From positions 1 through 64,000 of the forward strand of contig NZ_SSMQ01000041.1 of the NCBI RefSeq assembly GCF_005144585.1: a stretch of 64,000 bases of DNA, given 5' to 3'. A program made the translations under genes and the position numbers. The notes beneath the pieces are model-generated. The model searched no databases and was not told the DNA's origin. It saw only the letters and a program-made list of their open reading frames with translations. Positions 1-64,000 of this stretch are shown here, piece after piece. This stretch comes from Polyangium fumosum (lineage in GTDB: Bacteria; Myxococcota_A; Polyangia; Polyangiales; Polyangiaceae). Within the stretch, counting starts at the first letter, position 1, and each line of letters opens with the position of its first letter.

Positions 1-27
1 GATGCCGCTGCCCGAGAGACCACCGGT

Positions 28-60
28 AAGCCGTGTGCGGGAAATCCGCACGCACGGTTT
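28..60 (+). ncRNA. Group II intron domain V (3' end of an intron or remnant)
   Basis: These 33 nt fold as the catalytic domain V of group II introns. An 8-bp basal helix pairs AAGCCGTG with CACGGTTT and includes the A-G-C triad with a G-U wobble. A 2-nt CG bulge follows, then a 5-bp upper helix TGCGG/CCGCA closed by a GAAAT loop. The family consensus is a 34-nt hairpin with a GNRA loop, so this one is near-canonical. No clear domain VI with a bulged adenosine could be drawn in the 61 nt before the next gene, and the reverse transcriptase ORF would lie left of the window. It may be the intact 3' end or a decayed remnant. Confidence 0.65.
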
Positions 61-121
61 GAACGGGAGTCTTGCCAGAACCATGCGCGGATGGTCGCGC
101 AGAACAAGGTAGGATTTACCA

Positions 122-1876
122 ATGCGCTTCCCTTCCCGCTCCTTCCGCCATACCCCCCGAACGCTCTTCGTCGGCCTCACGGCCCTTGTTTTGCTCGCCG
201 CCGGTTGCAGTGACGACCCCGCTTCGAACTGCGGCGTCGCGGGGTGTGGCGAGGGCGGGACCGGCGGCGCGGGAGGCGCGGGCGGCATGGGCGGCATGGG
301 CGGGATGGGGCCGACGGGGGACATCACGGCGAACGTCGTCCGGTACGACTACACGTTCGACCTCGTCACGGCCGAGGCGCAGTCCAAGCTCGCGCTCGAC
401 GTCGCGGAGCCCGGCGGAGATTGCTACAGCGTATCGTGCGAAGCCTCCTCGCTCACGGACGTCACGTGGAACGAAGGGCCCGCGGCCTCGGCCGATTTTG
501 CGAACAATGCGCTGAAGACGTGCGGCCCGGGGGTGCCCGCGGGCCCCACGCTCACGGTCGGGGCGCGCACGACGGTTTCGAACGATACGTACTGGGGCCT
601 CGACGTCGGGTTCTCGCGCAAAAAGGACCTCGCGGGCGGCGACTTTTCGTATCTGCTCTCGTGGGTCGGCGGCTGTGATCGATTCGGCCCGTGCGACGAC
701 GATCCCTCGCGCATGAGCGATTTCCATTTCGAGGTCACGCATCCGGCGGGCGCGGTCGTGCTTTGCCCGGGGACGCTCACGGCGGGGGACACGAAGACCA
801 CGTGCGACGTCACGAATGCGCCGACGTACTCGGCGTTCGCGATCGCCGCCGATCCGCTCTGGGAGCGCGCGCCCTACGGCAGCTTCGCGGGCGTCGATCT
901 CGTGTTTTACGAGGTCCCGCTCGGCACCCTCGCCGCGTCGCTCGACAAGGCGAGCGTCGGCGCGTTCATGGACTGGATCACCGCGCTGCTCGGGCCGTTC
1001 CCGTATGGCAAGGAGCTGCGCATCGCGGGCGGGCCGACGGCGTGGCTCGGCTTCGAGCACCCGGCGAACATCATCCTGCACCAGCAGCTCGACAAATTGC
1101 AGACCGATTATGCCGACGCCATGATGCACGTGCTCATGCACGAGATCGTCCACCAATGGGCCGGCGATCACACGACCCTCGCGTCCGCGGCCGATTTCGT
1201 CTGGAAGGAGGCGACGGCCGAATACCTCGGCTACGTCTTCGAGGATCTCGCGCGCCCCGAGGGCGAGGCCGCGGCGACGCGCGCCTACTGGGACGGCGTC
1301 TCGCCGCTCTCCAAGCATTGGCCCCGCCCGATGGACGAGCCCGCGCCCGAGGTGCAGGACTTCTACGGGGACGTGTATGGCCCCGGGCCGATGGTGCTTT
1401 ATCTCCAGCTCGAACCGCTCATCGGCAGGGACGCCGTCCTCGCGGGCATCGCGGATTTCCTCTCGAAATCGGGCGGCCGCAGCGTGACGGAGCTGAAGGA
1501 GGCGCTCGAAGCGGCGTCCGGGCAGGACCTCGACGCCTATTTCGACGCGTGGGTCTTCGGCAAGGGCGCGCCGGTCTGGCCGACGTTTGCCGTCTCGGCG
1601 ACGCAGCTCGACGGCCAGGCGACGATCACGGTCACGCAGCAAAACCCGAACGGAAAACTCTTCCCCTGCGTCGTCGAGGTCGAGATCAAGGGCGCCACGG
1701 AGACCGCGCGCGTCGGCGTCGATTTTGGCCTCGCGCCGCAGGATGCGACGGCCACGATGCAGATCCCGTTCTCCGAGGCCGTCGCGACCGTCACGCTCGA
1801 TCCGGATCACCGCCTCATCGGCACGAAGGCCGGCGCGCAGCCGATCACCGCCGCTCGGCCGGTCTGGATTTTCTGA
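122..1876 (+). CDS. M1-like (gluzincin) metallopeptidase lipoprotein
   Basis: This 584-aa exported protein begins with an n-region, a hydrophobic stretch and a lipobox (LVLLAAGC, Cys29), so it is probably a lipoprotein. A Gly/Met-rich linker (GGTGGAGGAGGMGG) follows, typical of myxobacterial surface proteins. The catalytic zinc motif is complete: His340-Glu341-x-x-His344, with the third ligand Glu363 in KEATAEY, giving the M1 spacing HExxH-x18-E. The usual M1 exopeptidase GAMEN motif upstream is replaced by GFEHP, which suggests altered N-terminal substrate recognition. An AAGGTAGG-like ribosome-binding site lies about 6 nt before the ATG. The peptidase class is clear; the substrate is unknown. 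Confidence 0.9.
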   Translation: MRFPSRSFRHTPRTLFVGLTALVLLAAGCSDDPASNCGVAGCGEGGTGGAGGAGGMGGMGGMGPTGDITANVVRYDYTFDLVTAEAQSKLALDVAEPGGDCYSVSCEASSLTDVTWNEGPAASADFANNALKTCGPGVPAGPTLTVGARTTVSNDTYWGLDVGFSRKKDLAGGDFSYLLSWVGGCDRFGPCDDDPSRMSDFHFEVTHPAGAVVLCPGTLTAGDTKTTCDVTNAPTYSAFAIAADPLWERAPYGSFAGVDLVFYEVPLGTLAASLDKASVGAFMDWITALLGPFPYGKELRIAGGPTAWLGFEHPANIILHQQLDKLQTDYADAMMHVLMHEIVHQWAGDHTTLASAADFVWKEATAEYLGYVFEDLARPEGEAAATRAYWDGVSPLSKHWPRPMDEPAPEVQDFYGDVYGPGPMVLYLQLEPLIGRDAVLAGIADFLSKSGGRSVTELKEALEAASGQDLDAYFDAWVFGKGAPVWPTFAVSATQLDGQATITVTQQNPNGKLFPCVVEVEIKGATETARVGVDFGLAPQDATATMQIPFSEAVATVTLDPDHRLIGTKAGAQPITAARPVWIF

Positions 1877-2036
1877 TTCTCCCCGCTTGACGCCCTTTGC
1901 GGCAAGTGCCCGCGAGCCCTGACGACGGCGCTTGCCGGGCGTCCGTTGGCATCATCCTGGCAATCGCTCCGTGGCGAGGGGCCTGTTTGCCTGGGGCGCG
2001 CAAAACGCGCTCCCTCGGCAGGTCCCTTGGAGGGCT

Positions 2037-2558
2037 ATGGTCAGGTCGAAAGGCACGGGGTTCGGTCGACTCGCGGCATTTGCACTTCTCCCGCTCTCCG
2101 GTGTGGCACTCGCGGATACGGTCTCGCTCCTGGCGCAGCGAGACGGGCCCGACGGAGGGGCCGAGGCTCCACAACCGCCGAACGGACCCAGCGTTTCGTC
2201 GGTATGGGCTTACGACGAGCTTTTCACGTTTCCCCTGGAGAACGGCTGCTGGTACAGCGCGAGCATTCGGGGCACGGTACGCCCGATCGTCGCGGGCCGC
2301 GACGCGGGGCAAAAGGTCGAGCCCGATCTCGCGGTCACGGCCCTGCTCTCCTGCCAGGGCGCGGCGACCGTCAAGGTCTCCGAGCGCGTCGCGGGCACGG
2401 GCCCGATCACGCAGGCGCAGGTGGAACACCTGCTCGAATGGCGCGCCAGCATCCTGACCGACGAGGCCGGGAGGAAATGCTCGTACGTGCCGGAGATCGA
2501 TCTCGTGGGCGATGGGCTCGTGGGTGCGGGCGTCAGCTACCTTTGCCCGAGGCCGTGA
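2037..2558 (+). CDS. Small secreted protein of unknown function
   Basis: 173 aa. I chose the ATG at 2037 because GGAGGG sits just upstream and the translation then begins with a good Sec signal peptide (basic MVRSKGTGFGR, hydrophobic core, cleavage near VALA-DT). The longer open frame to 1932 would bury that signal. The mature part has a few Cys residues (GCW, LLSCQG, RKCSY, YLCP), compatible with two disulfides in the periplasm or outside. No family recognised. It ends 9 bp from the convergent mal operon, with no terminator hairpin visible between them. Confidence 0.75.
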   Translation: MVRSKGTGFGRLAAFALLPLSGVALADTVSLLAQRDGPDGGAEAPQPPNGPSVSSVWAYDELFTFPLENGCWYSASIRGTVRPIVAGRDAGQKVEPDLAVTALLSCQGAATVKVSERVAGTGPITQAQVEHLLEWRASILTDEAGRKCSYVPEIDLVGDGLVGAGVSYLCPRP

Positions 2559-2567
2559 TACGCCCCG

Positions 2568-3428
2568 TCACCCCTTCACGCCCCCCGCCGTCAGGCCTGC
2601 GACGAGGTGGCGCTGCGCCACATAAAAGAGCGCCATCACGGGCAGCGACACGACGAGCGCGCCCGCGGCGAACTTCTCCCATTGCGCGTCATATTCACCG
2701 ATGAACCGCTGCAGCATCACGGGCAGCGTGAACATCTCTTCTTTGTCGAGCAAGGTCGCCGCGAGGATGAACTCGTTGTAGGCGCCCATGAACGCGAAGA
2801 GCGCAGTCACGGCGATCGCGGGGCGGGCGGCGGGGAGCACGACGCGGACGAAGGCGGAGAACCGCGTGGCGCCGTCGACCATCGCGGCCTCTTCGAGGTC
2901 GACCGGGATCGCCTCGAACGCCGCGCGGAGCTGGAAGATCGAGAAGGGGACGCTCGTCGAGGCATAACAGACGACGAGGCCCGTGCGCGAGTTCAGGAGG
3001 CCGAGGTAATTCAGGATCATGTAGAGCGGGATCGCGCTCGCCACGGCCGGGAACATCTGCGTGGCGAGCAGCGCCCGCATGCCGGACTCCTTGCCGGCGA
3101 AGCGGAACCGCGCGAGCGCGTACGCCGTCGGAATGGCGATGAGCACGCCGACGAGCGCCGTCGAGAGCGAGACGACGAGCGAATTCGCGAGCTGGCGGCC
3201 GAAGAGCCAGACCTCGGCCCCGTCGACCTTGCGCGACGCGCCGACGACGGCCGAGAGGTGCGCGAGCGTCGGCGCCTCCGGGACGGGGATCACGCGGGGC
3301 GAGGGCGTTTGCGTGCCCGAAAACGCGAGCGCGACGACCCAGAGGACCGGATAGAGCGCGAACGCCACCGCGATCACGAGGATCACGTGGCACGCGGCCG
3401 ATTCGAGGAGCGAAGGCTTTTTGTTCAC
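2568..3428 (-). CDS. malG: Maltodextrin ABC transporter permease, MalG type
   Basis: 286-aa inner-membrane permease of the CUT1 carbohydrate ABC family. It has about six membrane segments and a canonical EAA loop for docking the ATPase (EEAAMVDGATRFSAFVRVVLP). The start is taken as the GTG at 3428, which gives VNKKPSLLES; its codon overlaps the end of the upstream fused permease gene by 4 bp, so translation is probably coupled. Longer open frame upstream is antisense noise. It is the last gene of the operon lamB-amylase-malK-malEF-malG and should pair with the MalF half of the fusion to form the membrane channel. Maltodextrin specificity is inferred from the operon, not from this sequence alone. 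Confidence 0.93.
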   Translation of the reverse strand: MNKKPSLLESAACHVILVIAVAFALYPVLWVVALAFSGTQTPSPRVIPVPEAPTLAHLSAVVGASRKVDGAEVWLFGRQLANSLVVSLSTALVGVLIAIPTAYALARFRFAGKESGMRALLATQMFPAVASAIPLYMILNYLGLLNSRTGLVVCYASTSVPFSIFQLRAAFEAIPVDLEEAAMVDGATRFSAFVRVVLPAARPAIAVTALFAFMGAYNEFILAATLLDKEEMFTLPVMLQRFIGEYDAQWEKFAAGALVVSLPVMALFYVAQRHLVAGLTAGGVKG

Positions 3429-5686
3429 GCCGCACCTCCCGCCGCCTTCGCGATCGCCGCCGCCGAGGCCGCCTTTTCGCGCGCCTCGCGCCGCTCCGCG
3501 AACCAATCGGAGAGCCGCGTCCGACCGAAGAGCAAGAGGAAGATCAGCACGGCGTACGCCGCGGCGTACCCGTATTGCGCATTGCGGGTGAAGGCCCAGC
3601 GATAGGCCTCGGTGACGAGGATCTCCGTCGTCCCGTCGGGCTCGCCGCCCGAGACGAGGAAGACGACGTTGAACATGTTGAACGTCCAGACCGCGCCCAT
3701 GGTCACGGCGGGCAGGAGGCTCGGCCGGATCATCGGCAGCGTGACGAGCCAGAGCCTTTGCCAGCGGCTCGCGCCGTCGACCTTCGCCGCTTCGAGCACG
3801 TCGTCGGGCACCGCCGTGAGCGCGCCGATCGTCACGACCATCATGAAGGGAAAGCCGAGCCAGACGTTCGTCGCCACGTTCGCCGCGAATGCGGTGGAGA
3901 AGCGGGCGAACCAGGAGATCGGTTCGAGGCTCGTGCCGAAGGTGTTGTTGAGGGCGTGGATGAGCCCCGTCACGGCCCCGAATTGCCGGTGGAACATGCC
4001 TTTCCACGCGAGCGCGGTCACGTAGCTCGGCACGGCCCAGGGGATGATCAGGAGCACGCGGTAGAGCGCGCGCAGCCGCAGCAGCGGCCGGGAGAGCAGG
4101 AGCGCGAGCGCGACGCCGAGCGCGACGTGGAAAAACACATTGATCACGGTCCAGAGGACGGTGACCAAGAGGACCACGTAAAACGATCCCGTCGAGAGGA
4201 GCGACCCGCCGCGCGCCGTGAGGATCTGGACGAAGTTCTCGAGGCCGACGTAATTGTGCCAGCCGACCTCTTTGAGGTTCTGGATCGATCCGCCGAGCAG
4301 CGACGTGAGCGCGCCGAGCACGAGCGGCAAGATCACGAGCACGCCGACCGCGATCACGGCATGCGTGACGTACGCATACGCGGGCAGCGAGCGCTTCACG
4401 TGTTTTCGGAATTCCGGGTCCTTCGCGCGCCGGACGAGCGAGAGCGCGCCGAGCAAAAGCAATGCGCCGAAGACGACGAGCCCGGGTGTGCGTGAGGCGG
4501 GCGGGGGCGACGGGCGGCGCACGTCGTCGAAGCGACGCTTGGCCTCGGAGAGCGCGGGGGAGGGGAGCGCGTCGCGGCGGAGGACCTTGCGAATGGCGCG
4601 GTCCGAAGGCTCCCACACGGCGTTCATCGCGAGCGACGAGGGCATCGCAACCGTGGACTTGGCTTGCTCGGCGAAGGCGGCGAGGAACGCGTCTTCCGGC
4701 GGCAAGGGGACGTCGATGCGCGCGGGCAAGGTGCGCGCTCGTTCAAGGCGGATCCTCGTCGCCTCGGGGCTCGCGAGCAGGCGCGCGAGCGCGCGGACCT
4801 CGGGGCGCGTCGCGCCTTTCGGCGTGAGCATGACGGCCTCGACGCCGAGATAAGGCAGGATCGGCTTTCCAGCGGCGCGAACGAGCGGCAGCGGGGCCAC
4901 GCGGTAATGGAGCGAGGGCGCTTCCGCGAGGCTCGTCGCGAGCCACGGGCCGTCGATGGCGAACGCGGCCTTGCCGGAGCGGAAGAGGTTCGTGACGACC
5001 GAGACGTCGGTGTCTTCGGCGACGACCTTCTGGGCGCGCAGATCGAGGACGAAATCGAGCGATTTTTCCGCGGCGGGCCCCACGAACCCGAATTGATCCC
5101 CCGGCGTCAGCATGAGCCCGCCGAACGCGTGGACGAACCCGGCGTGGTAATACGTCGACTGCGAGTTGTACGCGAGGGGAACGACCCCGGCCGGGAGGGT
5201 CTTTCCGATCGCGGCGATCGATTCGAGGTCGGCCGGGAGGTCCTTGACGAGGTCCGTGTTCACGTAAAGAGCGACGCTCTTCTGCGTGATCGGGACGCCA
5301 TAAGGCTCGCCGTGGAGCGAGACGGCGGCGAGCGTGGGGCCGGCGAACGCGTCGCGGTCGAGCGCGTCGCCGACGGGCGCGACGACCTTGCGGCCATCGT
5401 AATCGCCGAGCTTGTCGTGCGCGTCGAGGAAGAGGTCCGGCCCTTCGCCGAACTGCACGGCGGCGGAGACCTTCGATTTGAAGGCGTCCGAGGGCAACGC
5501 GAGCAACTCCACGCGTTCGCCCGGGAAGCGCGCGACGATCTCTTCGAGCGCTTTTTGCTCGTCGCCGCGCTGCGCGTGCCAGAGCCGGATCGGCTCGGCC
5601 TGGGCCGCGCGCGAGAAAAAGACGACCACGAAGAGCGCAAAAAACACCCCGAAGGCGGGGAAGCGTCGCCGCTGCGTCGATTTCAA
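3425..5686 (-). CDS. MalE-MalF fusion: solute-binding protein joined to ABC permease
   Basis: 753 aa from a TTG start at 5686, chosen because GAGGTGA lies just upstream and the frame then opens with a signal peptide (STQRRRF, long hydrophobic core, AQA cleavage). Residues about 30-400 are a family 1 extracellular solute-binding domain (MalE-like). After a Pro-rich stretch (SPPPASRTPG) and a membrane helix, residues about 420-745 form a MalF-type permease with an EAA loop (EAAKVDGASRWQRLWLVTLP). In the usual E. coli arrangement MalE and MalF are separate polypeptides, so here the receptor is tethered to its channel. The gene starts 4 nt after malK and overlaps malG by 4 bp. If the leader is cleaved, the binding domain sits in the periplasm, anchored by the first helix of the permease part. 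Confidence 0.92.
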   Translation of the reverse strand: MKSTQRRRFPAFGVFFALFVVVFFSRAAQAEPIRLWHAQRGDEQKALEEIVARFPGERVELLALPSDAFKSKVSAAVQFGEGPDLFLDAHDKLGDYDGRKVVAPVGDALDRDAFAGPTLAAVSLHGEPYGVPITQKSVALYVNTDLVKDLPADLESIAAIGKTLPAGVVPLAYNSQSTYYHAGFVHAFGGLMLTPGDQFGFVGPAAEKSLDFVLDLRAQKVVAEDTDVSVVTNLFRSGKAAFAIDGPWLATSLAEAPSLHYRVAPLPLVRAAGKPILPYLGVEAVMLTPKGATRPEVRALARLLASPEATRIRLERARTLPARIDVPLPPEDAFLAAFAEQAKSTVAMPSSLAMNAVWEPSDRAIRKVLRRDALPSPALSEAKRRFDDVRRPSPPPASRTPGLVVFGALLLLGALSLVRRAKDPEFRKHVKRSLPAYAYVTHAVIAVGVLVILPLVLGALTSLLGGSIQNLKEVGWHNYVGLENFVQILTARGGSLLSTGSFYVVLLVTVLWTVINVFFHVALGVALALLLSRPLLRLRALYRVLLIIPWAVPSYVTALAWKGMFHRQFGAVTGLIHALNNTFGTSLEPISWFARFSTAFAANVATNVWLGFPFMMVVTIGALTAVPDDVLEAAKVDGASRWQRLWLVTLPMIRPSLLPAVTMGAVWTFNMFNVVFLVSGGEPDGTTEILVTEAYRWAFTRNAQYGYAAAYAVLIFLLLFGRTRLSDWFAERREAREKAASAAAIAKAAGGAA

Positions 5687-5690
5687 GCGT

Positions 5691-6773
<1,083 letters not shown>

Positions 6774-6788
6774 CGGGAAGCTCCGGGG

Positions 6789-8720
6789 CTAGCGCTGGGA
6801 TTCGGGGACGAGGACGGCGCCGCTCGAAGGCGGCAGCTTGACCGAGAGGCGGCCGTCGTTCGTGACGGTGTAGGTGGGTCCGCCGTCATTGAGGACGTCG
6901 ACGAGCACCGTGCCGGGCGCGGCGCCGACCTGCATGGGCTGGCCGCCGAACTCGGGCGCGCCTTCCTTTTCGATGTTCGCGTTGATCACGACGATCGCAT
7001 AGGAGTCGCCCGCGTCACCGCCCGTGCGCTCGAACGCGAAGACGTTCGCGTCGGAGTCATTCGGGCCCGTCCGATCGCTCGCCCAGAGGATCTGGAGGTC
7101 CCCCTTGTTCAAGGCGGGGTACTTGCGGCGCAGCTCCGAGAGGCGGCGAATCCACTGGAACGTAGGCACTGCCCTGTCGTAGCCCGACGTCCAGAGGTCC
7201 TCGCGATTGCCGGGGTCGTTGCCGCCCTGGAAGTCCTGCTCGGTGCCGTAATAGACGCAGGGAATGCCCTCCTCCGTGAAGAGGAAGAGCAGCGCGTTGT
7301 GCAGCATCTTCCGGCGCGTCTCGAGCGCGAGCGGCGTGCCGAAGATCGGATCCTCGGGGTACATGCCCGCGCCCGTGAAGAGGAAGCGGGGCACGTCGTG
7401 GTTGTCGAGGAAGTTCACGAGCAGCTTTTGCGGGGAGATGCCCTGGCCCGCCGCGTTCACCGCGCCGCCCTGGGCCGGCGTCACGCCGTAATTGACGGTC
7501 CGCTCGGTCCAGAGCTTCTGGATGTTCGAGGTCGGCCCGCGGTAACGGAACACGTCGCGGATGACCTGGAACTGCTGCGGGAAGTAAAACACGCTGTCGA
7601 GCATGTCCGCCGTCAGCGGGACGCCGTCCGTCACGCACTGGTTGTCCTTCGCCAGCTCGTCGGCCGGCGGCGGGGCGTCGTTTCCGTTTTTCGTGAACGA
7701 ACCGACGAGCTGATCCCGGCCGTCGAAGGCCTCGCCGAACATGAAGAAGTTCGTCTTGCCCTTCGCCGCGAGGCGCTGCCGGACCTTCTGCGTGAAATGC
7801 CGCCAGAAGCCGTTCTCGACGTGCTTGACCGTGTCGATGCGGAAGCCGTCGATGTCCGTGAGCTCGATCCAGCGCGTGTAGGCGTCGACCATCGCGTCGC
7901 GGATCGGGCAGAGCTCCGTGTTGACGTCCTTCAAGCCGCCCGGGAAGTCGCCGCGCAGGAGCTGATCCGGGTCGTCGAAATTGTACGTGCGGCCCTTGCG
8001 GTTGTAGGCGAGCGGGTTTTGCAGGATCTCCGGGAACGGCGGCATGTGGTTCGACGCCGGGTCGTGCGCGAAGATGACAGGCGCGAGGCCCGATTCCCCG
8101 AGGGAGGTCTCCGCCTGCACGCCGCGGACGTCGTAGGTCGGGTCGTACTCGTTCTCCTTGAAGACGTCCGGCGTGCCGGGCACGGATTGGTTGAGCGGGT
8201 CGTCCGCCTGCCCATTGCCGTTGATGTCGTAGAAGAAGAGCTGCCCCATGTGGTTCGTGACGATGTCGAGGATGACCTTGATGTTGCGGGCATGCGCCGC
8301 CTTCACGAGGCTCTGGAGCGCCGCGAGGTCACCAAATTGCGGGGCGGGCTGGGTGAGGTCCTGCGCCCAGTAGCCGTGGTACGCGTCGAATCCGGCGTCC
8401 GTGTAGACGTTCTTCACGACGGGCGAGATCCACAGCGTCGTGACGCCGAGCTCGTCGAGGTAATCGAGCCGCTGCTCGACCCCTTTCCAATCGCCGCCGT
8501 GCCACTTGCCGGGCGCCGACGGGTAGATGGAGAAGTTGTTTCCCCAGTCGCCGTCGGCGAAACGATCGATGAGGATCTGGTAGATGATCTCCTCGCGCCA
8601 GTCGACGACGTTCGTCTTGAGCTCGACCTCCGGCGGATCCTCGAACTCCATGCAGCCGGTCTGTGTGATACCGGAGACGACGAGGCCGAGGACCACGGCC
8701 GATGAACGCGCTCGATTCAT
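6789..8720 (-). CDS. Alpha-amylase family lipoprotein (GH13)
   Basis: 643 aa. The ATG at 8720 is preferred because AAGGAG lies 4 nt upstream; GTG/ATG codons at 8753 and 8744 are alternatives. The signal peptide ends in a lipobox (SGITQTGC, Cys23), so the enzyme is membrane-anchored. The GH13 barrel is complete: DIVTNH (region I), GFRIDTVKH with nucleophile Asp296, FGEAF with acid/base Glu330, and FLDNHD with Asp442. It should hydrolyse starch, glycogen or maltodextrins outside the cytoplasm and feed the porin and ABC importer encoded beside it. Exact specificity (amylase, cyclomaltodextrinase or pullulan-type) cannot be read from these motifs. A C-terminal all-beta domain C follows the barrel. 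Confidence 0.95.
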   Translation of the reverse strand: MNRARSSAVVLGLVVSGITQTGCMEFEDPPEVELKTNVVDWREEIIYQILIDRFADGDWGNNFSIYPSAPGKWHGGDWKGVEQRLDYLDELGVTTLWISPVVKNVYTDAGFDAYHGYWAQDLTQPAPQFGDLAALQSLVKAAHARNIKVILDIVTNHMGQLFFYDINGNGQADDPLNQSVPGTPDVFKENEYDPTYDVRGVQAETSLGESGLAPVIFAHDPASNHMPPFPEILQNPLAYNRKGRTYNFDDPDQLLRGDFPGGLKDVNTELCPIRDAMVDAYTRWIELTDIDGFRIDTVKHVENGFWRHFTQKVRQRLAAKGKTNFFMFGEAFDGRDQLVGSFTKNGNDAPPPADELAKDNQCVTDGVPLTADMLDSVFYFPQQFQVIRDVFRYRGPTSNIQKLWTERTVNYGVTPAQGGAVNAAGQGISPQKLLVNFLDNHDVPRFLFTGAGMYPEDPIFGTPLALETRRKMLHNALLFLFTEEGIPCVYYGTEQDFQGGNDPGNREDLWTSGYDRAVPTFQWIRRLSELRRKYPALNKGDLQILWASDRTGPNDSDANVFAFERTGGDAGDSYAIVVINANIEKEGAPEFGGQPMQVGAAPGTVLVDVLNDGGPTYTVTNDGRLSVKLPPSSGAVLVPESQR

Positions 8721-8745
8721 GAGGCTCCTTCGATTCGCTTTCATG

Positions 8746-10422
8746 TCATCCACCGTAGGTCGTCTGCGCGTTGAACCACCACTCGACCCCGACGCCGAAG
8801 AAATGCTCCCATTGCCGGATGCTGAAGACGTCGTCCTTCGGGTACATCGAGCGCGCCCCCTCGTCGCGATGCGTGAGGAGGTAAATGAGCCGGAGCTGCG
8901 GGCGGCTGTAGCTGCCCTTGCCCGCAGGATTCAGGAAAGGCACGAGGCCGATGCGGAAGAGGCCGCCCATGACCGGATCCGCGGAGGGCGCCGGAATGGG
9001 CTGGCCCGGCTCCGCCTGGGGCTGGGACCGCACGCCGCGCTGCTGCGCCTGGTAGGAGAGCTCCGTCGCGATGCCGCCCCACTCCGTGAGGAAGAAATGG
9101 GGCCGGGCCATGAGGATGCCCTCGTCGACGTCGTTGAAATCGAGGGCCGGGCTCGCGTCGCGGAAGCTCCGGAAATACGCGGCCGCCATGAGCCCGAGCG
9201 GCCCCGTCTCCCAGTTGCCGCTGAGCGTGATCCAGAGCTCACGCGCGCCCGCCGAGGTGCGGTCCGGCGCGAGCTGGAACGGCGTGCCGAACTCGCCGTA
9301 CGCCGCGGCGCCGCCCGCATACCGGAGGAACAGATTCACGTGGGAAGCGTCGCGCCCCGTGAACGCGCCGACTTGCGCGCCGATCACGTACCCGAAATCG
9401 GCCGGCAACGTATCGTACGTGCCCTTCACCTCGGTCTCGCGCTGGCCCGAGGGGATGTCGTGAAGCTCGCCGTAGACGACCGCCTTCACGCCGCCCGTCT
9501 GCCCGACGTTGACGATGTGGCTCGCCTTCAAGCTCGTGATGAACTTTTGCCGGTCGAGGATATTTACGTTGGTCGCGCCGACCTGGTTCAAGGCCGGCGT
9601 GCGCGCCACGGTTTGACGGAAGAACCCTGTGTTCGGCTGGTTCAGGCCGGCGTGCCAGGCGACGAAGGTGCGGCCATTGGCGAAGTCGTAGCGCAGGCCG
9701 CCGCCCACCGTGTTCAAGTTGTCGAGGGGCCAGAAATCGAGCAGGTACGAGTCGTCGCCGCGGTACATGCGCGAGCCGACCCAGGCCGAGAGGCCCTTCG
9801 TCACGACGTTGTTCGCCTGGAGGAACAGGTTCCGGACGGCCATGCGGACATTGAAATCCGCATTGTAATGGAACAGCGGCGCGGACGTGCCGAGCGTGAT
9901 CACGGCGCGTGTGGTCGTGCCCGTGGCTTTCCAGTAATCCTGGCGCTGGACGTCGATCTCGACGTACGGCGATTCATCGAGGCGCGAGCCGCGCGCGACG
10001 ATGTCGGCGTCCCGGCCGGCGCGCTTTCGGAAATCGGTGGCCGCTCCGACGCGGCCGTACGTGCCCAGGAAAAACCCGGACTCCGGCGGCGGGGGATCGG
10101 CTTTCGGGGCCTCGGCCGCAGGGGGCGCCTCCGCCTTGGGCGCGGCCGGCTTCACGTCGCCCGCATCGGGGCGCTTTGGTGCTTGGCCGTCGTTCGCGGG
10201 GGGCGGATCTGCCGGCTTGCTCGCCTCGCCCGGCGGCGGCGCGGGCGGCGCGTCGGCCAGCGGCGGCGCGCCTTCGGACGCGGGGGGCTTTGGTTCGGCG
10301 GTGGGCTCGGTTTGCGCTGCCGCGAGAGACGGGGAGGCACAGAGCGCCGCGGCGAGGAGGGCCAGCGGGACGCCGTGGATACGGCTCCTTCGCGGCCCGA
10401 ATTCGGGTCCGGATCGTCGCAC
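8746..10422 (-). CDS. LamB-type maltoporin (outer-membrane carbohydrate porin)
   Basis: About 558 aa from the GTG at 10422; an ATG at 10467 would give an unusually long n-region, so the start is uncertain. A signal peptide is followed by about 85 residues rich in Pro, Ala and Glu, probably a periplasmic spacer. The remainder is an amphipathic beta-barrel of maltoporin type: it opens with GFFLGTYGRVGAATDF and closes with IRQWEHFFGVGVEWWFN, ending in aromatic residues. It should let maltodextrins cross the outer membrane. It is the first gene of the operon and lies 25 nt from the amylase start. The Pro/Ala spacer is not part of enterobacterial LamB. Confidence 0.88.
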   Translation of the reverse strand: MRRSGPEFGPRRSRIHGVPLALLAAALCASPSLAAAQTEPTAEPKPPASEGAPPLADAPPAPPPGEASKPADPPPANDGQAPKRPDAGDVKPAAPKAEAPPAAEAPKADPPPPESGFFLGTYGRVGAATDFRKRAGRDADIVARGSRLDESPYVEIDVQRQDYWKATGTTTRAVITLGTSAPLFHYNADFNVRMAVRNLFLQANNVVTKGLSAWVGSRMYRGDDSYLLDFWPLDNLNTVGGGLRYDFANGRTFVAWHAGLNQPNTGFFRQTVARTPALNQVGATNVNILDRQKFITSLKASHIVNVGQTGGVKAVVYGELHDIPSGQRETEVKGTYDTLPADFGYVIGAQVGAFTGRDASHVNLFLRYAGGAAAYGEFGTPFQLAPDRTSAGARELWITLSGNWETGPLGLMAAAYFRSFRDASPALDFNDVDEGILMARPHFFLTEWGGIATELSYQAQQRGVRSQPQAEPGQPIPAPSADPVMGGLFRIGLVPFLNPAGKGSYSRPQLRLIYLLTHRDEGARSMYPKDDVFSIRQWEHFFGVGVEWWFNAQTTYGG

Positions 10423-10497
10423 GTCGGGCACGGTACACCAAGGTGCGGCCCCGCGTGAAGATTGCATCGGTCGAGACGCACGGAGTCGGCGGCGCCG

Positions 10498-11817
10498 TCA
10501 AACCCGGACCTTCCGCGGCAGGATGCTGCGGACCCATCCGAGCCCACGGGTGATGCCATCGAATGCGAGGGCGATCACGATGCCATCGTAGGGTACGCGA
10601 TACCGTACGTCTCCAAAGTAAAGCATCGCGACCAGCACGAGCGCGAGGAGGTGCGCGGAGAGCAGCGCATGCCGCGCGAGGTGGCGCCGGAACGAGGCGG
10701 CGAAGGCGACGAGCATGGGCGGCAGGAGCAGGACGTTGTGCAGATCGATCGCGCGCCGCATGGGGCGGCGATACGTGTCCGTGCCGGAGTCGGGCCAGAC
10801 GATATTGTAACCCCACAACATGATGACGTGGCTGAGCGCGTAACGCGCCTGCCGGACGAGACCCGTCGCCGCGACGCACTTGCGCGCGAGCGCGTAAAAC
10901 GGGTCCGCATTCCACATCGTGCCCTGGACGGTGAGCTTTGGGCCGAGCGCGGCATCGAGCCGGACGAACGCATCGGGATATTTCTTGTCGCGATAGGCGA
11001 GGTAGCCCATCGGCGGAGGCCCGAACGAGGAGACGTAGCCGCGGGTGCGCGCCTCGATGTCGACGGCGTGGCAGCGGCCGAAGGCGTAATTGAGGGGGCC
11101 GTTCGCGCTGATGAGGCCGGCGCGCCCCATGTGGTGGTGAAACCGCGCGGCGGAGACGGCGAGCACGAGGACGACGGGCACGAGCGCGCGCGCGAAGTGC
11201 GCGAGGCGGATGCGCGGGAGGGCGCGGCGGCGCGCGAGCCAGACGAGGAAAACCAAGGCGAGCGAGAGCAGGATCTGCGGGCGGAGCGTGGCGCCGAGCG
11301 CGACGGCCGTGCCGAAGAAAAAGGCCTCCCGCGCGCGCCCCGTATCCGCGAGGCGGAGCGAAAAGAGCGCGGCGGCGGTGACGCACACCGTGAAGGGCAG
11401 CTCGCTCAGGAAGTATCCGCCGAGCGAGATCCACGGATAATAAAAACAAGCGAGGAGCGCGGCGATCCGCGGCGCGATCCGGCCGCGGACGATCCGCTCG
11501 CAGAGGAGCGAGACGAGCGGCACGAGCGAGGCGCCGAGCAGCGCGTAGACGACGGCCGGCGCGGCATGGTTTTCCCGGCCAAACACGGCGCGGACGAGCG
11601 CGAAGAGGACATGGGTGCCGTAGGGGAAGAGGACGGCGGAGGGCTCTTTGCGGAGCGGGGCGTCGAGCAGCGCGGTGGAGCGCTCGAAGTAGCCCGCCAT
11701 GTCGGAGTAGAGGTGCTCTTCGGGCGGGTGGACGACGAGGTTCCACACGAGCCGGAGCGCGAGCGCGAGGAGCGTGACGGCGACGAGGAACGGGCGGCGC
11801 GGCGGCCGGAGGGTCAT
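10498..11817 (-). CDS. Integral membrane glycosyltransferase, GT39/ArnT-like
   Basis: 439 aa starting at ATG 11817, which overlaps the stop of the upstream btpA-family gene (ATGA), so the two are translationally coupled. Roughly ten hydrophobic segments alternate with basic loops. The first periplasmic loop carries an acidic patch (EEHLYSDMAGYFERS) of the kind used for catalysis and metal binding in GT-C enzymes that transfer sugars from polyprenyl phosphates. The fold class is well supported by topology; donor and acceptor are unknown. The longer open frame extending to 12393 is antisense to the neighbour and was excluded. Confidence 0.82.
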   Translation of the reverse strand: MTLRPPRRPFLVAVTLLALALRLVWNLVVHPPEEHLYSDMAGYFERSTALLDAPLRKEPSAVLFPYGTHVLFALVRAVFGRENHAAPAVVYALLGASLVPLVSLLCERIVRGRIAPRIAALLACFYYPWISLGGYFLSELPFTVCVTAAALFSLRLADTGRAREAFFFGTAVALGATLRPQILLSLALVFLVWLARRRALPRIRLAHFARALVPVVLVLAVSAARFHHHMGRAGLISANGPLNYAFGRCHAVDIEARTRGYVSSFGPPPMGYLAYRDKKYPDAFVRLDAALGPKLTVQGTMWNADPFYALARKCVAATGLVRQARYALSHVIMLWGYNIVWPDSGTDTYRRPMRRAIDLHNVLLLPPMLVAFAASFRRHLARHALLSAHLLALVLVAMLYFGDVRYRVPYDGIVIALAFDGITRGLGWVRSILPRKVRV

Positions 11818-12605
11818 CGACGCGAGGCGCGGAACGCTTCGGCGAAGCGGGCGGCGAGGTCGTGATCGATCGGAGCGCCGGCGCGGCCGCCTGCGCGGAG
11901 CGCGGAGCCGACGATGATGCCGTGGGCTTTTCGGACCGCGGCGAGGTTGTCGATCGTGACGCCGCTCGCGACGTAGACGGGGACGGAGACGGCGCGGACG
12001 ACGGCGTGGAGATCGGCCTCGGAGGCGGCGCGCCCCGTGCCGCTGCCCGTGACGAGCAGGGCGTCGGCGAGGCCGCGCTCGGCGAGGTCGTGCGCTTCTT
12101 CCTCGATGGGCCGCGGCGCGAGGGGCGCGGAGTGCTTGACGTCGACGTCGCAGAAGATGCGCACGCGATCGGCGGCGAGCGCGCGGCGCGTGCGCAGCGT
12201 CTGGTGCGCGGCGCCTTGCACGAGGCCCTGATCGGTGACGCGCGCGCCGGTGTGCACGTTGACGCGGATCATGTCGGCGTGCGTGGCGACGGCCACGGCG
12301 AGCGCGGCGTCGGCGTCGTTGCGCAGGATGTTCACGCCGAGGAAGAGTCCCTTGCTGCCCTCGCGCGCGGCGCGCGCGCAGGTGGTCATGCACGCGATCG
12401 TGATCGGCGGGACGGGGCCGGGGAAGAAGGGCGCGTCGCCGAAGTTCTCGATGACGATGCCGTCGTAGCCCGCCGCCACGAGCAGCTCCGCCTCGCGAAA
12501 GGCGCGCTCTGCGGCGGGGCCGAGATCCCCGGTGGATCGAGGGCTGCCGGGCAGGGGCGGGAGGTGAATGACGCCGAGAAGGCTGGGGAGGAAGACGCTC
12601 GTCAC
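11814..12605 (-). CDS. BtpA/SgcQ family TIM-barrel protein
   Basis: 263 aa. The sequence follows the BtpA family: LLGVIHLPPLPGSP at the start, IVIENFGDAPF, LGVNILRND, RVNVHTGARVTDQGL, IFCDVDVKHSAPL, and the terminal VASGVTIDNLAAV / IIVGSALR, giving a full-length (beta/alpha)8 barrel. BtpA itself is needed for photosystem I stability in cyanobacteria, which is irrelevant here; relatives sit in sugar or secondary-metabolite loci and their reaction is not established. Coupling to the membrane glycosyltransferase suggests a shared pathway in glycan or lipid-linked sugar handling (inference). Confidence 0.9.
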   Translation of the reverse strand: MTSVFLPSLLGVIHLPPLPGSPRSTGDLGPAAERAFREAELLVAAGYDGIVIENFGDAPFFPGPVPPITIACMTTCARAAREGSKGLFLGVNILRNDADAALAVAVATHADMIRVNVHTGARVTDQGLVQGAAHQTLRTRRALAADRVRIFCDVDVKHSAPLAPRPIEEEAHDLAERGLADALLVTGSGTGRAASEADLHAVVRAVSVPVYVASGVTIDNLAAVRKAHGIIVGSALRAGGRAGAPIDHDLAARFAEAFRASRR

Positions 12606-12627
12606 GCGGAGACCCTTACCACGTGGT

Positions 12628-13491
12628 TCATGAAGATCGTTTCTTCGCGGTGAACTGGTTGTAGGTCATGCGGATCGTCTCCTTGTGACCGCGGTTCAGG
12701 TAGGGATCGGCGTCGAGCGCCGCGAGGAAATCCCCACCGCTGTTCGTCGCAGCGGCCGGCGCGGGCGGGGGCGTCTTCGCCGCATCTTCGCGGGCTTTTC
12801 CAAGCTCGGCTTCGAGGGCCGTGGCCTTTGCCTGGGCTTCCTTGGCCGCCGCCTCGCGCTCGCGCAGCTTCGCCTCGATCTCCGCGAGTTGTTTCTTCGC
12901 GGCGGCGGCCCCCTCGTCGGCGGCCTTCTTCTGCCGCTCCACATCGGCGACCTTCTTCGCGGCGGCCGTTGCGTCGGCGCGCGCGGCGGTTTCGGCCTTC
13001 GCGAGCTCGCTGAGCCTCAGCTCGCTGGAGGCCGCTGCGCTGCGACCTTCCTCGGCGGCGCGGGCGAGCTCGGCGATGGTCTTCTGCGCGACGTCGTTCT
13101 CGATGGCCTTCGCGTCGAGCGCGCGGTTCGCCTCTTCCTGCGCCTTTTGCGCCGCGTTCCGCTCCTCTGCGAGTCGCGCCACGTCGGCCTCGATCGCTTC
13201 GAGCTTCCGCTTCGCCTCCGCGGCCACCTCGGCTTCTTTTTGCGCGTCGGCGGCCTCCTTCTTCGCGAGCTCGGCTTCCTTCTTCGCGGCCTCGGCCTCC
13301 TTCTCGGCGGCGGCGCGCTGGGACTTCAGGTGGACGAGCTCGCTCGTCGCGCGTTCGCGCTCTTTGCGTTCGTCGAGGAGCTGGCGCTGCGCGGTCTTCA
13401 GGCGCGCGGCGGTTTGTCGCCGGAGCAGCGAGAGCATCACGCAGAGGCCGAGGGCGATGATGGTGAGCCAGTAGAGCGAGGACTGCGGCAT
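12628..13491 (-). CDS. Membrane-anchored coiled-coil protein
   Basis: 287 aa. A single N-terminal membrane helix (YWLTIIALGLCVMLSLL) is followed by about 200 residues of Ala/Glu/Lys/Arg-rich heptads (repeats of KKEAE and AARADATAAAKK), a long continuous coiled coil. A short Pro/Ala hinge (TPPPAPAAAT) leads to a distinct C-terminal segment of about 40 residues (FLAALDADPYLNRGHKETIRMTYNQF). The architecture resembles envelope tethers or scaffolds with a terminal docking peptide. No family recognised. The extreme composition makes homology searches unreliable outside the C-terminal tail. Confidence 0.8.
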   Translation of the reverse strand: MPQSSLYWLTIIALGLCVMLSLLRRQTAARLKTAQRQLLDERKERERATSELVHLKSQRAAAEKEAEAAKKEAELAKKEAADAQKEAEVAAEAKRKLEAIEADVARLAEERNAAQKAQEEANRALDAKAIENDVAQKTIAELARAAEEGRSAAASSELRLSELAKAETAARADATAAAKKVADVERQKKAADEGAAAAKKQLAEIEAKLREREAAAKEAQAKATALEAELGKAREDAAKTPPPAPAAATNSGGDFLAALDADPYLNRGHKETIRMTYNQFTAKKRSS

Positions 13492-13605
13492 CGAGCTTGG
13501 GGACTACGGTAACGGAAACGGCGCTTCGTTTCATCTCCCCCGGATGGGATCGGGGCGCCTCGATCCTGTGGGAAAATTCCCGAAGACGGACTAGGCTCCG
13601 CCGCC

Positions 13606-14484
13606 ATGTGGTGGCTGTGGATCGTCGCGCCGATCGCCGCGGGGCTCATTTTCGTGCTCACGGGGCAGGTCGACAAGCGAGCACTTTCGGCAATCGAAGC
13701 GTGGCGTGACGCGTTCGGCGCGCGGCGGGCCGGGGGCAAGGCCCGGGCGAAGGCGGCGGGCACGAAAAAGAAGAAAGCCAAGGACACGCGCCCGAAGCGC
13801 ATCGCGGGCCTCGCGACCCCGCTCGGGCGGGTGGCGGAGCTCGCGGGCGGCGGGAAGCTGCTCGGCGATTACGAGCTCGTGCCGAAGGTGGCCTACGCGC
13901 GGTTCGTCCTGGGAGACGTCGCGGGCAGCAGCGATCACCAGACGGTGGTCGTGGCGATGGAGGAGGCGGGCCCTGCGTTCACCGCGCGTCCGCTGCCCTT
14001 CGTCGACGGCAAACCCGCGCCGAACACGGGCATCCAGTTCCGCAAGCACCCGGAGTTCATGGATGTGTACCTCGTCGAGGGATCGACGTCGCTGGCGAAG
14101 GCGATCGGCAAGTGGCTGACGCGCCCGCTGCGCGAGCTTCTGTGCGAGTCGGGCGAGGTGTGGGTGCGCGTGGAGGACAAGGCCCTGGCGCTGACGATCT
14201 ACGGGCCGGTGCGCGAGGAGAAGATCGCGGCGCTGCTGGAGATCGCCGACCTGTTCGTCGCGGAGCACGGCGCGGAGGGCGGGCCGTCGCTCTTCGGGGA
14301 GGACGAGGAGACGCGCGCGGCGCGGTTCGCCGAGGACGCCGAGGACGAGGACGACGAAGAGGACGAGGACGAAGGGGACGAGGACGAAGGGGACGAGGGC
14401 GACGAAGAAGACGAGCCCGCGAAGCCTGCGGCGAAGGCGCCGGCGAAGCCTGCGGCGAAGTCCCCGAAGCCGACGAAGGGTTGA
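13606..14484 (+). CDS. Membrane-anchored protein with acidic and Ala/Lys/Pro tail
   Basis: 292 aa. One N-terminal membrane helix (MWWLWIVAPIAAGLIFVL) is followed by a basic segment (TKKKKAKD), a compact domain at residues about 65-225, then a very acidic run (EDEDDEEDEDEGDEDEGDE) and a terminal AKPAAK repeat tail. The central domain has mixed alpha/beta character but I recognise no family. Juxtaposed polybasic, polyacidic and AKP segments are common in myxobacterial DNA- or envelope-associated proteins. It diverges from the coiled-coil gene at 12628, leaving a 114-bp shared promoter region. Confidence 0.75.
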   Translation: MWWLWIVAPIAAGLIFVLTGQVDKRALSAIEAWRDAFGARRAGGKARAKAAGTKKKKAKDTRPKRIAGLATPLGRVAELAGGGKLLGDYELVPKVAYARFVLGDVAGSSDHQTVVVAMEEAGPAFTARPLPFVDGKPAPNTGIQFRKHPEFMDVYLVEGSTSLAKAIGKWLTRPLRELLCESGEVWVRVEDKALALTIYGPVREEKIAALLEIADLFVAEHGAEGGPSLFGEDEETRAARFAEDAEDEDDEEDEDEGDEDEGDEGDEEDEPAKPAAKAPAKPAAKSPKPTKG

Positions 14485-14518
14485 GGGGCCGGCGCCTAGA
14501 TCCGATCCGGGGGGGTTG

Positions 14519-15265
14519 TCAAGGCTGGGCGGGGAGGGGCGCGTCCTCGGACGGGGCCGGGCTTTGCGACGCGGCGCGCGCGCGATCGGCGCTCAGCTTG
14601 TCGATGTAGGAGAAGATCGAGGCCTCGTGGCGGGCGGACAGGGGAGAGCCTTCCTCTTCCAGCTCGTCGCGGAGCGCGTCGCGAAAGCGGCCGAGGAGGC
14701 CGAGGGTCGAGGCGCGAAGCGGGCCGGTGCTGGCCGCATTCTCGCTACCCGCGAGAAGCCTCGCGCGTTCGCGGAGGAGCGAATCGATGGCGTCGCCCGC
14801 GGCGACGAAGTCGTGGACCCACGCGAGGAGATGGCCGCCACCGGGTGTGGCGATGGTGAGCAGGTCGGAAGCGAGGCCGTCGAGTTCTTTTCGCGCATCG
14901 AGCGCCGCGGCGGCCTCGTCCGCGTAAGGACGGCGGAGGACGGCGAGCTGAGGGACGAAGGTCTCGCGAATGCGCTTGGCGGCGTCTTTCTTGGACGGCG
15001 CGAGCGTGGGGTGCGCCTCGACGGCGAGGCAGACGTAATGAATGGCGGTGCCAAACCCGTCGTGGCGCTCGTCCGTGGATGCGAGCTCGGCGGCGAGGGG
15101 CGCTTGCTTCAGTGCGGGATCGGGGATGGCCTCGATTTCTTTTTGCCTCTTGCGGAGGCGTGGCTCGTAGAGCTTGCCGGTGTTCGAAAGGCGCAATTCG
15201 TCGACGCGGGTATCCAGGAGATCACGGAGCGAGAGTCGTAGGTCATCGAGGGTCATGTTCCGCAT
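14519..15265 (-). CDS. Hypothetical soluble protein
   Basis: 248 aa, predominantly alpha-helical, with no signal peptide or membrane helix. The ATG at 15265 has an AGGCAGG sequence upstream. A second ATG three codons downstream is possible. The last 20 residues are Ser/Pro/Ala-rich. No family recognised. It is 252 bp downstream of rdrB on the same strand, separated by G-rich DNA, so it is probably not part of the RADAR operon; it also has no membrane segment, unlike the SLATT or Csx27-like accessory proteins reported with some RADAR loci. Confidence 0.7.
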   Translation of the reverse strand: MRNMTLDDLRLSLRDLLDTRVDELRLSNTGKLYEPRLRKRQKEIEAIPDPALKQAPLAAELASTDERHDGFGTAIHYVCLAVEAHPTLAPSKKDAAKRIRETFVPQLAVLRRPYADEAAAALDARKELDGLASDLLTIATPGGGHLLAWVHDFVAAGDAIDSLLRERARLLAGSENAASTGPLRASTLGLLGRFRDALRDELEEEGSPLSARHEASIFSYIDKLSADRARAASQSPAPSEDAPLPAQP

Positions 15266-15517
15266 GGGTATGCCTGCCTTGTAAGTTGACGGCGAGGATT
15301 GAGACGAACGGGGGGGCAGGGAACGTCAATGGCAGGGTGGGGAAGCAAGAACTTGACGGGTCGGGGGGGGGGCGCGTAAGGTAAGACACGAATGCGGGCG
15401 AATGCGGAAGGGGACGAAGCAGCGGAGGGCGGCGGTCGTGCTCCTGGGCGCGCTCGGGGCCCCTGGTGGTTCACGGGTGTGTGATTCAGCCAGCCGAGGG
15501 GCCGCGCGAAGCGGGGG

Positions 15518-18103
15518 TCACCTCCGAGACGGCGAGAGTTCGTGCACAGCTTTGAGATCGCTGCTCGCGGGGAGCGTGAACCGAGATCGAAACCCATCAT
15601 CGCGTCGCGCCGCAAGCCATTGCAACGCATGATGAGCGCCGACTTTGCCACTCAATAAGGCGCCATAGAGATAGGCGTATTCGTCCCCCAAGGACGTCGC
15701 GAAGCTGATGGGGTCATCGGTGTTGATGGAGAGCTGAACTGGCTGTTCGTCGTGGCGCGATCCGCCTGGGATGGGCTGAAATCGAAATGCCGGATGTGAA
15801 TCGACGCTCCCCATGTCGTTGATCAGGAGGTTGCTCGTCGGATTGGCCTCGATGGTCATCTCTCGGCGAGCGATCTCGACTCGCAGCCTGTGGCCCACGA
15901 GCCGGAGCATTCGCAGTTCACCATCGCTCATCCGAACCTCGACGAGATCCTGCCCGCGTGCGAACATCGGCGCGTCCGTCAGGTATCGATGCACGAGCTT
16001 TTCGATGTCATCTTCCGGGACGCGTCCATGCACAAATGGATAGCCGAGGCGCCGCAAGACTGCGCTCTCGTGGAGGCTGCGGCGTGCGAGCCCGAGATGG
16101 TCGAGGTCCTGGCAAGCTCCGAACATGCGCTTGGTCAAGTCGAGCGCCTCGGCGCGCACCTGTTCGACGCGGCCAGCGTCCGCGGGCAGTTCGCCCGACT
16201 TGTACCAGTCGAGCTCCCACAAGAGATCGAGGAGCCGCTCCTCGACGGGCTGCACGGTCACCGGATGCTCCCGGGCCCAGCGCTCGGGGTCGACGCCCGC
16301 GGCGAGCCCATGGCCGATGCGATCACCTGCTTCGAGGAGGCCGAATTCCAGGAGCTCATGCATTCGACGAAGGCCCTCGGCGAGGCGACGAAAATCCTCC
16401 CCCGCGTGATACGTGGCGCCCAGCGGTTTGACCTTCCAGTGCGGATGCGTGCGCGCGAGCCTCGCGCCGGCTCGATGCGCCGCTCGTCTGACTCTCTCGA
16501 AGGGAAGGACGAATGCCCACGTCGGCACAGACAGCTCATCCGATGCGACGTCAATGCCGCGCAAGACGAGCAACAGCTCTGGTTGATGGGTGAGCGCTAC
16601 AGCTATGGCGGCAGCCTCTTCCATGCACCCGAACGAGAATGCACCGAAGCGACACCCGTGGCCACGCTGGCGAGGGTCGGCGTTGAGCCTTTTCTTCCCG
16701 GCGTGCTTTCGAGAGTCTTTCTTCAGGAAATGCAGCACAAGGCCTACTTCGGGACGGGCCTTGTCGTCCACGGAGGGGACGCATGCTTCGCGGACGAGGT
16801 CACGCACCTTTGCCCACGAGCGCTCAGGAGATGTGCGCATTTCAATGGCGGCGAGACCAACGCCTCGACGTGCGCTGTGAACGGCCACATCGAAGCCGGC
16901 TCCGTCGATGCAGGAGCGTAGTGGCGAGATACGCTCGTAGTGCTGCTGAAACCAGCCGAGCCCCGCGGTGCCCGGTTCGACGGAGAGGTGGCGGAAGGTG
17001 AGCGCGCGTATTCGCTGGTATTGCCAGAAGGCGCGCGCGAAGGGCCTGTCTTTCCGCCCCTCGTGGAGCAGGTATGCCAGGCCGCGCCGTGACAAGCGCG
17101 TCTCGGTCGTGGCCACGTCATGACTTCCACCGAGCCATTCCGTGAGCGGATCGGCTTCGAGCACGTCGGCCATCGTCTTGGCCGAGCGTGGGGCCTTCGG
17201 ACCGAGGAGGCGGCGATGCGCTGAGGCGAGGAGTGCAGCCGGCGGCGCGTCTCCGCCGAAGACCACCATGCGAAGGGCCAGGACGCACACACGCACGAAA
17301 TCGTCTTCGCCCGCGGGCCAGGCAGCGAGCGGGGCGATGCACCTCCGGAGCGGACCTTCGGGATCGTCGATGAAGCTCTGGAACGACGACACGCGTCCGA
17401 TGCGATCACGACGCCACAAGAAGCCAGCAAGAAAGAGGCGTGTCATGGCGGCAGCCTGGAGCATCCTGTGGAAGGAATGGGGCGAGCCGAAGGGTGGGGT
17501 ACCGCCGCGGCCGAGCTTTTCGGTATCGAGCGGATGATAGGGCAGGCGGCTCATCAATCCGATCCAGAGGAGCTGAAACGAAGAGGCCGCGCCTACGTGC
17601 AAATGGGTCTCGGCGACGTCCTTTTCGAGTCGGCTCGCGAGGTGCGGGGTCAAGAGATCCGCGTAATCGACGGCCGGGTCGGTCCGCATGTCGACCGAGC
17701 ACGCGGCGACGAGGAGATCTGGGGGCAGGAGCAGGGAGAGCCAGCGGAAATGCGCGAGCGGCTCCTCGATGGTGGGGCTCGTGCGCAGGGCGATGTGGCC
17801 TCCACGTTGCGTCAAAGAACGCTTGGCGAGGCGGAGGAGGTAGTCGGCCATGTCGACGGGCCCGGGGGTCTCGTCGAACCAGGCGAGGTCACGGATTTGC
17901 CGGAGGGATTCGAGGGAATGGCCGCGCGAGCGGGGGCGGATCCAGTCTTTCAGGGCATCTGCTAGCTTTTGGGTCGGAGCATCGAGCAGGTGCTCGTCGT
18001 TTTTTCCGAGGGAGAGGAGGAGCTGGCGATGGGATGCCTCGGAGGCCAAAGGGAAGGCCTCGCAGGCGGCGCGGAGGTAGGCGACATCGACGGGACCCGG
18101 CAT
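15518..18103 (-). CDS. rdrB: RADAR anti-phage system adenosine deaminase RdrB
   Basis: 861 aa, much longer than housekeeping adenosine deaminases (about 350 aa), as known for RdrB. All deaminase landmarks are present in order: HLH (167-169, zinc ligands), YHAGE (His566, Glu569), RIGHG (His598), EANPTSN (752-758, matching the ECPTSN loop) and SINTDDP (Asp796/Asp797). About 390 residues separate the first and second motifs, the large insertion typical of RdrB. It begins 3 nt after the rdrA stop. Published RdrB assembles into a large shell with RdrA and converts adenosine to inosine, described as RNA editing and as ATP-to-ITP conversion, to abort phage infection. The activity here is inferred from intact motifs. 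Confidence 0.93.
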   Translation of the reverse strand: MPGPVDVAYLRAACEAFPLASEASHRQLLLSLGKNDEHLLDAPTQKLADALKDWIRPRSRGHSLESLRQIRDLAWFDETPGPVDMADYLLRLAKRSLTQRGGHIALRTSPTIEEPLAHFRWLSLLLPPDLLVAACSVDMRTDPAVDYADLLTPHLASRLEKDVAETHLHVGAASSFQLLWIGLMSRLPYHPLDTEKLGRGGTPPFGSPHSFHRMLQAAAMTRLFLAGFLWRRDRIGRVSSFQSFIDDPEGPLRRCIAPLAAWPAGEDDFVRVCVLALRMVVFGGDAPPAALLASAHRRLLGPKAPRSAKTMADVLEADPLTEWLGGSHDVATTETRLSRRGLAYLLHEGRKDRPFARAFWQYQRIRALTFRHLSVEPGTAGLGWFQQHYERISPLRSCIDGAGFDVAVHSARRGVGLAAIEMRTSPERSWAKVRDLVREACVPSVDDKARPEVGLVLHFLKKDSRKHAGKKRLNADPRQRGHGCRFGAFSFGCMEEAAAIAVALTHQPELLLVLRGIDVASDELSVPTWAFVLPFERVRRAAHRAGARLARTHPHWKVKPLGATYHAGEDFRRLAEGLRRMHELLEFGLLEAGDRIGHGLAAGVDPERWAREHPVTVQPVEERLLDLLWELDWYKSGELPADAGRVEQVRAEALDLTKRMFGACQDLDHLGLARRSLHESAVLRRLGYPFVHGRVPEDDIEKLVHRYLTDAPMFARGQDLVEVRMSDGELRMLRLVGHRLRVEIARREMTIEANPTSNLLINDMGSVDSHPAFRFQPIPGGSRHDEQPVQLSINTDDPISFATSLGDEYAYLYGALLSGKVGAHHALQWLAARRDDGFRSRFTLPASSDLKAVHELSPSRR

Positions 18104-18106
18104 GGC

Positions 18107-21100
18107 TCAGGGCGTCTTGTTTCGGAGGGGCTCCTCGATGGCGGTTATCCACGGATGCGTGGGGAACCCTTCGTCAATCGTCTGAAGAAAAGCGTCGCGA
18201 CGCGGTGCGGGGACGTTGAGGTATGTCAGTCGTTCCCGGCGCAGCTTGGCGAGCTCTTCGCGACGCTGCGTGAGGTCGGGGATCGTCTGCAAGATGATCG
18301 CTGCGACGGGTTGGCTCAAGCCGGACTCGGGGGCCGCGAGTAGGCCGATGTGATCGAGAAAATCGTAGAACGCACGGCGGTGAGCGTTCGGCGGGTTGGG
18401 TTGGGAGCGTCTTTGGCTGAAGCAGTATTTGAGACTATTCTCCCATTGCGTCACTTCCGAAGCAATGGCAAAATTGATGTGCCCAAGATCGCATCTGTGT
18501 CCGCTAAAATGTTCGATCGTCGTGACGTACCAGTACGCGGCCGAGTCGCCGAAGACCTCCCTGCTGCTACCGGCCTCTGCTGCTTCATCGGCGAGCTTAT
18601 CGATGGCCGGTACGACCTTTTCATTCCACGCGTGTAGCAGTCGTTCCCAATCGAGGAACCTCGGCCACACGGCAGCGGGCCATGGGTATCGCTCGATATC
18701 AGAATAGACGCCGCCCGCGAGCGGCCAGAAGGCGGGCAGCGGCGCTAGGTCGCGCTTGCTCAGATCGCTCTCGATGTCCCAAACCATGCGAAAGAGGGCA
18801 TGGAGGTACGGGGCGGTTTTTTTGTCCTTCGACCATGCGAGCTCCCCGCGCGAGAGCCCAAGTGCCATCTTGTCCGTGCTGCCCGAATCCAAGCGCAAGT
18901 TTCCCGTCGACACCCGCTGGAGGGCAGGACGACCCAGCTCCTTGAACGCCTTGTTGATATCGAGCTCCAGCCGCCCGCGATAGAGAACCGCCTCTTGCAA
19001 CGCAGCAGGCGCATCCCTCGTCGCGATTCGCCAGAGCCTCTCGATCGCGATGTCGCCCGCAGCCCCTTGCTGCCTGGCCAAGGCTTCGAGCGCGTTGTGC
19101 ATTCGCTCGAGCATGTCGACCGGAGCACTTCGCAGCTCCGCTATGCGTGTCGGCGTCAGGTAGGACGTCAGCGTTCCGGCCGACCGATCACCGGGCACTG
19201 AGATTCTATCCATCCGCCTCAGGAGCGCACGGAACGTCGTATCAGGATCGCGCTCGATCAATGCGTGCCACGTATGGTTTGGCGATTTCGCCCGAATTTC
19301 GCGAAGATCTTGCACGAGCTGGTTCTTAGCCTCCGCGTCCAGATCGAACTGGTCAACATCTCCCCAGGGAAGCACTCCACCCCGTGCCGCCAGTATCCGC
19401 GCCCGACGCCGCTCCATCAGTTGCACGCGAACCAGCTTCCACTCGTCCTCTGAAAACAGCGCGAACAATGCCTCCAACCATGCATTGGCATTCTCTGCAT
19501 CAAGGCCCGATTCAGGCGCGGCGAGCAGCGGTGCGTCCAGGCTCGCCCATGTCTTCAGGGCAGGATCGGCGTCCCGGTTGTCCCATATTGCTTGCAACCG
19601 TTCCGCGCGGCTACGCCACGGGTCATCGTCCTCTTTAGGTTCACCCCCGAGTACCGCGTCGAGATAAGCTCTCGCGAGGTCCCCGACGGTTTCCTGTTTC
19701 GTCTTCGCGAGCGTCTCCAGCCGTTTCGACCAGCGCTTGCTAAAAGCAATATAATCCGCAAACCTCGGCCATACGGGCGTGGGCCACGAGATCCAGGAAA
19801 ATTCCTCCCCCATGCGCGCCATGACGACGGCGAATTCGTTCGTCTCGATTGAGGGCGCGACGAGCGAGCGTACGTGACGATTCCTGGAATCCCGCCCATA
19901 ATCGAGCAAAGGAAGCAGGCATGCCGCAAGAGCCTCGGGCAGGGCCGCCCCTTTGGAATCATAGACCCCCAGGTGCCATTGGTCGGCCACCTCCACGCGC
20001 GTCTCGCCCGATGCGCCGAACGAACGCAGTGTCGTCGAGAAACGGAACTTGTTCTCAGAATTGATACGAACGACGACCCGACGCTCATCGTCCTCCGTCA
20101 CCCAATCCTCGAGTGCTAACGCTGGCCAGGCGACATCAAGCCCATACTTCCAAAGATAGTGCAGCACCCGCGCTTCGACGACGCCCTCCTCGACCCCCTT
20201 GCCTCGGATGTCGATCCCGGGAACCCAAAGCGCGAAATCCTGCAAAGGCCGGAGCCGCTCGGGCAACGCCACCTTCAGCGTCGCATATTGCGCGAAGAGC
20301 TCCCGTGCCCGCGAAATGCGCCTCTGCTCCTCCGGCTTCGTCTTCGCGGAGAACCATCGGTCGAGCAACGTATAGCGCTCATCGGATCGTAGAGCCTTGA
20401 GTTCCAGGCGATGCAGCGGCGGCACCACCTTGTCATAGATGTTGCGCGGTAATGAGCGAACCAGGGGCTCCGCCGAAGAGACGGCCCCCTTCCCTGAGAC
20501 CGCTAGCTCTTTTTCCACCTGTACGTGGAGGGCGGCCCGGAACAATTCCGTATCTCCTGTCAACAAGAACGCCACGCGCGGATGCCAGAGCGTACGCACG
20601 ACATCCACGAGCTCCGCCGCCTTCGGCACGTTCATATCCGCATCGTCGATGCCCATCACGAAGAGCGGCGGCCCGCCTCGATGCCAGCGCGTCTGCCGGT
20701 ACTCCTCGACGAGCGCATCCATGAAGCGCCGAAAGCACGAGACCACATCGAGCCGCTGCTCCTCGGCCTGCTCGAGCTCCACAGCATACGTCTCCGGATC
20801 CGCGTGTGCTCGCCGCCCCTTCAGCGATCCATCCCAGCCCGCCGCCGCGGCCTGCAAGAACCGCCGCCATTCCGTCGCGCTCTTCGAGCCCTCCGGCTCC
20901 GCTCCATGCCAAGGCGTCCGTGAACCCCCTTGGCCCGTCGCGCTCTCGATCACCTGCACGATTCGCTTGAATCGCGTCACCAGATATAAAAGCAAGTTGG
21001 TAGCGCGCGGCAACGGCTGCAAATCGAGCAACCCCACTGGGACGACCTGGCCAAGCGGCTCGAGCGCGTTCTGAAGCTCTTTGTCCGGCTCTGCCGGCTT

Positions 21101-21415
21101 GTCACCTCGTTCTGCCTCGCGCCGAACACCAAAGCTCCACACATGCATGTGCGTGACAAGCAACGCCGTCTTCCCCGAGCCTCGCCCGCCATCCAGCAAA
21201 ATGACGTGATTGAGACGTTTCTCGTCAATGAGCGGCAAAAAGACATCGACGTGCGCGTCGCCTTTCTGAGGCGGCAAGGGCTGCTCCGCGAGAACCCGGA
21301 CGAGCTTGCCAACCCGCTTGGTCGCATCCTGCTGCTCCGTCGTCATATCCTTCCAGGTAAGCGGTCGGGCTTCAGGACGAGGTTCGAGCGCGTCGATGTT
21401 CTCTGGAGACATCAT
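18107..21415 (-). CDS. rdrA: RADAR anti-phage system ATPase RdrA
   Basis: 1102 aa from the ATG at 21415 (an in-frame TTG at 21442 is the only longer option). Residues 76-83 form Walker A (GGRGSGKT) and residues about 250-258 form Walker B (LFVMGIDDAD); both belong to a STAND/AAA-like NTPase module, and a long helical C-terminal region follows. Large size, P-loop near the N-terminus and immediate linkage to the deaminase identify it as RdrA. In studied systems RdrA forms a ring that docks on the RdrB shell and controls it. Base composition is locally lower in GC than in the neighbours (25 G+C of 60 in the line starting 18421 by my count), consistent with horizontal acquisition. Confidence 0.92.
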   Translation of the reverse strand: MMSPENIDALEPRPEARPLTWKDMTTEQQDATKRVGKLVRVLAEQPLPPQKGDAHVDVFLPLIDEKRLNHVILLDGGRGSGKTALLVTHMHVWSFGVRREAERGDKPAEPDKELQNALEPLGQVVPVGLLDLQPLPRATNLLLYLVTRFKRIVQVIESATGQGGSRTPWHGAEPEGSKSATEWRRFLQAAAAGWDGSLKGRRAHADPETYAVELEQAEEQRLDVVSCFRRFMDALVEEYRQTRWHRGGPPLFVMGIDDADMNVPKAAELVDVVRTLWHPRVAFLLTGDTELFRAALHVQVEKELAVSGKGAVSSAEPLVRSLPRNIYDKVVPPLHRLELKALRSDERYTLLDRWFSAKTKPEEQRRISRARELFAQYATLKVALPERLRPLQDFALWVPGIDIRGKGVEEGVVEARVLHYLWKYGLDVAWPALALEDWVTEDDERRVVVRINSENKFRFSTTLRSFGASGETRVEVADQWHLGVYDSKGAALPEALAACLLPLLDYGRDSRNRHVRSLVAPSIETNEFAVVMARMGEEFSWISWPTPVWPRFADYIAFSKRWSKRLETLAKTKQETVGDLARAYLDAVLGGEPKEDDDPWRSRAERLQAIWDNRDADPALKTWASLDAPLLAAPESGLDAENANAWLEALFALFSEDEWKLVRVQLMERRRARILAARGGVLPWGDVDQFDLDAEAKNQLVQDLREIRAKSPNHTWHALIERDPDTTFRALLRRMDRISVPGDRSAGTLTSYLTPTRIAELRSAPVDMLERMHNALEALARQQGAAGDIAIERLWRIATRDAPAALQEAVLYRGRLELDINKAFKELGRPALQRVSTGNLRLDSGSTDKMALGLSRGELAWSKDKKTAPYLHALFRMVWDIESDLSKRDLAPLPAFWPLAGGVYSDIERYPWPAAVWPRFLDWERLLHAWNEKVVPAIDKLADEAAEAGSSREVFGDSAAYWYVTTIEHFSGHRCDLGHINFAIASEVTQWENSLKYCFSQRRSQPNPPNAHRRAFYDFLDHIGLLAAPESGLSQPVAAIILQTIPDLTQRREELAKLRRERLTYLNVPAPRRDAFLQTIDEGFPTHPWITAIEEPLRNKTP

Positions 21416-21561
21416 CCAGCGCACAGTAAGCGCCAAGCCCAAGCCTGGTCAATGATCAACCCGACCAAGCTATCCCAGCTTCGCTGGTCGCTCCCGCTCA
21501 CATCTCCGCAGCGCACTTCCTGCACCTCGCGAACAAGGCGCCTTTTCGGACGCGATCCATC

Positions 21562-21790
21562 GCCGGCGAGCCCCCCGCCCAGATCGGACCTCGCCGGTGC
21601 CTCGTCCGCGAGACCCGGCTCCAGATCGGACTTCGTCGGGTGCCTCGTCCGCGAGACCCGGCTCCAGATCGGACCTCGCCGGTTGCCTCGTCCGCGAGAC
21701 CCCCGCCCAGATCGGACCTCCCCGGGGCCTCGTCGACCAGGCACCCGACGAGGTCCGATCTCCTCCGGGGTCTCGTCGTCGAGGGATCCG
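21562..21790. repeat. 43-bp tandem repeat array upstream of rdrA
   Basis: Three well-matched 43-bp units start at 21599, 21642 and 21685. Each opens with GCCTCGTCCGCGAGACC, continues with CCAGATCGGAC and ends CGCCGGT-like. A partial unit precedes them (21562-21598) and two degraded units follow (about 21727-21790). Units are head to tail with no unique spacers, so this is a minisatellite rather than a CRISPR. No stable reading frame with a start codon covers it. It lies 147 bp from the rdrA start. Confidence 0.8.
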
Positions 21791-21820
21791 GGTGAACTTA
21801 CGTTGTCGTTGCGTGTAGGT
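21791..21820 (+). promoter_or_regulatory. 30-bp duplicated upstream element, copy 1
   Basis: The 30 bp from GGTGAACTTACG to GCGTGTAGGT match 24229-24258 at 27 of 30 positions. The GAACTT block followed 16 nt later by TAGGT resembles the spacing of extracytoplasmic sigma factor promoters, but the -10 match is poor. Located 98 nt before the ATG at 21919 and 23 nt before an alternative ATG at 21844. Role inferred only from conservation in front of two related genes. Confidence 0.45.
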
Positions 21821-21918
21821 GCGGAGGGAGAGGTACGGGGTTGATGAGGGGCCTTGCCTTCGGCTGGGTGCGGGACTGCACCTTCCTGCGTGGCGCGGTT
21901 GGGCCGTCAGGATTTACG

Positions 21919-22590
21919 ATGAGCGTCTCCATGGCAGTGCCCCCTTCCCGGACGGTCGATTTCTTTCAAGCGCTGGCCCGCGCGCGCGACCTCCTGCCAG
22001 AGGCACGAGCCATTCTCGACGAGAGGGCTCTCGTGCGTCCCGACTTGATGACAGAAGCATTGCAGGTGTATGGCACTACGCTCGCGTGGGCGGCCTTCGA
22101 TCCCGACGATGTCTCGCACCTCGAACGGCTGATCAAGGCGATCGCCGGGGACGTCTATGTCGTCGGTCATTTCGGGGTTCCTGCTCATTTGCAGGTGATT
22201 CACGTTCGATATGAGGAAGCGGATGGTGTTCAGCTCGACGTCGATCTTGGTCTCGACGTCATGCTGATTGGAGTCACCGTTCCAACGATCGGCCTCATTC
22301 ATCACGACGGACTGTCCGCCGTCGTGACCGACCTCCCAGCCCGCGGGTCACCAGAAGAAGCGCGAGAGCTCGAACGACATTTGGTGGAGCAAGCCGAGCG
22401 ACGACGGAGCGAAGCGCTGGCGTGCCTGCCACAGGCCGTGCGGGAGGGCATGTTGGCGATTCTCGAAGGGCAGAAGAGCATCGCTGCCATCAAGTATCTT
22501 CGAGAACAACTCGGGTGTTCGCTGTCGACCGCGAACGACATCGTCGACGCCGTTCAGCCATGGTGGCCTCGCGGTCGTGGTTCGGCGTGA
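21919..22590 (+). CDS. Unknown protein with L7/L12-like C-terminal helical motif
   Basis: 223 aa from ATG 21919, preceded by AGGA; an ATG at 21844 with GGAGGGAGAGG further upstream is an alternative. It has no signal peptide or membrane helix. The N-terminal half is helical, the middle contains hydrophobic beta-like segments (LDVMLIGVTVPTIGLI), and residues near the C-terminus (GQKSIAAIKYLREQLG, then ANDIVDAV) match the helix-turn-helix of the ribosomal L7/L12 C-terminal domain, which in other proteins is a small interaction module. It shares the segment RGSPEEAR and the L7/L12-like motif with the protein at 24292, and both genes follow the same 30-bp DNA element. Function unknown. Confidence 0.75.
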   Translation: MSVSMAVPPSRTVDFFQALARARDLLPEARAILDERALVRPDLMTEALQVYGTTLAWAAFDPDDVSHLERLIKAIAGDVYVVGHFGVPAHLQVIHVRYEEADGVQLDVDLGLDVMLIGVTVPTIGLIHHDGLSAVVTDLPARGSPEEARELERHLVEQAERRRSEALACLPQAVREGMLAILEGQKSIAAIKYLREQLGCSLSTANDIVDAVQPWWPRGRGSA

Positions 22591-22597
22591 AGCCGCC

Positions 22598-24052
22598 TCA
22601 GAAAATCCCGTGCCCCGGCGTGAGCACGTAGTCGGGATCGTATTCGTCCTTCGCAGCCACGAAATCGCACCACGCGTCGCCGAAGTGGTCCTGCCAGTCG
22701 GCCTGCGTGACGTCGAGCGAGCCGATCGGGTACCGCTTTCCTCCGAGCAGCACGAGCTCGTCGTAGAGGGCGCGGTTTTGCGCGACGAGAGCCGCGACGG
22801 CCGAAGGCACCGGCGGGGCGAAGCGCAGCAGGCTGAACAGAAACACGTGTTCGCTGTCAGGCAACGCGAGGAAGGGCGTCGTCACCTTGTCCCTCCGGAA
22901 GGCATAAAAGAGGATCGGACCCCCGCCCATCGTCGAAGCATCCTCCTCGGCGAGCCTGCCCTCGACGAACGCCGCCGCATCCGGGCCCGGCACGAAGACG
23001 TCGATCCACGGGTGCGGCAATGCCCAGGCGCCGACCGATTGCAAGAACGCCACGGTGGCCGCGATGCGGTTCGCGAAATCGAAATACGTGACGTCGCTCG
23101 TGACGACCGTGCCCGGGACGAAGGAGAGCCCCGCGAGCATGGCGCTGTCGTTCGGCGGCGCGCCCGGCGTGAAGTATTTCGTCGCTTCGAGCTTGTAGAT
23201 GGGGGGGGCCGCGGGCTGGAGCTCCGCCATTCCTTCGAGGTAATCGAAGCGCTGGTCGTCCGCGAGCGCCATTTGATCCGCCGCGAAGACGGCAGCGTCC
23301 GTGTAGGTGGCCGTGTAGACGCGCGCCATCGGGGCGACGTCGACGAGGCGGATCCGCGCCCGCACGATGATCCCGAACTGCCCGAGCCCGCTTCGCACCG
23401 CGTGGAAGAGGTCCGCGCGTTTCGTGGGGGAGCACTTGACCCGCTTGCCTTCCCCGGTGACGACCTCCAATTCGAGCACGTTGTCGACCTGAAGCCCGTG
23501 CCGGGACACCTGACCGCCGATCCCTCCCATCGACAGCGTGCCGCCCACGCTGAGCTCGATGTAATCGGTGAGCGTGGGCGGGCTCTTGCCGAGCGGCACG
23601 GTGACGGCGAGAATCTCGCTCCACCGCACGCCCGCATCGACGAGCACGCCATGCGCGTCGATTTCGTGGATCTCCGCGAGCGCCCGCATGTCGATGATCA
23701 CGCCCACGTCGAGCTGCGCCTGGCCGTACGTGCTGTGGCTCTCGCCGAGCCCCCGCGAGCCGGCGACCGCGATCCCGAACTTGCGGGCGAACTTCACGAT
23801 GGTGACGATGTCGTCCACCGAGCCCGGGACGAGCACGGCGCTCGGCGTCTTGCTGATGATGTGACCAAAATCGTCGGCGGCCTGGGTTCGCGTCGCTGCG
23901 TCGAAGAGGAGCGCGCCGTCGAGCTTGGGGATCTTCACCTTTCCCGGCCCATGATGCGAGGCCCAGGCTTTCGTGGTGGGATCGAATGCGACGATGGCCG
24001 CAGCGGCCACGACGGTCTTCAGGAAACGACGGCGCGCAAGGGAATCGGGCAT
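22598..24052 (-). CDS. FAD-dependent oxidoreductase, cytokinin dehydrogenase-like, Tat-exported
   Basis: 484 aa from the ATG at 24052, which has AGGAGGAG upstream; the longer frame to 24139 is not needed. A twin-arginine leader (RRRFLK, residues 7-12, then a hydrophobic run) implies export with FAD already bound. The VAO/PCMH FAD-binding domain is clear: VLVPGSVDDIV, RGLGESHSTYGQ with His106 aligned to the histidine that binds FAD covalently in plant cytokinin dehydrogenases, and LSVGGTLSMGGIGGQVSRHG. The second half fits the cytokinin-binding domain. It may oxidise N6-isoprenoid adenines or another amine or alcohol; substrate not deducible. Convergent with the gene ending 7 bp away. Confidence 0.88.
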   Translation of the reverse strand: MPDSLARRRFLKTVVAAAAIVAFDPTTKAWASHHGPGKVKIPKLDGALLFDAATRTQAADDFGHIISKTPSAVLVPGSVDDIVTIVKFARKFGIAVAGSRGLGESHSTYGQAQLDVGVIIDMRALAEIHEIDAHGVLVDAGVRWSEILAVTVPLGKSPPTLTDYIELSVGGTLSMGGIGGQVSRHGLQVDNVLELEVVTGEGKRVKCSPTKRADLFHAVRSGLGQFGIIVRARIRLVDVAPMARVYTATYTDAAVFAADQMALADDQRFDYLEGMAELQPAAPPIYKLEATKYFTPGAPPNDSAMLAGLSFVPGTVVTSDVTYFDFANRIAATVAFLQSVGAWALPHPWIDVFVPGPDAAAFVEGRLAEEDASTMGGGPILFYAFRRDKVTTPFLALPDSEHVFLFSLLRFAPPVPSAVAALVAQNRALYDELVLLGGKRYPIGSLDVTQADWQDHFGDAWCDFVAAKDEYDPDYVLTPGHGIF

Positions 24053-24228
24053 GAAAGGCTCCTCCTGTTCGGCACCGGGTGCAGGTGTGGGGCCAGGGCC
24101 ATGCGTGGACCTGGCCCGATCGGATCGCAATCGGGACATTCGAGCCGTGGACGAGGGTGAATGTCTCGCATCCGCTGGGAGGATAGTCCTTTGGGTCGAG
24201 TGTGTCGCTATTTTTGATGCTCGCCCGA

Positions 24229-24258
24229 GGTGGACTTACGCTGTGGTTGCGTGTAGGT
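24229..24258 (+). promoter_or_regulatory. 30-bp duplicated upstream element, copy 2
   Basis: GGTGGACTTACG to GCGTGTAGGT, 27/30 identical to 21791-21820. It ends 33 nt before the GTG start at 24292. Such near-identity in otherwise unrelated flanking DNA suggests a shared promoter, a common regulator site or a recent duplication of the gene start region. Confidence 0.45.
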
Positions 24259-24291
24259 ATCGGGTTCGTTCCAACGTTGGGGGAGGATGTC

Positions 24292-25221
24292 GTGATCAGC
24301 GAGGCCGAACGATGGCCGACGGAGCTCCGGCTGCTGAATGGCGCCATGGTGATGGACGGCGGCTCTCTCGTTCTTCACGCCGTGGACCAAGACGACGCGC
24401 GGGTCGAGTTCTCCCTGGATTGGTCCATTCAAAGCCAGCGGGAGGGCACGACGCAGTTTTACGTGAATGGCCGGCTCGTCCCCCGAGGGTCGCCCGAAGA
24501 GGCACGCTGGCTTTCGCTCCTCGGCGGGGCGGTGCCAAAGCCGCGCAATCCACGGCCGGCGTCCAAGGACGGGGCCAGCTCGAGCGATGGCGTGATCGTG
24601 GCCGAAGACGCCGCCGCGTATTGGAATGCAATCGAGCAAGGACCCGCGTCCGCCCTCGTGCACCTGGCAACCCGTTTCGTCACCTTGATCTCGTCGTCAG
24701 CCTACCAGGAGGGCTGCGCGCCCGTTCCGCCGCAAGCTCCACAGAATCGCGTCCGATCGCTCGTGATGGAGGGCAAGAGGATGGAAGCCATCAAAGCTTA
24801 TCGTGAAGCTCATCCCGACGTCGGGATCGTGGCGGCCGGCAGCGCAGTGAAGGCCCTGGGGGCAGAAATGGAGCAGGCGATGCGTCGAGGCAGAATCGTG
24901 ACCCGAATCCCGGTCGAGGAGCTCTGGACGGACGATGGCGTGCTGGCCGCGACGCGCCTCCGTACCCTTGACCGCGTCGCCATTCGCGACCTCTTACGCC
25001 GGGGTCCCGTTCGGTTCGTGGTCGCCGATGTCGGCCACGACCTGAGATGGATCCCACCCGCCGAAAGATTCGATTTCTGGAAACGGGACGGCGAGATCCA
25101 CTTCGCCCTGACGAAAGAGGTTCACCTCGATGATCTCCCCGACGGCATGGCCTACCTGGCGTCCGAATGGACCGTTGCCGGCGACGAGGCCCCCGTCCTC
25201 CTTCTGGAAGTTTACCATTGA
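24292..25221 (+). CDS. Unknown protein, related to the gene at 21919
   Basis: 309 aa from the GTG at 24292, chosen for the GGGGGAGGA ribosome-binding site 5 nt upstream; the longer frame would run through the upstream element. No export signal. It shares RGSPEEAR and an L7/L12-like helical motif (EGKRMEAIKAYREAHP) with the product of 21919, then carries an extra C-terminal domain of about 110 residues (starting near MRRGRIVTRIPVEELW) absent from that protein. No family recognised. The two genes flank the Tat flavoenzyme gene. Roles in regulation or protein interaction are possible; nothing in the sequence shows catalysis. Confidence 0.75.
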   Translation: MISEAERWPTELRLLNGAMVMDGGSLVLHAVDQDDARVEFSLDWSIQSQREGTTQFYVNGRLVPRGSPEEARWLSLLGGAVPKPRNPRPASKDGASSSDGVIVAEDAAAYWNAIEQGPASALVHLATRFVTLISSSAYQEGCAPVPPQAPQNRVRSLVMEGKRMEAIKAYREAHPDVGIVAAGSAVKALGAEMEQAMRRGRIVTRIPVEELWTDDGVLAATRLRTLDRVAIRDLLRRGPVRFVVADVGHDLRWIPPAERFDFWKRDGEIHFALTKEVHLDDLPDGMAYLASEWTVAGDEAPVLLLEVYH

Positions 25222-25233
25222 AGGATGAAAGGC

Positions 25234-25352
25234 GCTGCGCGCCCCGGAGGCGAGCGGTCGTACCCGCAAAAGCACGTCCTTTAAGGCTTCTTCTGCCTCG
25301 CAGGACGATACCCTCGCTTCGGATATTACCGCCCACGTCCGGGGCGCGCAGC
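25234..25352. repeat. Long imperfect palindrome (nested inverted repeats) between convergent genes
   Basis: An exact 15-bp outer inverted repeat pairs GCTGCGCGCCCCGGA (25234-25248) with its complement at 25338-25352. Nested inside are a partly complementary arm and an inner stem CGTCCT (25275-25280) / AGGACG (25302-25307) enclosing AGGC/GCCT. The whole would fold into one hairpin of about 119 nt. It sits in the 199-bp gap between two convergent genes, so it could act as a bidirectional terminator or be a small palindromic mobile element. No T-tract is adjacent. Confidence 0.6.
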
Positions 25353-25420
25353 CGAAGTCTGTGCTCCATCATTTGAATCAAAATCGCATTTCTGTCAAGG
25401 GCTTTTTGCCCGTGCGCGTA

Positions 25421-26542
25421 TCAGGCGGCGGCGCTCGTGCGGCGCAGGAGGGTGCCCGCCGCGCCCGCAATCCATACCTCGCCGGGGCCGGTCCCGCTGA
25501 TCGCGTGCAATGCCTCCGTCGTCCCGCTCTTCTGTAGCTTCCACGTCGTGCCCCCATCCGACGTATGCAGGATCGTTCCACCGCGCCCCACGGCATAGAC
25601 GTCTCCGGGGCCGCTGCCCCATACTGCGTACAGGTTCTCGGTCGTCCCGCTCGTCTGCGCGGTCCACTGCATTCCGTCGGTCGAATGCAGGATCTTGCCC
25701 CCCGCGCCGACCACGTACACGTCGTTCGGGCCACTTCCCCATACGCCGAAGAGATCCCGCGAGGTCCCGCTCGGCGTCGACTGGAAACCGTTGTCCGTCT
25801 TGTACAGGAGGGTCCCCGCGCCTCCGACGACGTAGGCATGCCCGTGCGAGGACGCCCAGACCGCATGCAGGGGATAGGATTTTGATGGAACGGGCAGGGG
25901 CTGCCACGCCGTGCCCGACGTCGTTGATTGGAGAATCGTCCCCGCGTCGCCGACGGCATACACGAGCCCCGAGCCCGAGCCCGCGATGCCATTCAAGGAG
26001 ACGTTCGTGTTGCTCGCGATGGGGACCCACGCCCCGCCCGGCTTCGGGCAGCGCAGGACGAGCCCATTGCCACCCACGGCGCAGAGCTCGCCCGCGCCGC
26101 TGCCCCACACGGCGTGCAGGCGCTGGCCGGTCGCGTCGCTCGCGGGGCCGAATGTCTCGCCGTCCGGCGACCACAAAAGGACGCCGAGCTTTCCCACGGC
26201 GTAAACGTCGCCCGAGGATCTCGCGTGAATGCCGTAGAGGCTCTCCGTCGTGCCGGAATAGAGCGCCTTCCACGGATCGACGGGCGCGCCCCCCGGGCCC
26301 GTGAGCTCGGCCCCGGGCGGGAGCGCCGAGAAGCTCATCGTGAGCCTCGCCAGATAGGCTGGATCCGGCGTGACGCCGGCCTCGGGGTTCGGCACTTCGA
26401 GCAAGACCTCGAGGCCCTTTTGCGACAGGATCGCCGGCACCTCCACCTTGAGCTCGGAGACGGCGAATCCGTCCGACTGCTCGACCTTCGCGAGCGACGT
26501 GCGGAACGCGGAGAGAAAATGCGTGAGCGTGACGAATGCCAT
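25421..26542 (-). CDS. Seven-bladed beta-propeller protein (YCF48/BNR-like repeats)
   Basis: 373 aa. Residues 1-95 are a helical/beta N-terminal domain (FLSAFRTSLAKVE, SELKVEVPAIL). Residues about 96-373 contain seven repeats of about 40 residues of the form LxAVWGSGPGDVYAVGxxGTILxSxDGGTTW, like those of the photosystem II assembly factor YCF48 and BNR sialidase-type propellers. The strand WKALYSGTTE before the first repeat pairs in register with the last, closing the ring. No signal peptide or lipobox. It is the last gene of a four-gene minus-strand cluster, 24 nt after its neighbour. The propeller probably binds partners; no catalytic residues seen. Confidence 0.85.
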   Translation of the reverse strand: MAFVTLTHFLSAFRTSLAKVEQSDGFAVSELKVEVPAILSQKGLEVLLEVPNPEAGVTPDPAYLARLTMSFSALPPGAELTGPGGAPVDPWKALYSGTTESLYGIHARSSGDVYAVGKLGVLLWSPDGETFGPASDATGQRLHAVWGSGAGELCAVGGNGLVLRCPKPGGAWVPIASNTNVSLNGIAGSGSGLVYAVGDAGTILQSTTSGTAWQPLPVPSKSYPLHAVWASSHGHAYVVGGAGTLLYKTDNGFQSTPSGTSRDLFGVWGSGPNDVYVVGAGGKILHSTDGMQWTAQTSGTTENLYAVWGSGPGDVYAVGRGGTILHTSDGGTTWKLQKSGTTEALHAISGTGPGEVWIAGAAGTLLRRTSAAA

Positions 26543-26566
26543 GACGTTACCTCCGGTTCCCCGTGA

Positions 26567-27319
26567 TCATTTCGTCGAAGCGGGCGCGAGGGGCGGAAAG
26601 GTGCCGGCGCGGAAGTCGATACGCACGCTGCCGACGAGCTCCATGCTCTTCGAAGCGGCGATCGAGCGTTCATTGGCGACCCGCACGCGCACGCCGAGCG
26701 AGGACGCAGGTTTCGGCGATAAGGCCGTACTGCCCGGCGTGGGGCTCGGGGACGAGACCTCGGATTGCGTGATCGTCATCGTCACCTTCGTGCAGATCTG
26801 GCCCCCCGTGACCACGATGTTCGGCAACCCTGCGCGGAGCAAGGCCGTCACGCGCGCGTGGGTGAGCGACGCGTCCCTCCGGATCTTCGCCGTGACGAGC
26901 GAGAGGAGGTTCGCCTTCTGCACGAACCACGGAAAGACGGCGCTCTGGGACGGCTCGACGAGCTCGCTCACGAGCCGAGGCGCGCCGGACACGTCCGTCG
27001 CCACGACGCGATGAAAATGGGCGAGGAAGGGCTCCCTCCGCGCCTCGGCGAAATAAAGAGGGTCCGGAATCTCCGCGGTCGGGAGCACGAGCAGGGGGAG
27101 GACGACCGTCCGGATGTAGGTTTCGACGGTCGCCTGCTTTTCCGCCTCCGTGAGGCCGAGGATCTTTTCTTGATACGCTTCGAGCGGCATTCCAACCTCG
27201 GCGGCGAGATCGGCGTACGCCTCGGCCTGCTCCATGGCCGAATCCGTGATCGAGCGGAAGACATCCCGCACGAGCGTCGTCGTGAGATCGGCGAGCGGAA
27301 ACTCCAGGTTGGTCGTCAT
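26567..27319 (-). CDS. Unknown protein, paralogue of the 27613-28542 product
   Basis: 250 aa, no signal peptide. The N-terminus (TTTLVRDVFRSITDSAMEQ, then AEAYADL and LEAYQ) aligns with the cluster's first gene (SGLVRNVFGTIVDSTMEQ, LEAYTEL, LEAYEQ), and both end with a similar strand pair (ELVGSVRIDFRAGTFPPL against IMGEVELKFRSDYFPSF). A conserved middle (NIVVTGGQICTKVTMTI against KLVITEGRIATKITFHV) confirms they are paralogues. Its start overlaps the stop of the upstream 92-aa gene by 4 bp. I recognise no family. The alternation of a helical N-terminal half with a beta C-terminal half suggests a structural or assembly component. Confidence 0.75.
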   Translation of the reverse strand: MTTNLEFPLADLTTTLVRDVFRSITDSAMEQAEAYADLAAEVGMPLEAYQEKILGLTEAEKQATVETYIRTVVLPLLVLPTAEIPDPLYFAEARREPFLAHFHRVVATDVSGAPRLVSELVEPSQSAVFPWFVQKANLLSLVTAKIRRDASLTHARVTALLRAGLPNIVVTGGQICTKVTMTITQSEVSSPSPTPGSTALSPKPASSLGVRVRVANERSIAASKSMELVGSVRIDFRAGTFPPLAPASTK

Positions 27320-27594
27320 GCACGTTCCTCCAAGGCGTCCGCGCGCGGGGCGAGGACGACCACGATCCGGGAGAGCAAATGGGCTGCGCGCGGGCGGCGG
27401 AGCCCGATACGAACGCCGCGCGCGTGGCAGATGATCGAGGCCGGTATGTCGATCTCGATTCGCTCGATCGAGACGGGCGCCGGGGCGATGCCTTGGCCCG
27501 CCCCGGCGCCCTCGAGCTCGATCGCACGAGCGCTCGCGCTCGCAGCCTCTCGGCGCAGCGCCTCCACGAATTCACCGAGCTCGCCGTGGTTCAT
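27316..27594 (-). CDS. Small unknown protein of the four-gene cluster
   Basis: 92 aa. A helical N-terminus (ELGEFVEALRREAASASARA) and a beta-rich C-terminus with the segment SIERIEIDIPASII. That segment resembles SELKVEVPAILS near the N-terminus of the propeller protein in the same cluster, so the two may share a small domain. It starts 18 nt after the first gene of the cluster and overlaps the next gene by 4 bp, so co-translation is likely. No known family recognised. Confidence 0.7.
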   Translation of the reverse strand: MNHGELGEFVEALRREAASASARAIELEGAGAGQGIAPAPVSIERIEIDIPASIICHARGVRIGLRRPRAAHLLSRIVVVLAPRADALEERA

Positions 27595-27612
27595 GGGCCT
27601 CTTCCCAGGCGC

Positions 27613-28542
27613 TCAGGGGCCGGCGGGCGCCGCCGGATCAAACGACGGGAAATAATCCGACCGGAACTTCAGCTCCACCTCGCCCATGATTTCGGCGTCG
27701 AGGGTCGTGACCGCGGTCTTTTGCTCGTTCACGACGTTGACCTTGAGCGTGGTGGACTGCTTGGTCCTGGCCCCGCCGAGCTGGAACCCGAGGGCGCGCT
27801 TCAGCACCGAGCCGCTGAGGCTGCCGCCGATGTTCGAGGCCTGCACCGTGTAATCGGTCGTCGCGCTGGACGACTGCTGCGCGTCGGATTCGGACGCGGA
27901 CACGTGGAATGTTATCTTGGTCGCGATGCGGCCCTCGGTGATCACGAGCTTCTGCATGCCGAGCTTCAGGATCGTGAGGAGCTTGTCATACGAGGCCTTG
28001 AGCTCCTTGCGGAACTTCGCGAGCGTGAAGGCATAAAGGCGCTCGGCGGGCATCTCGTTGTTCGCGGTGAGGACTTGGTTGTCGTAGATCGTGCGCTCGA
28101 TGGGGCTCAATTCGCCGGCGAACTTTACGGGGACGACGACGCCCGCGTAATGCGCCTTGAAATCCGCGAGCTTCGTCGCGTCGATCTTGATCGTGTCCGG
28201 CGTGTAGACGGCACCGGCGCGCGAGAACGTGGTCCAGCCCGCGTCGCCGAAGGTCGGTCGAATGAAGTTCGCGATGTACTTGATGACGTCGCCCGTATTG
28301 CCTTCCAGGTTGGGGAAGGTGCGCTGCTCGTAGGCTTCGAGCGAGCCGGAGACGCTGGCGACGAGCTCGGTGTACGCTTCGAGCTGCTCCATCGTCGAAT
28401 CGACGATCGTGCCGAAGACGTTGCGGACGAGGCCGGACGTGAAGTCCACGAAAGTATCGAGCACGGCCTGTCCCTTGAGGACGGCGTCGATCGCCCGACC
28501 CGTGGCAGATTCCTCGAGCTTGTTGAGTTCGAGTGGTCCCAT
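27613..28542 (-). CDS. Unknown protein heading a four-gene cluster
   Basis: 309 aa. The ATG at 28542 has GGAGGATC upstream and is preferred over the longer frame to 28608. No signal peptide or membrane helix. Helical N-terminal half (residues 20-75, with VLDTFVDFTSGLVRNVFG and STMEQLEAYTEL), a beta-rich remainder, and a Ser/Gln/Thr-rich loop around residues 205-220. It is the larger paralogue of the 26567-27319 product. First gene of the cluster, with two perfect inverted repeats in its upstream region that could be operators. No family recognised. Confidence 0.78.
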   Translation of the reverse strand: MGPLELNKLEESATGRAIDAVLKGQAVLDTFVDFTSGLVRNVFGTIVDSTMEQLEAYTELVASVSGSLEAYEQRTFPNLEGNTGDVIKYIANFIRPTFGDAGWTTFSRAGAVYTPDTIKIDATKLADFKAHYAGVVVPVKFAGELSPIERTIYDNQVLTANNEMPAERLYAFTLAKFRKELKASYDKLLTILKLGMQKLVITEGRIATKITFHVSASESDAQQSSSATTDYTVQASNIGGSLSGSVLKRALGFQLGGARTKQSTTLKVNVVNEQKTAVTTLDAEIMGEVELKFRSDYFPSFDPAAPAGP

Positions 28543-28629
28543 ACTAAGGATCCTCCAATTCTTCGCGGGCCCGTCCCTCCCCATGAACCCACAACCACGC
28601 GGGTACATGGGCGGCGCAATCTTGTGGCC

Positions 28630-28654
28630 ATGCCATCGACCACACGGATGGCAT
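28630..28654. promoter_or_regulatory. Inverted repeat ATGCCATC-N9-GATGGCAT
   Basis: Perfect 8-bp arms separated by 9 bp, centred 100 bp upstream of the ATG at 28542. Could be an operator or an RNA hairpin in the leader of the four-gene cluster. Confidence 0.45.
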
Positions 28655-28700
28655 TCGCGAAGTATTTGTAGTGAACAAAAATCGCGAGCCGGTCAATGCA

Positions 28701-28726
28701 AGAATGTCACACGAATGGGACATTCT
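28701..28726. promoter_or_regulatory. Inverted repeat AGAATGTC-N10-GACATTCT
   Basis: Perfect 8-bp arms separated by 10 bp, a geometry typical of dimeric regulator operators. It lies just upstream, on the minus strand, of the TTGACC/TACAAAT promoter-like pair, so an activator or repressor of the four-gene cluster could bind here. No regulator gene is adjacent. Confidence 0.5.
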
Positions 28727-28844
28727 TTGTCCATCGCCGGATTGACAATGCGCGCGGAAGATTCCACGTCGCCCACGGCGGGATTCCTGCGAGGGGGCGC
28801 GGGCGCCTGGCGGGATCGGCTCTTGCGGCGCTAAGGCGCCGGGC

Positions 28845-29846
28845 TCAATCCTCGCGCACGAGGAGCTTGCGCAGGAGCTCCAGCGGATGGAAGCCGAGCA
28901 TCTCTTCGAGCTCTCCATGCTGCGCGCTTTTCGCGGCCCGATCCCACAATCGCTCGATCGACCCCGCCACCACGCCGTTCGAATCGACGCGCTCCATCAC
29001 CTTGCGCATCGCCAAAAACGCCGCGCGGCTCGCGTCGATCCCCAGCGGAATCGCCATCGGCGCCGGGAGCGGCGAAAGGATGATGTCGCGCACGAACGCT
29101 GCGCGCGCCCACGCGCCCGGGCTCGGGTCCACTTCGAGCGCGCGGAAGCTCGCCGTCTCCGCATAACAGCCGAACGCGATGGGCCCGACGCGATCCTCGA
29201 TCGCATGCGAGAGGTGCCGGTAGTCGCGGCGCCAGTCGCCCGAGAGCAGGCCCATGTCGCCGCGGATCTCGTCGGGGCCGAGGATCAAGCTGATGCCGTC
29301 CTGTCCGCGACGCAGCGCCACGCTCGTCCAGAGCTCGCCGCCCTCGAAGATGCCGAGCACCAGCGCCTTGCCGATCGGGCACACCGCGTCGAGGCTCGTG
29401 CGCACCATGCCCGGCGTCGGGATCGGGACACCACGCAGGCGCAGCGGCCAGGCCGAGAGGCGGCCCGCCGCGAGCTCGGCCTGCGCGAGCGAGAAGAGCG
29501 TGAGCGTCTGCGTGGCGAGGTCGTCGCCTTTGCGCGCGCGCGAAGCGAAGCGCTCCATGATCCGCTCGAGCGTGCCGCTCTCGAGCACGATGCAGAAGCT
29601 CGCCTCGTGGCGCTTCGCGAGCTCCTCGGCGGTCATCGGCCACGTGATGTCACCCGTGCCGAGGCGGCCGACGGTCGTGTGCAGGAGCTTGCGGAGGCGG
29701 CCGTGGTCGTGGATGGCGATCACGCCGCCGCGCGGGCGGTTTGGATCACGCAGCTCGCCCGTGGTGCGTCGGGGCCGAAAGAGCGACAGGACGCGGACCC
29801 AGTCCGTCGCGGTGAACCCCTCGAAGCGTACGTGGGGGGAGAGCAC
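28845..29846 (-). CDS. Hypothetical protein
   Basis: 333 aa from a GTG at 29846. No signal peptide or membrane helix. It is mixed alpha/beta, with long Leu/Arg-rich helices and a C-terminal helical segment (EEMLGFHPLELLRKLLV). No catalytic motif or family recognised. The gene lies 33 nt after the VanW-family gene on the same strand and may be cotranscribed with it. Existence is supported by length and codon bias against the shadow ORF on the other strand. Confidence 0.7.
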   Translation of the reverse strand: MLSPHVRFEGFTATDWVRVLSLFRPRRTTGELRDPNRPRGGVIAIHDHGRLRKLLHTTVGRLGTGDITWPMTAEELAKRHEASFCIVLESGTLERIMERFASRARKGDDLATQTLTLFSLAQAELAAGRLSAWPLRLRGVPIPTPGMVRTSLDAVCPIGKALVLGIFEGGELWTSVALRRGQDGISLILGPDEIRGDMGLLSGDWRRDYRHLSHAIEDRVGPIAFGCYAETASFRALEVDPSPGAWARAAFVRDIILSPLPAPMAIPLGIDASRAAFLAMRKVMERVDSNGVVAGSIERLWDRAAKSAQHGELEEMLGFHPLELLRKLLVRED

Positions 29847-29879
29847 GGCGGCGCAGGGTAGCCCGAGGCGCGGAGGTTG

Positions 29880-31583
29880 TCAGGTCCCGCTCTCGGCCGC
29901 GGGCTTCTTCTTCTTGCGCTTCTTCTTCTTGCCCTTGTCGTCCTCGGGCTTCTTGGTCTTGCCCTCGTCCTTCGGCTCCGCCGAGGCAGGCTGCGTCGCC
30001 GATGCCTCGCCCTCGCTCGCGCCTTCGGCCGTGTCCTTGCTGCGGTAGTGCGAGAAGCCGAGCTTCTCGTAGTAGCCTGGCTTGCCCGTCTGTCCGGGCT
30101 CGCGGCTCTCGATCGTGCCGCCGCCGGGCTGGGGCTCGGTGACGCCCGGCGTACGGATGTCGGGGCCCTGCGTGACCACGAGGTACTCGTCCACGACGTA
30201 CTCGGGGTGCTCGTCGTCCTTCGCCTTGGTGTCGAGTTCCTTCGGGCCCGTGCCGACGTTGATGATCTGCGCCGTCGGCGGGTACGAGTCGCTCCACTTG
30301 TAACGAAGCGCGTGCGCGCCGTCGCGCACGACGCGCGAGCTCGTGGTCTTGAAGCCGGGGATGCCGCGCTGCGCGAGCACGCGCATGCCCTCGGGGAGCT
30401 TCGGCGTCTGGCGCTCGACCTCCTCGAACGGGAGGGTCGCGTCGATGCGCCGGAAGTACGTGACCGTGTGGCGGCGCTCGGGGCCGAGGATCTCGGCACG
30501 TACGACGCCGTTCGAAACCGTCTCGTGCAGGACGATCGGGAAGTCGAAGGGGTTGCGGAAGCGGAAGCTGATCGTCGGGTAGACGACGGTCGCGTCGAGG
30601 CCGAGCTTGATGTAGGAGCTCGGCCGCGAGTGCGGGTAGCGCTCGACGATGTCGAGGCCGGCGAAGAACGCCGCGCCGTGCAGGGTGCCGGAGATCTGGC
30701 AGGTGCCGCCGCCGAGGCCGTCGACGAGCTCGCCCTGCGCGATGACGGTCGCGACGCGGTAGCCGTGCGCCTCGTCGCGTGGGCCGACGACGTCGTTGAA
30801 GTCGAAGATCTCGCCGGGCATGACGACGGCGCCGTCGAGCTTCGAGGCCGCGAGGCGAAGGTTGTACGTGCGGTCCCGCGTGCGTTCGCCTTGTGTGTAG
30901 CGCGTCTCGAAGTAGCCGAGCACGTGGCCGAACTCGACGTTGCCGAGCTGCTCGGCGCGGCGCTTCGGCGGGACGGTCTCGACGGCGGCCGCGACCTCGT
31001 CCGCGCCCTGGCGGAAGGCCGCGTCGATGCGCGCGATCGTGCCGTAGACGTCGAGCCGGTGGCCGTCCTTCTCGGGGACGAGTTTTTTCTGGGCGAGGTC
31101 GACGTAGGCGTCGGTCGCGGCCGCGTCGAGCTCGCTCTTCAGCGCGAGGAGTTTGTCGACGGCGGCCTCGGCGTCGAGGATGAGCGGCAAGGGGACGTCG
31201 AGCGGCTTGCCGGGGTTCGTGCTGTCGTGGGCGCGGCGGAGGGGGCTCTCGGGGCGGAGCGCCTCGCGCACGAAGCCGGCGAGGCGGACGCGGTCGATCT
31301 CGGCGCCGAGCGCGCCGCGGCGGATCTTGCGGCCCGTGCCGTCGGGCAGCTTGATCGTGATCTCGCCGGTCGCGTACCTGCGCACGAGGTCGAGCGCGTT
31401 CGCGACGGGATCCCCCTGCATCGGCACGGTCATGCCGGCGACGTGCAGCGCGGGCGTGGGATGCACGACGGGCGCCTCGGGCGCGGGCGGCAGGAGGAGC
31501 CACGTGATGCCGAGGCCGGAGGCGATCGCGACGGCGGCCATCGCCGCATACCGTTTCACCTCGGAGGATCGCGGGGCTCGCAT
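29880..31583 (-). CDS. VanW family protein, membrane-anchored
   Basis: 567 aa from the ATG at 31583. One N-terminal membrane helix (AAMAAVAIASGLGITWLLL) places the rest outside the cytoplasm. Residues about 60-210 resemble the peptidoglycan-binding-type repeats that precede VanW. The VanW core follows (YNLRLAASKLDGAVVMPGE, DFNDVVGPR, GGGTCQISGTLHGAAFFAGL, RYPHSRPSSYIKLGLDATV). The C-terminus is a long low-complexity tail ending in Lys runs (KGKKKKRKKKK). VanW occurs in some vancomycin-resistance clusters, but its biochemical role is unknown; no other van genes are here. A cell-envelope role is the reasonable inference. Confidence 0.88.
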   Translation of the reverse strand: MRAPRSSEVKRYAAMAAVAIASGLGITWLLLPPAPEAPVVHPTPALHVAGMTVPMQGDPVANALDLVRRYATGEITIKLPDGTGRKIRRGALGAEIDRVRLAGFVREALRPESPLRRAHDSTNPGKPLDVPLPLILDAEAAVDKLLALKSELDAAATDAYVDLAQKKLVPEKDGHRLDVYGTIARIDAAFRQGADEVAAAVETVPPKRRAEQLGNVEFGHVLGYFETRYTQGERTRDRTYNLRLAASKLDGAVVMPGEIFDFNDVVGPRDEAHGYRVATVIAQGELVDGLGGGTCQISGTLHGAAFFAGLDIVERYPHSRPSSYIKLGLDATVVYPTISFRFRNPFDFPIVLHETVSNGVVRAEILGPERRHTVTYFRRIDATLPFEEVERQTPKLPEGMRVLAQRGIPGFKTTSSRVVRDGAHALRYKWSDSYPPTAQIINVGTGPKELDTKAKDDEHPEYVVDEYLVVTQGPDIRTPGVTEPQPGGGTIESREPGQTGKPGYYEKLGFSHYRSKDTAEGASEGEASATQPASAEPKDEGKTKKPEDDKGKKKKRKKKKPAAESGT

Positions 31584-31779
31584 CGCCCGGGCATCTTGGA
31601 AAGAGAGGGGCGAGGCGTCAAGGGAACGGCGCACTGCAACAGTGTTGCAAAAGCATCCGGGGTGGTTTAGAAGAGACGTCGTGGCACGGCGGTTCGTTGG
31701 TCGACCGCCGTGCATCACGCCGCTCGCGGGGGCGCGGGTTCCGGGACCGCTTCTTCTCCGCGCCCTCGCGAGCGTTTTT

Positions 31780-31807
31780 CTGACAGCGCGCTAGCGCGCT
31801 TCGTCAG
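31780..31807. repeat. Strong hairpin at the 3' end of the OYE-family gene
   Basis: CTGAC-AGCGCGC-TA-GCGCGCT-TC-GTCAG: a 7-bp perfect stem extended by a 5-bp stem across a 2-nt bulge, overlapping the stop codon of the minus-strand gene. No T-run follows on the minus strand, so intrinsic termination is not certain. Confidence 0.5.
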
Positions 31808-32888
31808 CGACAAAACCCTTCCAGCGGCGCATGTAGTTGACGAAGGTCTCGCCGAGGCCCCGCGCGCGAAGCTCGTCGGGCGTGGCCGGAGGCCTCGTCG
31901 GCTGCCACGCGGGGTCCCGCGAAGCGCGCGGCCAGTCGGGGTTCAGGATGGCGGCGCGGCCGAGCGCGAGGGCGTCGGCGCCTTGTTCGAGGAGCGACGT
32001 GGCCTCGGCGCGCGTCCAAATCTTGCCCGCGACGAGGAGCGGGACGTCCGCCGGGAGCGCGCGGCGGAAGAGCGGGATGGGATGCTCGTCGGGGCGCTTC
32101 TTCGTGTTCGCGAAGCTGTCCCAGAGCGAGACGTGGAGGAAGTCGATCCCGTCGTCGGCGAGCCACCCGGAGAGCGTGAGGTTCTCGTCGAGGTCGAGGC
32201 CCTTCGACTGCGCCATGTCCTCGGGCGAGATGCGCATGCCGACGAGGAACGACGCGGGCACGGCGGCACGGACGGCGCGCGTGGCTTCGCGCATGAGGCG
32301 CGCGCGGTTCTCCAGGGAGCCGCCGTAGGCGTCGTCGCGCTTGTTGCCGGTGGCGCTCAGGAACTGGCCGAGGAGGTAGCCGTGCGCGCCGTGCAGCTCG
32401 ACGCCGTCGAAGCCCGCGCGGCTCGCGCGCACGGCGGCGTCGCGGAACGCGGCGATCACGCGCTCGATGTCCTCGCTCGTCGCGGCGCGTGGGTTCGCAG
32501 GGTCGCTCTCCATCTCGCTCGCGCTCCACGGGCGCGTACCGATGAGGCGCGCGTCGGCGCGTGCGCCGCCGTGGAAGATCTGCACCATGGAGACGGCGCC
32601 GTGCTCGCGCAGCGTGGTGGCGAGGCGCGTGAGGCCCGGCAGGAGCCGATCGTCGAAGATGCCGAGCTCGCCGTCCCAGCCCTGGCCGTCCTGCGTGACG
32701 TGCGAGGCGCAGGTGGTGATGACGCCGAAGCCGCCTTCGGCGCGGAGCTTCAGCCAGCGGTGCTCGTCGTCGGAGAGCGCGCCGTCGGCGTGGCTCTGGA
32801 GGTTCGTCATCGCGGCGAGGGCGACACGATTGCGGGCCGTGCGGCCGTTGCGGAAGGTGAGCGGTTCGAAGAGGTCTTTCGAGGCCAT
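31791..32888 (-). CDS. Old Yellow Enzyme family NAD(P)H:flavin oxidoreductase
   Basis: 365 aa (family about 340-370), soluble TIM barrel binding FMN. Characteristic segments: LFEPLTFRNGRTARNRVALAAMTN at the start (shown in part), VQIFHGGARAD, GFDGVELHGAHGYLLGQFLS, DDAYGGSLENRARL, and VAGKIWTRAEA with ADALALGRAAI for phosphate binding. The HGAHG pair supplies the substrate-binding His residues common in the NADH:flavin oxidoreductase branch. It should reduce activated alkenes or similar substrates; the physiological substrate is unknown. Stands alone on the minus strand, ending in a strong hairpin. Confidence 0.93.
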   Translation of the reverse strand: MASKDLFEPLTFRNGRTARNRVALAAMTNLQSHADGALSDDEHRWLKLRAEGGFGVITTCASHVTQDGQGWDGELGIFDDRLLPGLTRLATTLREHGAVSMVQIFHGGARADARLIGTRPWSASEMESDPANPRAATSEDIERVIAAFRDAAVRASRAGFDGVELHGAHGYLLGQFLSATGNKRDDAYGGSLENRARLMREATRAVRAAVPASFLVGMRISPEDMAQSKGLDLDENLTLSGWLADDGIDFLHVSLWDSFANTKKRPDEHPIPLFRRALPADVPLLVAGKIWTRAEATSLLEQGADALALGRAAILNPDWPRASRDPAWQPTRPPATPDELRARGLGETFVNYMRRWKGFVADEAR

Positions 32889-33101
32889 CGTGCGGCGAGG
32901 CTAGCAGCGCCGGAGGCGCGGGCCATCCTCGGACACACAATGTCCGAGTGGCGGGCTTCGTTCATTGAAATGCGCCGGGCGATCCATTAAAGAAAGCAGA
33001 CGTACCGCGGCCCGGAAGAGGGACGTGGCGAGGGCGGGCCGGACGCGCCGGCTGCCCGCGCTGCGCGGCGCGCGGACACGACGTGTTTTCACGAGGCTCG
33101 C

Positions 33102-34325
33102 ATGAACCTTGCTGCACAGCGCTCGCCCGCGGCGCGCTCGAGCGTGGACGCTCGTTTCGTCGCCGATGAATTCCTCAGCCTTCGCGGCCGCGCCGTTCGA
33201 TGGGAGCTCGCCGCATGGTCGGGGGCGATCTCGCAGGCGCTCGCCCGCGCGCTCGCGCAGAGCCGCGAGGAGCGGCTGCCGGCGCTCGCGCCGTGCTTCG
33301 AGGAGGCGACGATCGTCGCAGGGCACCTCGGCAGGCACGAGGACGCGCGCCGCATCGCCGAGGCCGCGGTCCGTTTTTATGCGACGACCGCGCGGCAGAA
33401 ACGATCGGCCGAGGCGCTCGCGTTCGCCGTCTCCGCGCTCGTCGGGCTCGGCGCCGCGGAGCGCGCGGCAGGTCGCCTCGACGAGGCGCTCTTGCACCTC
33501 GGGCGCGTGCGCTCGCTCGGGCTCGGCGCGGAGATCGGCGCGGGGCTCTTGCGCGTGTCGCGCGCGCAATGGGAGAGCGTGCTCGCGCTCGAGCCGGCCG
33601 CGGCGCGGGCGATCGCGCTCGCGTCGGCGACGGAGGCGCTCTCGGCGTTGCTCGCGGCGCGCAGGCTCGAAGACGTCGTCTCGCTCGCGCTCGTGTCGCG
33701 CCGCGGCGCGACCGATCCCCCTGCGCTCGAATGGGCCCGCAAGGAGGCTGCGCTCTCCGCGCTTTGCCACCTCGGCCGCCCTGACGAGGCGCTCGCGCTC
33801 GCCGCGCGTTACACGGTGGAGGCGGGCGAGGCCGAGCGGCTCGTCTTCGAGCTGCGCCGCGCCGAGGTGCTCGCGTGTTTTGGCGACGCTTCGAAAGCGC
33901 GCGCGCTCGCCGAGGTGGTGCTCGGGCACCTCGAACGCAAATGGCGGTCGCGCCCCGGCACGCTCGAAGACGTGCGGCTCGCCGCGCGCGTGGCGAGGCT
34001 CTGCGCAGAGCTCGGCGAGGCGGCCTCGGCCGATTTTTGCTGGGCCGCGCTGGCCGAGGCGCTCGCGATCGGCGACGTGCCGCTGCAAGCGGAGCTGCTC
34101 GTGCACATCGTGGAGACGGACTGGGATCAGGAGCGGCGCGACGACGCGTCGGAGCTTTTGCGCGCCGTGGCGCTCGGCTCGGGGTATCGATTGCCGGCGG
34201 CCGAGCACCTGATTTCGCCCGAGGACGGACCACGCTCGTCGCGCTCGGCCGATGAACGTGCGCCTGGCTTCACCTCGCTCGTCGCCTCGCTCTGCGCGCT
34301 CGATCCGGGGCGGCGCACCTCGTGA
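33102..34325 (+). CDS. Helical repeat (TPR-like) protein
   Basis: 407 aa, almost entirely Ala/Leu/Arg/Glu-rich helices. Repeats of 30-40 residues resemble degenerate TPR units (for example EALLHLGRVRSLGLGAE and KEAALSALCHLGRPDEAL). No signal peptide or membrane helix. GAGG 5 nt before the ATG supports the start. Probably a protein-interaction scaffold; no partner domain is present. It lies 50 bp upstream of the VIT/VWA gene on the same strand and could be cotranscribed with it. Confidence 0.72.
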   Translation: MNLAAQRSPAARSSVDARFVADEFLSLRGRAVRWELAAWSGAISQALARALAQSREERLPALAPCFEEATIVAGHLGRHEDARRIAEAAVRFYATTARQKRSAEALAFAVSALVGLGAAERAAGRLDEALLHLGRVRSLGLGAEIGAGLLRVSRAQWESVLALEPAAARAIALASATEALSALLAARRLEDVVSLALVSRRGATDPPALEWARKEAALSALCHLGRPDEALALAARYTVEAGEAERLVFELRRAEVLACFGDASKARALAEVVLGHLERKWRSRPGTLEDVRLAARVARLCAELGEAASADFCWAALAEALAIGDVPLQAELLVHIVETDWDQERRDDASELLRAVALGSGYRLPAAEHLISPEDGPRSSRSADERAPGFTSLVASLCALDPGRRTS

Positions 34326-34375
34326 ACAACGGTAGAACGCCGCGCCGATCGGTGTAGCATCCGTCTCGGCCCGCC

Positions 34376-37300
34376 ATGACCGATCCCACGACCGACCGAA
34401 TCACCCAGGGCAGCATGCGCACGTCGAGCGGCGCGCCTTTGCCGCTCGAACACACCGACGTCGAGGCCAAGATCGACGGCCCCGTCGCGAGCGTCACGCT
34501 GAAGCAGCGTTTTCGCAACACGACGGGCGGGCCCATCGAGGCCGAATACCTCTTCCCGCTCCCGCACGAGGCGTCGGTGCACACGATGCGTTTTCGCATC
34601 GGCGCGCGAACGGTCGAGGCCGTCGTCAAGGAAAAGGAAGAAGCGAAGCGGGCCTACGAGGCCGCGCGACGCGAAGGGCGCAGCGCGACGTTGCTCGAAC
34701 AGGATCGGCCGAACCTGTTCACGCTGAGCGTCGCGAACATTCCGGACGGCGAGACGATCGAGGTGACACTCGGTTATCAGGAGAAGCTCGCGTTCGACGA
34801 GGGCGAGTGGCGCTTCGTGTTCCCGATGGTCACGGCCGAGCGCTACCACGCGAGGACGGCCGCCGACGTGCCGGGCGCGGGGGCGATTCGCCCGCCGCGC
34901 GCGGCGACGGGCGAGCGAAAAGCGGACGTGAGCGTCAGCGTGGAGATCCGCGCCGGCGTGCCGATCGAGCCGCCGCGCTCGCCCTCGCACCGGCTCGACG
35001 TCGAGCCCCTCGAAGGCGGCGCCTTCCGCGTGAAGCTGCACGCGTCGGAGACCGTGCCGAACCGCGATTTCGTGCTCGCCTACCACGCCGCGCACGACAA
35101 GGGCGTGCGGCCTCGGGTTCATTTCGAGCGCCAGGCCGACAAGATGGGCACGTTCCTGCTCGTCGTGACGCCGCCCGTCGCGCCGATCGAGGATCTCTCG
35201 CTCGCGGAGGCGGGCCCGGGTGGCGATCACCGCACGTTCCGCTGCAACAACTGCGGCGGCGCGCTCCGGGATCCTTCGGTCGTGAAGGAATGGCCGGGCC
35301 TCGGGCCGGCGTGGAAATGCGAATACTGCGGCGTGGTCGTGGCGGCGACGCGCGAGCTCGCCAAGGTGGGGCTGCCGCGGGACGTCGTCTTCCTCGTCGA
35401 TCGATCGTGCTCGATGCGCGGCCAGAGCCTCCCGCAGGCCCGTCGCGCGGTGCGCTTGATCCTCGATCACCTCGGGCCGGGGGATCGCGCGCAGGTGTTC
35501 GTGTTCGATCACGACCGGATTGCCGCGGACAAACAGGGGGAGACGTTCGTCCCGGTCACGAAGGAATGGGTCGAAGAGATCGACGTGTTCCTGCGGAGCA
35601 TGACGGCGCGCGGCGGCACGGAGCTCGAAGAGGCGCTCGTCCGCGCGGCGAAATTGCCCACCGAGAAGGGGCGGACGCGGCTCGTCGTGCTTCTCACGGA
35701 CGGCGCCGTGGGCAATGAGGGGCGGATCTTCCGGCGCGCGCCGGAGATCCTGGGCAAGGAGACCCGCCTTTACGTGCTCGGCGTGGGGCCTTCCGTGAAT
35801 CGGTATCTCGTCGAGCGGCTCGCGCGGGCGGGCGGCGGCGCGAGCGACGTGCTTTTGCCCGGCGAGGACGTCGAGACCGTCGTGCCGCGGTTCGCGCGCC
35901 GCGTCCGTCAGGCCGGCCCCGTGCTCACGAACCTGCGTTTGTCCTGGGATGATGCCATGCCCGTGGACGTGTATCCGAGCCCGGTGCCCGAGCTGTTTGG
36001 GGGACAAACCGTGCAGCTCCTCGGGCGTTTTGCCGGGTCGGGGAAGAGCCGGCTCGTGCTCACGGCGGAGCGCGCGACGGGCGAGCCGTTCCGGCAGGAG
36101 GTCGACGTGGAGCTGCCGGAGCAATCCGAGCAGATCCCGGGGCTCGAGCGGCTATGGGCGAGGCTCCGCATCGATGCACGTTTGTCACGGCTCGCCGAGG
36201 CGCCCGGCGAGGCGGCCGAGGTGCGCTTGGAGGTGCTCGCGCTCGCGCTCAAGCACAAGCTCCTGAGCCCGTACACGGCGCTCGTGGCCGAGGACAGCGA
36301 AAAACGTGTCGAGGGGCCCGCGAAGAAGGTGCAAATGGAGGCCGTGGCCTCGCACGCGGACGGGGGCGAGGACGGATTCGAGGACGCGGAAGATGCGCCG
36401 GCCGCGGAAGGCGGAGGGCCGTTCCTCGAAAAGGCGAGGCGGGAGCGAGGGGGCGGTGGCATGGATATGCTCTCCGCGCGATCGCTGTCTGCCCCGCCCG
36501 TGGCATCCGCCGGCCCGCGTGCTGCGGCGGCGCGACCCGCGATGGCCAAGGGCGCCGCGCCCCCCGCGCCGGGAGCGCCTCCGCCGCCCTCCCCGGCGTT
36601 TGGCGCGCCACCCGCGGCCAAGGCGGCGCCGCCGCCCGACCTCGGCTTGGTCGAAGCGTCCAAGTCCAGGGGCGGCGGAGGGTTTTTCTCGAAGGTGAAG
36701 GAAGCCTTCGGGATCGGCGGCAAAGCAAAAGAGGAAGCGGCGTCGGCGACGATGGATTTCATGCCGATGGAGGAGCCCGCGTTGGCGGACGACGACGACG
36801 CGCTGTCCATGCCGCCCGACCTCGCGGTTCTCGAATCGAGCGCCCCCGCCCCGAAACCGGTGGCCGCGCCCGCGCCCGCGAGGCCAGCGCCGCAAGGCCG
36901 CTCGCAGAATGCGCCGTCGCTGCAATCGAACGACTCCGAGGCGTATTCGCCCGAGATGCTCGCGCGCGTGGCGAGCGCCGGGGTCGGCGAGCTCGATCTC
37001 GTGTTCCTCGTCGACGAGACGGGCAGCATGGGCGAATACATCGAGCAGGTGAAGCGCAGGCTCGTCGAGATCATCGACGCCCTCCGTCACGCCCCGCTCT
37101 GCCGCAGCCTGCGCCTCGGAATCGTGAGCTACCGCGATCATCCCCCGCAGGATCGCTCCTTCGCGAGCCGCGTCGTGCCCCTCACGGACGATATCGCGTC
37201 GATCAAGAAGGGCGTCGAGCGCATGGAGGCCTCGGGCGGCGGCGACGGGCCGGAGTCGGTGACGGACGGGCTCTTCGACCTCGTGCGGCTCGATTGGCGG

Positions 37301-37852
37301 CCCCGCGCGGCGCGTGTCGTCGTGTGGGTCGGCGACGCGCCGCCGCACGGCGTGGAGCCCTCCGGCGACGCCTTCCCCCAGGGCTGCCCTTGCGGGCACC
37401 ACTGGTATGCGCAGGCCGAGAACGCCCGCGAGATGGGCATCGTCATTCACGCCGTCGGCTGCCTGCCCACGCTGCGCCAATACGTGGGCGCCGAGGACGT
37501 GTTCAAGACGGTGGCGCGGACGGCCCGCGGCCTGTATTTGCCGCTCGAACGCGCGCTCCTCCTCATCCCGATCATCACCGGCGTCGCCGAGACCGAGCTC
37601 GACAAGCAACGCATCGAGGAGCACATCGCGGAGGTGCTCGCGAAATACGAAAAAGAGCTCGTCCCGGCCGATCAGGAGGAGCGCGTCCGTTTCGTGACCG
37701 ACGTCCTCCGCCAGGGAAACGTGCGCCCGCGTGGCCTCGTGTACGACCCTTCGATTCCTGGCCCCTCGCCGCTGCGCTTCCGCGAGATCACGTCGGCCGA
37801 CGTGGAAGAGGGGATCGAGCGGCTCCGCAGGGTTGCGCGCACCTCCCTGTAA
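34376..37852 (+). CDS. VIT domain, zinc-ribbon and double von Willebrand A protein
   Basis: 1158 aa. VIT domain at about residues 10-140. A four-cysteine zinc ribbon follows (CNNC at 290-293, CEYC at 315-318). The first VWA domain starts at about 335 with MIDAS sequence DRSCSM (Asp342, Ser344, Ser346). A Pro/Ala-rich region (about 700-860) leads to a second VWA domain with MIDAS DETGSM (Asp880), which contains a Cys-rich insertion (GCPCGHHWY). No signal peptide was seen, so it is probably cytoplasmic. VIT-VWA proteins are usually adhesion or complex-assembly factors. The zinc ribbon between VIT and VWA and the second VWA are unusual. Confidence 0.92.
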   Translation: MTDPTTDRITQGSMRTSSGAPLPLEHTDVEAKIDGPVASVTLKQRFRNTTGGPIEAEYLFPLPHEASVHTMRFRIGARTVEAVVKEKEEAKRAYEAARREGRSATLLEQDRPNLFTLSVANIPDGETIEVTLGYQEKLAFDEGEWRFVFPMVTAERYHARTAADVPGAGAIRPPRAATGERKADVSVSVEIRAGVPIEPPRSPSHRLDVEPLEGGAFRVKLHASETVPNRDFVLAYHAAHDKGVRPRVHFERQADKMGTFLLVVTPPVAPIEDLSLAEAGPGGDHRTFRCNNCGGALRDPSVVKEWPGLGPAWKCEYCGVVVAATRELAKVGLPRDVVFLVDRSCSMRGQSLPQARRAVRLILDHLGPGDRAQVFVFDHDRIAADKQGETFVPVTKEWVEEIDVFLRSMTARGGTELEEALVRAAKLPTEKGRTRLVVLLTDGAVGNEGRIFRRAPEILGKETRLYVLGVGPSVNRYLVERLARAGGGASDVLLPGEDVETVVPRFARRVRQAGPVLTNLRLSWDDAMPVDVYPSPVPELFGGQTVQLLGRFAGSGKSRLVLTAERATGEPFRQEVDVELPEQSEQIPGLERLWARLRIDARLSRLAEAPGEAAEVRLEVLALALKHKLLSPYTALVAEDSEKRVEGPAKKVQMEAVASHADGGEDGFEDAEDAPAAEGGGPFLEKARRERGGGGMDMLSARSLSAPPVASAGPRAAAARPAMAKGAAPPAPGAPPPPSPAFGAPPAAKAAPPPDLGLVEASKSRGGGGFFSKVKEAFGIGGKAKEEAASATMDFMPMEEPALADDDDALSMPPDLAVLESSAPAPKPVAAPAPARPAPQGRSQNAPSLQSNDSEAYSPEMLARVASAGVGELDLVFLVDETGSMGEYIEQVKRRLVEIIDALRHAPLCRSLRLGIVSYRDHPPQDRSFASRVVPLTDDIASIKKGVERMEASGGGDGPESVTDGLFDLVRLDWRPRAARVVVWVGDAPPHGVEPSGDAFPQGCPCGHHWYAQAENAREMGIVIHAVGCLPTLRQYVGAEDVFKTVARTARGLYLPLERALLLIPIITGVAETELDKQRIEEHIAEVLAKYEKELVPADQEERVRFVTDVLRQGNVRPRGLVYDPSIPGPSPLRFREITSADVEEGIERLRRVARTSL

Positions 37853-37863
37853 AACCATTCCAC

Positions 37864-38643
37864 TCAGAAGAAGGCCTCGGGCTGCGAGCTCCGCGGATTC
37901 GAGGGCCGCTCGCCCGTGATCGCGCGCGCGCTCGCCTGCGCCGCCTGCACGCATTCGCGCAAAAAATGCCGGTAGATGTCGAGCGCGCCGGCGCCGATCT
38001 CCGCGAGCTGCTCGGCGGCCTCCGGCATCCCGTCGAGGATCGTCTCCAGCGTCGCGGCATAAAGCGCTGCGCGCTCCACGCCGATGGTCGCGCGCTTTCG
38101 CAGCCACGTGAGCCGCTCGGCCATGTCCGCGCCGAGCACGCGCTGGGACTGGAGGAGCAGCCCGATGCTGAGCGCGCTCGTGATGCGCTCGGTTTCGTAC
38201 TGGATCGCGGCATACCCGAGGGGCAGGTCGGCCCCGAGGACCTCCTCGTTCAGCACGCGATAGGCCCGCATGACGACGGTCGGGCGCTCGGCCAGCATGG
38301 CGACGTCGAGGGAGATGCCGCAACGCATGCTGATGATCTGGGCGACAGCGCGCGCGTCGCGCAGGACGAGCGACGCGCGGACGTCTTCCTCCGCCGCGTG
38401 CTTGCGGAACGACTGGGCGATGGCGTCGAGCCCGAGCTTGTCGCATTGCTCGGCGGCGCGCCTCGACCAGCGCGCGGTCGGTTGCATGAGATAGGGCGTC
38501 CGAGCGAACCATTCGAGCAGGAAGCACTCGACCAGGACGGGGGACGCGTCGGCCGCCAAGATCTCGCCGAGGACGTGGTCATCTTCGACCTCGGCGCGGA
38601 GAGAAAGGACGCGTGGTTCGTAGAGGGTCTTCAAGCTGTTCAT
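37864..38643 (-). CDS. Helical protein, possibly heme-oxygenase-like (HOLD) fold
   Basis: 259 aa from the ATG at 38643, with GAGG upstream; the longer frame is not needed. All-alpha, no export signal. The arrangement of an early Glu (CFLLEWFARTP), a His/Glu cluster (KHAAEEDVRASLVLRDAR) and a later Glu-rich helix (AIQYETERI) is reminiscent of heme-oxygenase-like diiron oxidases, but the full ligand set is not certain. Convergent with the VWA gene, 11 bp apart. Alternative: a purely structural helical bundle. Confidence 0.6.
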   Translation of the reverse strand: MNSLKTLYEPRVLSLRAEVEDDHVLGEILAADASPVLVECFLLEWFARTPYLMQPTARWSRRAAEQCDKLGLDAIAQSFRKHAAEEDVRASLVLRDARAVAQIISMRCGISLDVAMLAERPTVVMRAYRVLNEEVLGADLPLGYAAIQYETERITSALSIGLLLQSQRVLGADMAERLTWLRKRATIGVERAALYAATLETILDGMPEAAEQLAEIGAGALDIYRHFLRECVQAAQASARAITGERPSNPRSSQPEAFF

Positions 38644-39166
38644 AGGGAGAACCTCGCGCCGATGTTTTTGCATTCGCCATGCCACGAGAGAAAAAGGCCG
38701 AGAAACTGTATCCGTCATGGGATTGTCGAGCCGATTCTGCTCGATTGGCGCTTCGCGGGCCCTCGTTGAGGCGGAAATGGGCTGACGCGCATGCCCTACG
38801 GTGATGCTTTGCCTCATCAGGTCTGCGGCGCAGGTTCCCCACCGCGGCGCGCCGCTCCGCACTGGTGCAACTTGGTGCACTTTCACACAGGGAAGTTGAC
38901 TGTTGACAAGGAAACGTTTTTCGTGTGGAGGGCTCGGCGAGGCGGCCTCGTCGTTGGCGTGGAGGAGGCGGGCGCCTGGGAAAAGGAAGCCGGACCACCG
39001 TGTCTACGTTGGACAGCCGCTCCGCGAGGGGACACACGGCCCGCGCTCACCTCGGCGCTGGTTCGAAGCGAACGCCCCGACGCATGGTGGCTTGCGTTTC
39101 GGGGCGTGCTCGACCTACGGTTCCGCGAGCGGTGCTGTTCATCGGAACGAAGGGAACGACGAGAAC
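38644..39166. other. Intergenic region between divergent genes
   Basis: 523 bp with divergent promoters expected. Visible: a 10-bp direct repeat TGGTGCAACT/TGGTGCACTT in tandem (38863-38882) and two overlapping -35-like hexamers TTGACT/TTGACA (38896-38908) without a good -10 at 17 nt. No credible gene. Confidence 0.5.
38863..38882. repeat. Tandem 10-bp direct repeat, candidate regulator site
   Basis: TGGTGCAACT followed by TGGTGCACTT (8 of 10 identical), one helical turn apart and just upstream of TTGACT/TTGACA. It could be a binding site controlling the sigma54-type activator gene at 39167, but this is inference. Confidence 0.35.
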
Positions 39167-40606
<1,440 letters not shown>

Positions 40607-40716
40607 GGTCGGGGCGGCCCCGTGGGGGGGTCGGGGATTACGATCGCGCGTGAAGCGTAGGATCTTGGTCCCCAGCGCCTGAACTCTGGCATAATGGGGA
40701 ATCATCCGAGGAACGC

Positions 40717-42180
40717 ATGGGCGCCCCGAGCGTGGTCTTTCTCCCGACTGGAACGCTATTTCACGAGCGTTATCGTGTCCTTCGGGGCATCAAGGCGGGC
40801 GCGATGGGCGCGGTCCACGAGGCGCGCGACGAGCGCACGCATGGCCTGTGCGCGCTCAAGGTGATGCTCCCCGGCGTGCTCGAAGATGCGGTGCTGCGGG
40901 ATCGGTTCGCCCAGGAGGCGCGGATCACCGGCGAGATTCGGAGCGATCACGTCGTGCGCGTGACCGACGCGGGCATCGATCAGATCACGAGCATGCCCTT
41001 CCTCGTGATGGAGCTGCTCCACGGCGAGGAGGTCGGCGCGATGCTGAAGAAGCGCGGCCACATCCCGATCGACGAGGCGCTCGTCTACCTCGGGCAGGTC
41101 GCGTTCGCGCTCGACAAGGCCCACGCCGGGGGCATCGTCCACCGTGATCTCAAGCCGGGCAACCTGTTCATCGCGGAGCGCGACGACGGCTCGCCGTGCG
41201 TGAAGATCCTCGATTTCGGCATCGCGAAGATCGTCTCCGAAGGGACAAACTCGAACATGACGCAGGCCGTCGGAACGCCGACGTACATGGCCCCCGAGCA
41301 GATCGCCGGCAAGAGCAGCCAGATCGGGCCTGCGACCGACATCCACGCGCTCGGCCACATCACGTATACGATGCTCACCGGCGAGGCGTACTGGCAGGAA
41401 GAGGCGCGCGAGCACGGCGTATACGCGCTCATCCGCCGCGTCGTCGAGGGGCCGGAGGAGATGCCCACGGCGCGCGCGCTGCGCCGCCGCGGCATGGTCT
41501 TGCCGGCCTGGTTCGACGGCTGGTTCGCCCGCGCGACGGCCTTGCACCCCGAGGATCGTTTTCAGCGCGCGACCGAGGCGATCGCGGAGCTGCGTGACCA
41601 GTACGCGGAGTCGGGGCCGGACTCGTTCCGGATGAACTTGACGATCCCGCTCGTGCGGCGCTCCGACGCGCCGGAGCGGCCGCTCGAAGAAGCGTCGACG
41701 ACCCGCGCGTCGGTCGCGTTGATTCAGGCCTCGACGCCGCCTGCGCCGCCGCCGGCACGGTCGCGCTGGACGACGGCCGCGCTCGTCACGCTCGTTTGCA
41801 GCGTGCTTACCCTCGTGGGTGGGCTCGGGGTGCGGGCGCTCGTCAGCGCGGGGCCGCTCTCGGTCGCGCGCGCGGGATTGCCCGACACCGTGCCCTTGCC
41901 GCCGATCGCCGCGGGCGAGGCGCCGCGCACCGAGCTCGCGAAGCCCGCGTCGCCCTCGTCGCCCTCGTCGCCGCTTGAGGTGGGCGCGGAGGGGGTCGAG
42001 GTCGAGCCTTCCCCCGCGGCCGGCACGCCTGCGGCCGCGCAGACGACCGCATTGCCCGGAAAAACCGGATCGCCCGGGCAAACGGTCCGCCCGGCTTCGA
42101 CCCAGGCGCCCCCTCCCACGAAGAGCACGGGGACGAAGTCGACCCGCAAGCCTTACGAGCCTCCGAGTTCGATCGATTAG
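40717..42180 (+). CDS. Hanks-type serine/threonine protein kinase, membrane-anchored
   Basis: 487 aa. Kinase domain about residues 18-285: Gly-loop GIKAGAMGAV, Lys in CALKVM, catalytic loop HRDLKPGN, DFG in KILDFGIAK, and APEQ with the conserved GTPTYM before it. A membrane helix (ALVTLVCSVLTLVGGLGV) at about 350 separates the cytoplasmic kinase from a Pro/Ser/Thr-rich extracytoplasmic tail without a recognised sensor fold. Located between the FHA activator and a TPR/PEGA-like protein, an arrangement that suggests phosphorylation of the FHA partner or of the downstream protein. Confidence 0.94.
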   Translation: MGAPSVVFLPTGTLFHERYRVLRGIKAGAMGAVHEARDERTHGLCALKVMLPGVLEDAVLRDRFAQEARITGEIRSDHVVRVTDAGIDQITSMPFLVMELLHGEEVGAMLKKRGHIPIDEALVYLGQVAFALDKAHAGGIVHRDLKPGNLFIAERDDGSPCVKILDFGIAKIVSEGTNSNMTQAVGTPTYMAPEQIAGKSSQIGPATDIHALGHITYTMLTGEAYWQEEAREHGVYALIRRVVEGPEEMPTARALRRRGMVLPAWFDGWFARATALHPEDRFQRATEAIAELRDQYAESGPDSFRMNLTIPLVRRSDAPERPLEEASTTRASVALIQASTPPAPPPARSRWTTAALVTLVCSVLTLVGGLGVRALVSAGPLSVARAGLPDTVPLPPIAAGEAPRTELAKPASPSSPSSPLEVGAEGVEVEPSPAAGTPAAAQTTALPGKTGSPGQTVRPASTQAPPPTKSTGTKSTRKPYEPPSSID

Positions 42181-42189
42181 GAGACGGCT

Positions 42190-43317
42190 TTGCGCATGAT
42201 GAGCGGAAAACCCGGCGCGTGGATCGTTCGTTCGTTCGTCGCGCTCGGGGTCGTCCTCGTCGCGTCGGGCGCACACGCGGGAGACCCGGCCGACGAGGCC
42301 CGGGCGACGGCGTTGTTCCAGGAGGCGCGCGCGGCGTTCATCGCGGGGGACTACGCGACGGCGTGTCCGAAATACGAGGAGGTCGTGCGGCTGCGCCCCG
42401 GCCTCGGCGCCCGCATCGGCCTCGGCGATTGTTATCGGAAAATGGGCCGGCTCGCGCGGGCGTGGGAGACGTACCGCGCCATCGTGGAGGACGCGGCGCG
42501 TATTGCCTCGACGTCGAAGAGCTTTACCGAGAAATCGACGGCGCAGAAGCGCGGCGACGAGGCGAAATCGCGCATGGGCGAGATCGAGCCGCGGCTCGGC
42601 TGGATCACGGTCGCCGTGCCCGAGGCGGTCCTCGCCTTGCCGAATGTCGTCGTCACCCTGGACGGGGTCCCGCTCGCGCGCGAGGCGATCGGGAAGCGAT
42701 TGCCGGCCGAGCGTGGCGAGCACGTGGTCGATGCCAGCGCGCCCGGGAAAAAGTCCTGGGAGAAGAGCTTGGCGATTGCCGAAGGCGCGGAGCTCACGGT
42801 CGCGGTGCAGGCGCTCGAGGACGAGGCCGCGCCGAAGCCTGAGCCGAAGACGACCCCGGAGACCAAGGGGCAGGAGCCGCCCAAGGGAGCGAACACGGCG
42901 CCGACGACGCCGATGCAGGGCCTCCCCGGGCCGCGGGGGCCCCGCGCGCCCGACCGCATTCCGGAGGCCCCGAAAGAGAGCTTTTTCAGCACCCAGCGCG
43001 TCCTCGGGCTCGGGCTCGGGATCGCGGGGCTCGGCGCGGGCGCCGTGGGCACGTATTTCGGGCTCCGCGCGGTGCAGAAGCGCGACGAGAGCGAGGTGGA
43101 CGGGCATTGCGCCGGCAACACCTGCAACGAGTTCGGCTATGACGCGCGCCGTGATGCTTATCAGTCTGGCAACATTTCCACGGGGCTCTTCATCGCGGGC
43201 GGCGTCGCGTTCGCCGGTGGCCTCGCGCTCTTCTTGACGGCGCCGAAGCGCACGAAGACGCAGACGACGGCGATCCTCGTGGGTCCTTCTTCTTTTCTTT
43301 GGACGGGGCAGTTCTAG
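42190..43317 (+). CDS. Exported TPR/PEGA-like protein with C-terminal membrane helices
   Basis: 375 aa. The TTG at 42190 is favoured by AGGAG 6 nt upstream; ATGs at 42196 and 42199 are alternatives. Signal peptide ends at AHA-GD. TPR-like helices (ATALFQEARAAFIAGDYATAC, shown in part) precede a small beta domain similar to PEGA (VVVTLDGVPLAREAIGKRLP). A Pro-rich linker follows, then two hydrophobic segments (GLGIAGLGAGAVGTYFGL and GLFIAGGVAFAGGLALFL). Starts 9 nt after the kinase gene, so cotranscribed. Kinase/TPR-PEGA pairs are frequent in myxobacteria; function of this one is unknown. Confidence 0.85.
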   Translation: MRMMSGKPGAWIVRSFVALGVVLVASGAHAGDPADEARATALFQEARAAFIAGDYATACPKYEEVVRLRPGLGARIGLGDCYRKMGRLARAWETYRAIVEDAARIASTSKSFTEKSTAQKRGDEAKSRMGEIEPRLGWITVAVPEAVLALPNVVVTLDGVPLAREAIGKRLPAERGEHVVDASAPGKKSWEKSLAIAEGAELTVAVQALEDEAAPKPEPKTTPETKGQEPPKGANTAPTTPMQGLPGPRGPRAPDRIPEAPKESFFSTQRVLGLGLGIAGLGAGAVGTYFGLRAVQKRDESEVDGHCAGNTCNEFGYDARRDAYQSGNISTGLFIAGGVAFAGGLALFLTAPKRTKTQTTAILVGPSSFLWTGQF

Positions 43318-43338
43318 CGCCCGAAGGGAAACTCGGTC

Positions 43339-46053
43339 ATGCGGCGTGCATTGGTGCTTGGGCTCGTGCTCGTGGGCGTTGGGGCGTGGGCTGCCGGGTG
43401 CAATGCAGCCCTCGGCATCGACGACCCGGTGCTCGTGCAGACGGGTCCCGGCGGGACGGGCGCGGGTGGTGGCCAGGGCGGCGCCGGAGGCCAGGGCGGC
43501 AGCGGCGGGGCGGAGTGCACGGCCGTGGAGAAGGCCTGCGATGGGATCGACGACGATTGCAATGGCACGATCGACGACCTCCCGCTCGCGACCTGCGGCT
43601 TCGGCGTCTGCTTCGTGAGCGTGGAGGCGTGCGTGGACGGCATGCCCGTGCCTTGTGTGCCCGGTTCGCCCTCGCAGGACGAGCTCTGCGACGACGACAA
43701 CGACGGCATCGACGACAACTGCAATGGCCAGGTCGACGAGGGCTGCCCCTGCACGGTCGGCGAGACGCAGGCCTGTTATACCGGCTCGATGGACACGCGG
43801 AACATCGGCGCGTGCAAGGACGGCTCGCAGACGTGCATCGCGGAGAACACGTGGGGGCCCTGCGAGGGCGACACGCTCCCCTCGATCGAGACGTGCAACG
43901 CGATCGACGACGATTGCGACAACGTCGTCGACGACGGCTTCCCGGAGATCACGTGCGGCGAGGGCGCCTGCCAGGTGAGCGTATCCACCTGCAACCCTGC
44001 CGGCGGGGATCCGCCCGAATGCACGCCGAAGGACCCCGTCGACGAGATCTGCAATGGCCAGGACGACGATTGCAACGGCGTCATCGACAACGGCGATCCG
44101 GGCGGCGGTGGGGTGTGCCCGTCGGGCATTCCCGGTCAATGCGCCGTAGGGACATACCATTGTGACGGCGGCGCGCTCAACTGCATACCCGACGCGAAGC
44201 CCACGATGGAGACCTGCAACGGCGCAGACGACGATTGCGACGGCATGACGGACGAGGAGAACCCCGGCGGCGGCATCGCCTGCCCGACGAACCAGCTCGG
44301 CGAGTGCGCGTTCGGCTCGACGAAATGCTTCATGGGCTCCTTGATCTGCGCCGCGCCGGCCCCGATGGACGAGATTTGCGACGGCAAGGACAACGATTGC
44401 GACGGCGAGATCGACACGCACGGCGTCGACGCCGACAAGCCGTGCACGACGGGCATGCCGGGCGAGTGCTCGCCGGGCAAGACGCTCTGCATGATGGGCG
44501 CGCTCCAGTGCAAGCCTTCGATGCTGCCCGAGATGGAGTATTGCGACGGCAAGGACAACGACTGCGACGGGACGATCGACGAGGGCAACCCGAACGGCGG
44601 CGCGGCTTGCACGCTCTCCTTCAACAAGGGCGTGTGCGCCGCGGGGACCGATACGTGCGTGGGCGGCATCGTCACCTGCGTGCAGAACGTGCAGGCGTCG
44701 GCCGAGATCTGCGACGGCCTCGACAACGATTGCGACGGCGACGCGGACGAGAGCCTCGCCTGCGGCGCCTGCGGCGCGTCGACGATCGCCTCGGGGAGCT
44801 GCACGAGCTTCGCGATCCCCTCGCAAAACCCGCTCACGACGAACTGCGAGCAAATCTTCCCCCCGGCCTCCACGATCGCGATCGCGATCGCGGAGACGGC
44901 CGTCAAGTATTACGTCAATGCCGCGGGCGGCAGCGACAACAACGACGGCAAGAGCCCCGCGAAGGCCTGGGCGACGCTCTGCAAGGCCGTGGCGATGGCC
45001 CCCGGAGGCAGCACGATCCTCGTCGCGCAGGGCGGGTATGCGTCGACCTCGGTCATCGTGGCCAAGGAACTCACGATCAAGGGCGGATTCAGCTCTTCGT
45101 TCGCGAACTGGAATCCGGACACGTACCCCACCGTGTTTTACGGGCAGCTCACGCTCGACCACAACAAGGCGGTCTGGGGCGGCTTCCGGATGCTCGCGGC
45201 GCCCACGACCTCGCTCACGCAGCACAACCTCCGCGCCGGCACGTTCGTGCGCAACTACGTGGAGACGCTGTTCAGCGGCGGCGCCGCGACCTCGGCGGCG
45301 CTCGGCGCGACGGCCTGCACGGGCAGCACGGCGACGTTGTTCGGCAATGACGTGTACACCCGCTCCACCACCTCGACGACGCACACGGCCATCCAGTTCG
45401 GCAATCAGCGCGGCGCGACGATCCTCGATTCGAACCGCGTCTGCGTCGAGGGCAAGAGCAGCGGCGCCGTGACCTATGCCATCAACGGCTCCGGGCCGAA
45501 CGCGGCCAGCGTCGCCTCCTTGGTCGCGCGGAACAACGTGATCGAAGCGGCGAGCAACAATGCGTACCTCGTCAATTTCCTGGGCAGCAACGGCGGCGTC
45601 GATTTCAACCTGATCTTCACGAACAACACGATGCTCGCCCGCACGTACGGCATCTGGGGCACCGCGGCGTCGAGCGGCAAGATGCGCTGGCGGCTGACGA
45701 ACAACATCCTGTTCAGCATCACGGGCGGCAGCACGGCGGTGAACCTCGGCTCGGGCGCGGGTGTCTCGCTCGACTCGGCGGAGAACAACCTCGTCTTCGG
45801 GTTCAACAACAACCTCTTCAGCGCGCCCGCCCCCGTGTTCACGTCCAACAACGACACGACGAACACGTCCACCGCGGCGACCGTCTTCATCAATGCGATG
45901 GCCGGCGATTTGCGCCTGAAGACGAACGGCCAGGGCGACGGTACCGGGAAAAACGTCTACAACCAGGCCACGTACGGCACGGTCACGACGGACATCCTGC
46001 AAGCGGGACGGCCCCAGGCGGGGGTATGGGATCGCGGGGCGTACATGAATTGA
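43339..46053 (+). CDS. MopE-like Asp/Cys-repeat lipoprotein with right-handed beta-helix region
   Basis: 904 aa. Lipobox WAAGC (Cys21) and a Gly-rich linker place it on the cell surface. Residues about 58-480 hold eight copies of a Cys/Asp motif (CDGIDDDCNGTIDD, CDGKDNDCDGEID and variants), the repeat seen in the Methylococcus surface protein MopE and in myxobacterial lipoproteins; it suits Ca2+ binding and disulfide bonding. Residues about 525-900 are beta-rich with Asn ladders (NNNLFSAPAPVF, SNRVCVEG), typical of a parallel beta-helix as in pectate lyases or adhesins. No catalytic site identified. Adhesion or polysaccharide binding is likely. Confidence 0.88.
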   Translation: MRRALVLGLVLVGVGAWAAGCNAALGIDDPVLVQTGPGGTGAGGGQGGAGGQGGSGGAECTAVEKACDGIDDDCNGTIDDLPLATCGFGVCFVSVEACVDGMPVPCVPGSPSQDELCDDDNDGIDDNCNGQVDEGCPCTVGETQACYTGSMDTRNIGACKDGSQTCIAENTWGPCEGDTLPSIETCNAIDDDCDNVVDDGFPEITCGEGACQVSVSTCNPAGGDPPECTPKDPVDEICNGQDDDCNGVIDNGDPGGGGVCPSGIPGQCAVGTYHCDGGALNCIPDAKPTMETCNGADDDCDGMTDEENPGGGIACPTNQLGECAFGSTKCFMGSLICAAPAPMDEICDGKDNDCDGEIDTHGVDADKPCTTGMPGECSPGKTLCMMGALQCKPSMLPEMEYCDGKDNDCDGTIDEGNPNGGAACTLSFNKGVCAAGTDTCVGGIVTCVQNVQASAEICDGLDNDCDGDADESLACGACGASTIASGSCTSFAIPSQNPLTTNCEQIFPPASTIAIAIAETAVKYYVNAAGGSDNNDGKSPAKAWATLCKAVAMAPGGSTILVAQGGYASTSVIVAKELTIKGGFSSSFANWNPDTYPTVFYGQLTLDHNKAVWGGFRMLAAPTTSLTQHNLRAGTFVRNYVETLFSGGAATSAALGATACTGSTATLFGNDVYTRSTTSTTHTAIQFGNQRGATILDSNRVCVEGKSSGAVTYAINGSGPNAASVASLVARNNVIEAASNNAYLVNFLGSNGGVDFNLIFTNNTMLARTYGIWGTAASSGKMRWRLTNNILFSITGGSTAVNLGSGAGVSLDSAENNLVFGFNNNLFSAPAPVFTSNNDTTNTSTAATVFINAMAGDLRLKTNGQGDGTGKNVYNQATYGTVTTDILQAGRPQAGVWDRGAYMN

Positions 46054-46173
46054 GGGGGTCTGGAAGACGCTCCTCCTCGGCGTGAAAACGGCGGGTTCGT
46101 GCGCGCGGCCTCTTGCGATGCGCCGCGGATCGGGGCTCAATGAGGCATGCACAAGCCGCTCCCGGGAGTGCGC

Positions 46174-46710
46174 ATGGACCGCCGTGTCGCGCTCCAGAAC
46201 CTCGTCCTCGCGATCGCGGCAGCCGCCGTCACGAGCTGCGACAACCTCGACAATTTCGAAGTGGACGTCGGCGCCAAGGCGACGATCCCCCCCGGCACGA
46301 TCCTCGAAGAGCTGCTCGGCGTCCTCGCCTTCGACGATTTCCAGAGCATCAACCTGACGCAGGAGCTCGACAACCAGGGCGTCACGAAGGAAGACGTCGA
46401 CTCCGTGCGCATGATCTCCCTCTCGCTCGTCATCGACGGGCCGACCGGGGCGAATTTCGATTTCATCGAATCGATCGCCTTTTTCGCCGAGACCGAGGGA
46501 CAACCGAAGGTGCTCGTGGCCGAGCTCGATCCCGTGCCGAAGGGGAAGACCTCGCTCGATTTCGTCGTGTCGGGCGCCGAGCTGAAGCCTTACGTCGTCG
46601 CCCCCTCGATGAAGCTCACGACGACGACGAAGGGCAAGCGCCCCCCGCAGGAGACCATGGTCTCGGCCGCGGCGGTGCTCGACGTCGACGTCACCGTACC
46701 CGGTTGCTGA
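46174..46710 (+). CDS. Small lipoprotein of unknown function
   Basis: 178 aa from the ATG at 46174, chosen because GGGAG sits 5 nt upstream; an ATG at 46147 has poor spacing. The leader ends in AAVTSC, a lipobox. The mature part is beta-rich with regular hydrophobic spacing (SVRMISLSLVIDG, LDFIESIAFF-like) and ends in a terminal Cys. No family recognised. Confidence 0.75.
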   Translation: MDRRVALQNLVLAIAAAAVTSCDNLDNFEVDVGAKATIPPGTILEELLGVLAFDDFQSINLTQELDNQGVTKEDVDSVRMISLSLVIDGPTGANFDFIESIAFFAETEGQPKVLVAELDPVPKGKTSLDFVVSGAELKPYVVAPSMKLTTTTKGKRPPQETMVSAAAVLDVDVTVPGC

Positions 46711-46747
46711 GCTTGACGACGGGGCCGGGTCCGTTTTTCATGATCTC

Positions 46748-48673
46748 GTGAGGATCGTCGGGCTCGCTTTATCACTTCTCCTCCTCTTCGACGGTTGCGC
46801 GGAGGCGCCTACGCCTACGGCGCCCCCGCGTGTGCCGCGACCACGCGCCGCCTGCGCAACGCGCGTGCCCACGCGGGTCCCGCTCTACGGCGACCTCCAC
46901 GTCCACACGGCGTTTTCTTTCGACGCCCGCTCCTACGACACCGTGGTCACGCCGGCCGACGCGTATCGCTTCGCGCGTGGCGAGCCGATCCACCTGCCGC
47001 CGCTCGACGCGGCGGGGAAGGGGACCCGCGAGGCGCGGATCGACAGGCCGCTCGATTTCGTGGCCGTCACCGACCACGGCGAGTTCCTCGGCGAGATGTA
47101 CCATTGCACGACGCCCACCTCGCCCAAGTACGACACGTTCACGTGCCAGACGTATCGCGAGGAGGTCGGGCAGGGCGCCTCCACCTTCGCCGTGCGCCTC
47201 TCCCAGGCGAACCCGATGCGCGTCGCGGAGCTCTGCGGCGAAGGCAAGGACTGCGAGGCCGCGGCGCGCGAGCGCTGGCAAGCCATGCAGGACGCGGCCG
47301 AGGCAGCCTACGATCGCAGCGCGTCCTGCTCGCTCACCACGTTCGTCGGGTACGAATACACGAACACGTTCGGGATCTCGAACCTGCACCGGAACGTGAT
47401 CTTCGTGAACGACATCGTGCCCGAGCTGCCCGTCACCTATTTCGAGGCCCCGACACCACTCGACCTCTGGACGCTCCTGCGCGACGGGTGCAAGTCCGCC
47501 GAGAATGGCTGCGACGTGCTCGTCCTCCCGCACAACTCGAACCTCTCGAACGGCCGGCTCTTCGACCCCACCTACCCCGGCGGCGCGACGATCGAGGAAG
47601 AAGCCGCGCGCGCCGCGCTCCGGGCGGAGATGGAGCCCGTCGCCGAGATCTTTCAGCACAAAGGATCGAGCGAGTGCCGCAATGGGTTCCTCGACGTCGA
47701 GGCGGACGTCGATCCGCTCTGCGACTTCGAGGAGCTCCGGCCGGACGACGACGAACAATGCGGCGACAAGCCCGGCTCCGGGGGCATGCGCCTCTGGGGC
47801 TGCACGCATCGGCACGATTTCCTGCGGTATGTCCTGAAAACCGGCCTCCTCGAAGCCGAGCGGCTCGGGACGAACCCCTTTCTGTTTGGCCTCATCGGCT
47901 CGACCGACACCCACAACGGCACGCCGGGCAACACGTCCAGCGTGGGCTTTCCCGGGCACGTCGGGCTCGTCGACGACACGCCGGAGAAGCGCCTCGGCGC
48001 CGGCACGGAGACGCACGACGGCGTCATCAACAATCCAGGCGGGCTCGCCGGGGTCTGGGCCGAGGAGAATTCGCGGGAGTCGATCTTCGAGGCGATCCGC
48101 CGCCGCGAGACCTTCGCCACGAGCGGCGCCCGCATTCCGATCCGCTTCTTCGGCGGCTTCGGGTACGACGCGGGCCTCTGCGGGCGCCCCGAGCGGCTCG
48201 AAGAGGCCTACGCGGCCGGCGTCCCCATGGGCGGAATGCTCGGAACGTCGTCGGGAGCGGAGCCGACGTTTTTCGTACAGGCGACAGCCGACCCCGGCAC
48301 GGCGAGCTGGCCAGGCAGGCCGCTCGAACGGCTTCAGATCATCAAAGGCTACGTGCGCGAGGGAAAGGTATACGAAAAAGTCTATGACGTCGCGGGCACG
48401 CCCGCCCCGGAGCCCGCTGTCGATACGGCGACCTGCGACGTGCTGGCCGAGGGCGCGGAGGAGCTCTGCGCCGTCTGGACGGACCCCGATTTCGTTCCGA
48501 ACGAGCGAGCCTTCTATTATGCCCGCGCCATCGAGGTGCCGAGCTGCCGCTACAGCACGTACGAATGCAACGCGCTCGATCCGGCCTCGGCGCCGGCGGC
48601 GTGCACGGACGTGTCCGTCCCGATGACCGTGCAGCACCGCGCGTGGAGCTCGCCCATCTGGTACGGGCCATGA
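46748..48673 (+). CDS. DUF3604 family lipoprotein (PHP-like)
   Basis: 641 aa from a GTG, with lipobox LLFDGC (Cys17). YGDLHVHTAFSFDA, VTDHGEFLG, VLVLPHNSN and GSTDTHNGTPGNT match DUF3604, whose His/Asp motifs resemble PHP phosphoesterase metal sites. The family reaction is unknown; a metal-dependent hydrolase in the periplasm or at the surface is the reasonable guess. Several Cys pairs suggest disulfides. The gene is preceded 37 nt upstream by the small lipoprotein gene and could be cotranscribed with it. Confidence 0.88.
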   Translation: MRIVGLALSLLLLFDGCAEAPTPTAPPRVPRPRAACATRVPTRVPLYGDLHVHTAFSFDARSYDTVVTPADAYRFARGEPIHLPPLDAAGKGTREARIDRPLDFVAVTDHGEFLGEMYHCTTPTSPKYDTFTCQTYREEVGQGASTFAVRLSQANPMRVAELCGEGKDCEAAARERWQAMQDAAEAAYDRSASCSLTTFVGYEYTNTFGISNLHRNVIFVNDIVPELPVTYFEAPTPLDLWTLLRDGCKSAENGCDVLVLPHNSNLSNGRLFDPTYPGGATIEEEAARAALRAEMEPVAEIFQHKGSSECRNGFLDVEADVDPLCDFEELRPDDDEQCGDKPGSGGMRLWGCTHRHDFLRYVLKTGLLEAERLGTNPFLFGLIGSTDTHNGTPGNTSSVGFPGHVGLVDDTPEKRLGAGTETHDGVINNPGGLAGVWAEENSRESIFEAIRRRETFATSGARIPIRFFGGFGYDAGLCGRPERLEEAYAAGVPMGGMLGTSSGAEPTFFVQATADPGTASWPGRPLERLQIIKGYVREGKVYEKVYDVAGTPAPEPAVDTATCDVLAEGAEELCAVWTDPDFVPNERAFYYARAIEVPSCRYSTYECNALDPASAPAACTDVSVPMTVQHRAWSSPIWYGP

Positions 48674-48848
48674 GAGGTCGCCCGGCGGCTTCCAGGCGCT
48701 CCCGGGAGACGGGCACGTCGGCCCTCGACATCCATTGCCGTCGTGACTACTTCCTTTCCGGGGTCGTACGCGCCCGAGCTGCATCGAGAAGAAAAAGAGG
48801 ATGCGGACATGAGGCAAAACGAGGGGCGACGGGCAGCGCGAGGAGCCC

Positions 48849-50465
48849 ATGACGGAATACGTCTTCTCTGGCGTTCGTGAAATGCAAGCGGAGTCGGCCC
48901 TCCTCCGCGGCGCCCTCGACGTGCTGGACGACGCGATCGTCGTGGTGGACCAGACCGGCAAATTCGTGTCGTGGAACCGGACCGCGGCGCGCCTCGTCGG
49001 GGTCCCTGTCGACGCCTCCCCCGAGGCGTGGACCGAAGCGTTTGGTGTTTTCTTTCCAGATGAACGAACGCCTTGCCCAACCGAATCCATTCCGCTCTGG
49101 CGGGCTCTTCAAGGCGAGCGCGTGGAGGACGTCGAGCTCTACGTGAAGAACCCGCGCGCGCCGCAGGGGATCCATGTCCTCGCCTCCGCGCGGCCGATCC
49201 TGGGCGAGCAGGGTCGGGTCCGCGGCGGCGTGGTGGTCTTTCGGGACGTGACGCTGGCGAAGGTCGCGAAGGCGGCGCTCGGTCACGCGGAGGCGCGTAT
49301 GCGCGCGATCGTCTCCAATACGCCGAACATTGCGATCGAGGGATACGATTTGCAGGGCCGCGTGCTCTACTGGAACCGGGCCGCCGAGCGCCTCTTCGGC
49401 TGGTCCGAGGACGAGGTCGTCGGCAAGACGCTCGACGGCATGATGCTCGACACACCCTCGACGGCGAAGTTCGTGGAGACGCTCGAAGAGATGGCGCGCA
49501 CGGGCATACCGAACGGCCCCAAGGAATGGTCGTGTTATCGCAAGGACGGCAGCCAGGTCTGGGTGTACTCGACGATCTTTTCGATCCCGACGATCACGGG
49601 CGCTTGCGAGTTCGTCTGCATGGACGTCGACGTGACGCCCCTCAAGCACGCCGAGAATCGGATCCGGGAGCAGGCGCAGCGGATGGAGGCGCAGGCCACG
49701 GACAACGCGAATCTCTTTCACGAGGCGCTGGAGGCGATCTCGGCGCGCGACGACTTTCTGGCCGTCGCCTCGCACGAGCTGCGCACGCCGCTCACGCCCC
49801 TCAAGTTGCAGCTCGAACGCCTCGTGCGGGATGCGCGCGCCGGGGCCCACCAGGAGCGCCTGGCGCCGGCGCTCGAGGTCGCCTATCGGCAGGTCGGGCG
49901 GCTCGCGGCGCTCATCGATTGCCTGCTCGACGTCTCGCGGATCACGGCGGGCAAGCTCGATTTGTGCCTCGACGAGGTCGACCTCTGCGCGCTGGTGCAC
50001 GACGTCGTCACGCGCTTCGGTCGCGAGATCGAGGACGCCGGGTGCCAGCTCTCGTTTCCTCATGACAAGCCGATCCTCGGCGCGTGGGATCGGCTGCGGC
50101 TCGAACAGGTGGTCACGAACCTCCTCGGCAATGCGATCAAGTACGGCCGCGGCAAGCCGATCGAGATCGGGCTCGAAGCGGACGAGGGCACGGCGCGCCT
50201 CACGGTCCGCGACCACGGCGTCGGCATTGCACCGGAGGATCAGGGCAAGATCTTCGAGCGATTCGAGCGCGCCGTCACGAACCAATCCTTTGGTGGCCTC
50301 GGCCTCGGGTTGTGGATCGTGCGGCAGATCGTGGAGACACACGGCGGGACCGTGCGGGTGGAGAGCGCGCCGGGCAAGGGCTCCACGTTCCAGGTGGAAT
50401 TGCCGCGGTGGCGGAGGACGCTCGACGAATTGCAAGGCCCGCTCTCGATATCGCAGGGGACGTGA
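48849..50465 (+). CDS. Soluble PAS-domain sensor histidine kinase
   Basis: 538 aa with no membrane helix, so it senses an internal signal. Two PAS domains at about residues 18-135 and 150-265 (second with YWNRAAERLFGWSEDEVVGK), a coiled linker, HisKA with phospho-acceptor His309 (ASHELRTPLTP), and HATPase_c with the N box NLLGNAIKYG, G1 DHGVGI and G2 GLGLGLWIV. GAGGAG 4 nt before the ATG confirms the start. No response regulator is adjacent, so it is an orphan kinase, common in myxobacteria. PAS ligand not deducible. Confidence 0.94.
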   Translation: MTEYVFSGVREMQAESALLRGALDVLDDAIVVVDQTGKFVSWNRTAARLVGVPVDASPEAWTEAFGVFFPDERTPCPTESIPLWRALQGERVEDVELYVKNPRAPQGIHVLASARPILGEQGRVRGGVVVFRDVTLAKVAKAALGHAEARMRAIVSNTPNIAIEGYDLQGRVLYWNRAAERLFGWSEDEVVGKTLDGMMLDTPSTAKFVETLEEMARTGIPNGPKEWSCYRKDGSQVWVYSTIFSIPTITGACEFVCMDVDVTPLKHAENRIREQAQRMEAQATDNANLFHEALEAISARDDFLAVASHELRTPLTPLKLQLERLVRDARAGAHQERLAPALEVAYRQVGRLAALIDCLLDVSRITAGKLDLCLDEVDLCALVHDVVTRFGREIEDAGCQLSFPHDKPILGAWDRLRLEQVVTNLLGNAIKYGRGKPIEIGLEADEGTARLTVRDHGVGIAPEDQGKIFERFERAVTNQSFGGLGLGLWIVRQIVETHGGTVRVESAPGKGSTFQVELPRWRRTLDELQGPLSISQGT

Positions 50466-50507
50466 TCGCTGTTGCCAGCGGCGCGCCGGGGAGCGATCCT
50501 CGGGCGC

Positions 50508-51680
50508 ATGCAGACGTTCGCGCTTGCCTCCTTTGCCTCCCTCGCTCTCTTCGCCCTCGCGTGCAGCCCGTCTTTGGGCGGGGGAGGGACGCAGGGCTCG
50601 GGGAGCGGCGGCTCCGCGTCGTCGAGCGGGATGTCGTCCTCCACGGGCTCCTCGTCGTCGAGCGGCGCGGGCGGCGGCGGTCCGACGGCGGAGGTGCATT
50701 TCATCGGTCGATTCACGAACGAGGCGGATCCGCGCTTCGCCTGGCCCGGCAGCACGATCGTCGCGCGTTTCTCGGGCACGGGCCTCGACGTGCGCCTCGC
50801 GGACGCCGGCAACAACCATTTTGCCGTCGTGATCGACGACGGACCGCCCACCGACCTCGCGACGAGCAGCGCCAAGGACACGTACACGCTCGCGGCGAAC
50901 CTGCCCGCCGGCGAGCACACGGTCTTGCTCGAAAAACGCACCGAGTCGTACGTGGGCGTCGTGCAGTTCAAGGGATTCGTGCCTGCGCCCGGCGGCGCGC
51001 TCGTCCCCACGCCCGAGCCGTGGAGCCGCAAGATCGAGCTCGTCGGTGATTCGATCACCTGCGGCTACGGCAACACCGGCGCGGGCCCGCTCTGCCCGTT
51101 CTCGCCCGAGACCGAGGACGAGTATTCGGCGTACGGCGCCCTCGCGGCGCGCAAGCTCGGGGCCGCGCACATGGGGATCTCGTACTCGGGGATCGGCGTG
51201 TACCGCGATTACAGCGGCGCGACGCAGAACCAGATGCCCATCCGCTTCGAGCGCACCCTCGCCGACGATCCGGCCTCGACCTGGGATTTTTCCTACATCC
51301 CGGACGTCGTCGTCGTGAACCTCGGGACGAACGATTTTGCCAAGGATGACCCCGGGCAACAATACATCGACGCGCTCTCCGGGTTCCTGGACAAGCTGCG
51401 CGGGCATTACCCGAACGCGTACCTGCTCTGCGCCGTCGGCTCCATGCTCTCGGACTCGTATCCCTCCGGCGCGATGCATTTGACGAAGGTCAAGCAGCAC
51501 ATCAACACGACGCTCGACGCCCGCAAGGCGAAGGGCGACACGAACGTGGGGTTCGTGGACCTCGGCGAGCAAAACGCGGCGGTGGACGGGATCGGCTGTG
51601 ATTACCACCCGAGCGTCGCCACGCACCAGAAGATGGCGGACAAGCTCGTGGCCGCGATTCAATCGGCCAAGGGCTGGTGA
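50508..51680 (+). CDS. SGNH esterase lipoprotein, CE2-like carbohydrate esterase
   Basis: 390 aa. Lipobox LFALAC (Cys19) and a Ser/Gly linker. Residues about 48-170 form the N-terminal jelly-roll seen in CE2 enzymes (VHFIGRF to YVGVVQFKGF). The SGNH domain follows: GDSITCGYG with nucleophile Ser, GTNDF, and DYHPS with the catalytic His. CE2 enzymes remove acetyl groups from xylan, mannan or related glycans. A surface location fits polysaccharide degradation. The ATG at 50508 gives an immediate signal peptide; upstream frame is not needed. Confidence 0.9.
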   Translation: MQTFALASFASLALFALACSPSLGGGGTQGSGSGGSASSSGMSSSTGSSSSSGAGGGGPTAEVHFIGRFTNEADPRFAWPGSTIVARFSGTGLDVRLADAGNNHFAVVIDDGPPTDLATSSAKDTYTLAANLPAGEHTVLLEKRTESYVGVVQFKGFVPAPGGALVPTPEPWSRKIELVGDSITCGYGNTGAGPLCPFSPETEDEYSAYGALAARKLGAAHMGISYSGIGVYRDYSGATQNQMPIRFERTLADDPASTWDFSYIPDVVVVNLGTNDFAKDDPGQQYIDALSGFLDKLRGHYPNAYLLCAVGSMLSDSYPSGAMHLTKVKQHINTTLDARKAKGDTNVGFVDLGEQNAAVDGIGCDYHPSVATHQKMADKLVAAIQSAKGW

Positions 51681-51696
51681 GGCGCGCGCACGGGCG

Positions 51697-54048
51697 TCAC
51701 GGCGAGGGGGCGCGGTCCGGGGCCACGGTCCGTGCCCATCGCTCGATCGGTCCTCGTTCCATGGGCGAGAGGCCGAGCGCGCGGGCGACGAGATCGTCGA
51801 GCGTGTCCTGCTCGGCCCGGCTGATGCCCTGATTGCGGGCGCCGAAACTCTCGGCGAGCGCCTCGATCTCGGGGACGAGCCCGAGGTCGGCCGGCGCGGG
51901 GAGCGCGCGCAGGTGGGTGATCTTCACCTGGGGCATGCCCTGCCGGGCGTCGCGGTGCCGCATGTAATGGTACCAGCGAATGGGGCTCGCGTTGAGCCAT
52001 CCGAGGAGAAACACCGCGCTCCACCGCTCGTCGGCGAACCCCGCGAGGATCGAGTTCCGGAAGGCGAGGCCGTCGGACAAGGCGACCATGGGAAAACGGG
52101 CCGTCTGGCGAATGAGCAGGCGCACGGTGAGCCATTCGGCGTCCTTGCGGAAGCGACCCGTGAAATCGGCGGGATCACAATAGAGGCGCGGAGGACGCCG
52201 GGAAAACGGCTCGATGTCCCCGCCCACACGCAGGCCGACCTGGAGACGCCCCTCGGGCGCCTCGCGCTCGTGGAGGTGCCGGACGTCGTCGCCGTTGCTC
52301 TGAAACCCGCGCTCGCCGAAGAGGTGCGGGGGCAGCTTCGGCAGGGCCGAGAGGGTATCGAGCAGGGCCGCCGTTTCGGCGTCGAGGTCCGTGCGCGCGA
52401 GCGGCCAGGCGAGCGCCGTGTCGAGCGAGGCTTTTTCCTTCCGGCGTGTGGAGAGCAGGCCCATGCTCGGTTGGAAGACGCCCTCGAATGCGTCCCCGAA
52501 ATCGGGCAGATCGTCGTCGCACACGCAGAGCGCGTCGTGCGCGCGGCGCGAGGGCTCATACCCGCCGAGATCCGACATCGACGTCGGCAAAACGAGCCCG
52601 AGACGACCTCCCGGTCGAAGCATGCGGGCGCACTGGTGGACGAAAAGACCCTGCAAATTGCGATATCCGGCGAAGGCCGGGTTCGTGCGTCGATAAAATT
52701 CACGCAGCTCGTTGGCGAGCGGCTGCGCGGCGCGGCCGGCGTACGAGACCCAGGGCGGGTTTCCCACGCATGCGTCGAACCCGCCGCGGCCGAAGACCTC
52801 CGGGAGCTCGATGTCCCAGTGGAACGGAGAACGCGAGGCCGCGAACGCCGTGGCCTCGGCCTCGAACTCCGTCCCGCCCTCGCCGGCGAGATGACGCGCG
52901 GCCAGATCCGGCAGGGCCGCCAGGCGTTCTTTCTGGGCTTTTTTATCGTCCGAGGCAAAGAGCGCGGCGAGAAGGGCATGGCCCACGGTGCGCAGCGGCG
53001 CGAGCGCGCGGTTGGCCTCGGCGAGGAGATCCGGATCGGCCGTCTCGAAAAAACGTCGCCGCAGCGTCTCTGCCTCGGCCAGGCGCTCGTGGACCTTCGC
53101 TGGGGAGATGGCTTCCATCGATTCGCGCCCGAGCCCCACGAGCGAATCCCCATGGCGCAGGCTCGCTTCGAGAAACGAAAAGGGATGCGTCTTTGGCGCC
53201 GTGAGCAGCCAGAGCGACACCCGGGCGAGGTCCACGGCGATCGGATTGCGATCCACGCCGTAAAGGCAATTCGCGGCGACGAGCCGGCGCGCGTGGGATT
53301 GCGGACCCTCGCCGGGCGGCAAATCCGCGGGTATCCCGTCACGCTCCCAGGCGGCGACGAGGCGCTCGGCGAGCCATCGACAGACCTGCACGAGAAATGC
53401 GCCCGCGCCCATGGCGGGGTCGCAGACGGAGAGGCGGAGGATCTCCTCGGGACGCGCGTCCGGGCGCACGAGCGGGGCGAGCGTACGCTCGACCATGATT
53501 CGCGTGAGCAGCGGCGAGGTATAATGGGCGCCCGTGCGGCGCCGCTCCTCGGAGAACCCCATCAGCGTCTCGTACACAGTGCCGATGTGCTCGACGTCGA
53601 GGTCGGCGTATCCGAGGCGCTCGCCCGACACGAGGAGGAGTTTGTCGAGGATCCGCAGGACGACGGCGTCGGAGAGCCGCCCTTCGAGGAATGGAAAGGC
53701 GTCCGCGTCGAAGAGCGCGCCGCGCCGGGCGGGGCCCGGAGGAGGCGTTTGCCCGAGGGCGCCTTCATGCAGACGGCGAAACAGGGCCCTCACGCGCGGC
53801 CATGCGTCGTGACGATCGGCGAGCGAGGCGCGTTCGACCGCGGCGAGCTCGGCGTGCAAGGCGCCGAGCTCATCGCCCGGAAAGAGCCCGCGCGACGAAG
53901 CAAAAAGAACGACGACGAGGCGCAGGACCACGCTCACGAGCCCCGCTGGATCCGCCCCCGGAAACCCGGCCGTGAGCTCGCGCAGGCAGAGCGTCGCCTG
54001 CTCTCGCAAGACGCCCGCGCCTCGGGCCACGTTCGCGCTCTCCGTCAC
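51697..54048 (-). CDS. Orphan DNA adenine methyltransferase, Eco57I/type IIG-like
   Basis: 783 aa from a GTG at 54048 that overlaps the upstream stop (GTGA). Contains GAHYTSPLLTRIMV, SAM motif I DPAMGAGAF (residues 210-218) and catalytic motif IV NPPW (430-433), as in N6-adenine methyltransferases of type IIG and BREX/DISARM-like enzymes. A C-terminal target-recognition-like region is present. No PD-(D/E)XK or helicase domain is seen and no nuclease gene is adjacent, so it appears to be a solitary modification enzyme. It is translationally coupled to exported proteins, an unexpected context. Confidence 0.88.
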   Translation of the reverse strand: MTESANVARGAGVLREQATLCLRELTAGFPGADPAGLVSVVLRLVVVLFASSRGLFPGDELGALHAELAAVERASLADRHDAWPRVRALFRRLHEGALGQTPPPGPARRGALFDADAFPFLEGRLSDAVVLRILDKLLLVSGERLGYADLDVEHIGTVYETLMGFSEERRRTGAHYTSPLLTRIMVERTLAPLVRPDARPEEILRLSVCDPAMGAGAFLVQVCRWLAERLVAAWERDGIPADLPPGEGPQSHARRLVAANCLYGVDRNPIAVDLARVSLWLLTAPKTHPFSFLEASLRHGDSLVGLGRESMEAISPAKVHERLAEAETLRRRFFETADPDLLAEANRALAPLRTVGHALLAALFASDDKKAQKERLAALPDLAARHLAGEGGTEFEAEATAFAASRSPFHWDIELPEVFGRGGFDACVGNPPWVSYAGRAAQPLANELREFYRRTNPAFAGYRNLQGLFVHQCARMLRPGGRLGLVLPTSMSDLGGYEPSRRAHDALCVCDDDLPDFGDAFEGVFQPSMGLLSTRRKEKASLDTALAWPLARTDLDAETAALLDTLSALPKLPPHLFGERGFQSNGDDVRHLHEREAPEGRLQVGLRVGGDIEPFSRRPPRLYCDPADFTGRFRKDAEWLTVRLLIRQTARFPMVALSDGLAFRNSILAGFADERWSAVFLLGWLNASPIRWYHYMRHRDARQGMPQVKITHLRALPAPADLGLVPEIEALAESFGARNQGISRAEQDTLDDLVARALGLSPMERGPIERWARTVAPDRAPSP

Positions 54049-54899
54049 TGTTTTTCGCAATGGATGAGCTCGATCCAGGGGAGCGCCGCCTCGCTCGCGT
54101 CCGTCTCCGCTTGGGCCGTGTACGTGTCGTTCCGTGCATACCCGGTCGCGGCGCCGTTGCTCACGAGCCCGATTCCGTGGGAGGTCGTGGCGAGCGAGAC
54201 CTCGCCTCCGTGCGTATGCGTGCGCGAGGCCGCGCTCGAAAGGGGTTCGCCGCCGAACGAGAGATCCGGGGGCGCGTCCTTCGGCAGGCCCACGACGAGC
54301 CGGCCTTGCGTTGCGGCGGCCTGCTGAAAGCCCGCGGGGCATTTCGGGCCGTCGTAAAAGATCTGCATGCCCTTCGGCAATGGTTTGACCCCGGCCTCCG
54401 GCGCCGCGAGCTTCTTGCACGCGAGGAGCTGGACGTACGGCAATCCCGTGGTGGATTTCTCCGAGGTCGTGCCGAATTCGAGCGTTCCCGCCGCAGAGAC
54501 GCCGTTGTTGCCGCCGCCGGAGACGCCTGCATACGTGATGGGGACGAGGTCGAACGTCGCTTTCACCCCGTGCGTGTGGGGCCGCTCTTCGCCGCTCAGG
54601 AGCGGCTCGCCCACGGTCGTTCCGCCCGCCGCGTCGGCGATCGTCGGGAGCACCGTGCGTCCGGCCGCGGCCTTGTACGGCTCCCATCCGCTCGGGCAGG
54701 CAGGGACCTGGAAAAACCCGATCGTGTTCGTGGGCATTGCGTCGCCGCGCGCCCCGGGGCCGCCGCCCACGCCGCCGCTCCCTCCGCTCCCGCCATTTCC
54801 CTCCCCGCCGGCGCCTTGCGAGTCGCCGGTCGTGGACACGGATCCGGTCGCGCATGCCGTGACGAGGGCGATGGCCGTGATCGCGGCCGCGCTTTTCAT
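54045..54899 (-). CDS. Exported lipoprotein with two CPxG/HTH repeat domains
   Basis: 284 aa. The ATG at 54899 overlaps the upstream stop (ATGA); MRQAM five codons earlier is an alternative. Lipobox ALVTAC (Cys16) followed by a Gly-rich linker. Two tandem domains of about 115 residues follow the pattern CPxG(W/F), GRxVxx, RxHTHG, ending LP(Y/W)(V/I)(Q/E)LxxCxK. The CPxGW to HTH pattern is vaguely similar to phage tail-collar domains. It shares the domain with the 148-aa protein upstream. Surface binding protein is the best guess. Confidence 0.8.
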   Translation of the reverse strand: MKSAAAITAIALVTACATGSVSTTGDSQGAGGEGNGGSGGSGGVGGGPGARGDAMPTNTIGFFQVPACPSGWEPYKAAAGRTVLPTIADAAGGTTVGEPLLSGEERPHTHGVKATFDLVPITYAGVSGGGNNGVSAAGTLEFGTTSEKSTTGLPYVQLLACKKLAAPEAGVKPLPKGMQIFYDGPKCPAGFQQAAATQGRLVVGLPKDAPPDLSFGGEPLSSAASRTHTHGGEVSLATTSHGIGLVSNGAATGYARNDTYTAQAETDASEAALPWIELIHCEKQ

Positions 54900-55342
54900 T
54901 GCTTGACGCATGCCATCACCTGCACGAAAGGAAGGCCCGAGACACCGGGGTTCGTCGTCCCCGCAATGGCGTACGTCTGCGCCTGCGCGCCCGCCTGGTT
55001 GCTCCCGTCGGCGGCCGCGATCGACTTCGAGGGCAGGGCGATCTCGCCCGCATAGTCGTGGGTGTGCGTGCGATCCTCGCGGTCGGAGAGCGGCCCGCCC
55101 ACCTGCACGCCGACGTCCTTGCCCTCGGCGACCGCCACGACGAGCCGCCCCTCGACGTTCGGCGCGGGCGCCCATCCGGGCGGACAAACGCCCCCTTCGA
55201 CGTGGGCCACCATGCCGGCCGGCACACCATCCTCCTCCACGGGTTCCCCGGACGCGCTCCGGCTCGCGACGAGCCCGAGGCCAAGACCGAGGCCGAGGAG
55301 CAGAAACCTTCCTGTCATCGTACCCGAGATTGGTTTGTGCAT
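54896..55342 (-). CDS. Exported protein with one CPxGW/HTH domain
   Basis: 148 aa. Signal peptide from MTGRFLLLGLGLGLGLVASR (start at ATG 55342 or 55318). A single copy of the domain follows: CPPGWAPAP, GRLVVAVAEG, RTHTHDY, and LPFVQVMACVKQ at the extreme C-terminus. First gene of a three-gene operon with the lipoprotein and the DNA methyltransferase, each overlapping the next by 4 bp. No known family is named with confidence. Confidence 0.78.
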   Translation of the reverse strand: MHKPISGTMTGRFLLLGLGLGLGLVASRSASGEPVEEDGVPAGMVAHVEGGVCPPGWAPAPNVEGRLVVAVAEGKDVGVQVGGPLSDREDRTHTHDYAGEIALPSKSIAAADGSNQAGAQAQTYAIAGTTNPGVSGLPFVQVMACVKQ

Positions 55343-55483
55343 GCTTCGAGGCGTATCGACCCGCGCCGGGCGCGTCAACGGGTAGCGGATGACGCACCGC
55401 TGCGTAAACCACGTCGCCGCTCCGCGGGACGCGGGTCCATTTTTCCCCTCGATCCCGCGCCTGTTGAGATAGGCTTCGGCACG

Positions 55484-58069
55484 ATGCAAATCCTCTCGGT
55501 CGGTCCCCTGCGCACGGGGTCCATCGTGTGGCAGAAGCGCGCGGGGGGCTTCGTCCTCACGGTCGTTTGCAAGGCCACGTATTGGCTCCAGCCAGGCGAG
55601 GCCGTGCTCTCGAACGAGCAAGAAGCCCTCAATGAGGCCGACGATCACTGGGACGACGATCCGAACCGGAGCTTGCGTGCCGCGAGTGATCTCGTGCCGG
55701 TCAAGCCGCGCCCCGAGGTCACGCTCGTCGGGTATGCCTACGCCCCGGGACAACAGCCGGTCCGATCCCTCGTGGCGCGCCTCATCGTCGGCGAGGTCGA
55801 CAAGGCGATCGAGGTGTTCTGCGACCGCTCGTTCCTGCCCGACGGCTCGCTCCAGGAGGGCACGCGGTTCACGCGGATGCGCCTCACGTGGGAGCGCGCG
55901 GGCGGCGGGCCCGGCACGAACAACCCCGTCGGCGTGCGCGCCGATGTGCGGGACGGTTATGGCCGCCGTGCCCTGCCGAACCTGCAGCCCCTCGGCATCT
56001 ACGTCTCCACGGCCGAGGATTTCGTGCCGCCCGTGTGTTTCGCGCCCATCGCGACGAGCTGGCCCTCGCGGGCGGACCTCGTGGGGCGCGCGCCGCCGCC
56101 CGCGGGCGTGGGCCTCGACGGGCCGAGCGAGGCGTTTTTTAATGCATCGCCCTCGGATCAGCTCCTCACGGCGCTGCGCGACAACGAGCGGATCGTGCTC
56201 GAGAACCTGCACCCCGAGCATACGCGGCTCGTGACGAACCTGCCGGGCGTGCGGCCCGCGATCTTCGTGGACCGAGGGAACGGGCCTGCGCAACGGCAGA
56301 AGGTGCGCGCCGATGCCCTGTGGATCGATACGGACCGCGGAATCGCCACGCTCACCTGGCGCGTGCAGGTCCCGCTCGCGCGGCCGGACGAGCCGGGGCG
56401 CGTGATCGTGGGAATGGAGATGCCTGGGCACGACCTGAGCTGGGGCGAGATCGTCCAGACGATGGCCGCCTCGGAATCGAAGGGGTTTGCCGAGGACGAC
56501 CATACCCAGACGAACATCATTTCGCAGATGGAGGCCGAGGCGGCGCGCCGCGCGGCGCTGCCCTTCGCGGCCTCGTCCCTGCAACCGGCGGCGCGCGAGC
56601 CGCAGCCCTCGCTTTCGGGCGATTTGCCATTCCAATCGTCGGTCCTCCAGCCGCCGACGTCGGCGCCGCTCCCCTGGACGCAGCAGCTCCAATCGCCGCA
56701 GCCGCCGACGCTGAAGCCCCCGCCCTTGCCCGCGGCGGCGCGCGCCCCGCTCCCGGGGACCGTTGTCTCCCCCGCGCCCGTGCCGCCCGTGTCCAAGCCC
56801 GCGCCGCCGGTGCCGCCGCCTGCGCCCAAGCCCTCGACGCCTGCGTTCATCCCGCCCGTCGTGCCCGCGCCGGTCGTGGCCGCGCCGCCGCCGGTGCCCG
56901 CGCCCGTGCCCATGCCCGTGCCCCTCCCGGCGCCCGTGCAACTCTCTGCGATTCCCGCGGCGCCCCCGTCGCCCGTCCCCGCGCCGGTTCGTCCGGGAAC
57001 GATATCGTCCGAGGGCGGCCGCGGGGCGAGCCCGTGGGCGGGCGGCGCGCCCGGCGGCGTGGCGCCGGTGCGCGAGACGCTCGGCACGGCGGCGGCTGCG
57101 GCCGCGGCGGCCGTCGCGGAGACGCCCAAGGATTCGGCGTCGGACGGCGGCGCGCTCGGCGCATCGAATGAAGCGGCGGGCGTGCGCGCGTGGAGCGCGC
57201 CACGCCGGGAGATCCGCGCGGTCGTCGCGGAGGAGGAGGCGCAGAAGCCCGTCATCGTCCGCGAGCTCTTGCACCTCGTGTGGTTCGAGCCGAGCTTCGT
57301 GCCGCGCATCCGGCGCGTCCCGGCGTGGAGGCGGCTGCTCTCCGAGCTCGAACAGCGCGGCGCCGACAAGGAGATCGACGACGTGCTCGCCGGCAAGGAG
57401 GCGTGGGAAATCGAAGATCGCCGCGAGATCTTCGAGATCCTCGCCCGCGCCGATCGAATGGACGACCGGAGCCTCGTGGAGCTCATGGACCAGGCCATTC
57501 GCGAGGATGGCAAGTACGCGACGCCGATCGTGCTCGTCGGCGGCGAACTCGAAACGCCGTTCGACGAAATGGAGACGCTGAAGGCGCTCTCGACCGCGGC
57601 GGCGCCGCTCGTCGGGCCCACGGACGAGGGGCTGAAGGCTGCTGTGGAGGCCGCGGACAAGTTCATCGCGCGCTCGGGCTTGTCCTGGGCGCCGGTCGTG
57701 CCGGAGGGATTGTCGAACCGGATCCGCGAGGCGTTCACCCGGGAGAAAAAGAGTTTGCCCGCGGACGCGCTCGATATGCAGGCCGAGCGGGCGCTCATCG
57801 GCGGACGTCATTACCAGAAGCGCGAGGTGCTCGGCGGGACGTACCTGCGGCTGCTCCTGCGCCTGCATTCGGACAGCCAGCCGATCGTGGCGTATGCGCC
57901 GGACGCGGTCGCGCGCAAGCTGCCGATGTTCCGCAGGTTCCGCGCGAGAATCGTGGGCGAGCTGCATCCGGCGCAGGACCAATACGAGGCGCGGGGCGAG
58001 GCGATCCGGGCGCTCGCCGTCGGGACCGTCACGGTGCCGGAGCGGGGGACGGCCGGGGCCAAGAGCTGA
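55484..58069 (+). CDS. DUF2169 family protein, type VI secretion-associated
   Basis: 861 aa, no signal peptide. Residues 1-330 match DUF2169 (VVCKATYWLQPGEAVL, PNLQPLGIYVS, VFVDRG-like segment, WRVQVPLARPDEPG), a domain regularly found beside VgrG and PAAR genes and thought to help effector loading. Residues about 365-505 are a Pro/Ala-rich linker. Residues about 570-860 form a separate helical domain of unknown family. It stands divergent from the exported-protein operon and convergent with the T6SS effector genes. Confidence 0.85.
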   Translation: MQILSVGPLRTGSIVWQKRAGGFVLTVVCKATYWLQPGEAVLSNEQEALNEADDHWDDDPNRSLRAASDLVPVKPRPEVTLVGYAYAPGQQPVRSLVARLIVGEVDKAIEVFCDRSFLPDGSLQEGTRFTRMRLTWERAGGGPGTNNPVGVRADVRDGYGRRALPNLQPLGIYVSTAEDFVPPVCFAPIATSWPSRADLVGRAPPPAGVGLDGPSEAFFNASPSDQLLTALRDNERIVLENLHPEHTRLVTNLPGVRPAIFVDRGNGPAQRQKVRADALWIDTDRGIATLTWRVQVPLARPDEPGRVIVGMEMPGHDLSWGEIVQTMAASESKGFAEDDHTQTNIISQMEAEAARRAALPFAASSLQPAAREPQPSLSGDLPFQSSVLQPPTSAPLPWTQQLQSPQPPTLKPPPLPAAARAPLPGTVVSPAPVPPVSKPAPPVPPPAPKPSTPAFIPPVVPAPVVAAPPPVPAPVPMPVPLPAPVQLSAIPAAPPSPVPAPVRPGTISSEGGRGASPWAGGAPGGVAPVRETLGTAAAAAAAAVAETPKDSASDGGALGASNEAAGVRAWSAPRREIRAVVAEEEAQKPVIVRELLHLVWFEPSFVPRIRRVPAWRRLLSELEQRGADKEIDDVLAGKEAWEIEDRREIFEILARADRMDDRSLVELMDQAIREDGKYATPIVLVGGELETPFDEMETLKALSTAAAPLVGPTDEGLKAAVEAADKFIARSGLSWAPVVPEGLSNRIREAFTREKKSLPADALDMQAERALIGGRHYQKREVLGGTYLRLLLRLHSDSQPIVAYAPDAVARKLPMFRRFRARIVGELHPAQDQYEARGEAIRALAVGTVTVPERGTAGAKS

Positions 58070-58073
58070 GCTG

Positions 58074-58604
58074 ATGGGGGGCGATTATTATCGCCAGGCC
58101 GTCGCCCGATGGGAGGGCACGGCCCACCTGCGGATCACCTCGTGGCGGGCGTTATGGGCCGCTCGGCTCCGGCCGAGCGCGCTCTTCGCGGTGGTGATGA
58201 TGGCGATCACGGAGCGGCTCTTCGGGCCGGCGCGGCTCGTCACCCGGATGCAGCCCACGTCCGACGCGAATCGCTTCGACCACCTCGCGGAGATTCGCCG
58301 CTTCGGGATGCGCGTCTACCGCGGGCGACGACGTATGCAGATTCAGCCCGACGGCGTCTCGGTGCAGATCGAGGGCGAGGAGGCCCTCTGGCCCCGCCTC
58401 GGCCGGGTGATTCCGCTGCCGCCGGGTACGGCGACCGTGCTCGACGCGCGCCGCGCCCGGTATCGCATGGCGAGCACCGGGCAGGTGTGGGACATCGATT
58501 TCGACATTGGCCCCACGGAGGCCCTGTCCGTGCTCACGTCCCCCTGGGGCCGGGGCGAGGAACGGCTCCGGCGCGCGGGTGACCCCGGCGCCGGAGCGGT
58601 TTGA
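58074..58604 (+). CDS. Hypothetical protein next to DUF2169 gene
   Basis: 176 aa, starts 4 nt after the DUF2169 stop, so cotranscribed. One modest hydrophobic segment (PSALFAVVMMAITERLFG) near residue 40 could insert in a membrane. No signal peptide with a cleavage site. No family recognised. Given the T6SS setting it could be an accessory or immunity factor, but no evidence links it to the amidases. Confidence 0.7.
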   Translation: MGGDYYRQAVARWEGTAHLRITSWRALWAARLRPSALFAVVMMAITERLFGPARLVTRMQPTSDANRFDHLAEIRRFGMRVYRGRRRMQIQPDGVSVQIEGEEALWPRLGRVIPLPPGTATVLDARRARYRMASTGQVWDIDFDIGPTEALSVLTSPWGRGEERLRRAGDPGAGAV

Positions 58605-58607
58605 CGG

Positions 58608-59339
58608 TCATTGTTTCGGCCGGGGCTTCGGAATCGGCACATTGGCGGGCGTCTGGGCCGCCTTCGCCGGCGTGGCCGAGAAGATGGCCTTGTTCGCCAG
58701 GGCGAAATCGGCCACGCCGTCGGCAATTTCCTGGGCGATGGCGTCACCTTGCGTCATGCACGCGTTCCGGTCGGCGTCGTTCGTGATGAACCCGAGCTCG
58801 ATCAGCACGGAGGCCTTGGTCTCCGGGCCGAAATATTTCAGGTTGATCACGTAGAGGTTGTCGCGGGACTTGGCGCCGCGGGTCTTGATGATCTTGGCGC
58901 GCCCCGAGAGCGTCGATGCCAGCGTCTTCGAATGGGCGTAGCTCGGGTGATAAAGGACCGATTGGCCCGAGGCCGTCGCGCCGGCCGCGTCGAGGTGAAG
59001 GCTGATGAAGATGTTCGCCTTCTTCTCCTTGGCGATCGCGACCCGCCATTTGAGCCTCGGCAGGACGTCGGTGATCTCGCCCTCGCGCGTCAGGTACACC
59101 GCCTTGATGCAGTCCGTCTTCGCTTCGAGCTTCGATTTCAGCTTCTTGGCGACGTCGAGCGCGATGTTGCTCTCGTAGATCGTGCCGGAGACGGCGCCGG
59201 GGTCGACGGGGTTCTTCGCCTTGAGGCGATCGCCATGGCCGGGGTCGATCACCACGATGATGGCGCAGCTCTGGACGGCATTGCCATCGGCCTGCGCCCC
59301 CGCGATCGCCTGTTGTTGCTCGCTGGTTACGGTCGCCAT
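58608..59339 (-). CDS. N-acetylmuramoyl-L-alanine amidase (Amidase_3), leaderless
   Basis: 243 aa without a signal peptide. Zinc amidase motifs: IDPGHGD (first His), a Glu in YESNIALDVAKKL, the second His in SLHLDAAG, and catalytic Glu in LIELGFITN. The usual HxN after the second His is HLD. It should cut the bond between muramic acid and the stem peptide. Lacking a Sec or Tat leader and following VgrG in the operon, it is a probable T6SS effector. Paralogue of the next gene. Confidence 0.9.
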   Translation of the reverse strand: MATVTSEQQQAIAGAQADGNAVQSCAIIVVIDPGHGDRLKAKNPVDPGAVSGTIYESNIALDVAKKLKSKLEAKTDCIKAVYLTREGEITDVLPRLKWRVAIAKEKKANIFISLHLDAAGATASGQSVLYHPSYAHSKTLASTLSGRAKIIKTRGAKSRDNLYVINLKYFGPETKASVLIELGFITNDADRNACMTQGDAIAQEIADGVADFALANKAIFSATPAKAAQTPANVPIPKPRPKQ

Positions 59340-59360
59340 GACGGGATCGAGCCTCCGAGG

Positions 59361-60077
59361 TCAGACGCAGAGAATGGCGCGATTGGCGCTCACGTAGGAG
59401 CAGACCCCATCGCAGAGCCAGCCGGCGATGTTGTCCTTGTTGTCGATGACGGCCTTGCGGTCTCCATCATTCGAGATGAAGCCGAGTTCGAACAACGCGG
59501 CGGCCTTCACCGATTGGAAGATCGTGGCGTCGCGCCATATGCCGAGCTTGCTCGACTTCCACTTGTACGTGGCGAGCACGCTGAGACCCGACGTCTTGAT
59601 GGGCGGCTCGCGCCCCGCGATCGGAAGCTTGTACTCCGCATACAGCGCGGCCGCGAGCTTGGCGCTCTCCGCCTTGTTGGAGGATTTGTGGTTGTAGAAC
59701 ACCTCTTTGCCGTTGGCCGAGGCGCTCGAAAAGGAGTTCATGTGAAGGCTGACGAAGACGTCGCACTTCTTGGCCACCGCGACCTGCTGGCGCCACAGGA
59801 GTTTTGGCTGTGAGGGGTTGTCGACGTTGCCCTCGCGGGTCAGGTGCGCCGACTCGATGAGATCGGTCTTCGCGGCGAGCTTGCTCTTCAAGAGCTTCGA
59901 GATTTCGAGGACGACGTCGCTCTCGTTGAGGCCTCCGCCGACGGCCCCCGGGTCGATGATGGTGCTCTCGTCGTGCGTGTCGCCGTGCCCCGGATCGATC
60001 ACCACGACGACGGTGCACCGCTGCACGCCGTTGCCCGTCCCCGCGACCTGCTGCTGCTGCTCCGTCCCGACGTTCAT
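59361..60077 (-). CDS. N-acetylmuramoyl-L-alanine amidase (Amidase_3), leaderless
   Basis: 238 aa, no signal peptide. Motifs IDPGHGD, NESDVVLEISKLL, SLHMNSFSS and LFELGFISN provide the zinc ligands and catalytic Glu. N-terminal QQQQVAGTGNGVQRC aligns with QQQAIAGAQADGNAVQSC of its neighbour, so the pair arose by duplication. Its ATG overlaps the vgrG stop (ATGA), which ties its synthesis to the spike protein. Probable T6SS peptidoglycan-degrading effector. Confidence 0.92.
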   Translation of the reverse strand: MNVGTEQQQQVAGTGNGVQRCTVVVVIDPGHGDTHDESTIIDPGAVGGGLNESDVVLEISKLLKSKLAAKTDLIESAHLTREGNVDNPSQPKLLWRQQVAVAKKCDVFVSLHMNSFSSASANGKEVFYNHKSSNKAESAKLAAALYAEYKLPIAGREPPIKTSGLSVLATYKWKSSKLGIWRDATIFQSVKAAALFELGFISNDGDRKAVIDNKDNIAGWLCDGVCSYVSANRAILCV

Positions 60078-62221
60078 ATCGGGATCGCGCTCCCGTCTCC
60101 GTCGGCCGGATCGTCGATCGTGTATTCGGGCGAAGGCGCGTGATCGTCCGGGCTCTCGCCCGCGGTCGGCTGCTCCTCTTCCTTCTCCTCGAACGGCCCT
60201 TCGGGCTTCGAGCCGCTGCCGTCGCCGGGCTCGCCGCGCTCGTTGATCCACACCATCGTGCCCGAAATGGTGACGCCGGCGCCGTCGAGCTTGATGAAGC
60301 CGCCCGCGCCCTTGATCGTGGCCGCGCCGCCCGCCTCGCCGACCCACGCCTCGCCGGCCACGTGGTGAATCTCCTGGCCCGCCCGGAGCGCGCTGCGCCC
60401 CTCGACCTTCTCGTGCCGGCTCTTCTTCACCGTGAGGGATTGCTTGCCGTCGACCCGCTCGCGCCGGCTGCCCTTCACCGTCAGGTGGACGTCTTTGTTG
60501 TACGTCTCGTTCTTGTTTTGCTTCGTGACCTCGTCGTAATCCTTGCCGACCCAGAACTTGCGGTTGCCGAGGGTCTGCTCGGATTCGTCGTTCTTCACGA
60601 GCTTCTGCCGGTCGTGGACGATTGTGGCGAACTCGTCGTTGTTGACGTTCCGGTTGCGGTCCTTTTGCGCCTGCTGCCAGACGAGCTCTTTCTGCGCGAG
60701 ATCCTCGAACATGATCTCGTTGAACCCGTCCGAGCCGAGCGAGGAGTCGCTCTTCCACGTGCTGCGCGTCTTGTCCTGCGGCAGCTTGTACGGGACCTGC
60801 TGCGCGGCATTGTAGACGCGGCCTACGATGATCGGCTGGTCCGGGTCGCCTTCGAGGTACGAAACCAGCACCTCGTGGCCGATGCGCGGCACGGTGATCA
60901 TGCCATACCCCATGCCGCCCCAGCCCTGGCTCACGCGGACCCAGCACGAGCTTTGCTCGTTCTTCTGGCCCTCGCGATCCCAGTGGAACTGCACGCGCAC
61001 GCGGCCGAACTCGTCGACGTGGATCTCCTGGCCCGAGGGGCCGACGACCGTCGCGCTCTGGAGGCCGTGAATGCGCGGCTTCGGCGTCTGTCGGGCCGGA
61101 CGATAAGGCGCCTCGGCGAAAAACGCGTGGCCGAAGAAGCTGAAATCGCCGGTGTCCGTGCCTTCGATCGAGGCGCCGACGACGAGGAACGCGCGGCTCT
61201 CGGGCAGCGCCGCATGCGGGTGGCGGCCCATCGAGAAGATGACGCCCGGCGCGAGGTCGAACGTGTTCGCCGCGAACGAGATCATCCTCTCGCCCGTGCG
61301 CTCGGCTTCGAGGACACGCGTCGAGAGCTCGGTGCCGTATTTGCCGTCGTGCCGCGCGAAGCCACGATCGTCGGCGTTCGGCGTGCCCTCGGCCTTGCCC
61401 GTCTCGACGAGGAAGGAGCCCGCGTCGTAATGGTACTGCTCCATCTTGCCCTCGATGCCCGCCGTCGGTTCGGCCTTGCCGAAGAGGGCGAGATCGGGCT
61501 TGCGCGGGTCGTAATCGCGGAACGTGGCCGCGCCGGGGCGGACCTCGCGGCCGAAGCGCACGCGGCTGATGAACTCCTTCTCGGCCGACTCGTTCGGGTT
61601 GTCGACGTACGGAATGGGCGGGCCGGAGCGGGGCGTGTTCGTCTGGATGCGATCGCCGAAGACGAGCGTCGTGCCGCGCTCGGGGTGCTCGCTCAGGGTA
61701 TACGCGATGCCCGCCTCTTCGAGCAGGCGGCACAGGAAGGCGTAATCGGTCTCCCGGTACTGGACCTTGTAATCGAGCTTCGGGTACTGGTCGCGCTGGA
61801 TGCGCCAGGTCGGCTGGATGTTCCACTCGGCGAGCAGACGATCGATGATGTCCGGGATCGAGAGCTGCTGGTAGATCCGATTGCCCTGGCGATGCGTGAG
61901 CAGCCAGAGCTCCGGCACGATGTGGATCTGGTACGTCGAGAGCGCGTCCTCGGCGGACAGCTCCTGCATCGCGTGCGCCTGCTCGGCGCGGGCCACGATG
62001 CCCGTCCACGTGCGCTGGGCGCCGCCCTGCACGTGGGCATACCCCGCGTGCAGGCGGAAGCCCGCGGGATGCCCGACCGCGGCCCCGAGGTCGAGGCTAT
62101 GGTCGGGCGAGCGGACGAGGAGGTGGATCGAGAACAGGTTCGAGACCGATTCCCGGACGGAAAAACGCCGCACGTAGAGGTCGCGTTGACCGGAGGCGAG
62201 GGAGAGCTCGAGGTTTGCCAC
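60074..62221 (-). CDS. vgrG: Type VI secretion spike protein VgrG (TssI)
   Basis: 715 aa from a GTG. N-terminal gp27-like region (residues 1-370; YRETDYAFLCRLLEEAGIAY, VSNLFSIHLLVRS), OB-fold gp5-like domain (VHVDEFGRVRVQFHW-type segment, SCWVRVSQGWGG, PRIGHEVLVSYLEGDPDQP, VGRVYN), then a DUF2345/beta-helix needle with heptad-like VKGSRRERVDG repeats. The acidic C-terminal extension (FEEKEEEQPTAGE) may recruit cargo. Trimeric tip of the T6SS; the downstream amidases are the obvious cargo. Confidence 0.95.
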   Translation of the reverse strand: MANLELSLASGQRDLYVRRFSVRESVSNLFSIHLLVRSPDHSLDLGAAVGHPAGFRLHAGYAHVQGGAQRTWTGIVARAEQAHAMQELSAEDALSTYQIHIVPELWLLTHRQGNRIYQQLSIPDIIDRLLAEWNIQPTWRIQRDQYPKLDYKVQYRETDYAFLCRLLEEAGIAYTLSEHPERGTTLVFGDRIQTNTPRSGPPIPYVDNPNESAEKEFISRVRFGREVRPGAATFRDYDPRKPDLALFGKAEPTAGIEGKMEQYHYDAGSFLVETGKAEGTPNADDRGFARHDGKYGTELSTRVLEAERTGERMISFAANTFDLAPGVIFSMGRHPHAALPESRAFLVVGASIEGTDTGDFSFFGHAFFAEAPYRPARQTPKPRIHGLQSATVVGPSGQEIHVDEFGRVRVQFHWDREGQKNEQSSCWVRVSQGWGGMGYGMITVPRIGHEVLVSYLEGDPDQPIIVGRVYNAAQQVPYKLPQDKTRSTWKSDSSLGSDGFNEIMFEDLAQKELVWQQAQKDRNRNVNNDEFATIVHDRQKLVKNDESEQTLGNRKFWVGKDYDEVTKQNKNETYNKDVHLTVKGSRRERVDGKQSLTVKKSRHEKVEGRSALRAGQEIHHVAGEAWVGEAGGAATIKGAGGFIKLDGAGVTISGTMVWINERGEPGDGSGSKPEGPFEEKEEEQPTAGESPDDHAPSPEYTIDDPADGDGSAIPI

Positions 62222-62236
62222 GGCATTGACTCCGAA

Positions 62237-63097
62237 TCAGTGAGGCCTTACGAGCGCCGAGAGCGAGAGGTCCTCTTCCTCGACGAAGATTTCCTCCATG
62301 CCGCCCGAGAACTCCTGGCGTTGCGCGGTGCTGCACGTCGGCCAGAAGACGCGGAACACGCCCGGATCGTAGAAACGGAAGTAGACCTTCTCGTTCGTCG
62401 ATTCGAGCGTCACCATCAAGAAGCGCCGCCAGTGCCGCCGCACCTCCACGAACTTGTCGTAGCTCGTGCAGAAGATGCACCAGCGATTGCCGAACCCCTC
62501 GGCGAGGAGCCGGTCGAGCAAGGCCGAGTCCTTGCGGAACGGGCCCACGAGGTACGGCGCGACGTCTTCGAGCGTCTCGCCCTGCAATCCGTCGTAGAGC
62601 GATTGGTGCGGCTCGACGCCCTCGCGCAGCACTTCGAGGATCCGGCGGTCGCGCGCGCCGTCGACGACCGCATACAGCGGCACCTTCGCCGCCTCGGCGC
62701 GCAAGACCTCGCCCGCCCGCGCGGCCGCGTCGAGGCGCGCTTGCTCGTCCTCGGGGGACCGGGTCGGCTTGCGCCGCGGCGGCTGCGTCTTGCCCTCGAC
62801 GTACACCAGGAAATCGGTCTCGCCCGCCTGAATCCAGCCGCCGTGCGGGACTTCGCCTTGCTCGACGGCCTGGCCGCCGAGGCGCGTCCCGCCCTGGCTG
62901 CCGAGATCACGCAACAAGCACGACGCGCCGTCCCATTGCAGCTCGAAATGCGTGCCCGACATCTGCCCGTCGTGCTGGACGACGAGGTCCGCGAGATCCG
63001 TGCGGCCGACCTTCAGCGCGCGGCCCGCCTCGACGGCCTTTTTCGTGCCGGCGAGCTTGCCATACCGCACCTCGACGATGAGGCGAGGCTCCGTCAC
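62237..63097 (-). CDS. FHA-DUF4123 fusion, probable T6SS effector adaptor
   Basis: 286 aa from a GTG overlapping the PAAR stop (GTGA). FHA domain at residues about 20-95 (LKVGRTDLADLVV, MSGTHFELQW, LGSQGGTRL). Residues about 135-285 match DUF4123, a family of chaperones that load effectors onto VgrG (LYAVVDGARDR, LLAEGFGNRWCIF, RFYDPGVFRVFWPT). Joining FHA to DUF4123 suggests loading gated by Ser/Thr phosphorylation, as in Fha/PpkA control of T6SS (inference). Confidence 0.9.
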   Translation of the reverse strand: MTEPRLIVEVRYGKLAGTKKAVEAGRALKVGRTDLADLVVQHDGQMSGTHFELQWDGASCLLRDLGSQGGTRLGGQAVEQGEVPHGGWIQAGETDFLVYVEGKTQPPRRKPTRSPEDEQARLDAAARAGEVLRAEAAKVPLYAVVDGARDRRILEVLREGVEPHQSLYDGLQGETLEDVAPYLVGPFRKDSALLDRLLAEGFGNRWCIFCTSYDKFVEVRRHWRRFLMVTLESTNEKVYFRFYDPGVFRVFWPTCSTAQRQEFSGGMEEIFVEEEDLSLSALVRPH

Positions 63098-63456
63098 GAC
63101 CCGTCCCTCCCGGCCTTCTGGCGCGCAGCGCGCTCGGCCGCCTTGCGGGCGCAGTCCTCGCAGAACGGTTTGTCCGTCTGGAGCACGGCCATCGGATTGC
63201 TCCCGATGATCACCGTCGGGCATCCCGAGGCGATCGTTCCGCCGTGGTTCGTGGGGTCGCCTTTTCGTGCGGCGTCCTTGCCGCCGATGATGACCGTGGG
63301 CTCGCCGGCCGAGATGGCGGCGCCGCAGGCCTCGGCGTCGGTGACGCGCGCCTGCGGCTGAAAGCCGACGATGACCGTGTCCTCGCCCTGGACGATGACG
63401 TTCGGCGGGTGAATCCCGCAGACGTGACGATCCGTGATTCGTGCGGCAGGAGGCAT
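63094..63456 (-). CDS. PAAR-like tip protein
   Basis: 120 aa. Contains paired PAAR-type repeats: MPPAARITDRHVCGIHPP, VTDAEACGA, GEPTVIIGGKDAARKGDPTNHGG and GCPTVIIGSNPM, consistent with the cone that caps VgrG. A CxxC (FCEDC) and a short basic tail end the protein. AGGAGG lies 2-8 nt before the ATG. It lies between two vgrG genes and overlaps the adaptor gene. Confidence 0.92.
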   Translation of the reverse strand: MPPAARITDRHVCGIHPPNVIVQGEDTVIVGFQPQARVTDAEACGAAISAGEPTVIIGGKDAARKGDPTNHGGTIASGCPTVIIGSNPMAVLQTDKPFCEDCARKAAERAARQKAGRDGS

Positions 63457-63469
63457 TTTCGTGGCTCCT

Positions 63470-64000
63470 TTATTGCGCGATGAGCGTCTTGCTCACGTCG
63501 TCGACGACCGCCTCGATCGCCTCGTCCGGCTTCTCCGGCGACGCGCCCGATCCCTGGCCCGCCGCGCCGCCGCTGTTGATGTAGACCTTCGTGCCGCGGA
63601 TCGTGACGCCGCTGCCGTCGATCCGGATGAACCCACCCGGGCCCTTCAGCGTGAGGTCCTCGGCCTCGATCACGAGCGCCGTCCCCGCCTTGATGTGCAG
63701 CTCCTTCGACACCGCGAGCGCGTGGTTCTCGCCGATGAGCTCGTGCCGGTCGCCCTTCACTTCGAGCGACTGGTTGCCCTCGATGCGCTGGTTGCGCTTG
63801 CCCTGCACGTGCAGGTGGCTGTTGCCCTCGACGCGCTCGCGCTTGTCCTGCTTGATGACGATGTCCTGGTCCTTGCCGACGAACACCTTCACGAAGCCGA
63901 TCGTCTTGTCCTGCTCGTCATTCGAGACGAGCTTCTGCCGATCGTGGCCGATCGTGATCGTCTCGTCGTTCTTGACGAGCCTGCGCCGGTTCTTTTGCGC
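63470..64000 (-). CDS. VgrG C-terminal part (truncated by the window edge)
   Basis: Open from the window edge with no start: the frame reads AQKNRRRLVKNDETITIGHD at the edge and continues with VKGDRHELIGE-type repeats to a DUF2345-like end (ALVIEAEDLTLKGPGGFIRIDG). About 176 residues are present. It resembles the needle of the vgrG at 60074 (both carry DRQKLV, GGFIxxDG and GVTIxGT), so it is a second VgrG. The N-terminal gp27/gp5 part lies beyond position 64000. Confidence 0.9.
   Translation of the reverse strand, partial: AQKNRRRLVKNDETITIGHDRQKLVSNDEQDKTIGFVKVFVGKDQDIVIKQDKRERVEGNSHLHVQGKRNQRIEGNQSLEVKGDRHELIGENHALAVSKELHIKAGTALVIEAEDLTLKGPGGFIRIDGSGVTIRGTKVYINSGGAAGQGSGASPEKPDEAIEAVVDDVSKTLIAQ

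What the first reader, a model, noticed from the sequence alone, without database searches (positions are those of the whole stretch)
15518..21415. RADAR anti-phage system (rdrA-rdrB) in a myxobacterium-type genome
Adjacent genes encode a large P-loop ATPase (GGRGSGKT, Walker B LFVMGIDDAD) and an 861-aa protein with all adenosine deaminase landmarks split by an insertion of about 390 residues. This is the RdrA/RdrB architecture. The SLATT and Csx27-like membrane accessory genes known from some RADAR loci are not seen, so this would be a minimal version. Lower local GC inside rdrA suggests acquisition.
Basis: partly seen in the sequence, partly recalled or inferred. Interest (0 to 1): 0.65.

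Follow-up and report, generated by a model that had tools for sequence, protein, structure and literature searches.

The report
RADAR phage defence with doubled RdrA lobe
A bacterium of the myxobacterial phylum carries an acquired two-gene anti-phage system of the known RADAR kind, and its suspected sensor protein has a second tandem copy of its C-terminal half.

Summary
The finding holds. The two minus-strand genes are a standalone (rdrAB) RADAR pair: rdrA 18107-21415 and rdrB 15518-18103. RdrB has the catalytic residues of E. coli RdrB. Its AlphaFold model (pLDDT 88.3) matches solved RdrB over the whole length (Z 32.0, 680 residues) and plain deaminases only over the core (Z at most 21.7). 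An RdrA profile finds E. coli RdrA first among solved proteins (1.6e-21). Low NCBIfam scores do not count against membership: a near-copy of solved E. coli RdrB scores lower still. Of 73 relatives, 66 have an RdrA-like gene upstream; the other 7 start at contig ends.

None of five congeners has it there, and in one its edges lie 18 bp apart. It has the two lowest GC3 values of 42 genes. (2) RdrA carries a tandem duplication of its C-terminal lobe: a profile built only from single-lobe relatives hits it at two places. I found no description of this in the papers searched.

Likely mechanism, inferred from E. coli RADAR and not shown here: RdrA senses infection and activates RdrB, which converts ATP/dATP to ITP/dITP.

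The parts
18107..21415 (-). rdrA, 1102 aa, AAA+ ATPase with two tandem C-terminal lobes
15518..18103 (-). rdrB, 861 aa, adenosine deaminase family, 3 bp after rdrA
20216..21415 (-). RdrA residues 1-400: AAA+ ATPase part, with a helical insert between residues 131 and 251 at the place of the E. coli crown
   Evidence: PMC9994260
21167..21190 (-). RdrA Walker A GGRGSGKT
20642..20647 (-). RdrA Walker B D257 D258
19214..20215 (-). RdrA residues 401-734: C-terminal lobe, copy 1 (WPTPVW at 544, APESGL at 633)
18107..19213 (-). RdrA residues 735-1102: C-terminal lobe, copy 2 (WPAAVW at 912, APESGL at 1028)
17597..17605 (-). RdrB HxH (H167, H169), zinc ligands by homology
16397..16408 (-). RdrB H566 and catalytic E569 (HAGE)
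16310..16312 (-). RdrB H598
15713..15718 (-). RdrB D796 D797
15360..21573 (.). Species-specific insert holding only rdrA and rdrB; edges lie 18 bp apart in congener G339
21574..21820 (.). Intergenic repeat at the right edge of the insert, multi-copy in the genome and found at this locus in four of five congeners

Best explanation
This is a standalone RADAR (rdrAB) anti-phage system that looks intact and was acquired horizontally by this species. Shown here: gene pair, sequence and predicted RdrB fold, catalytic residues, co-inheritance of the two proteins, species-specific insertion, and a doubled C-terminal lobe in RdrA. Inferred from characterised RADAR: RdrA forms a ring whose C-terminal lobes sense an unknown sign of infection; RdrA docked on an RdrB shell raises RdrB activity; RdrB deaminates ATP and dATP to ITP and dITP, which poisons the nucleotide pool and stops phage growth at a cost to the cell. 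Hypothesis: the second lobe adds a further sensing or ring-stabilising layer on the side of RdrA away from RdrB.
For: PADLOC RdrB 1.6e-26 and RdrA 7.6e-7. RdrB finds E. coli RdrB first in the PDB, 3.9e-22; a 15-sequence RdrA profile finds E. coli RdrA at 1.6e-21. RdrB model: Z 32.0 over 680 residues to 8fnv, against at most 21.7 for listed plain deaminases. The 17 Foldseek matches of the RdrA model at E 0.001 or better all come from RADAR entries. Catalytic residues conserved in 85 RdrB and 81 RdrA proteins. 66 of 73 relatives have an RdrA-like ORF upstream, the other 7 begin at contig starts. RdrB and RdrA identities correlate over 78 loci, r 0.895, 0 of 999 permutations as high. Control: Pantoea RdrB, a near-copy of solved E. 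coli RdrB, scores 114.6 bits on the NCBIfam model on which the window protein scores 128.6. Mechanism in E. coli: PMC9994260, sections 8-14 read.
Against: Both proteins fall far below the NCBIfam cut-offs (128.6 of 800, 47 of 600 bits). RdrA alone finds nothing in the PDB, and in the profile search an unrelated-looking AAA ATPase (9n00, 2.2e-4) ranks ahead of S. suis RdrA (0.0043). The RdrA model is poor (pLDDT 56.6). The acidic triple E595-E597 of E. coli RdrB, needed there for the shell and for defence, is C, Q, D here; but only 1 of 85 rows, the E. coli type itself, has three acidic residues there. The C-terminal lobe is not alignable to that of E. coli-type RdrA. No activity, ring or shell is shown.
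Confidence: 0.82

Rival explanations
1. RADAR-like pair with another substrate: fold and partner are RADAR's, but in this deep branch RdrB deaminates RNA, another nucleotide or a signal molecule.
For: The branch has no member known to me to have been studied; the E. coli-type row lies elsewhere in the tree. The first report of RADAR proposed RNA editing (PMC7699616 passages).
Against: Catalytic residues are unchanged and inserts are of like size. E. coli RdrB did not edit RNA under conditions in which it converted ATP (PMC9994260).
Confidence: 0.12
2. Degenerate RADAR: acquired, but no longer functional in this species.
For: Two congeners hold broken RADAR pieces elsewhere. Composition is poorly adapted to the genome.
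Against: Both frames are open over their full length with all catalytic residues; the lobe copies keep conserved motifs.
Confidence: 0.05
3. Not RADAR: a housekeeping purine deaminase beside an unrelated ATPase.
For: RdrA alone finds nothing in the PDB, and Pfam sees only the deaminase domain and weak NTPase hits.
Against: The pair is conserved and co-inherited, is absent from the five congeners at this site, and both fold matches go to RADAR entries first.
Confidence: 0.01

Closest known systems
E. coli RADAR (RdrA 8fnt/8hr8, RdrB 8fnv/8hr7)
   Same: rdrA then rdrB in tandem; AAA+ motifs; His tetrad plus Glu; three inserts in the deaminase; RdrB model matches over 680 residues
   Different: RdrB 19% identical in the structural alignment; C-terminal lobe of RdrA not alignable by hhalign and present twice; the acidic triple of insert 3 is absent
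Standalone RADAR subtype rdrAB (as against Csx27- and SLATT-associated subtypes)
   Same: Only rdrA and rdrB; no accessory gene recognised; subtypes named in PMC7699616
   Different: Nothing that defines the subtype differs; the doubled lobe is an added trait
RADAR pairs of other Myxococcota and one planctomycete (L083, L092, L084, L088, L086, G177, L087)
   Same: RdrB 38-46% identical; same clade; G177, L086 and L087 share the doubled lobe
   Different: L083, L092, L084 and L088 have a single lobe (784-865 aa RdrA)
CRISPR-associated deaminase Cad1
   Same: Deaminase fold used for ATP-to-ITP defence (title and start of abstract of PMC11645235 seen)
   Different: Fused CARF sensor and no RdrA partner (recalled); weaker fold match, Z 20.3 at best

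Membership tests
RADAR (rdrAB) | rdrA and rdrB in tandem | tested here: met
   3 bp apart, same strand; 66 of 73 relatives likewise have an RdrA-like ORF upstream, 55 of these 66 with a gap of -50 to 60 bp
RADAR (rdrAB) | RdrA AAA+ motifs: Walker A, Walker B, sensor 1, sensor 2 | tested here: met
   G81 K82 T83, D257 D258, D288; R389 at the sensor 2 place (71 of 81 rows), one residue off E. coli numbering
RADAR (rdrAB) | RdrA best related to solved RdrA | tested here: met
   Profile 1.6e-21 to 8fnt over the ATPase part only; Foldseek top 17 from RADAR entries, with a weak model
RADAR (rdrAB) | RdrB His tetrad and catalytic Glu | tested here: met
   H167, H169, H566, H598, E569; 85 of 85 rows
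RADAR (rdrAB) | RdrB fold with three inserts in the deaminase core | tested here: met
   Z 32.0, 680 residues aligned, model 14-845 on 8fnv 1-798; segment lengths
RADAR (rdrAB) | Assembled deaminase pocket | not testable with these tools
RADAR (rdrAB) | RdrB dodecamer through acidic residues of insert 3 | tested here: inconclusive
   C, Q, D at the place of E595-E597; the triple is present in 1 of 85 rows, so it does not define the family; assembly not tested
RADAR (rdrAB) | RdrA heptamer, RdrA-RdrB complex, infection-induced ATP-to-ITP conversion, protection | not testable with these tools
   Needs experiment
RADAR (rdrAB) | NCBIfam RdrA/RdrB curated cut-off | tested here: not met
   128.6 of 800 and 47 of 600 bits. 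Not a valid membership test: Pantoea RdrB, a near-copy of solved E. coli RdrB, scores 114.6
Csx27- or SLATT-associated RADAR subtypes | Accessory membrane gene beside rdrAB | tested here: not met
   No PADLOC hit better than E 0.03 and no TM segment in the flanking genes

The most novel reading that the evidence does not exclude
A RADAR variant with a doubled sensor lobe. Tandem duplication of the RdrA C-terminal lobe would give a three-layered ring with two sensing surfaces, and lobes would be gained or collapsed repeatedly by recombination between copies as phage triggers change. Sister pairs with one or two lobes would then make the unknown trigger of RADAR testable by lobe swaps.
Probability: 0.3. 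Interest if true: 0.65.

Novelty: new variant of a known kind. Interest (0 to 1): 0.42.

Why it matters
What RADAR senses is open, and the C-terminal domain of RdrA is the suspected sensor (PMC9994260, discussion and limitations). Here is a branch in which that part is present once in some members and twice in others, on otherwise similar pairs. Such a natural series could show what the domain does. The insert is also a sharply bounded unit of about 6.2 kb that could be cloned whole.

Tried and rejected
Defence island: neighbours in the window, and ten cargo proteins of the same locus from four of five congeners (G339, G370, G377, G368; G292 not tested), gave no convincing PADLOC hit (best for cargo 0.003, JetA, on a protein that Pfam calls a PPDK-type enzyme). 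Six of these ten had no Pfam hit above the cut-off.

Phage or plasmid carriage: no match in 50,697 phage records, none confirmed in one viral-contig scan, six weak plasmid matches, none covering 80%.

Integrase link: RADAR relics in two congeners lie beside phage-type integrases, but these are only 25% alike (E 0.009), and neither has a match in the window at E 0.1 or better.

Direction of the lobe change: single-lobe proteins score higher with copy 1 in the first two parts and with copy 2 in the last part (4 of 4 each, mostly with weak bits). This fits both collapse and duplication; I do not decide.

Lobe against solved structures: the copy 2 profile finds one chain, E 0.43.

Target-site duplication: none seen by eye. 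S. suis and C. rodentium RdrB were not placed in the tree.

'Not in print' for the doubled lobe rests on searches (15 of 162 listed) and 114, open-licence papers only, and on sections 8-14 of one paper.

Dropped rows. RdrB tree and residue counts (85 rows): of the 73 scan loci, six short or broken ones were left out (L110, L111, L117, L120, L126, L129); unnamed loci that repeat named genomes, and L044, L047, L051, L053, L055 and G351, were not entered; nor were five weak or partial matches (L048, L054, L058, L059, L060). RdrA counts (81 rows): L107 (in pieces), G351, G024 and the RdrA of L044, L053 and L055 were not entered. The lobe scan added G351 (82 rows).
Full report
WHAT IS THERE. Two minus-strand genes, rdrA (18107-21415, 1102 aa from ATG 21415) and rdrB (15518-18103, 861 aa), are 3 bp apart. 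RdrA has Walker A (G81 K82 T83), Walker B (D257 D258), sensor 1 (D288) and an Arg (R389) at about the sensor 2 place. RdrB has H167, H169, H566, E569, H598, D796 and D797. Counts over 81 RdrA and 85 RdrB proteins are. The spacing of the last two His (32) equals that of the E. coli type (E. coli numbering from PMC9994260).

IS IT RADAR? PADLOC names both (RdrB 1.6e-26, RdrA 7.6e-7). NCBIfam names both, far below its cut-offs (128.6 of 800 and 47 of 600 bits). Control: the Pantoea plasmid RdrB, a near-copy of solved E. coli RdrB (1675 bits over 799 residues), scores only 114.6 on the same model, while an Aliivibrio RdrB scores 969.6. That cut-off therefore marks one branch, not the family. In the PDB, RdrB finds E. 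coli RdrB first (3.9e-22). RdrA alone finds nothing. A profile of 15 RdrA proteins finds E. coli RdrA (1.6e-21), then another AAA ATPase, 9n00 (2.2e-4), then S. suis RdrA (0.0043).

The RdrB model (19 sequences, pLDDT 88.3) matches 8fnv with Z 32.0 over 680 residues. Among the 50 entries listed, plain deaminases reach at most Z 21.7 and at most 378 residues (Foldseek). The RdrA model is weak (pLDDT 56.6), yet the 17 Foldseek matches at E 0.001 or better all come from RADAR entries, with low TM-scores (0.17-0.28). Pocket geometry was not measured.

RELATIVES. Of 377 genomes of the phylum searched, 25 had a match, the window's own included. A scan of species genomes gave 73 relatives in many phyla. 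In 66 of 73 an RdrA-like ORF lies upstream on the same strand; in one of these (L107) only in pieces. The other 7 begin within 1.9 kb of a contig start. Identities of RdrB and of the first 480 residues of RdrA correlate over 78 loci (r 0.895, Spearman 0.707, 0 of 999 permutations as high). This is what co-inheritance predicts; shared ancestry of the hosts can add to it. In the RdrB tree (quick method) the window protein lies in a 6-row clade (SH-aLRT 95) inside a 9-row clade (99) of Myxococcota and one planctomycete; the E. coli-type row is elsewhere.

ACQUISITION. In congener G339 the left flank (to window 15359) and the repeat at window 21574 lie 18 bp apart; the unique flanks are 92% alike. 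Two cautions: the repeat is only 76% alike and multi-copy (11 matches in the own genome, itself included), so the right edge is less sure than the left; and G339 carries an ORF of its own (636 aa) beyond the repeat. G377 has other cargo from the same left edge, and G370, G368 and G292 also differ there; none of the genes called at this locus in the five matched rdrA or rdrB. rdrA and rdrB have the two lowest GC3 values of 42 genes. G339 holds an rdrA piece and G370 an rdrB end elsewhere; G377 was searched with RdrA but not with RdrB outside this locus.

THE DOUBLED LOBE. Window RdrA, L086, G177 (L032) and L087 have some 370 more residues than the relatives L083, L092, L084 and L088. The extra part is a second copy of the C-terminal lobe. 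A profile built from the four single-lobe proteins alone hits window RdrA at 542-656 (5.3e-14) and again at 909-1061 (1.6e-8), besides a weak piece at 373-424 (0.0015). It hits G177, L086 and G351 at two places and each of its four source proteins once. L087 does not pass 0.01 with it; with the copy 1 profile its second place scores 0.0014. Copy 1 against copy 2 by hhalign: score 83.4, E 1.1e-10. Sixty column shuffles reach 17.7 at most, the reversed profile 20.0, the ATPase part 16.3, RdrB 15.5; without the window sequences the score is 68.7. A genome search with the copy 2 profile finds copy 1 in the same gene at 3.5e-7. Weaker results: plain blastp between the copies gives 29.6 bits against a maximum of 25.0 in 100 shuffles, and window copy 2 alone against the other copy 1s gives E 0.0033.

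Single and double forms are interspersed: at least 3 changes among 8 tree rows, with 1000 aa as the dividing length. The lobe of this clade is not alignable to the C-terminal part of the E. coli type or of three other branches. That it is the same domain as the bottom layer of E. coli RdrA is inferred from position.

MECHANISM. In E. coli RADAR, RdrA heptamers dock on an RdrB dodecamer, infection leads to ITP and dITP made by RdrB, and the RdrA C-terminal domain is the proposed sensor (PMC9994260, sections 8-14 read). I transfer this by homology; nothing here shows activity. The second lobe as an added sensing or stabilising layer is a hypothesis.

NOVELTY. The rdrAB-only layout is a published subtype (PMC7699616, passages). 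The doubled lobe was not found in print in searches. I rate this a new variant of a known kind.

Noticed in passing
L045 3941-6574 (-) and 6793-12258 (+); L047 1712-4261 (+) and 3-1403 (-): In G024 and G208 (one genus) rdrB and the rdrA-like gene are transcribed apart from a common middle, unlike the tandem order reported for all known RADAR (PMC9994260). In L045 the rdrA-like ORF is 1821 aa with a second weak NTPase match (NB-ARC 0.0013, below cut-off).
   Followed up: partly
L158 7152-8054 (G339); L054 1-290 (G370): Two congeners hold RADAR pieces elsewhere: an rdrA start piece between an integrase and an IS4/5-type transposase, and an rdrB end at a contig edge beside another integrase.
   Followed up: partly
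window 15360-28840: Variable locus: five congeners have different gene content here between conserved flanks; tested cargo is not recognised defence.
   Followed up: partly
window 21574-21820: Intergenic repeat with copies elsewhere in the genome and, in four of five congeners, at this variable locus, in either orientation.
   Followed up: partly
L081 8133-9734: In a Rhizobium plasmid an adenylosuccinate synthetase gene (Pfam 2.6e-51) lies about 0.9 kb after rdrB; a purine enzyme beside a purine-deaminating defence.
   Followed up: no
L094 1306-4068; L104 728-3994: Large genes directly upstream of rdrA in two Myxococcota: a ResIII-type helicase (26 bp away) and an AAA/NACHT protein with pentapeptide repeats (103 bp away).
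   Followed up: no
window 22598-24139: Upstream neighbour is a cytokinin-dehydrogenase-like FAD enzyme (Cytokin-bind 1.4e-38), kept beside the site in G339.
   Followed up: no
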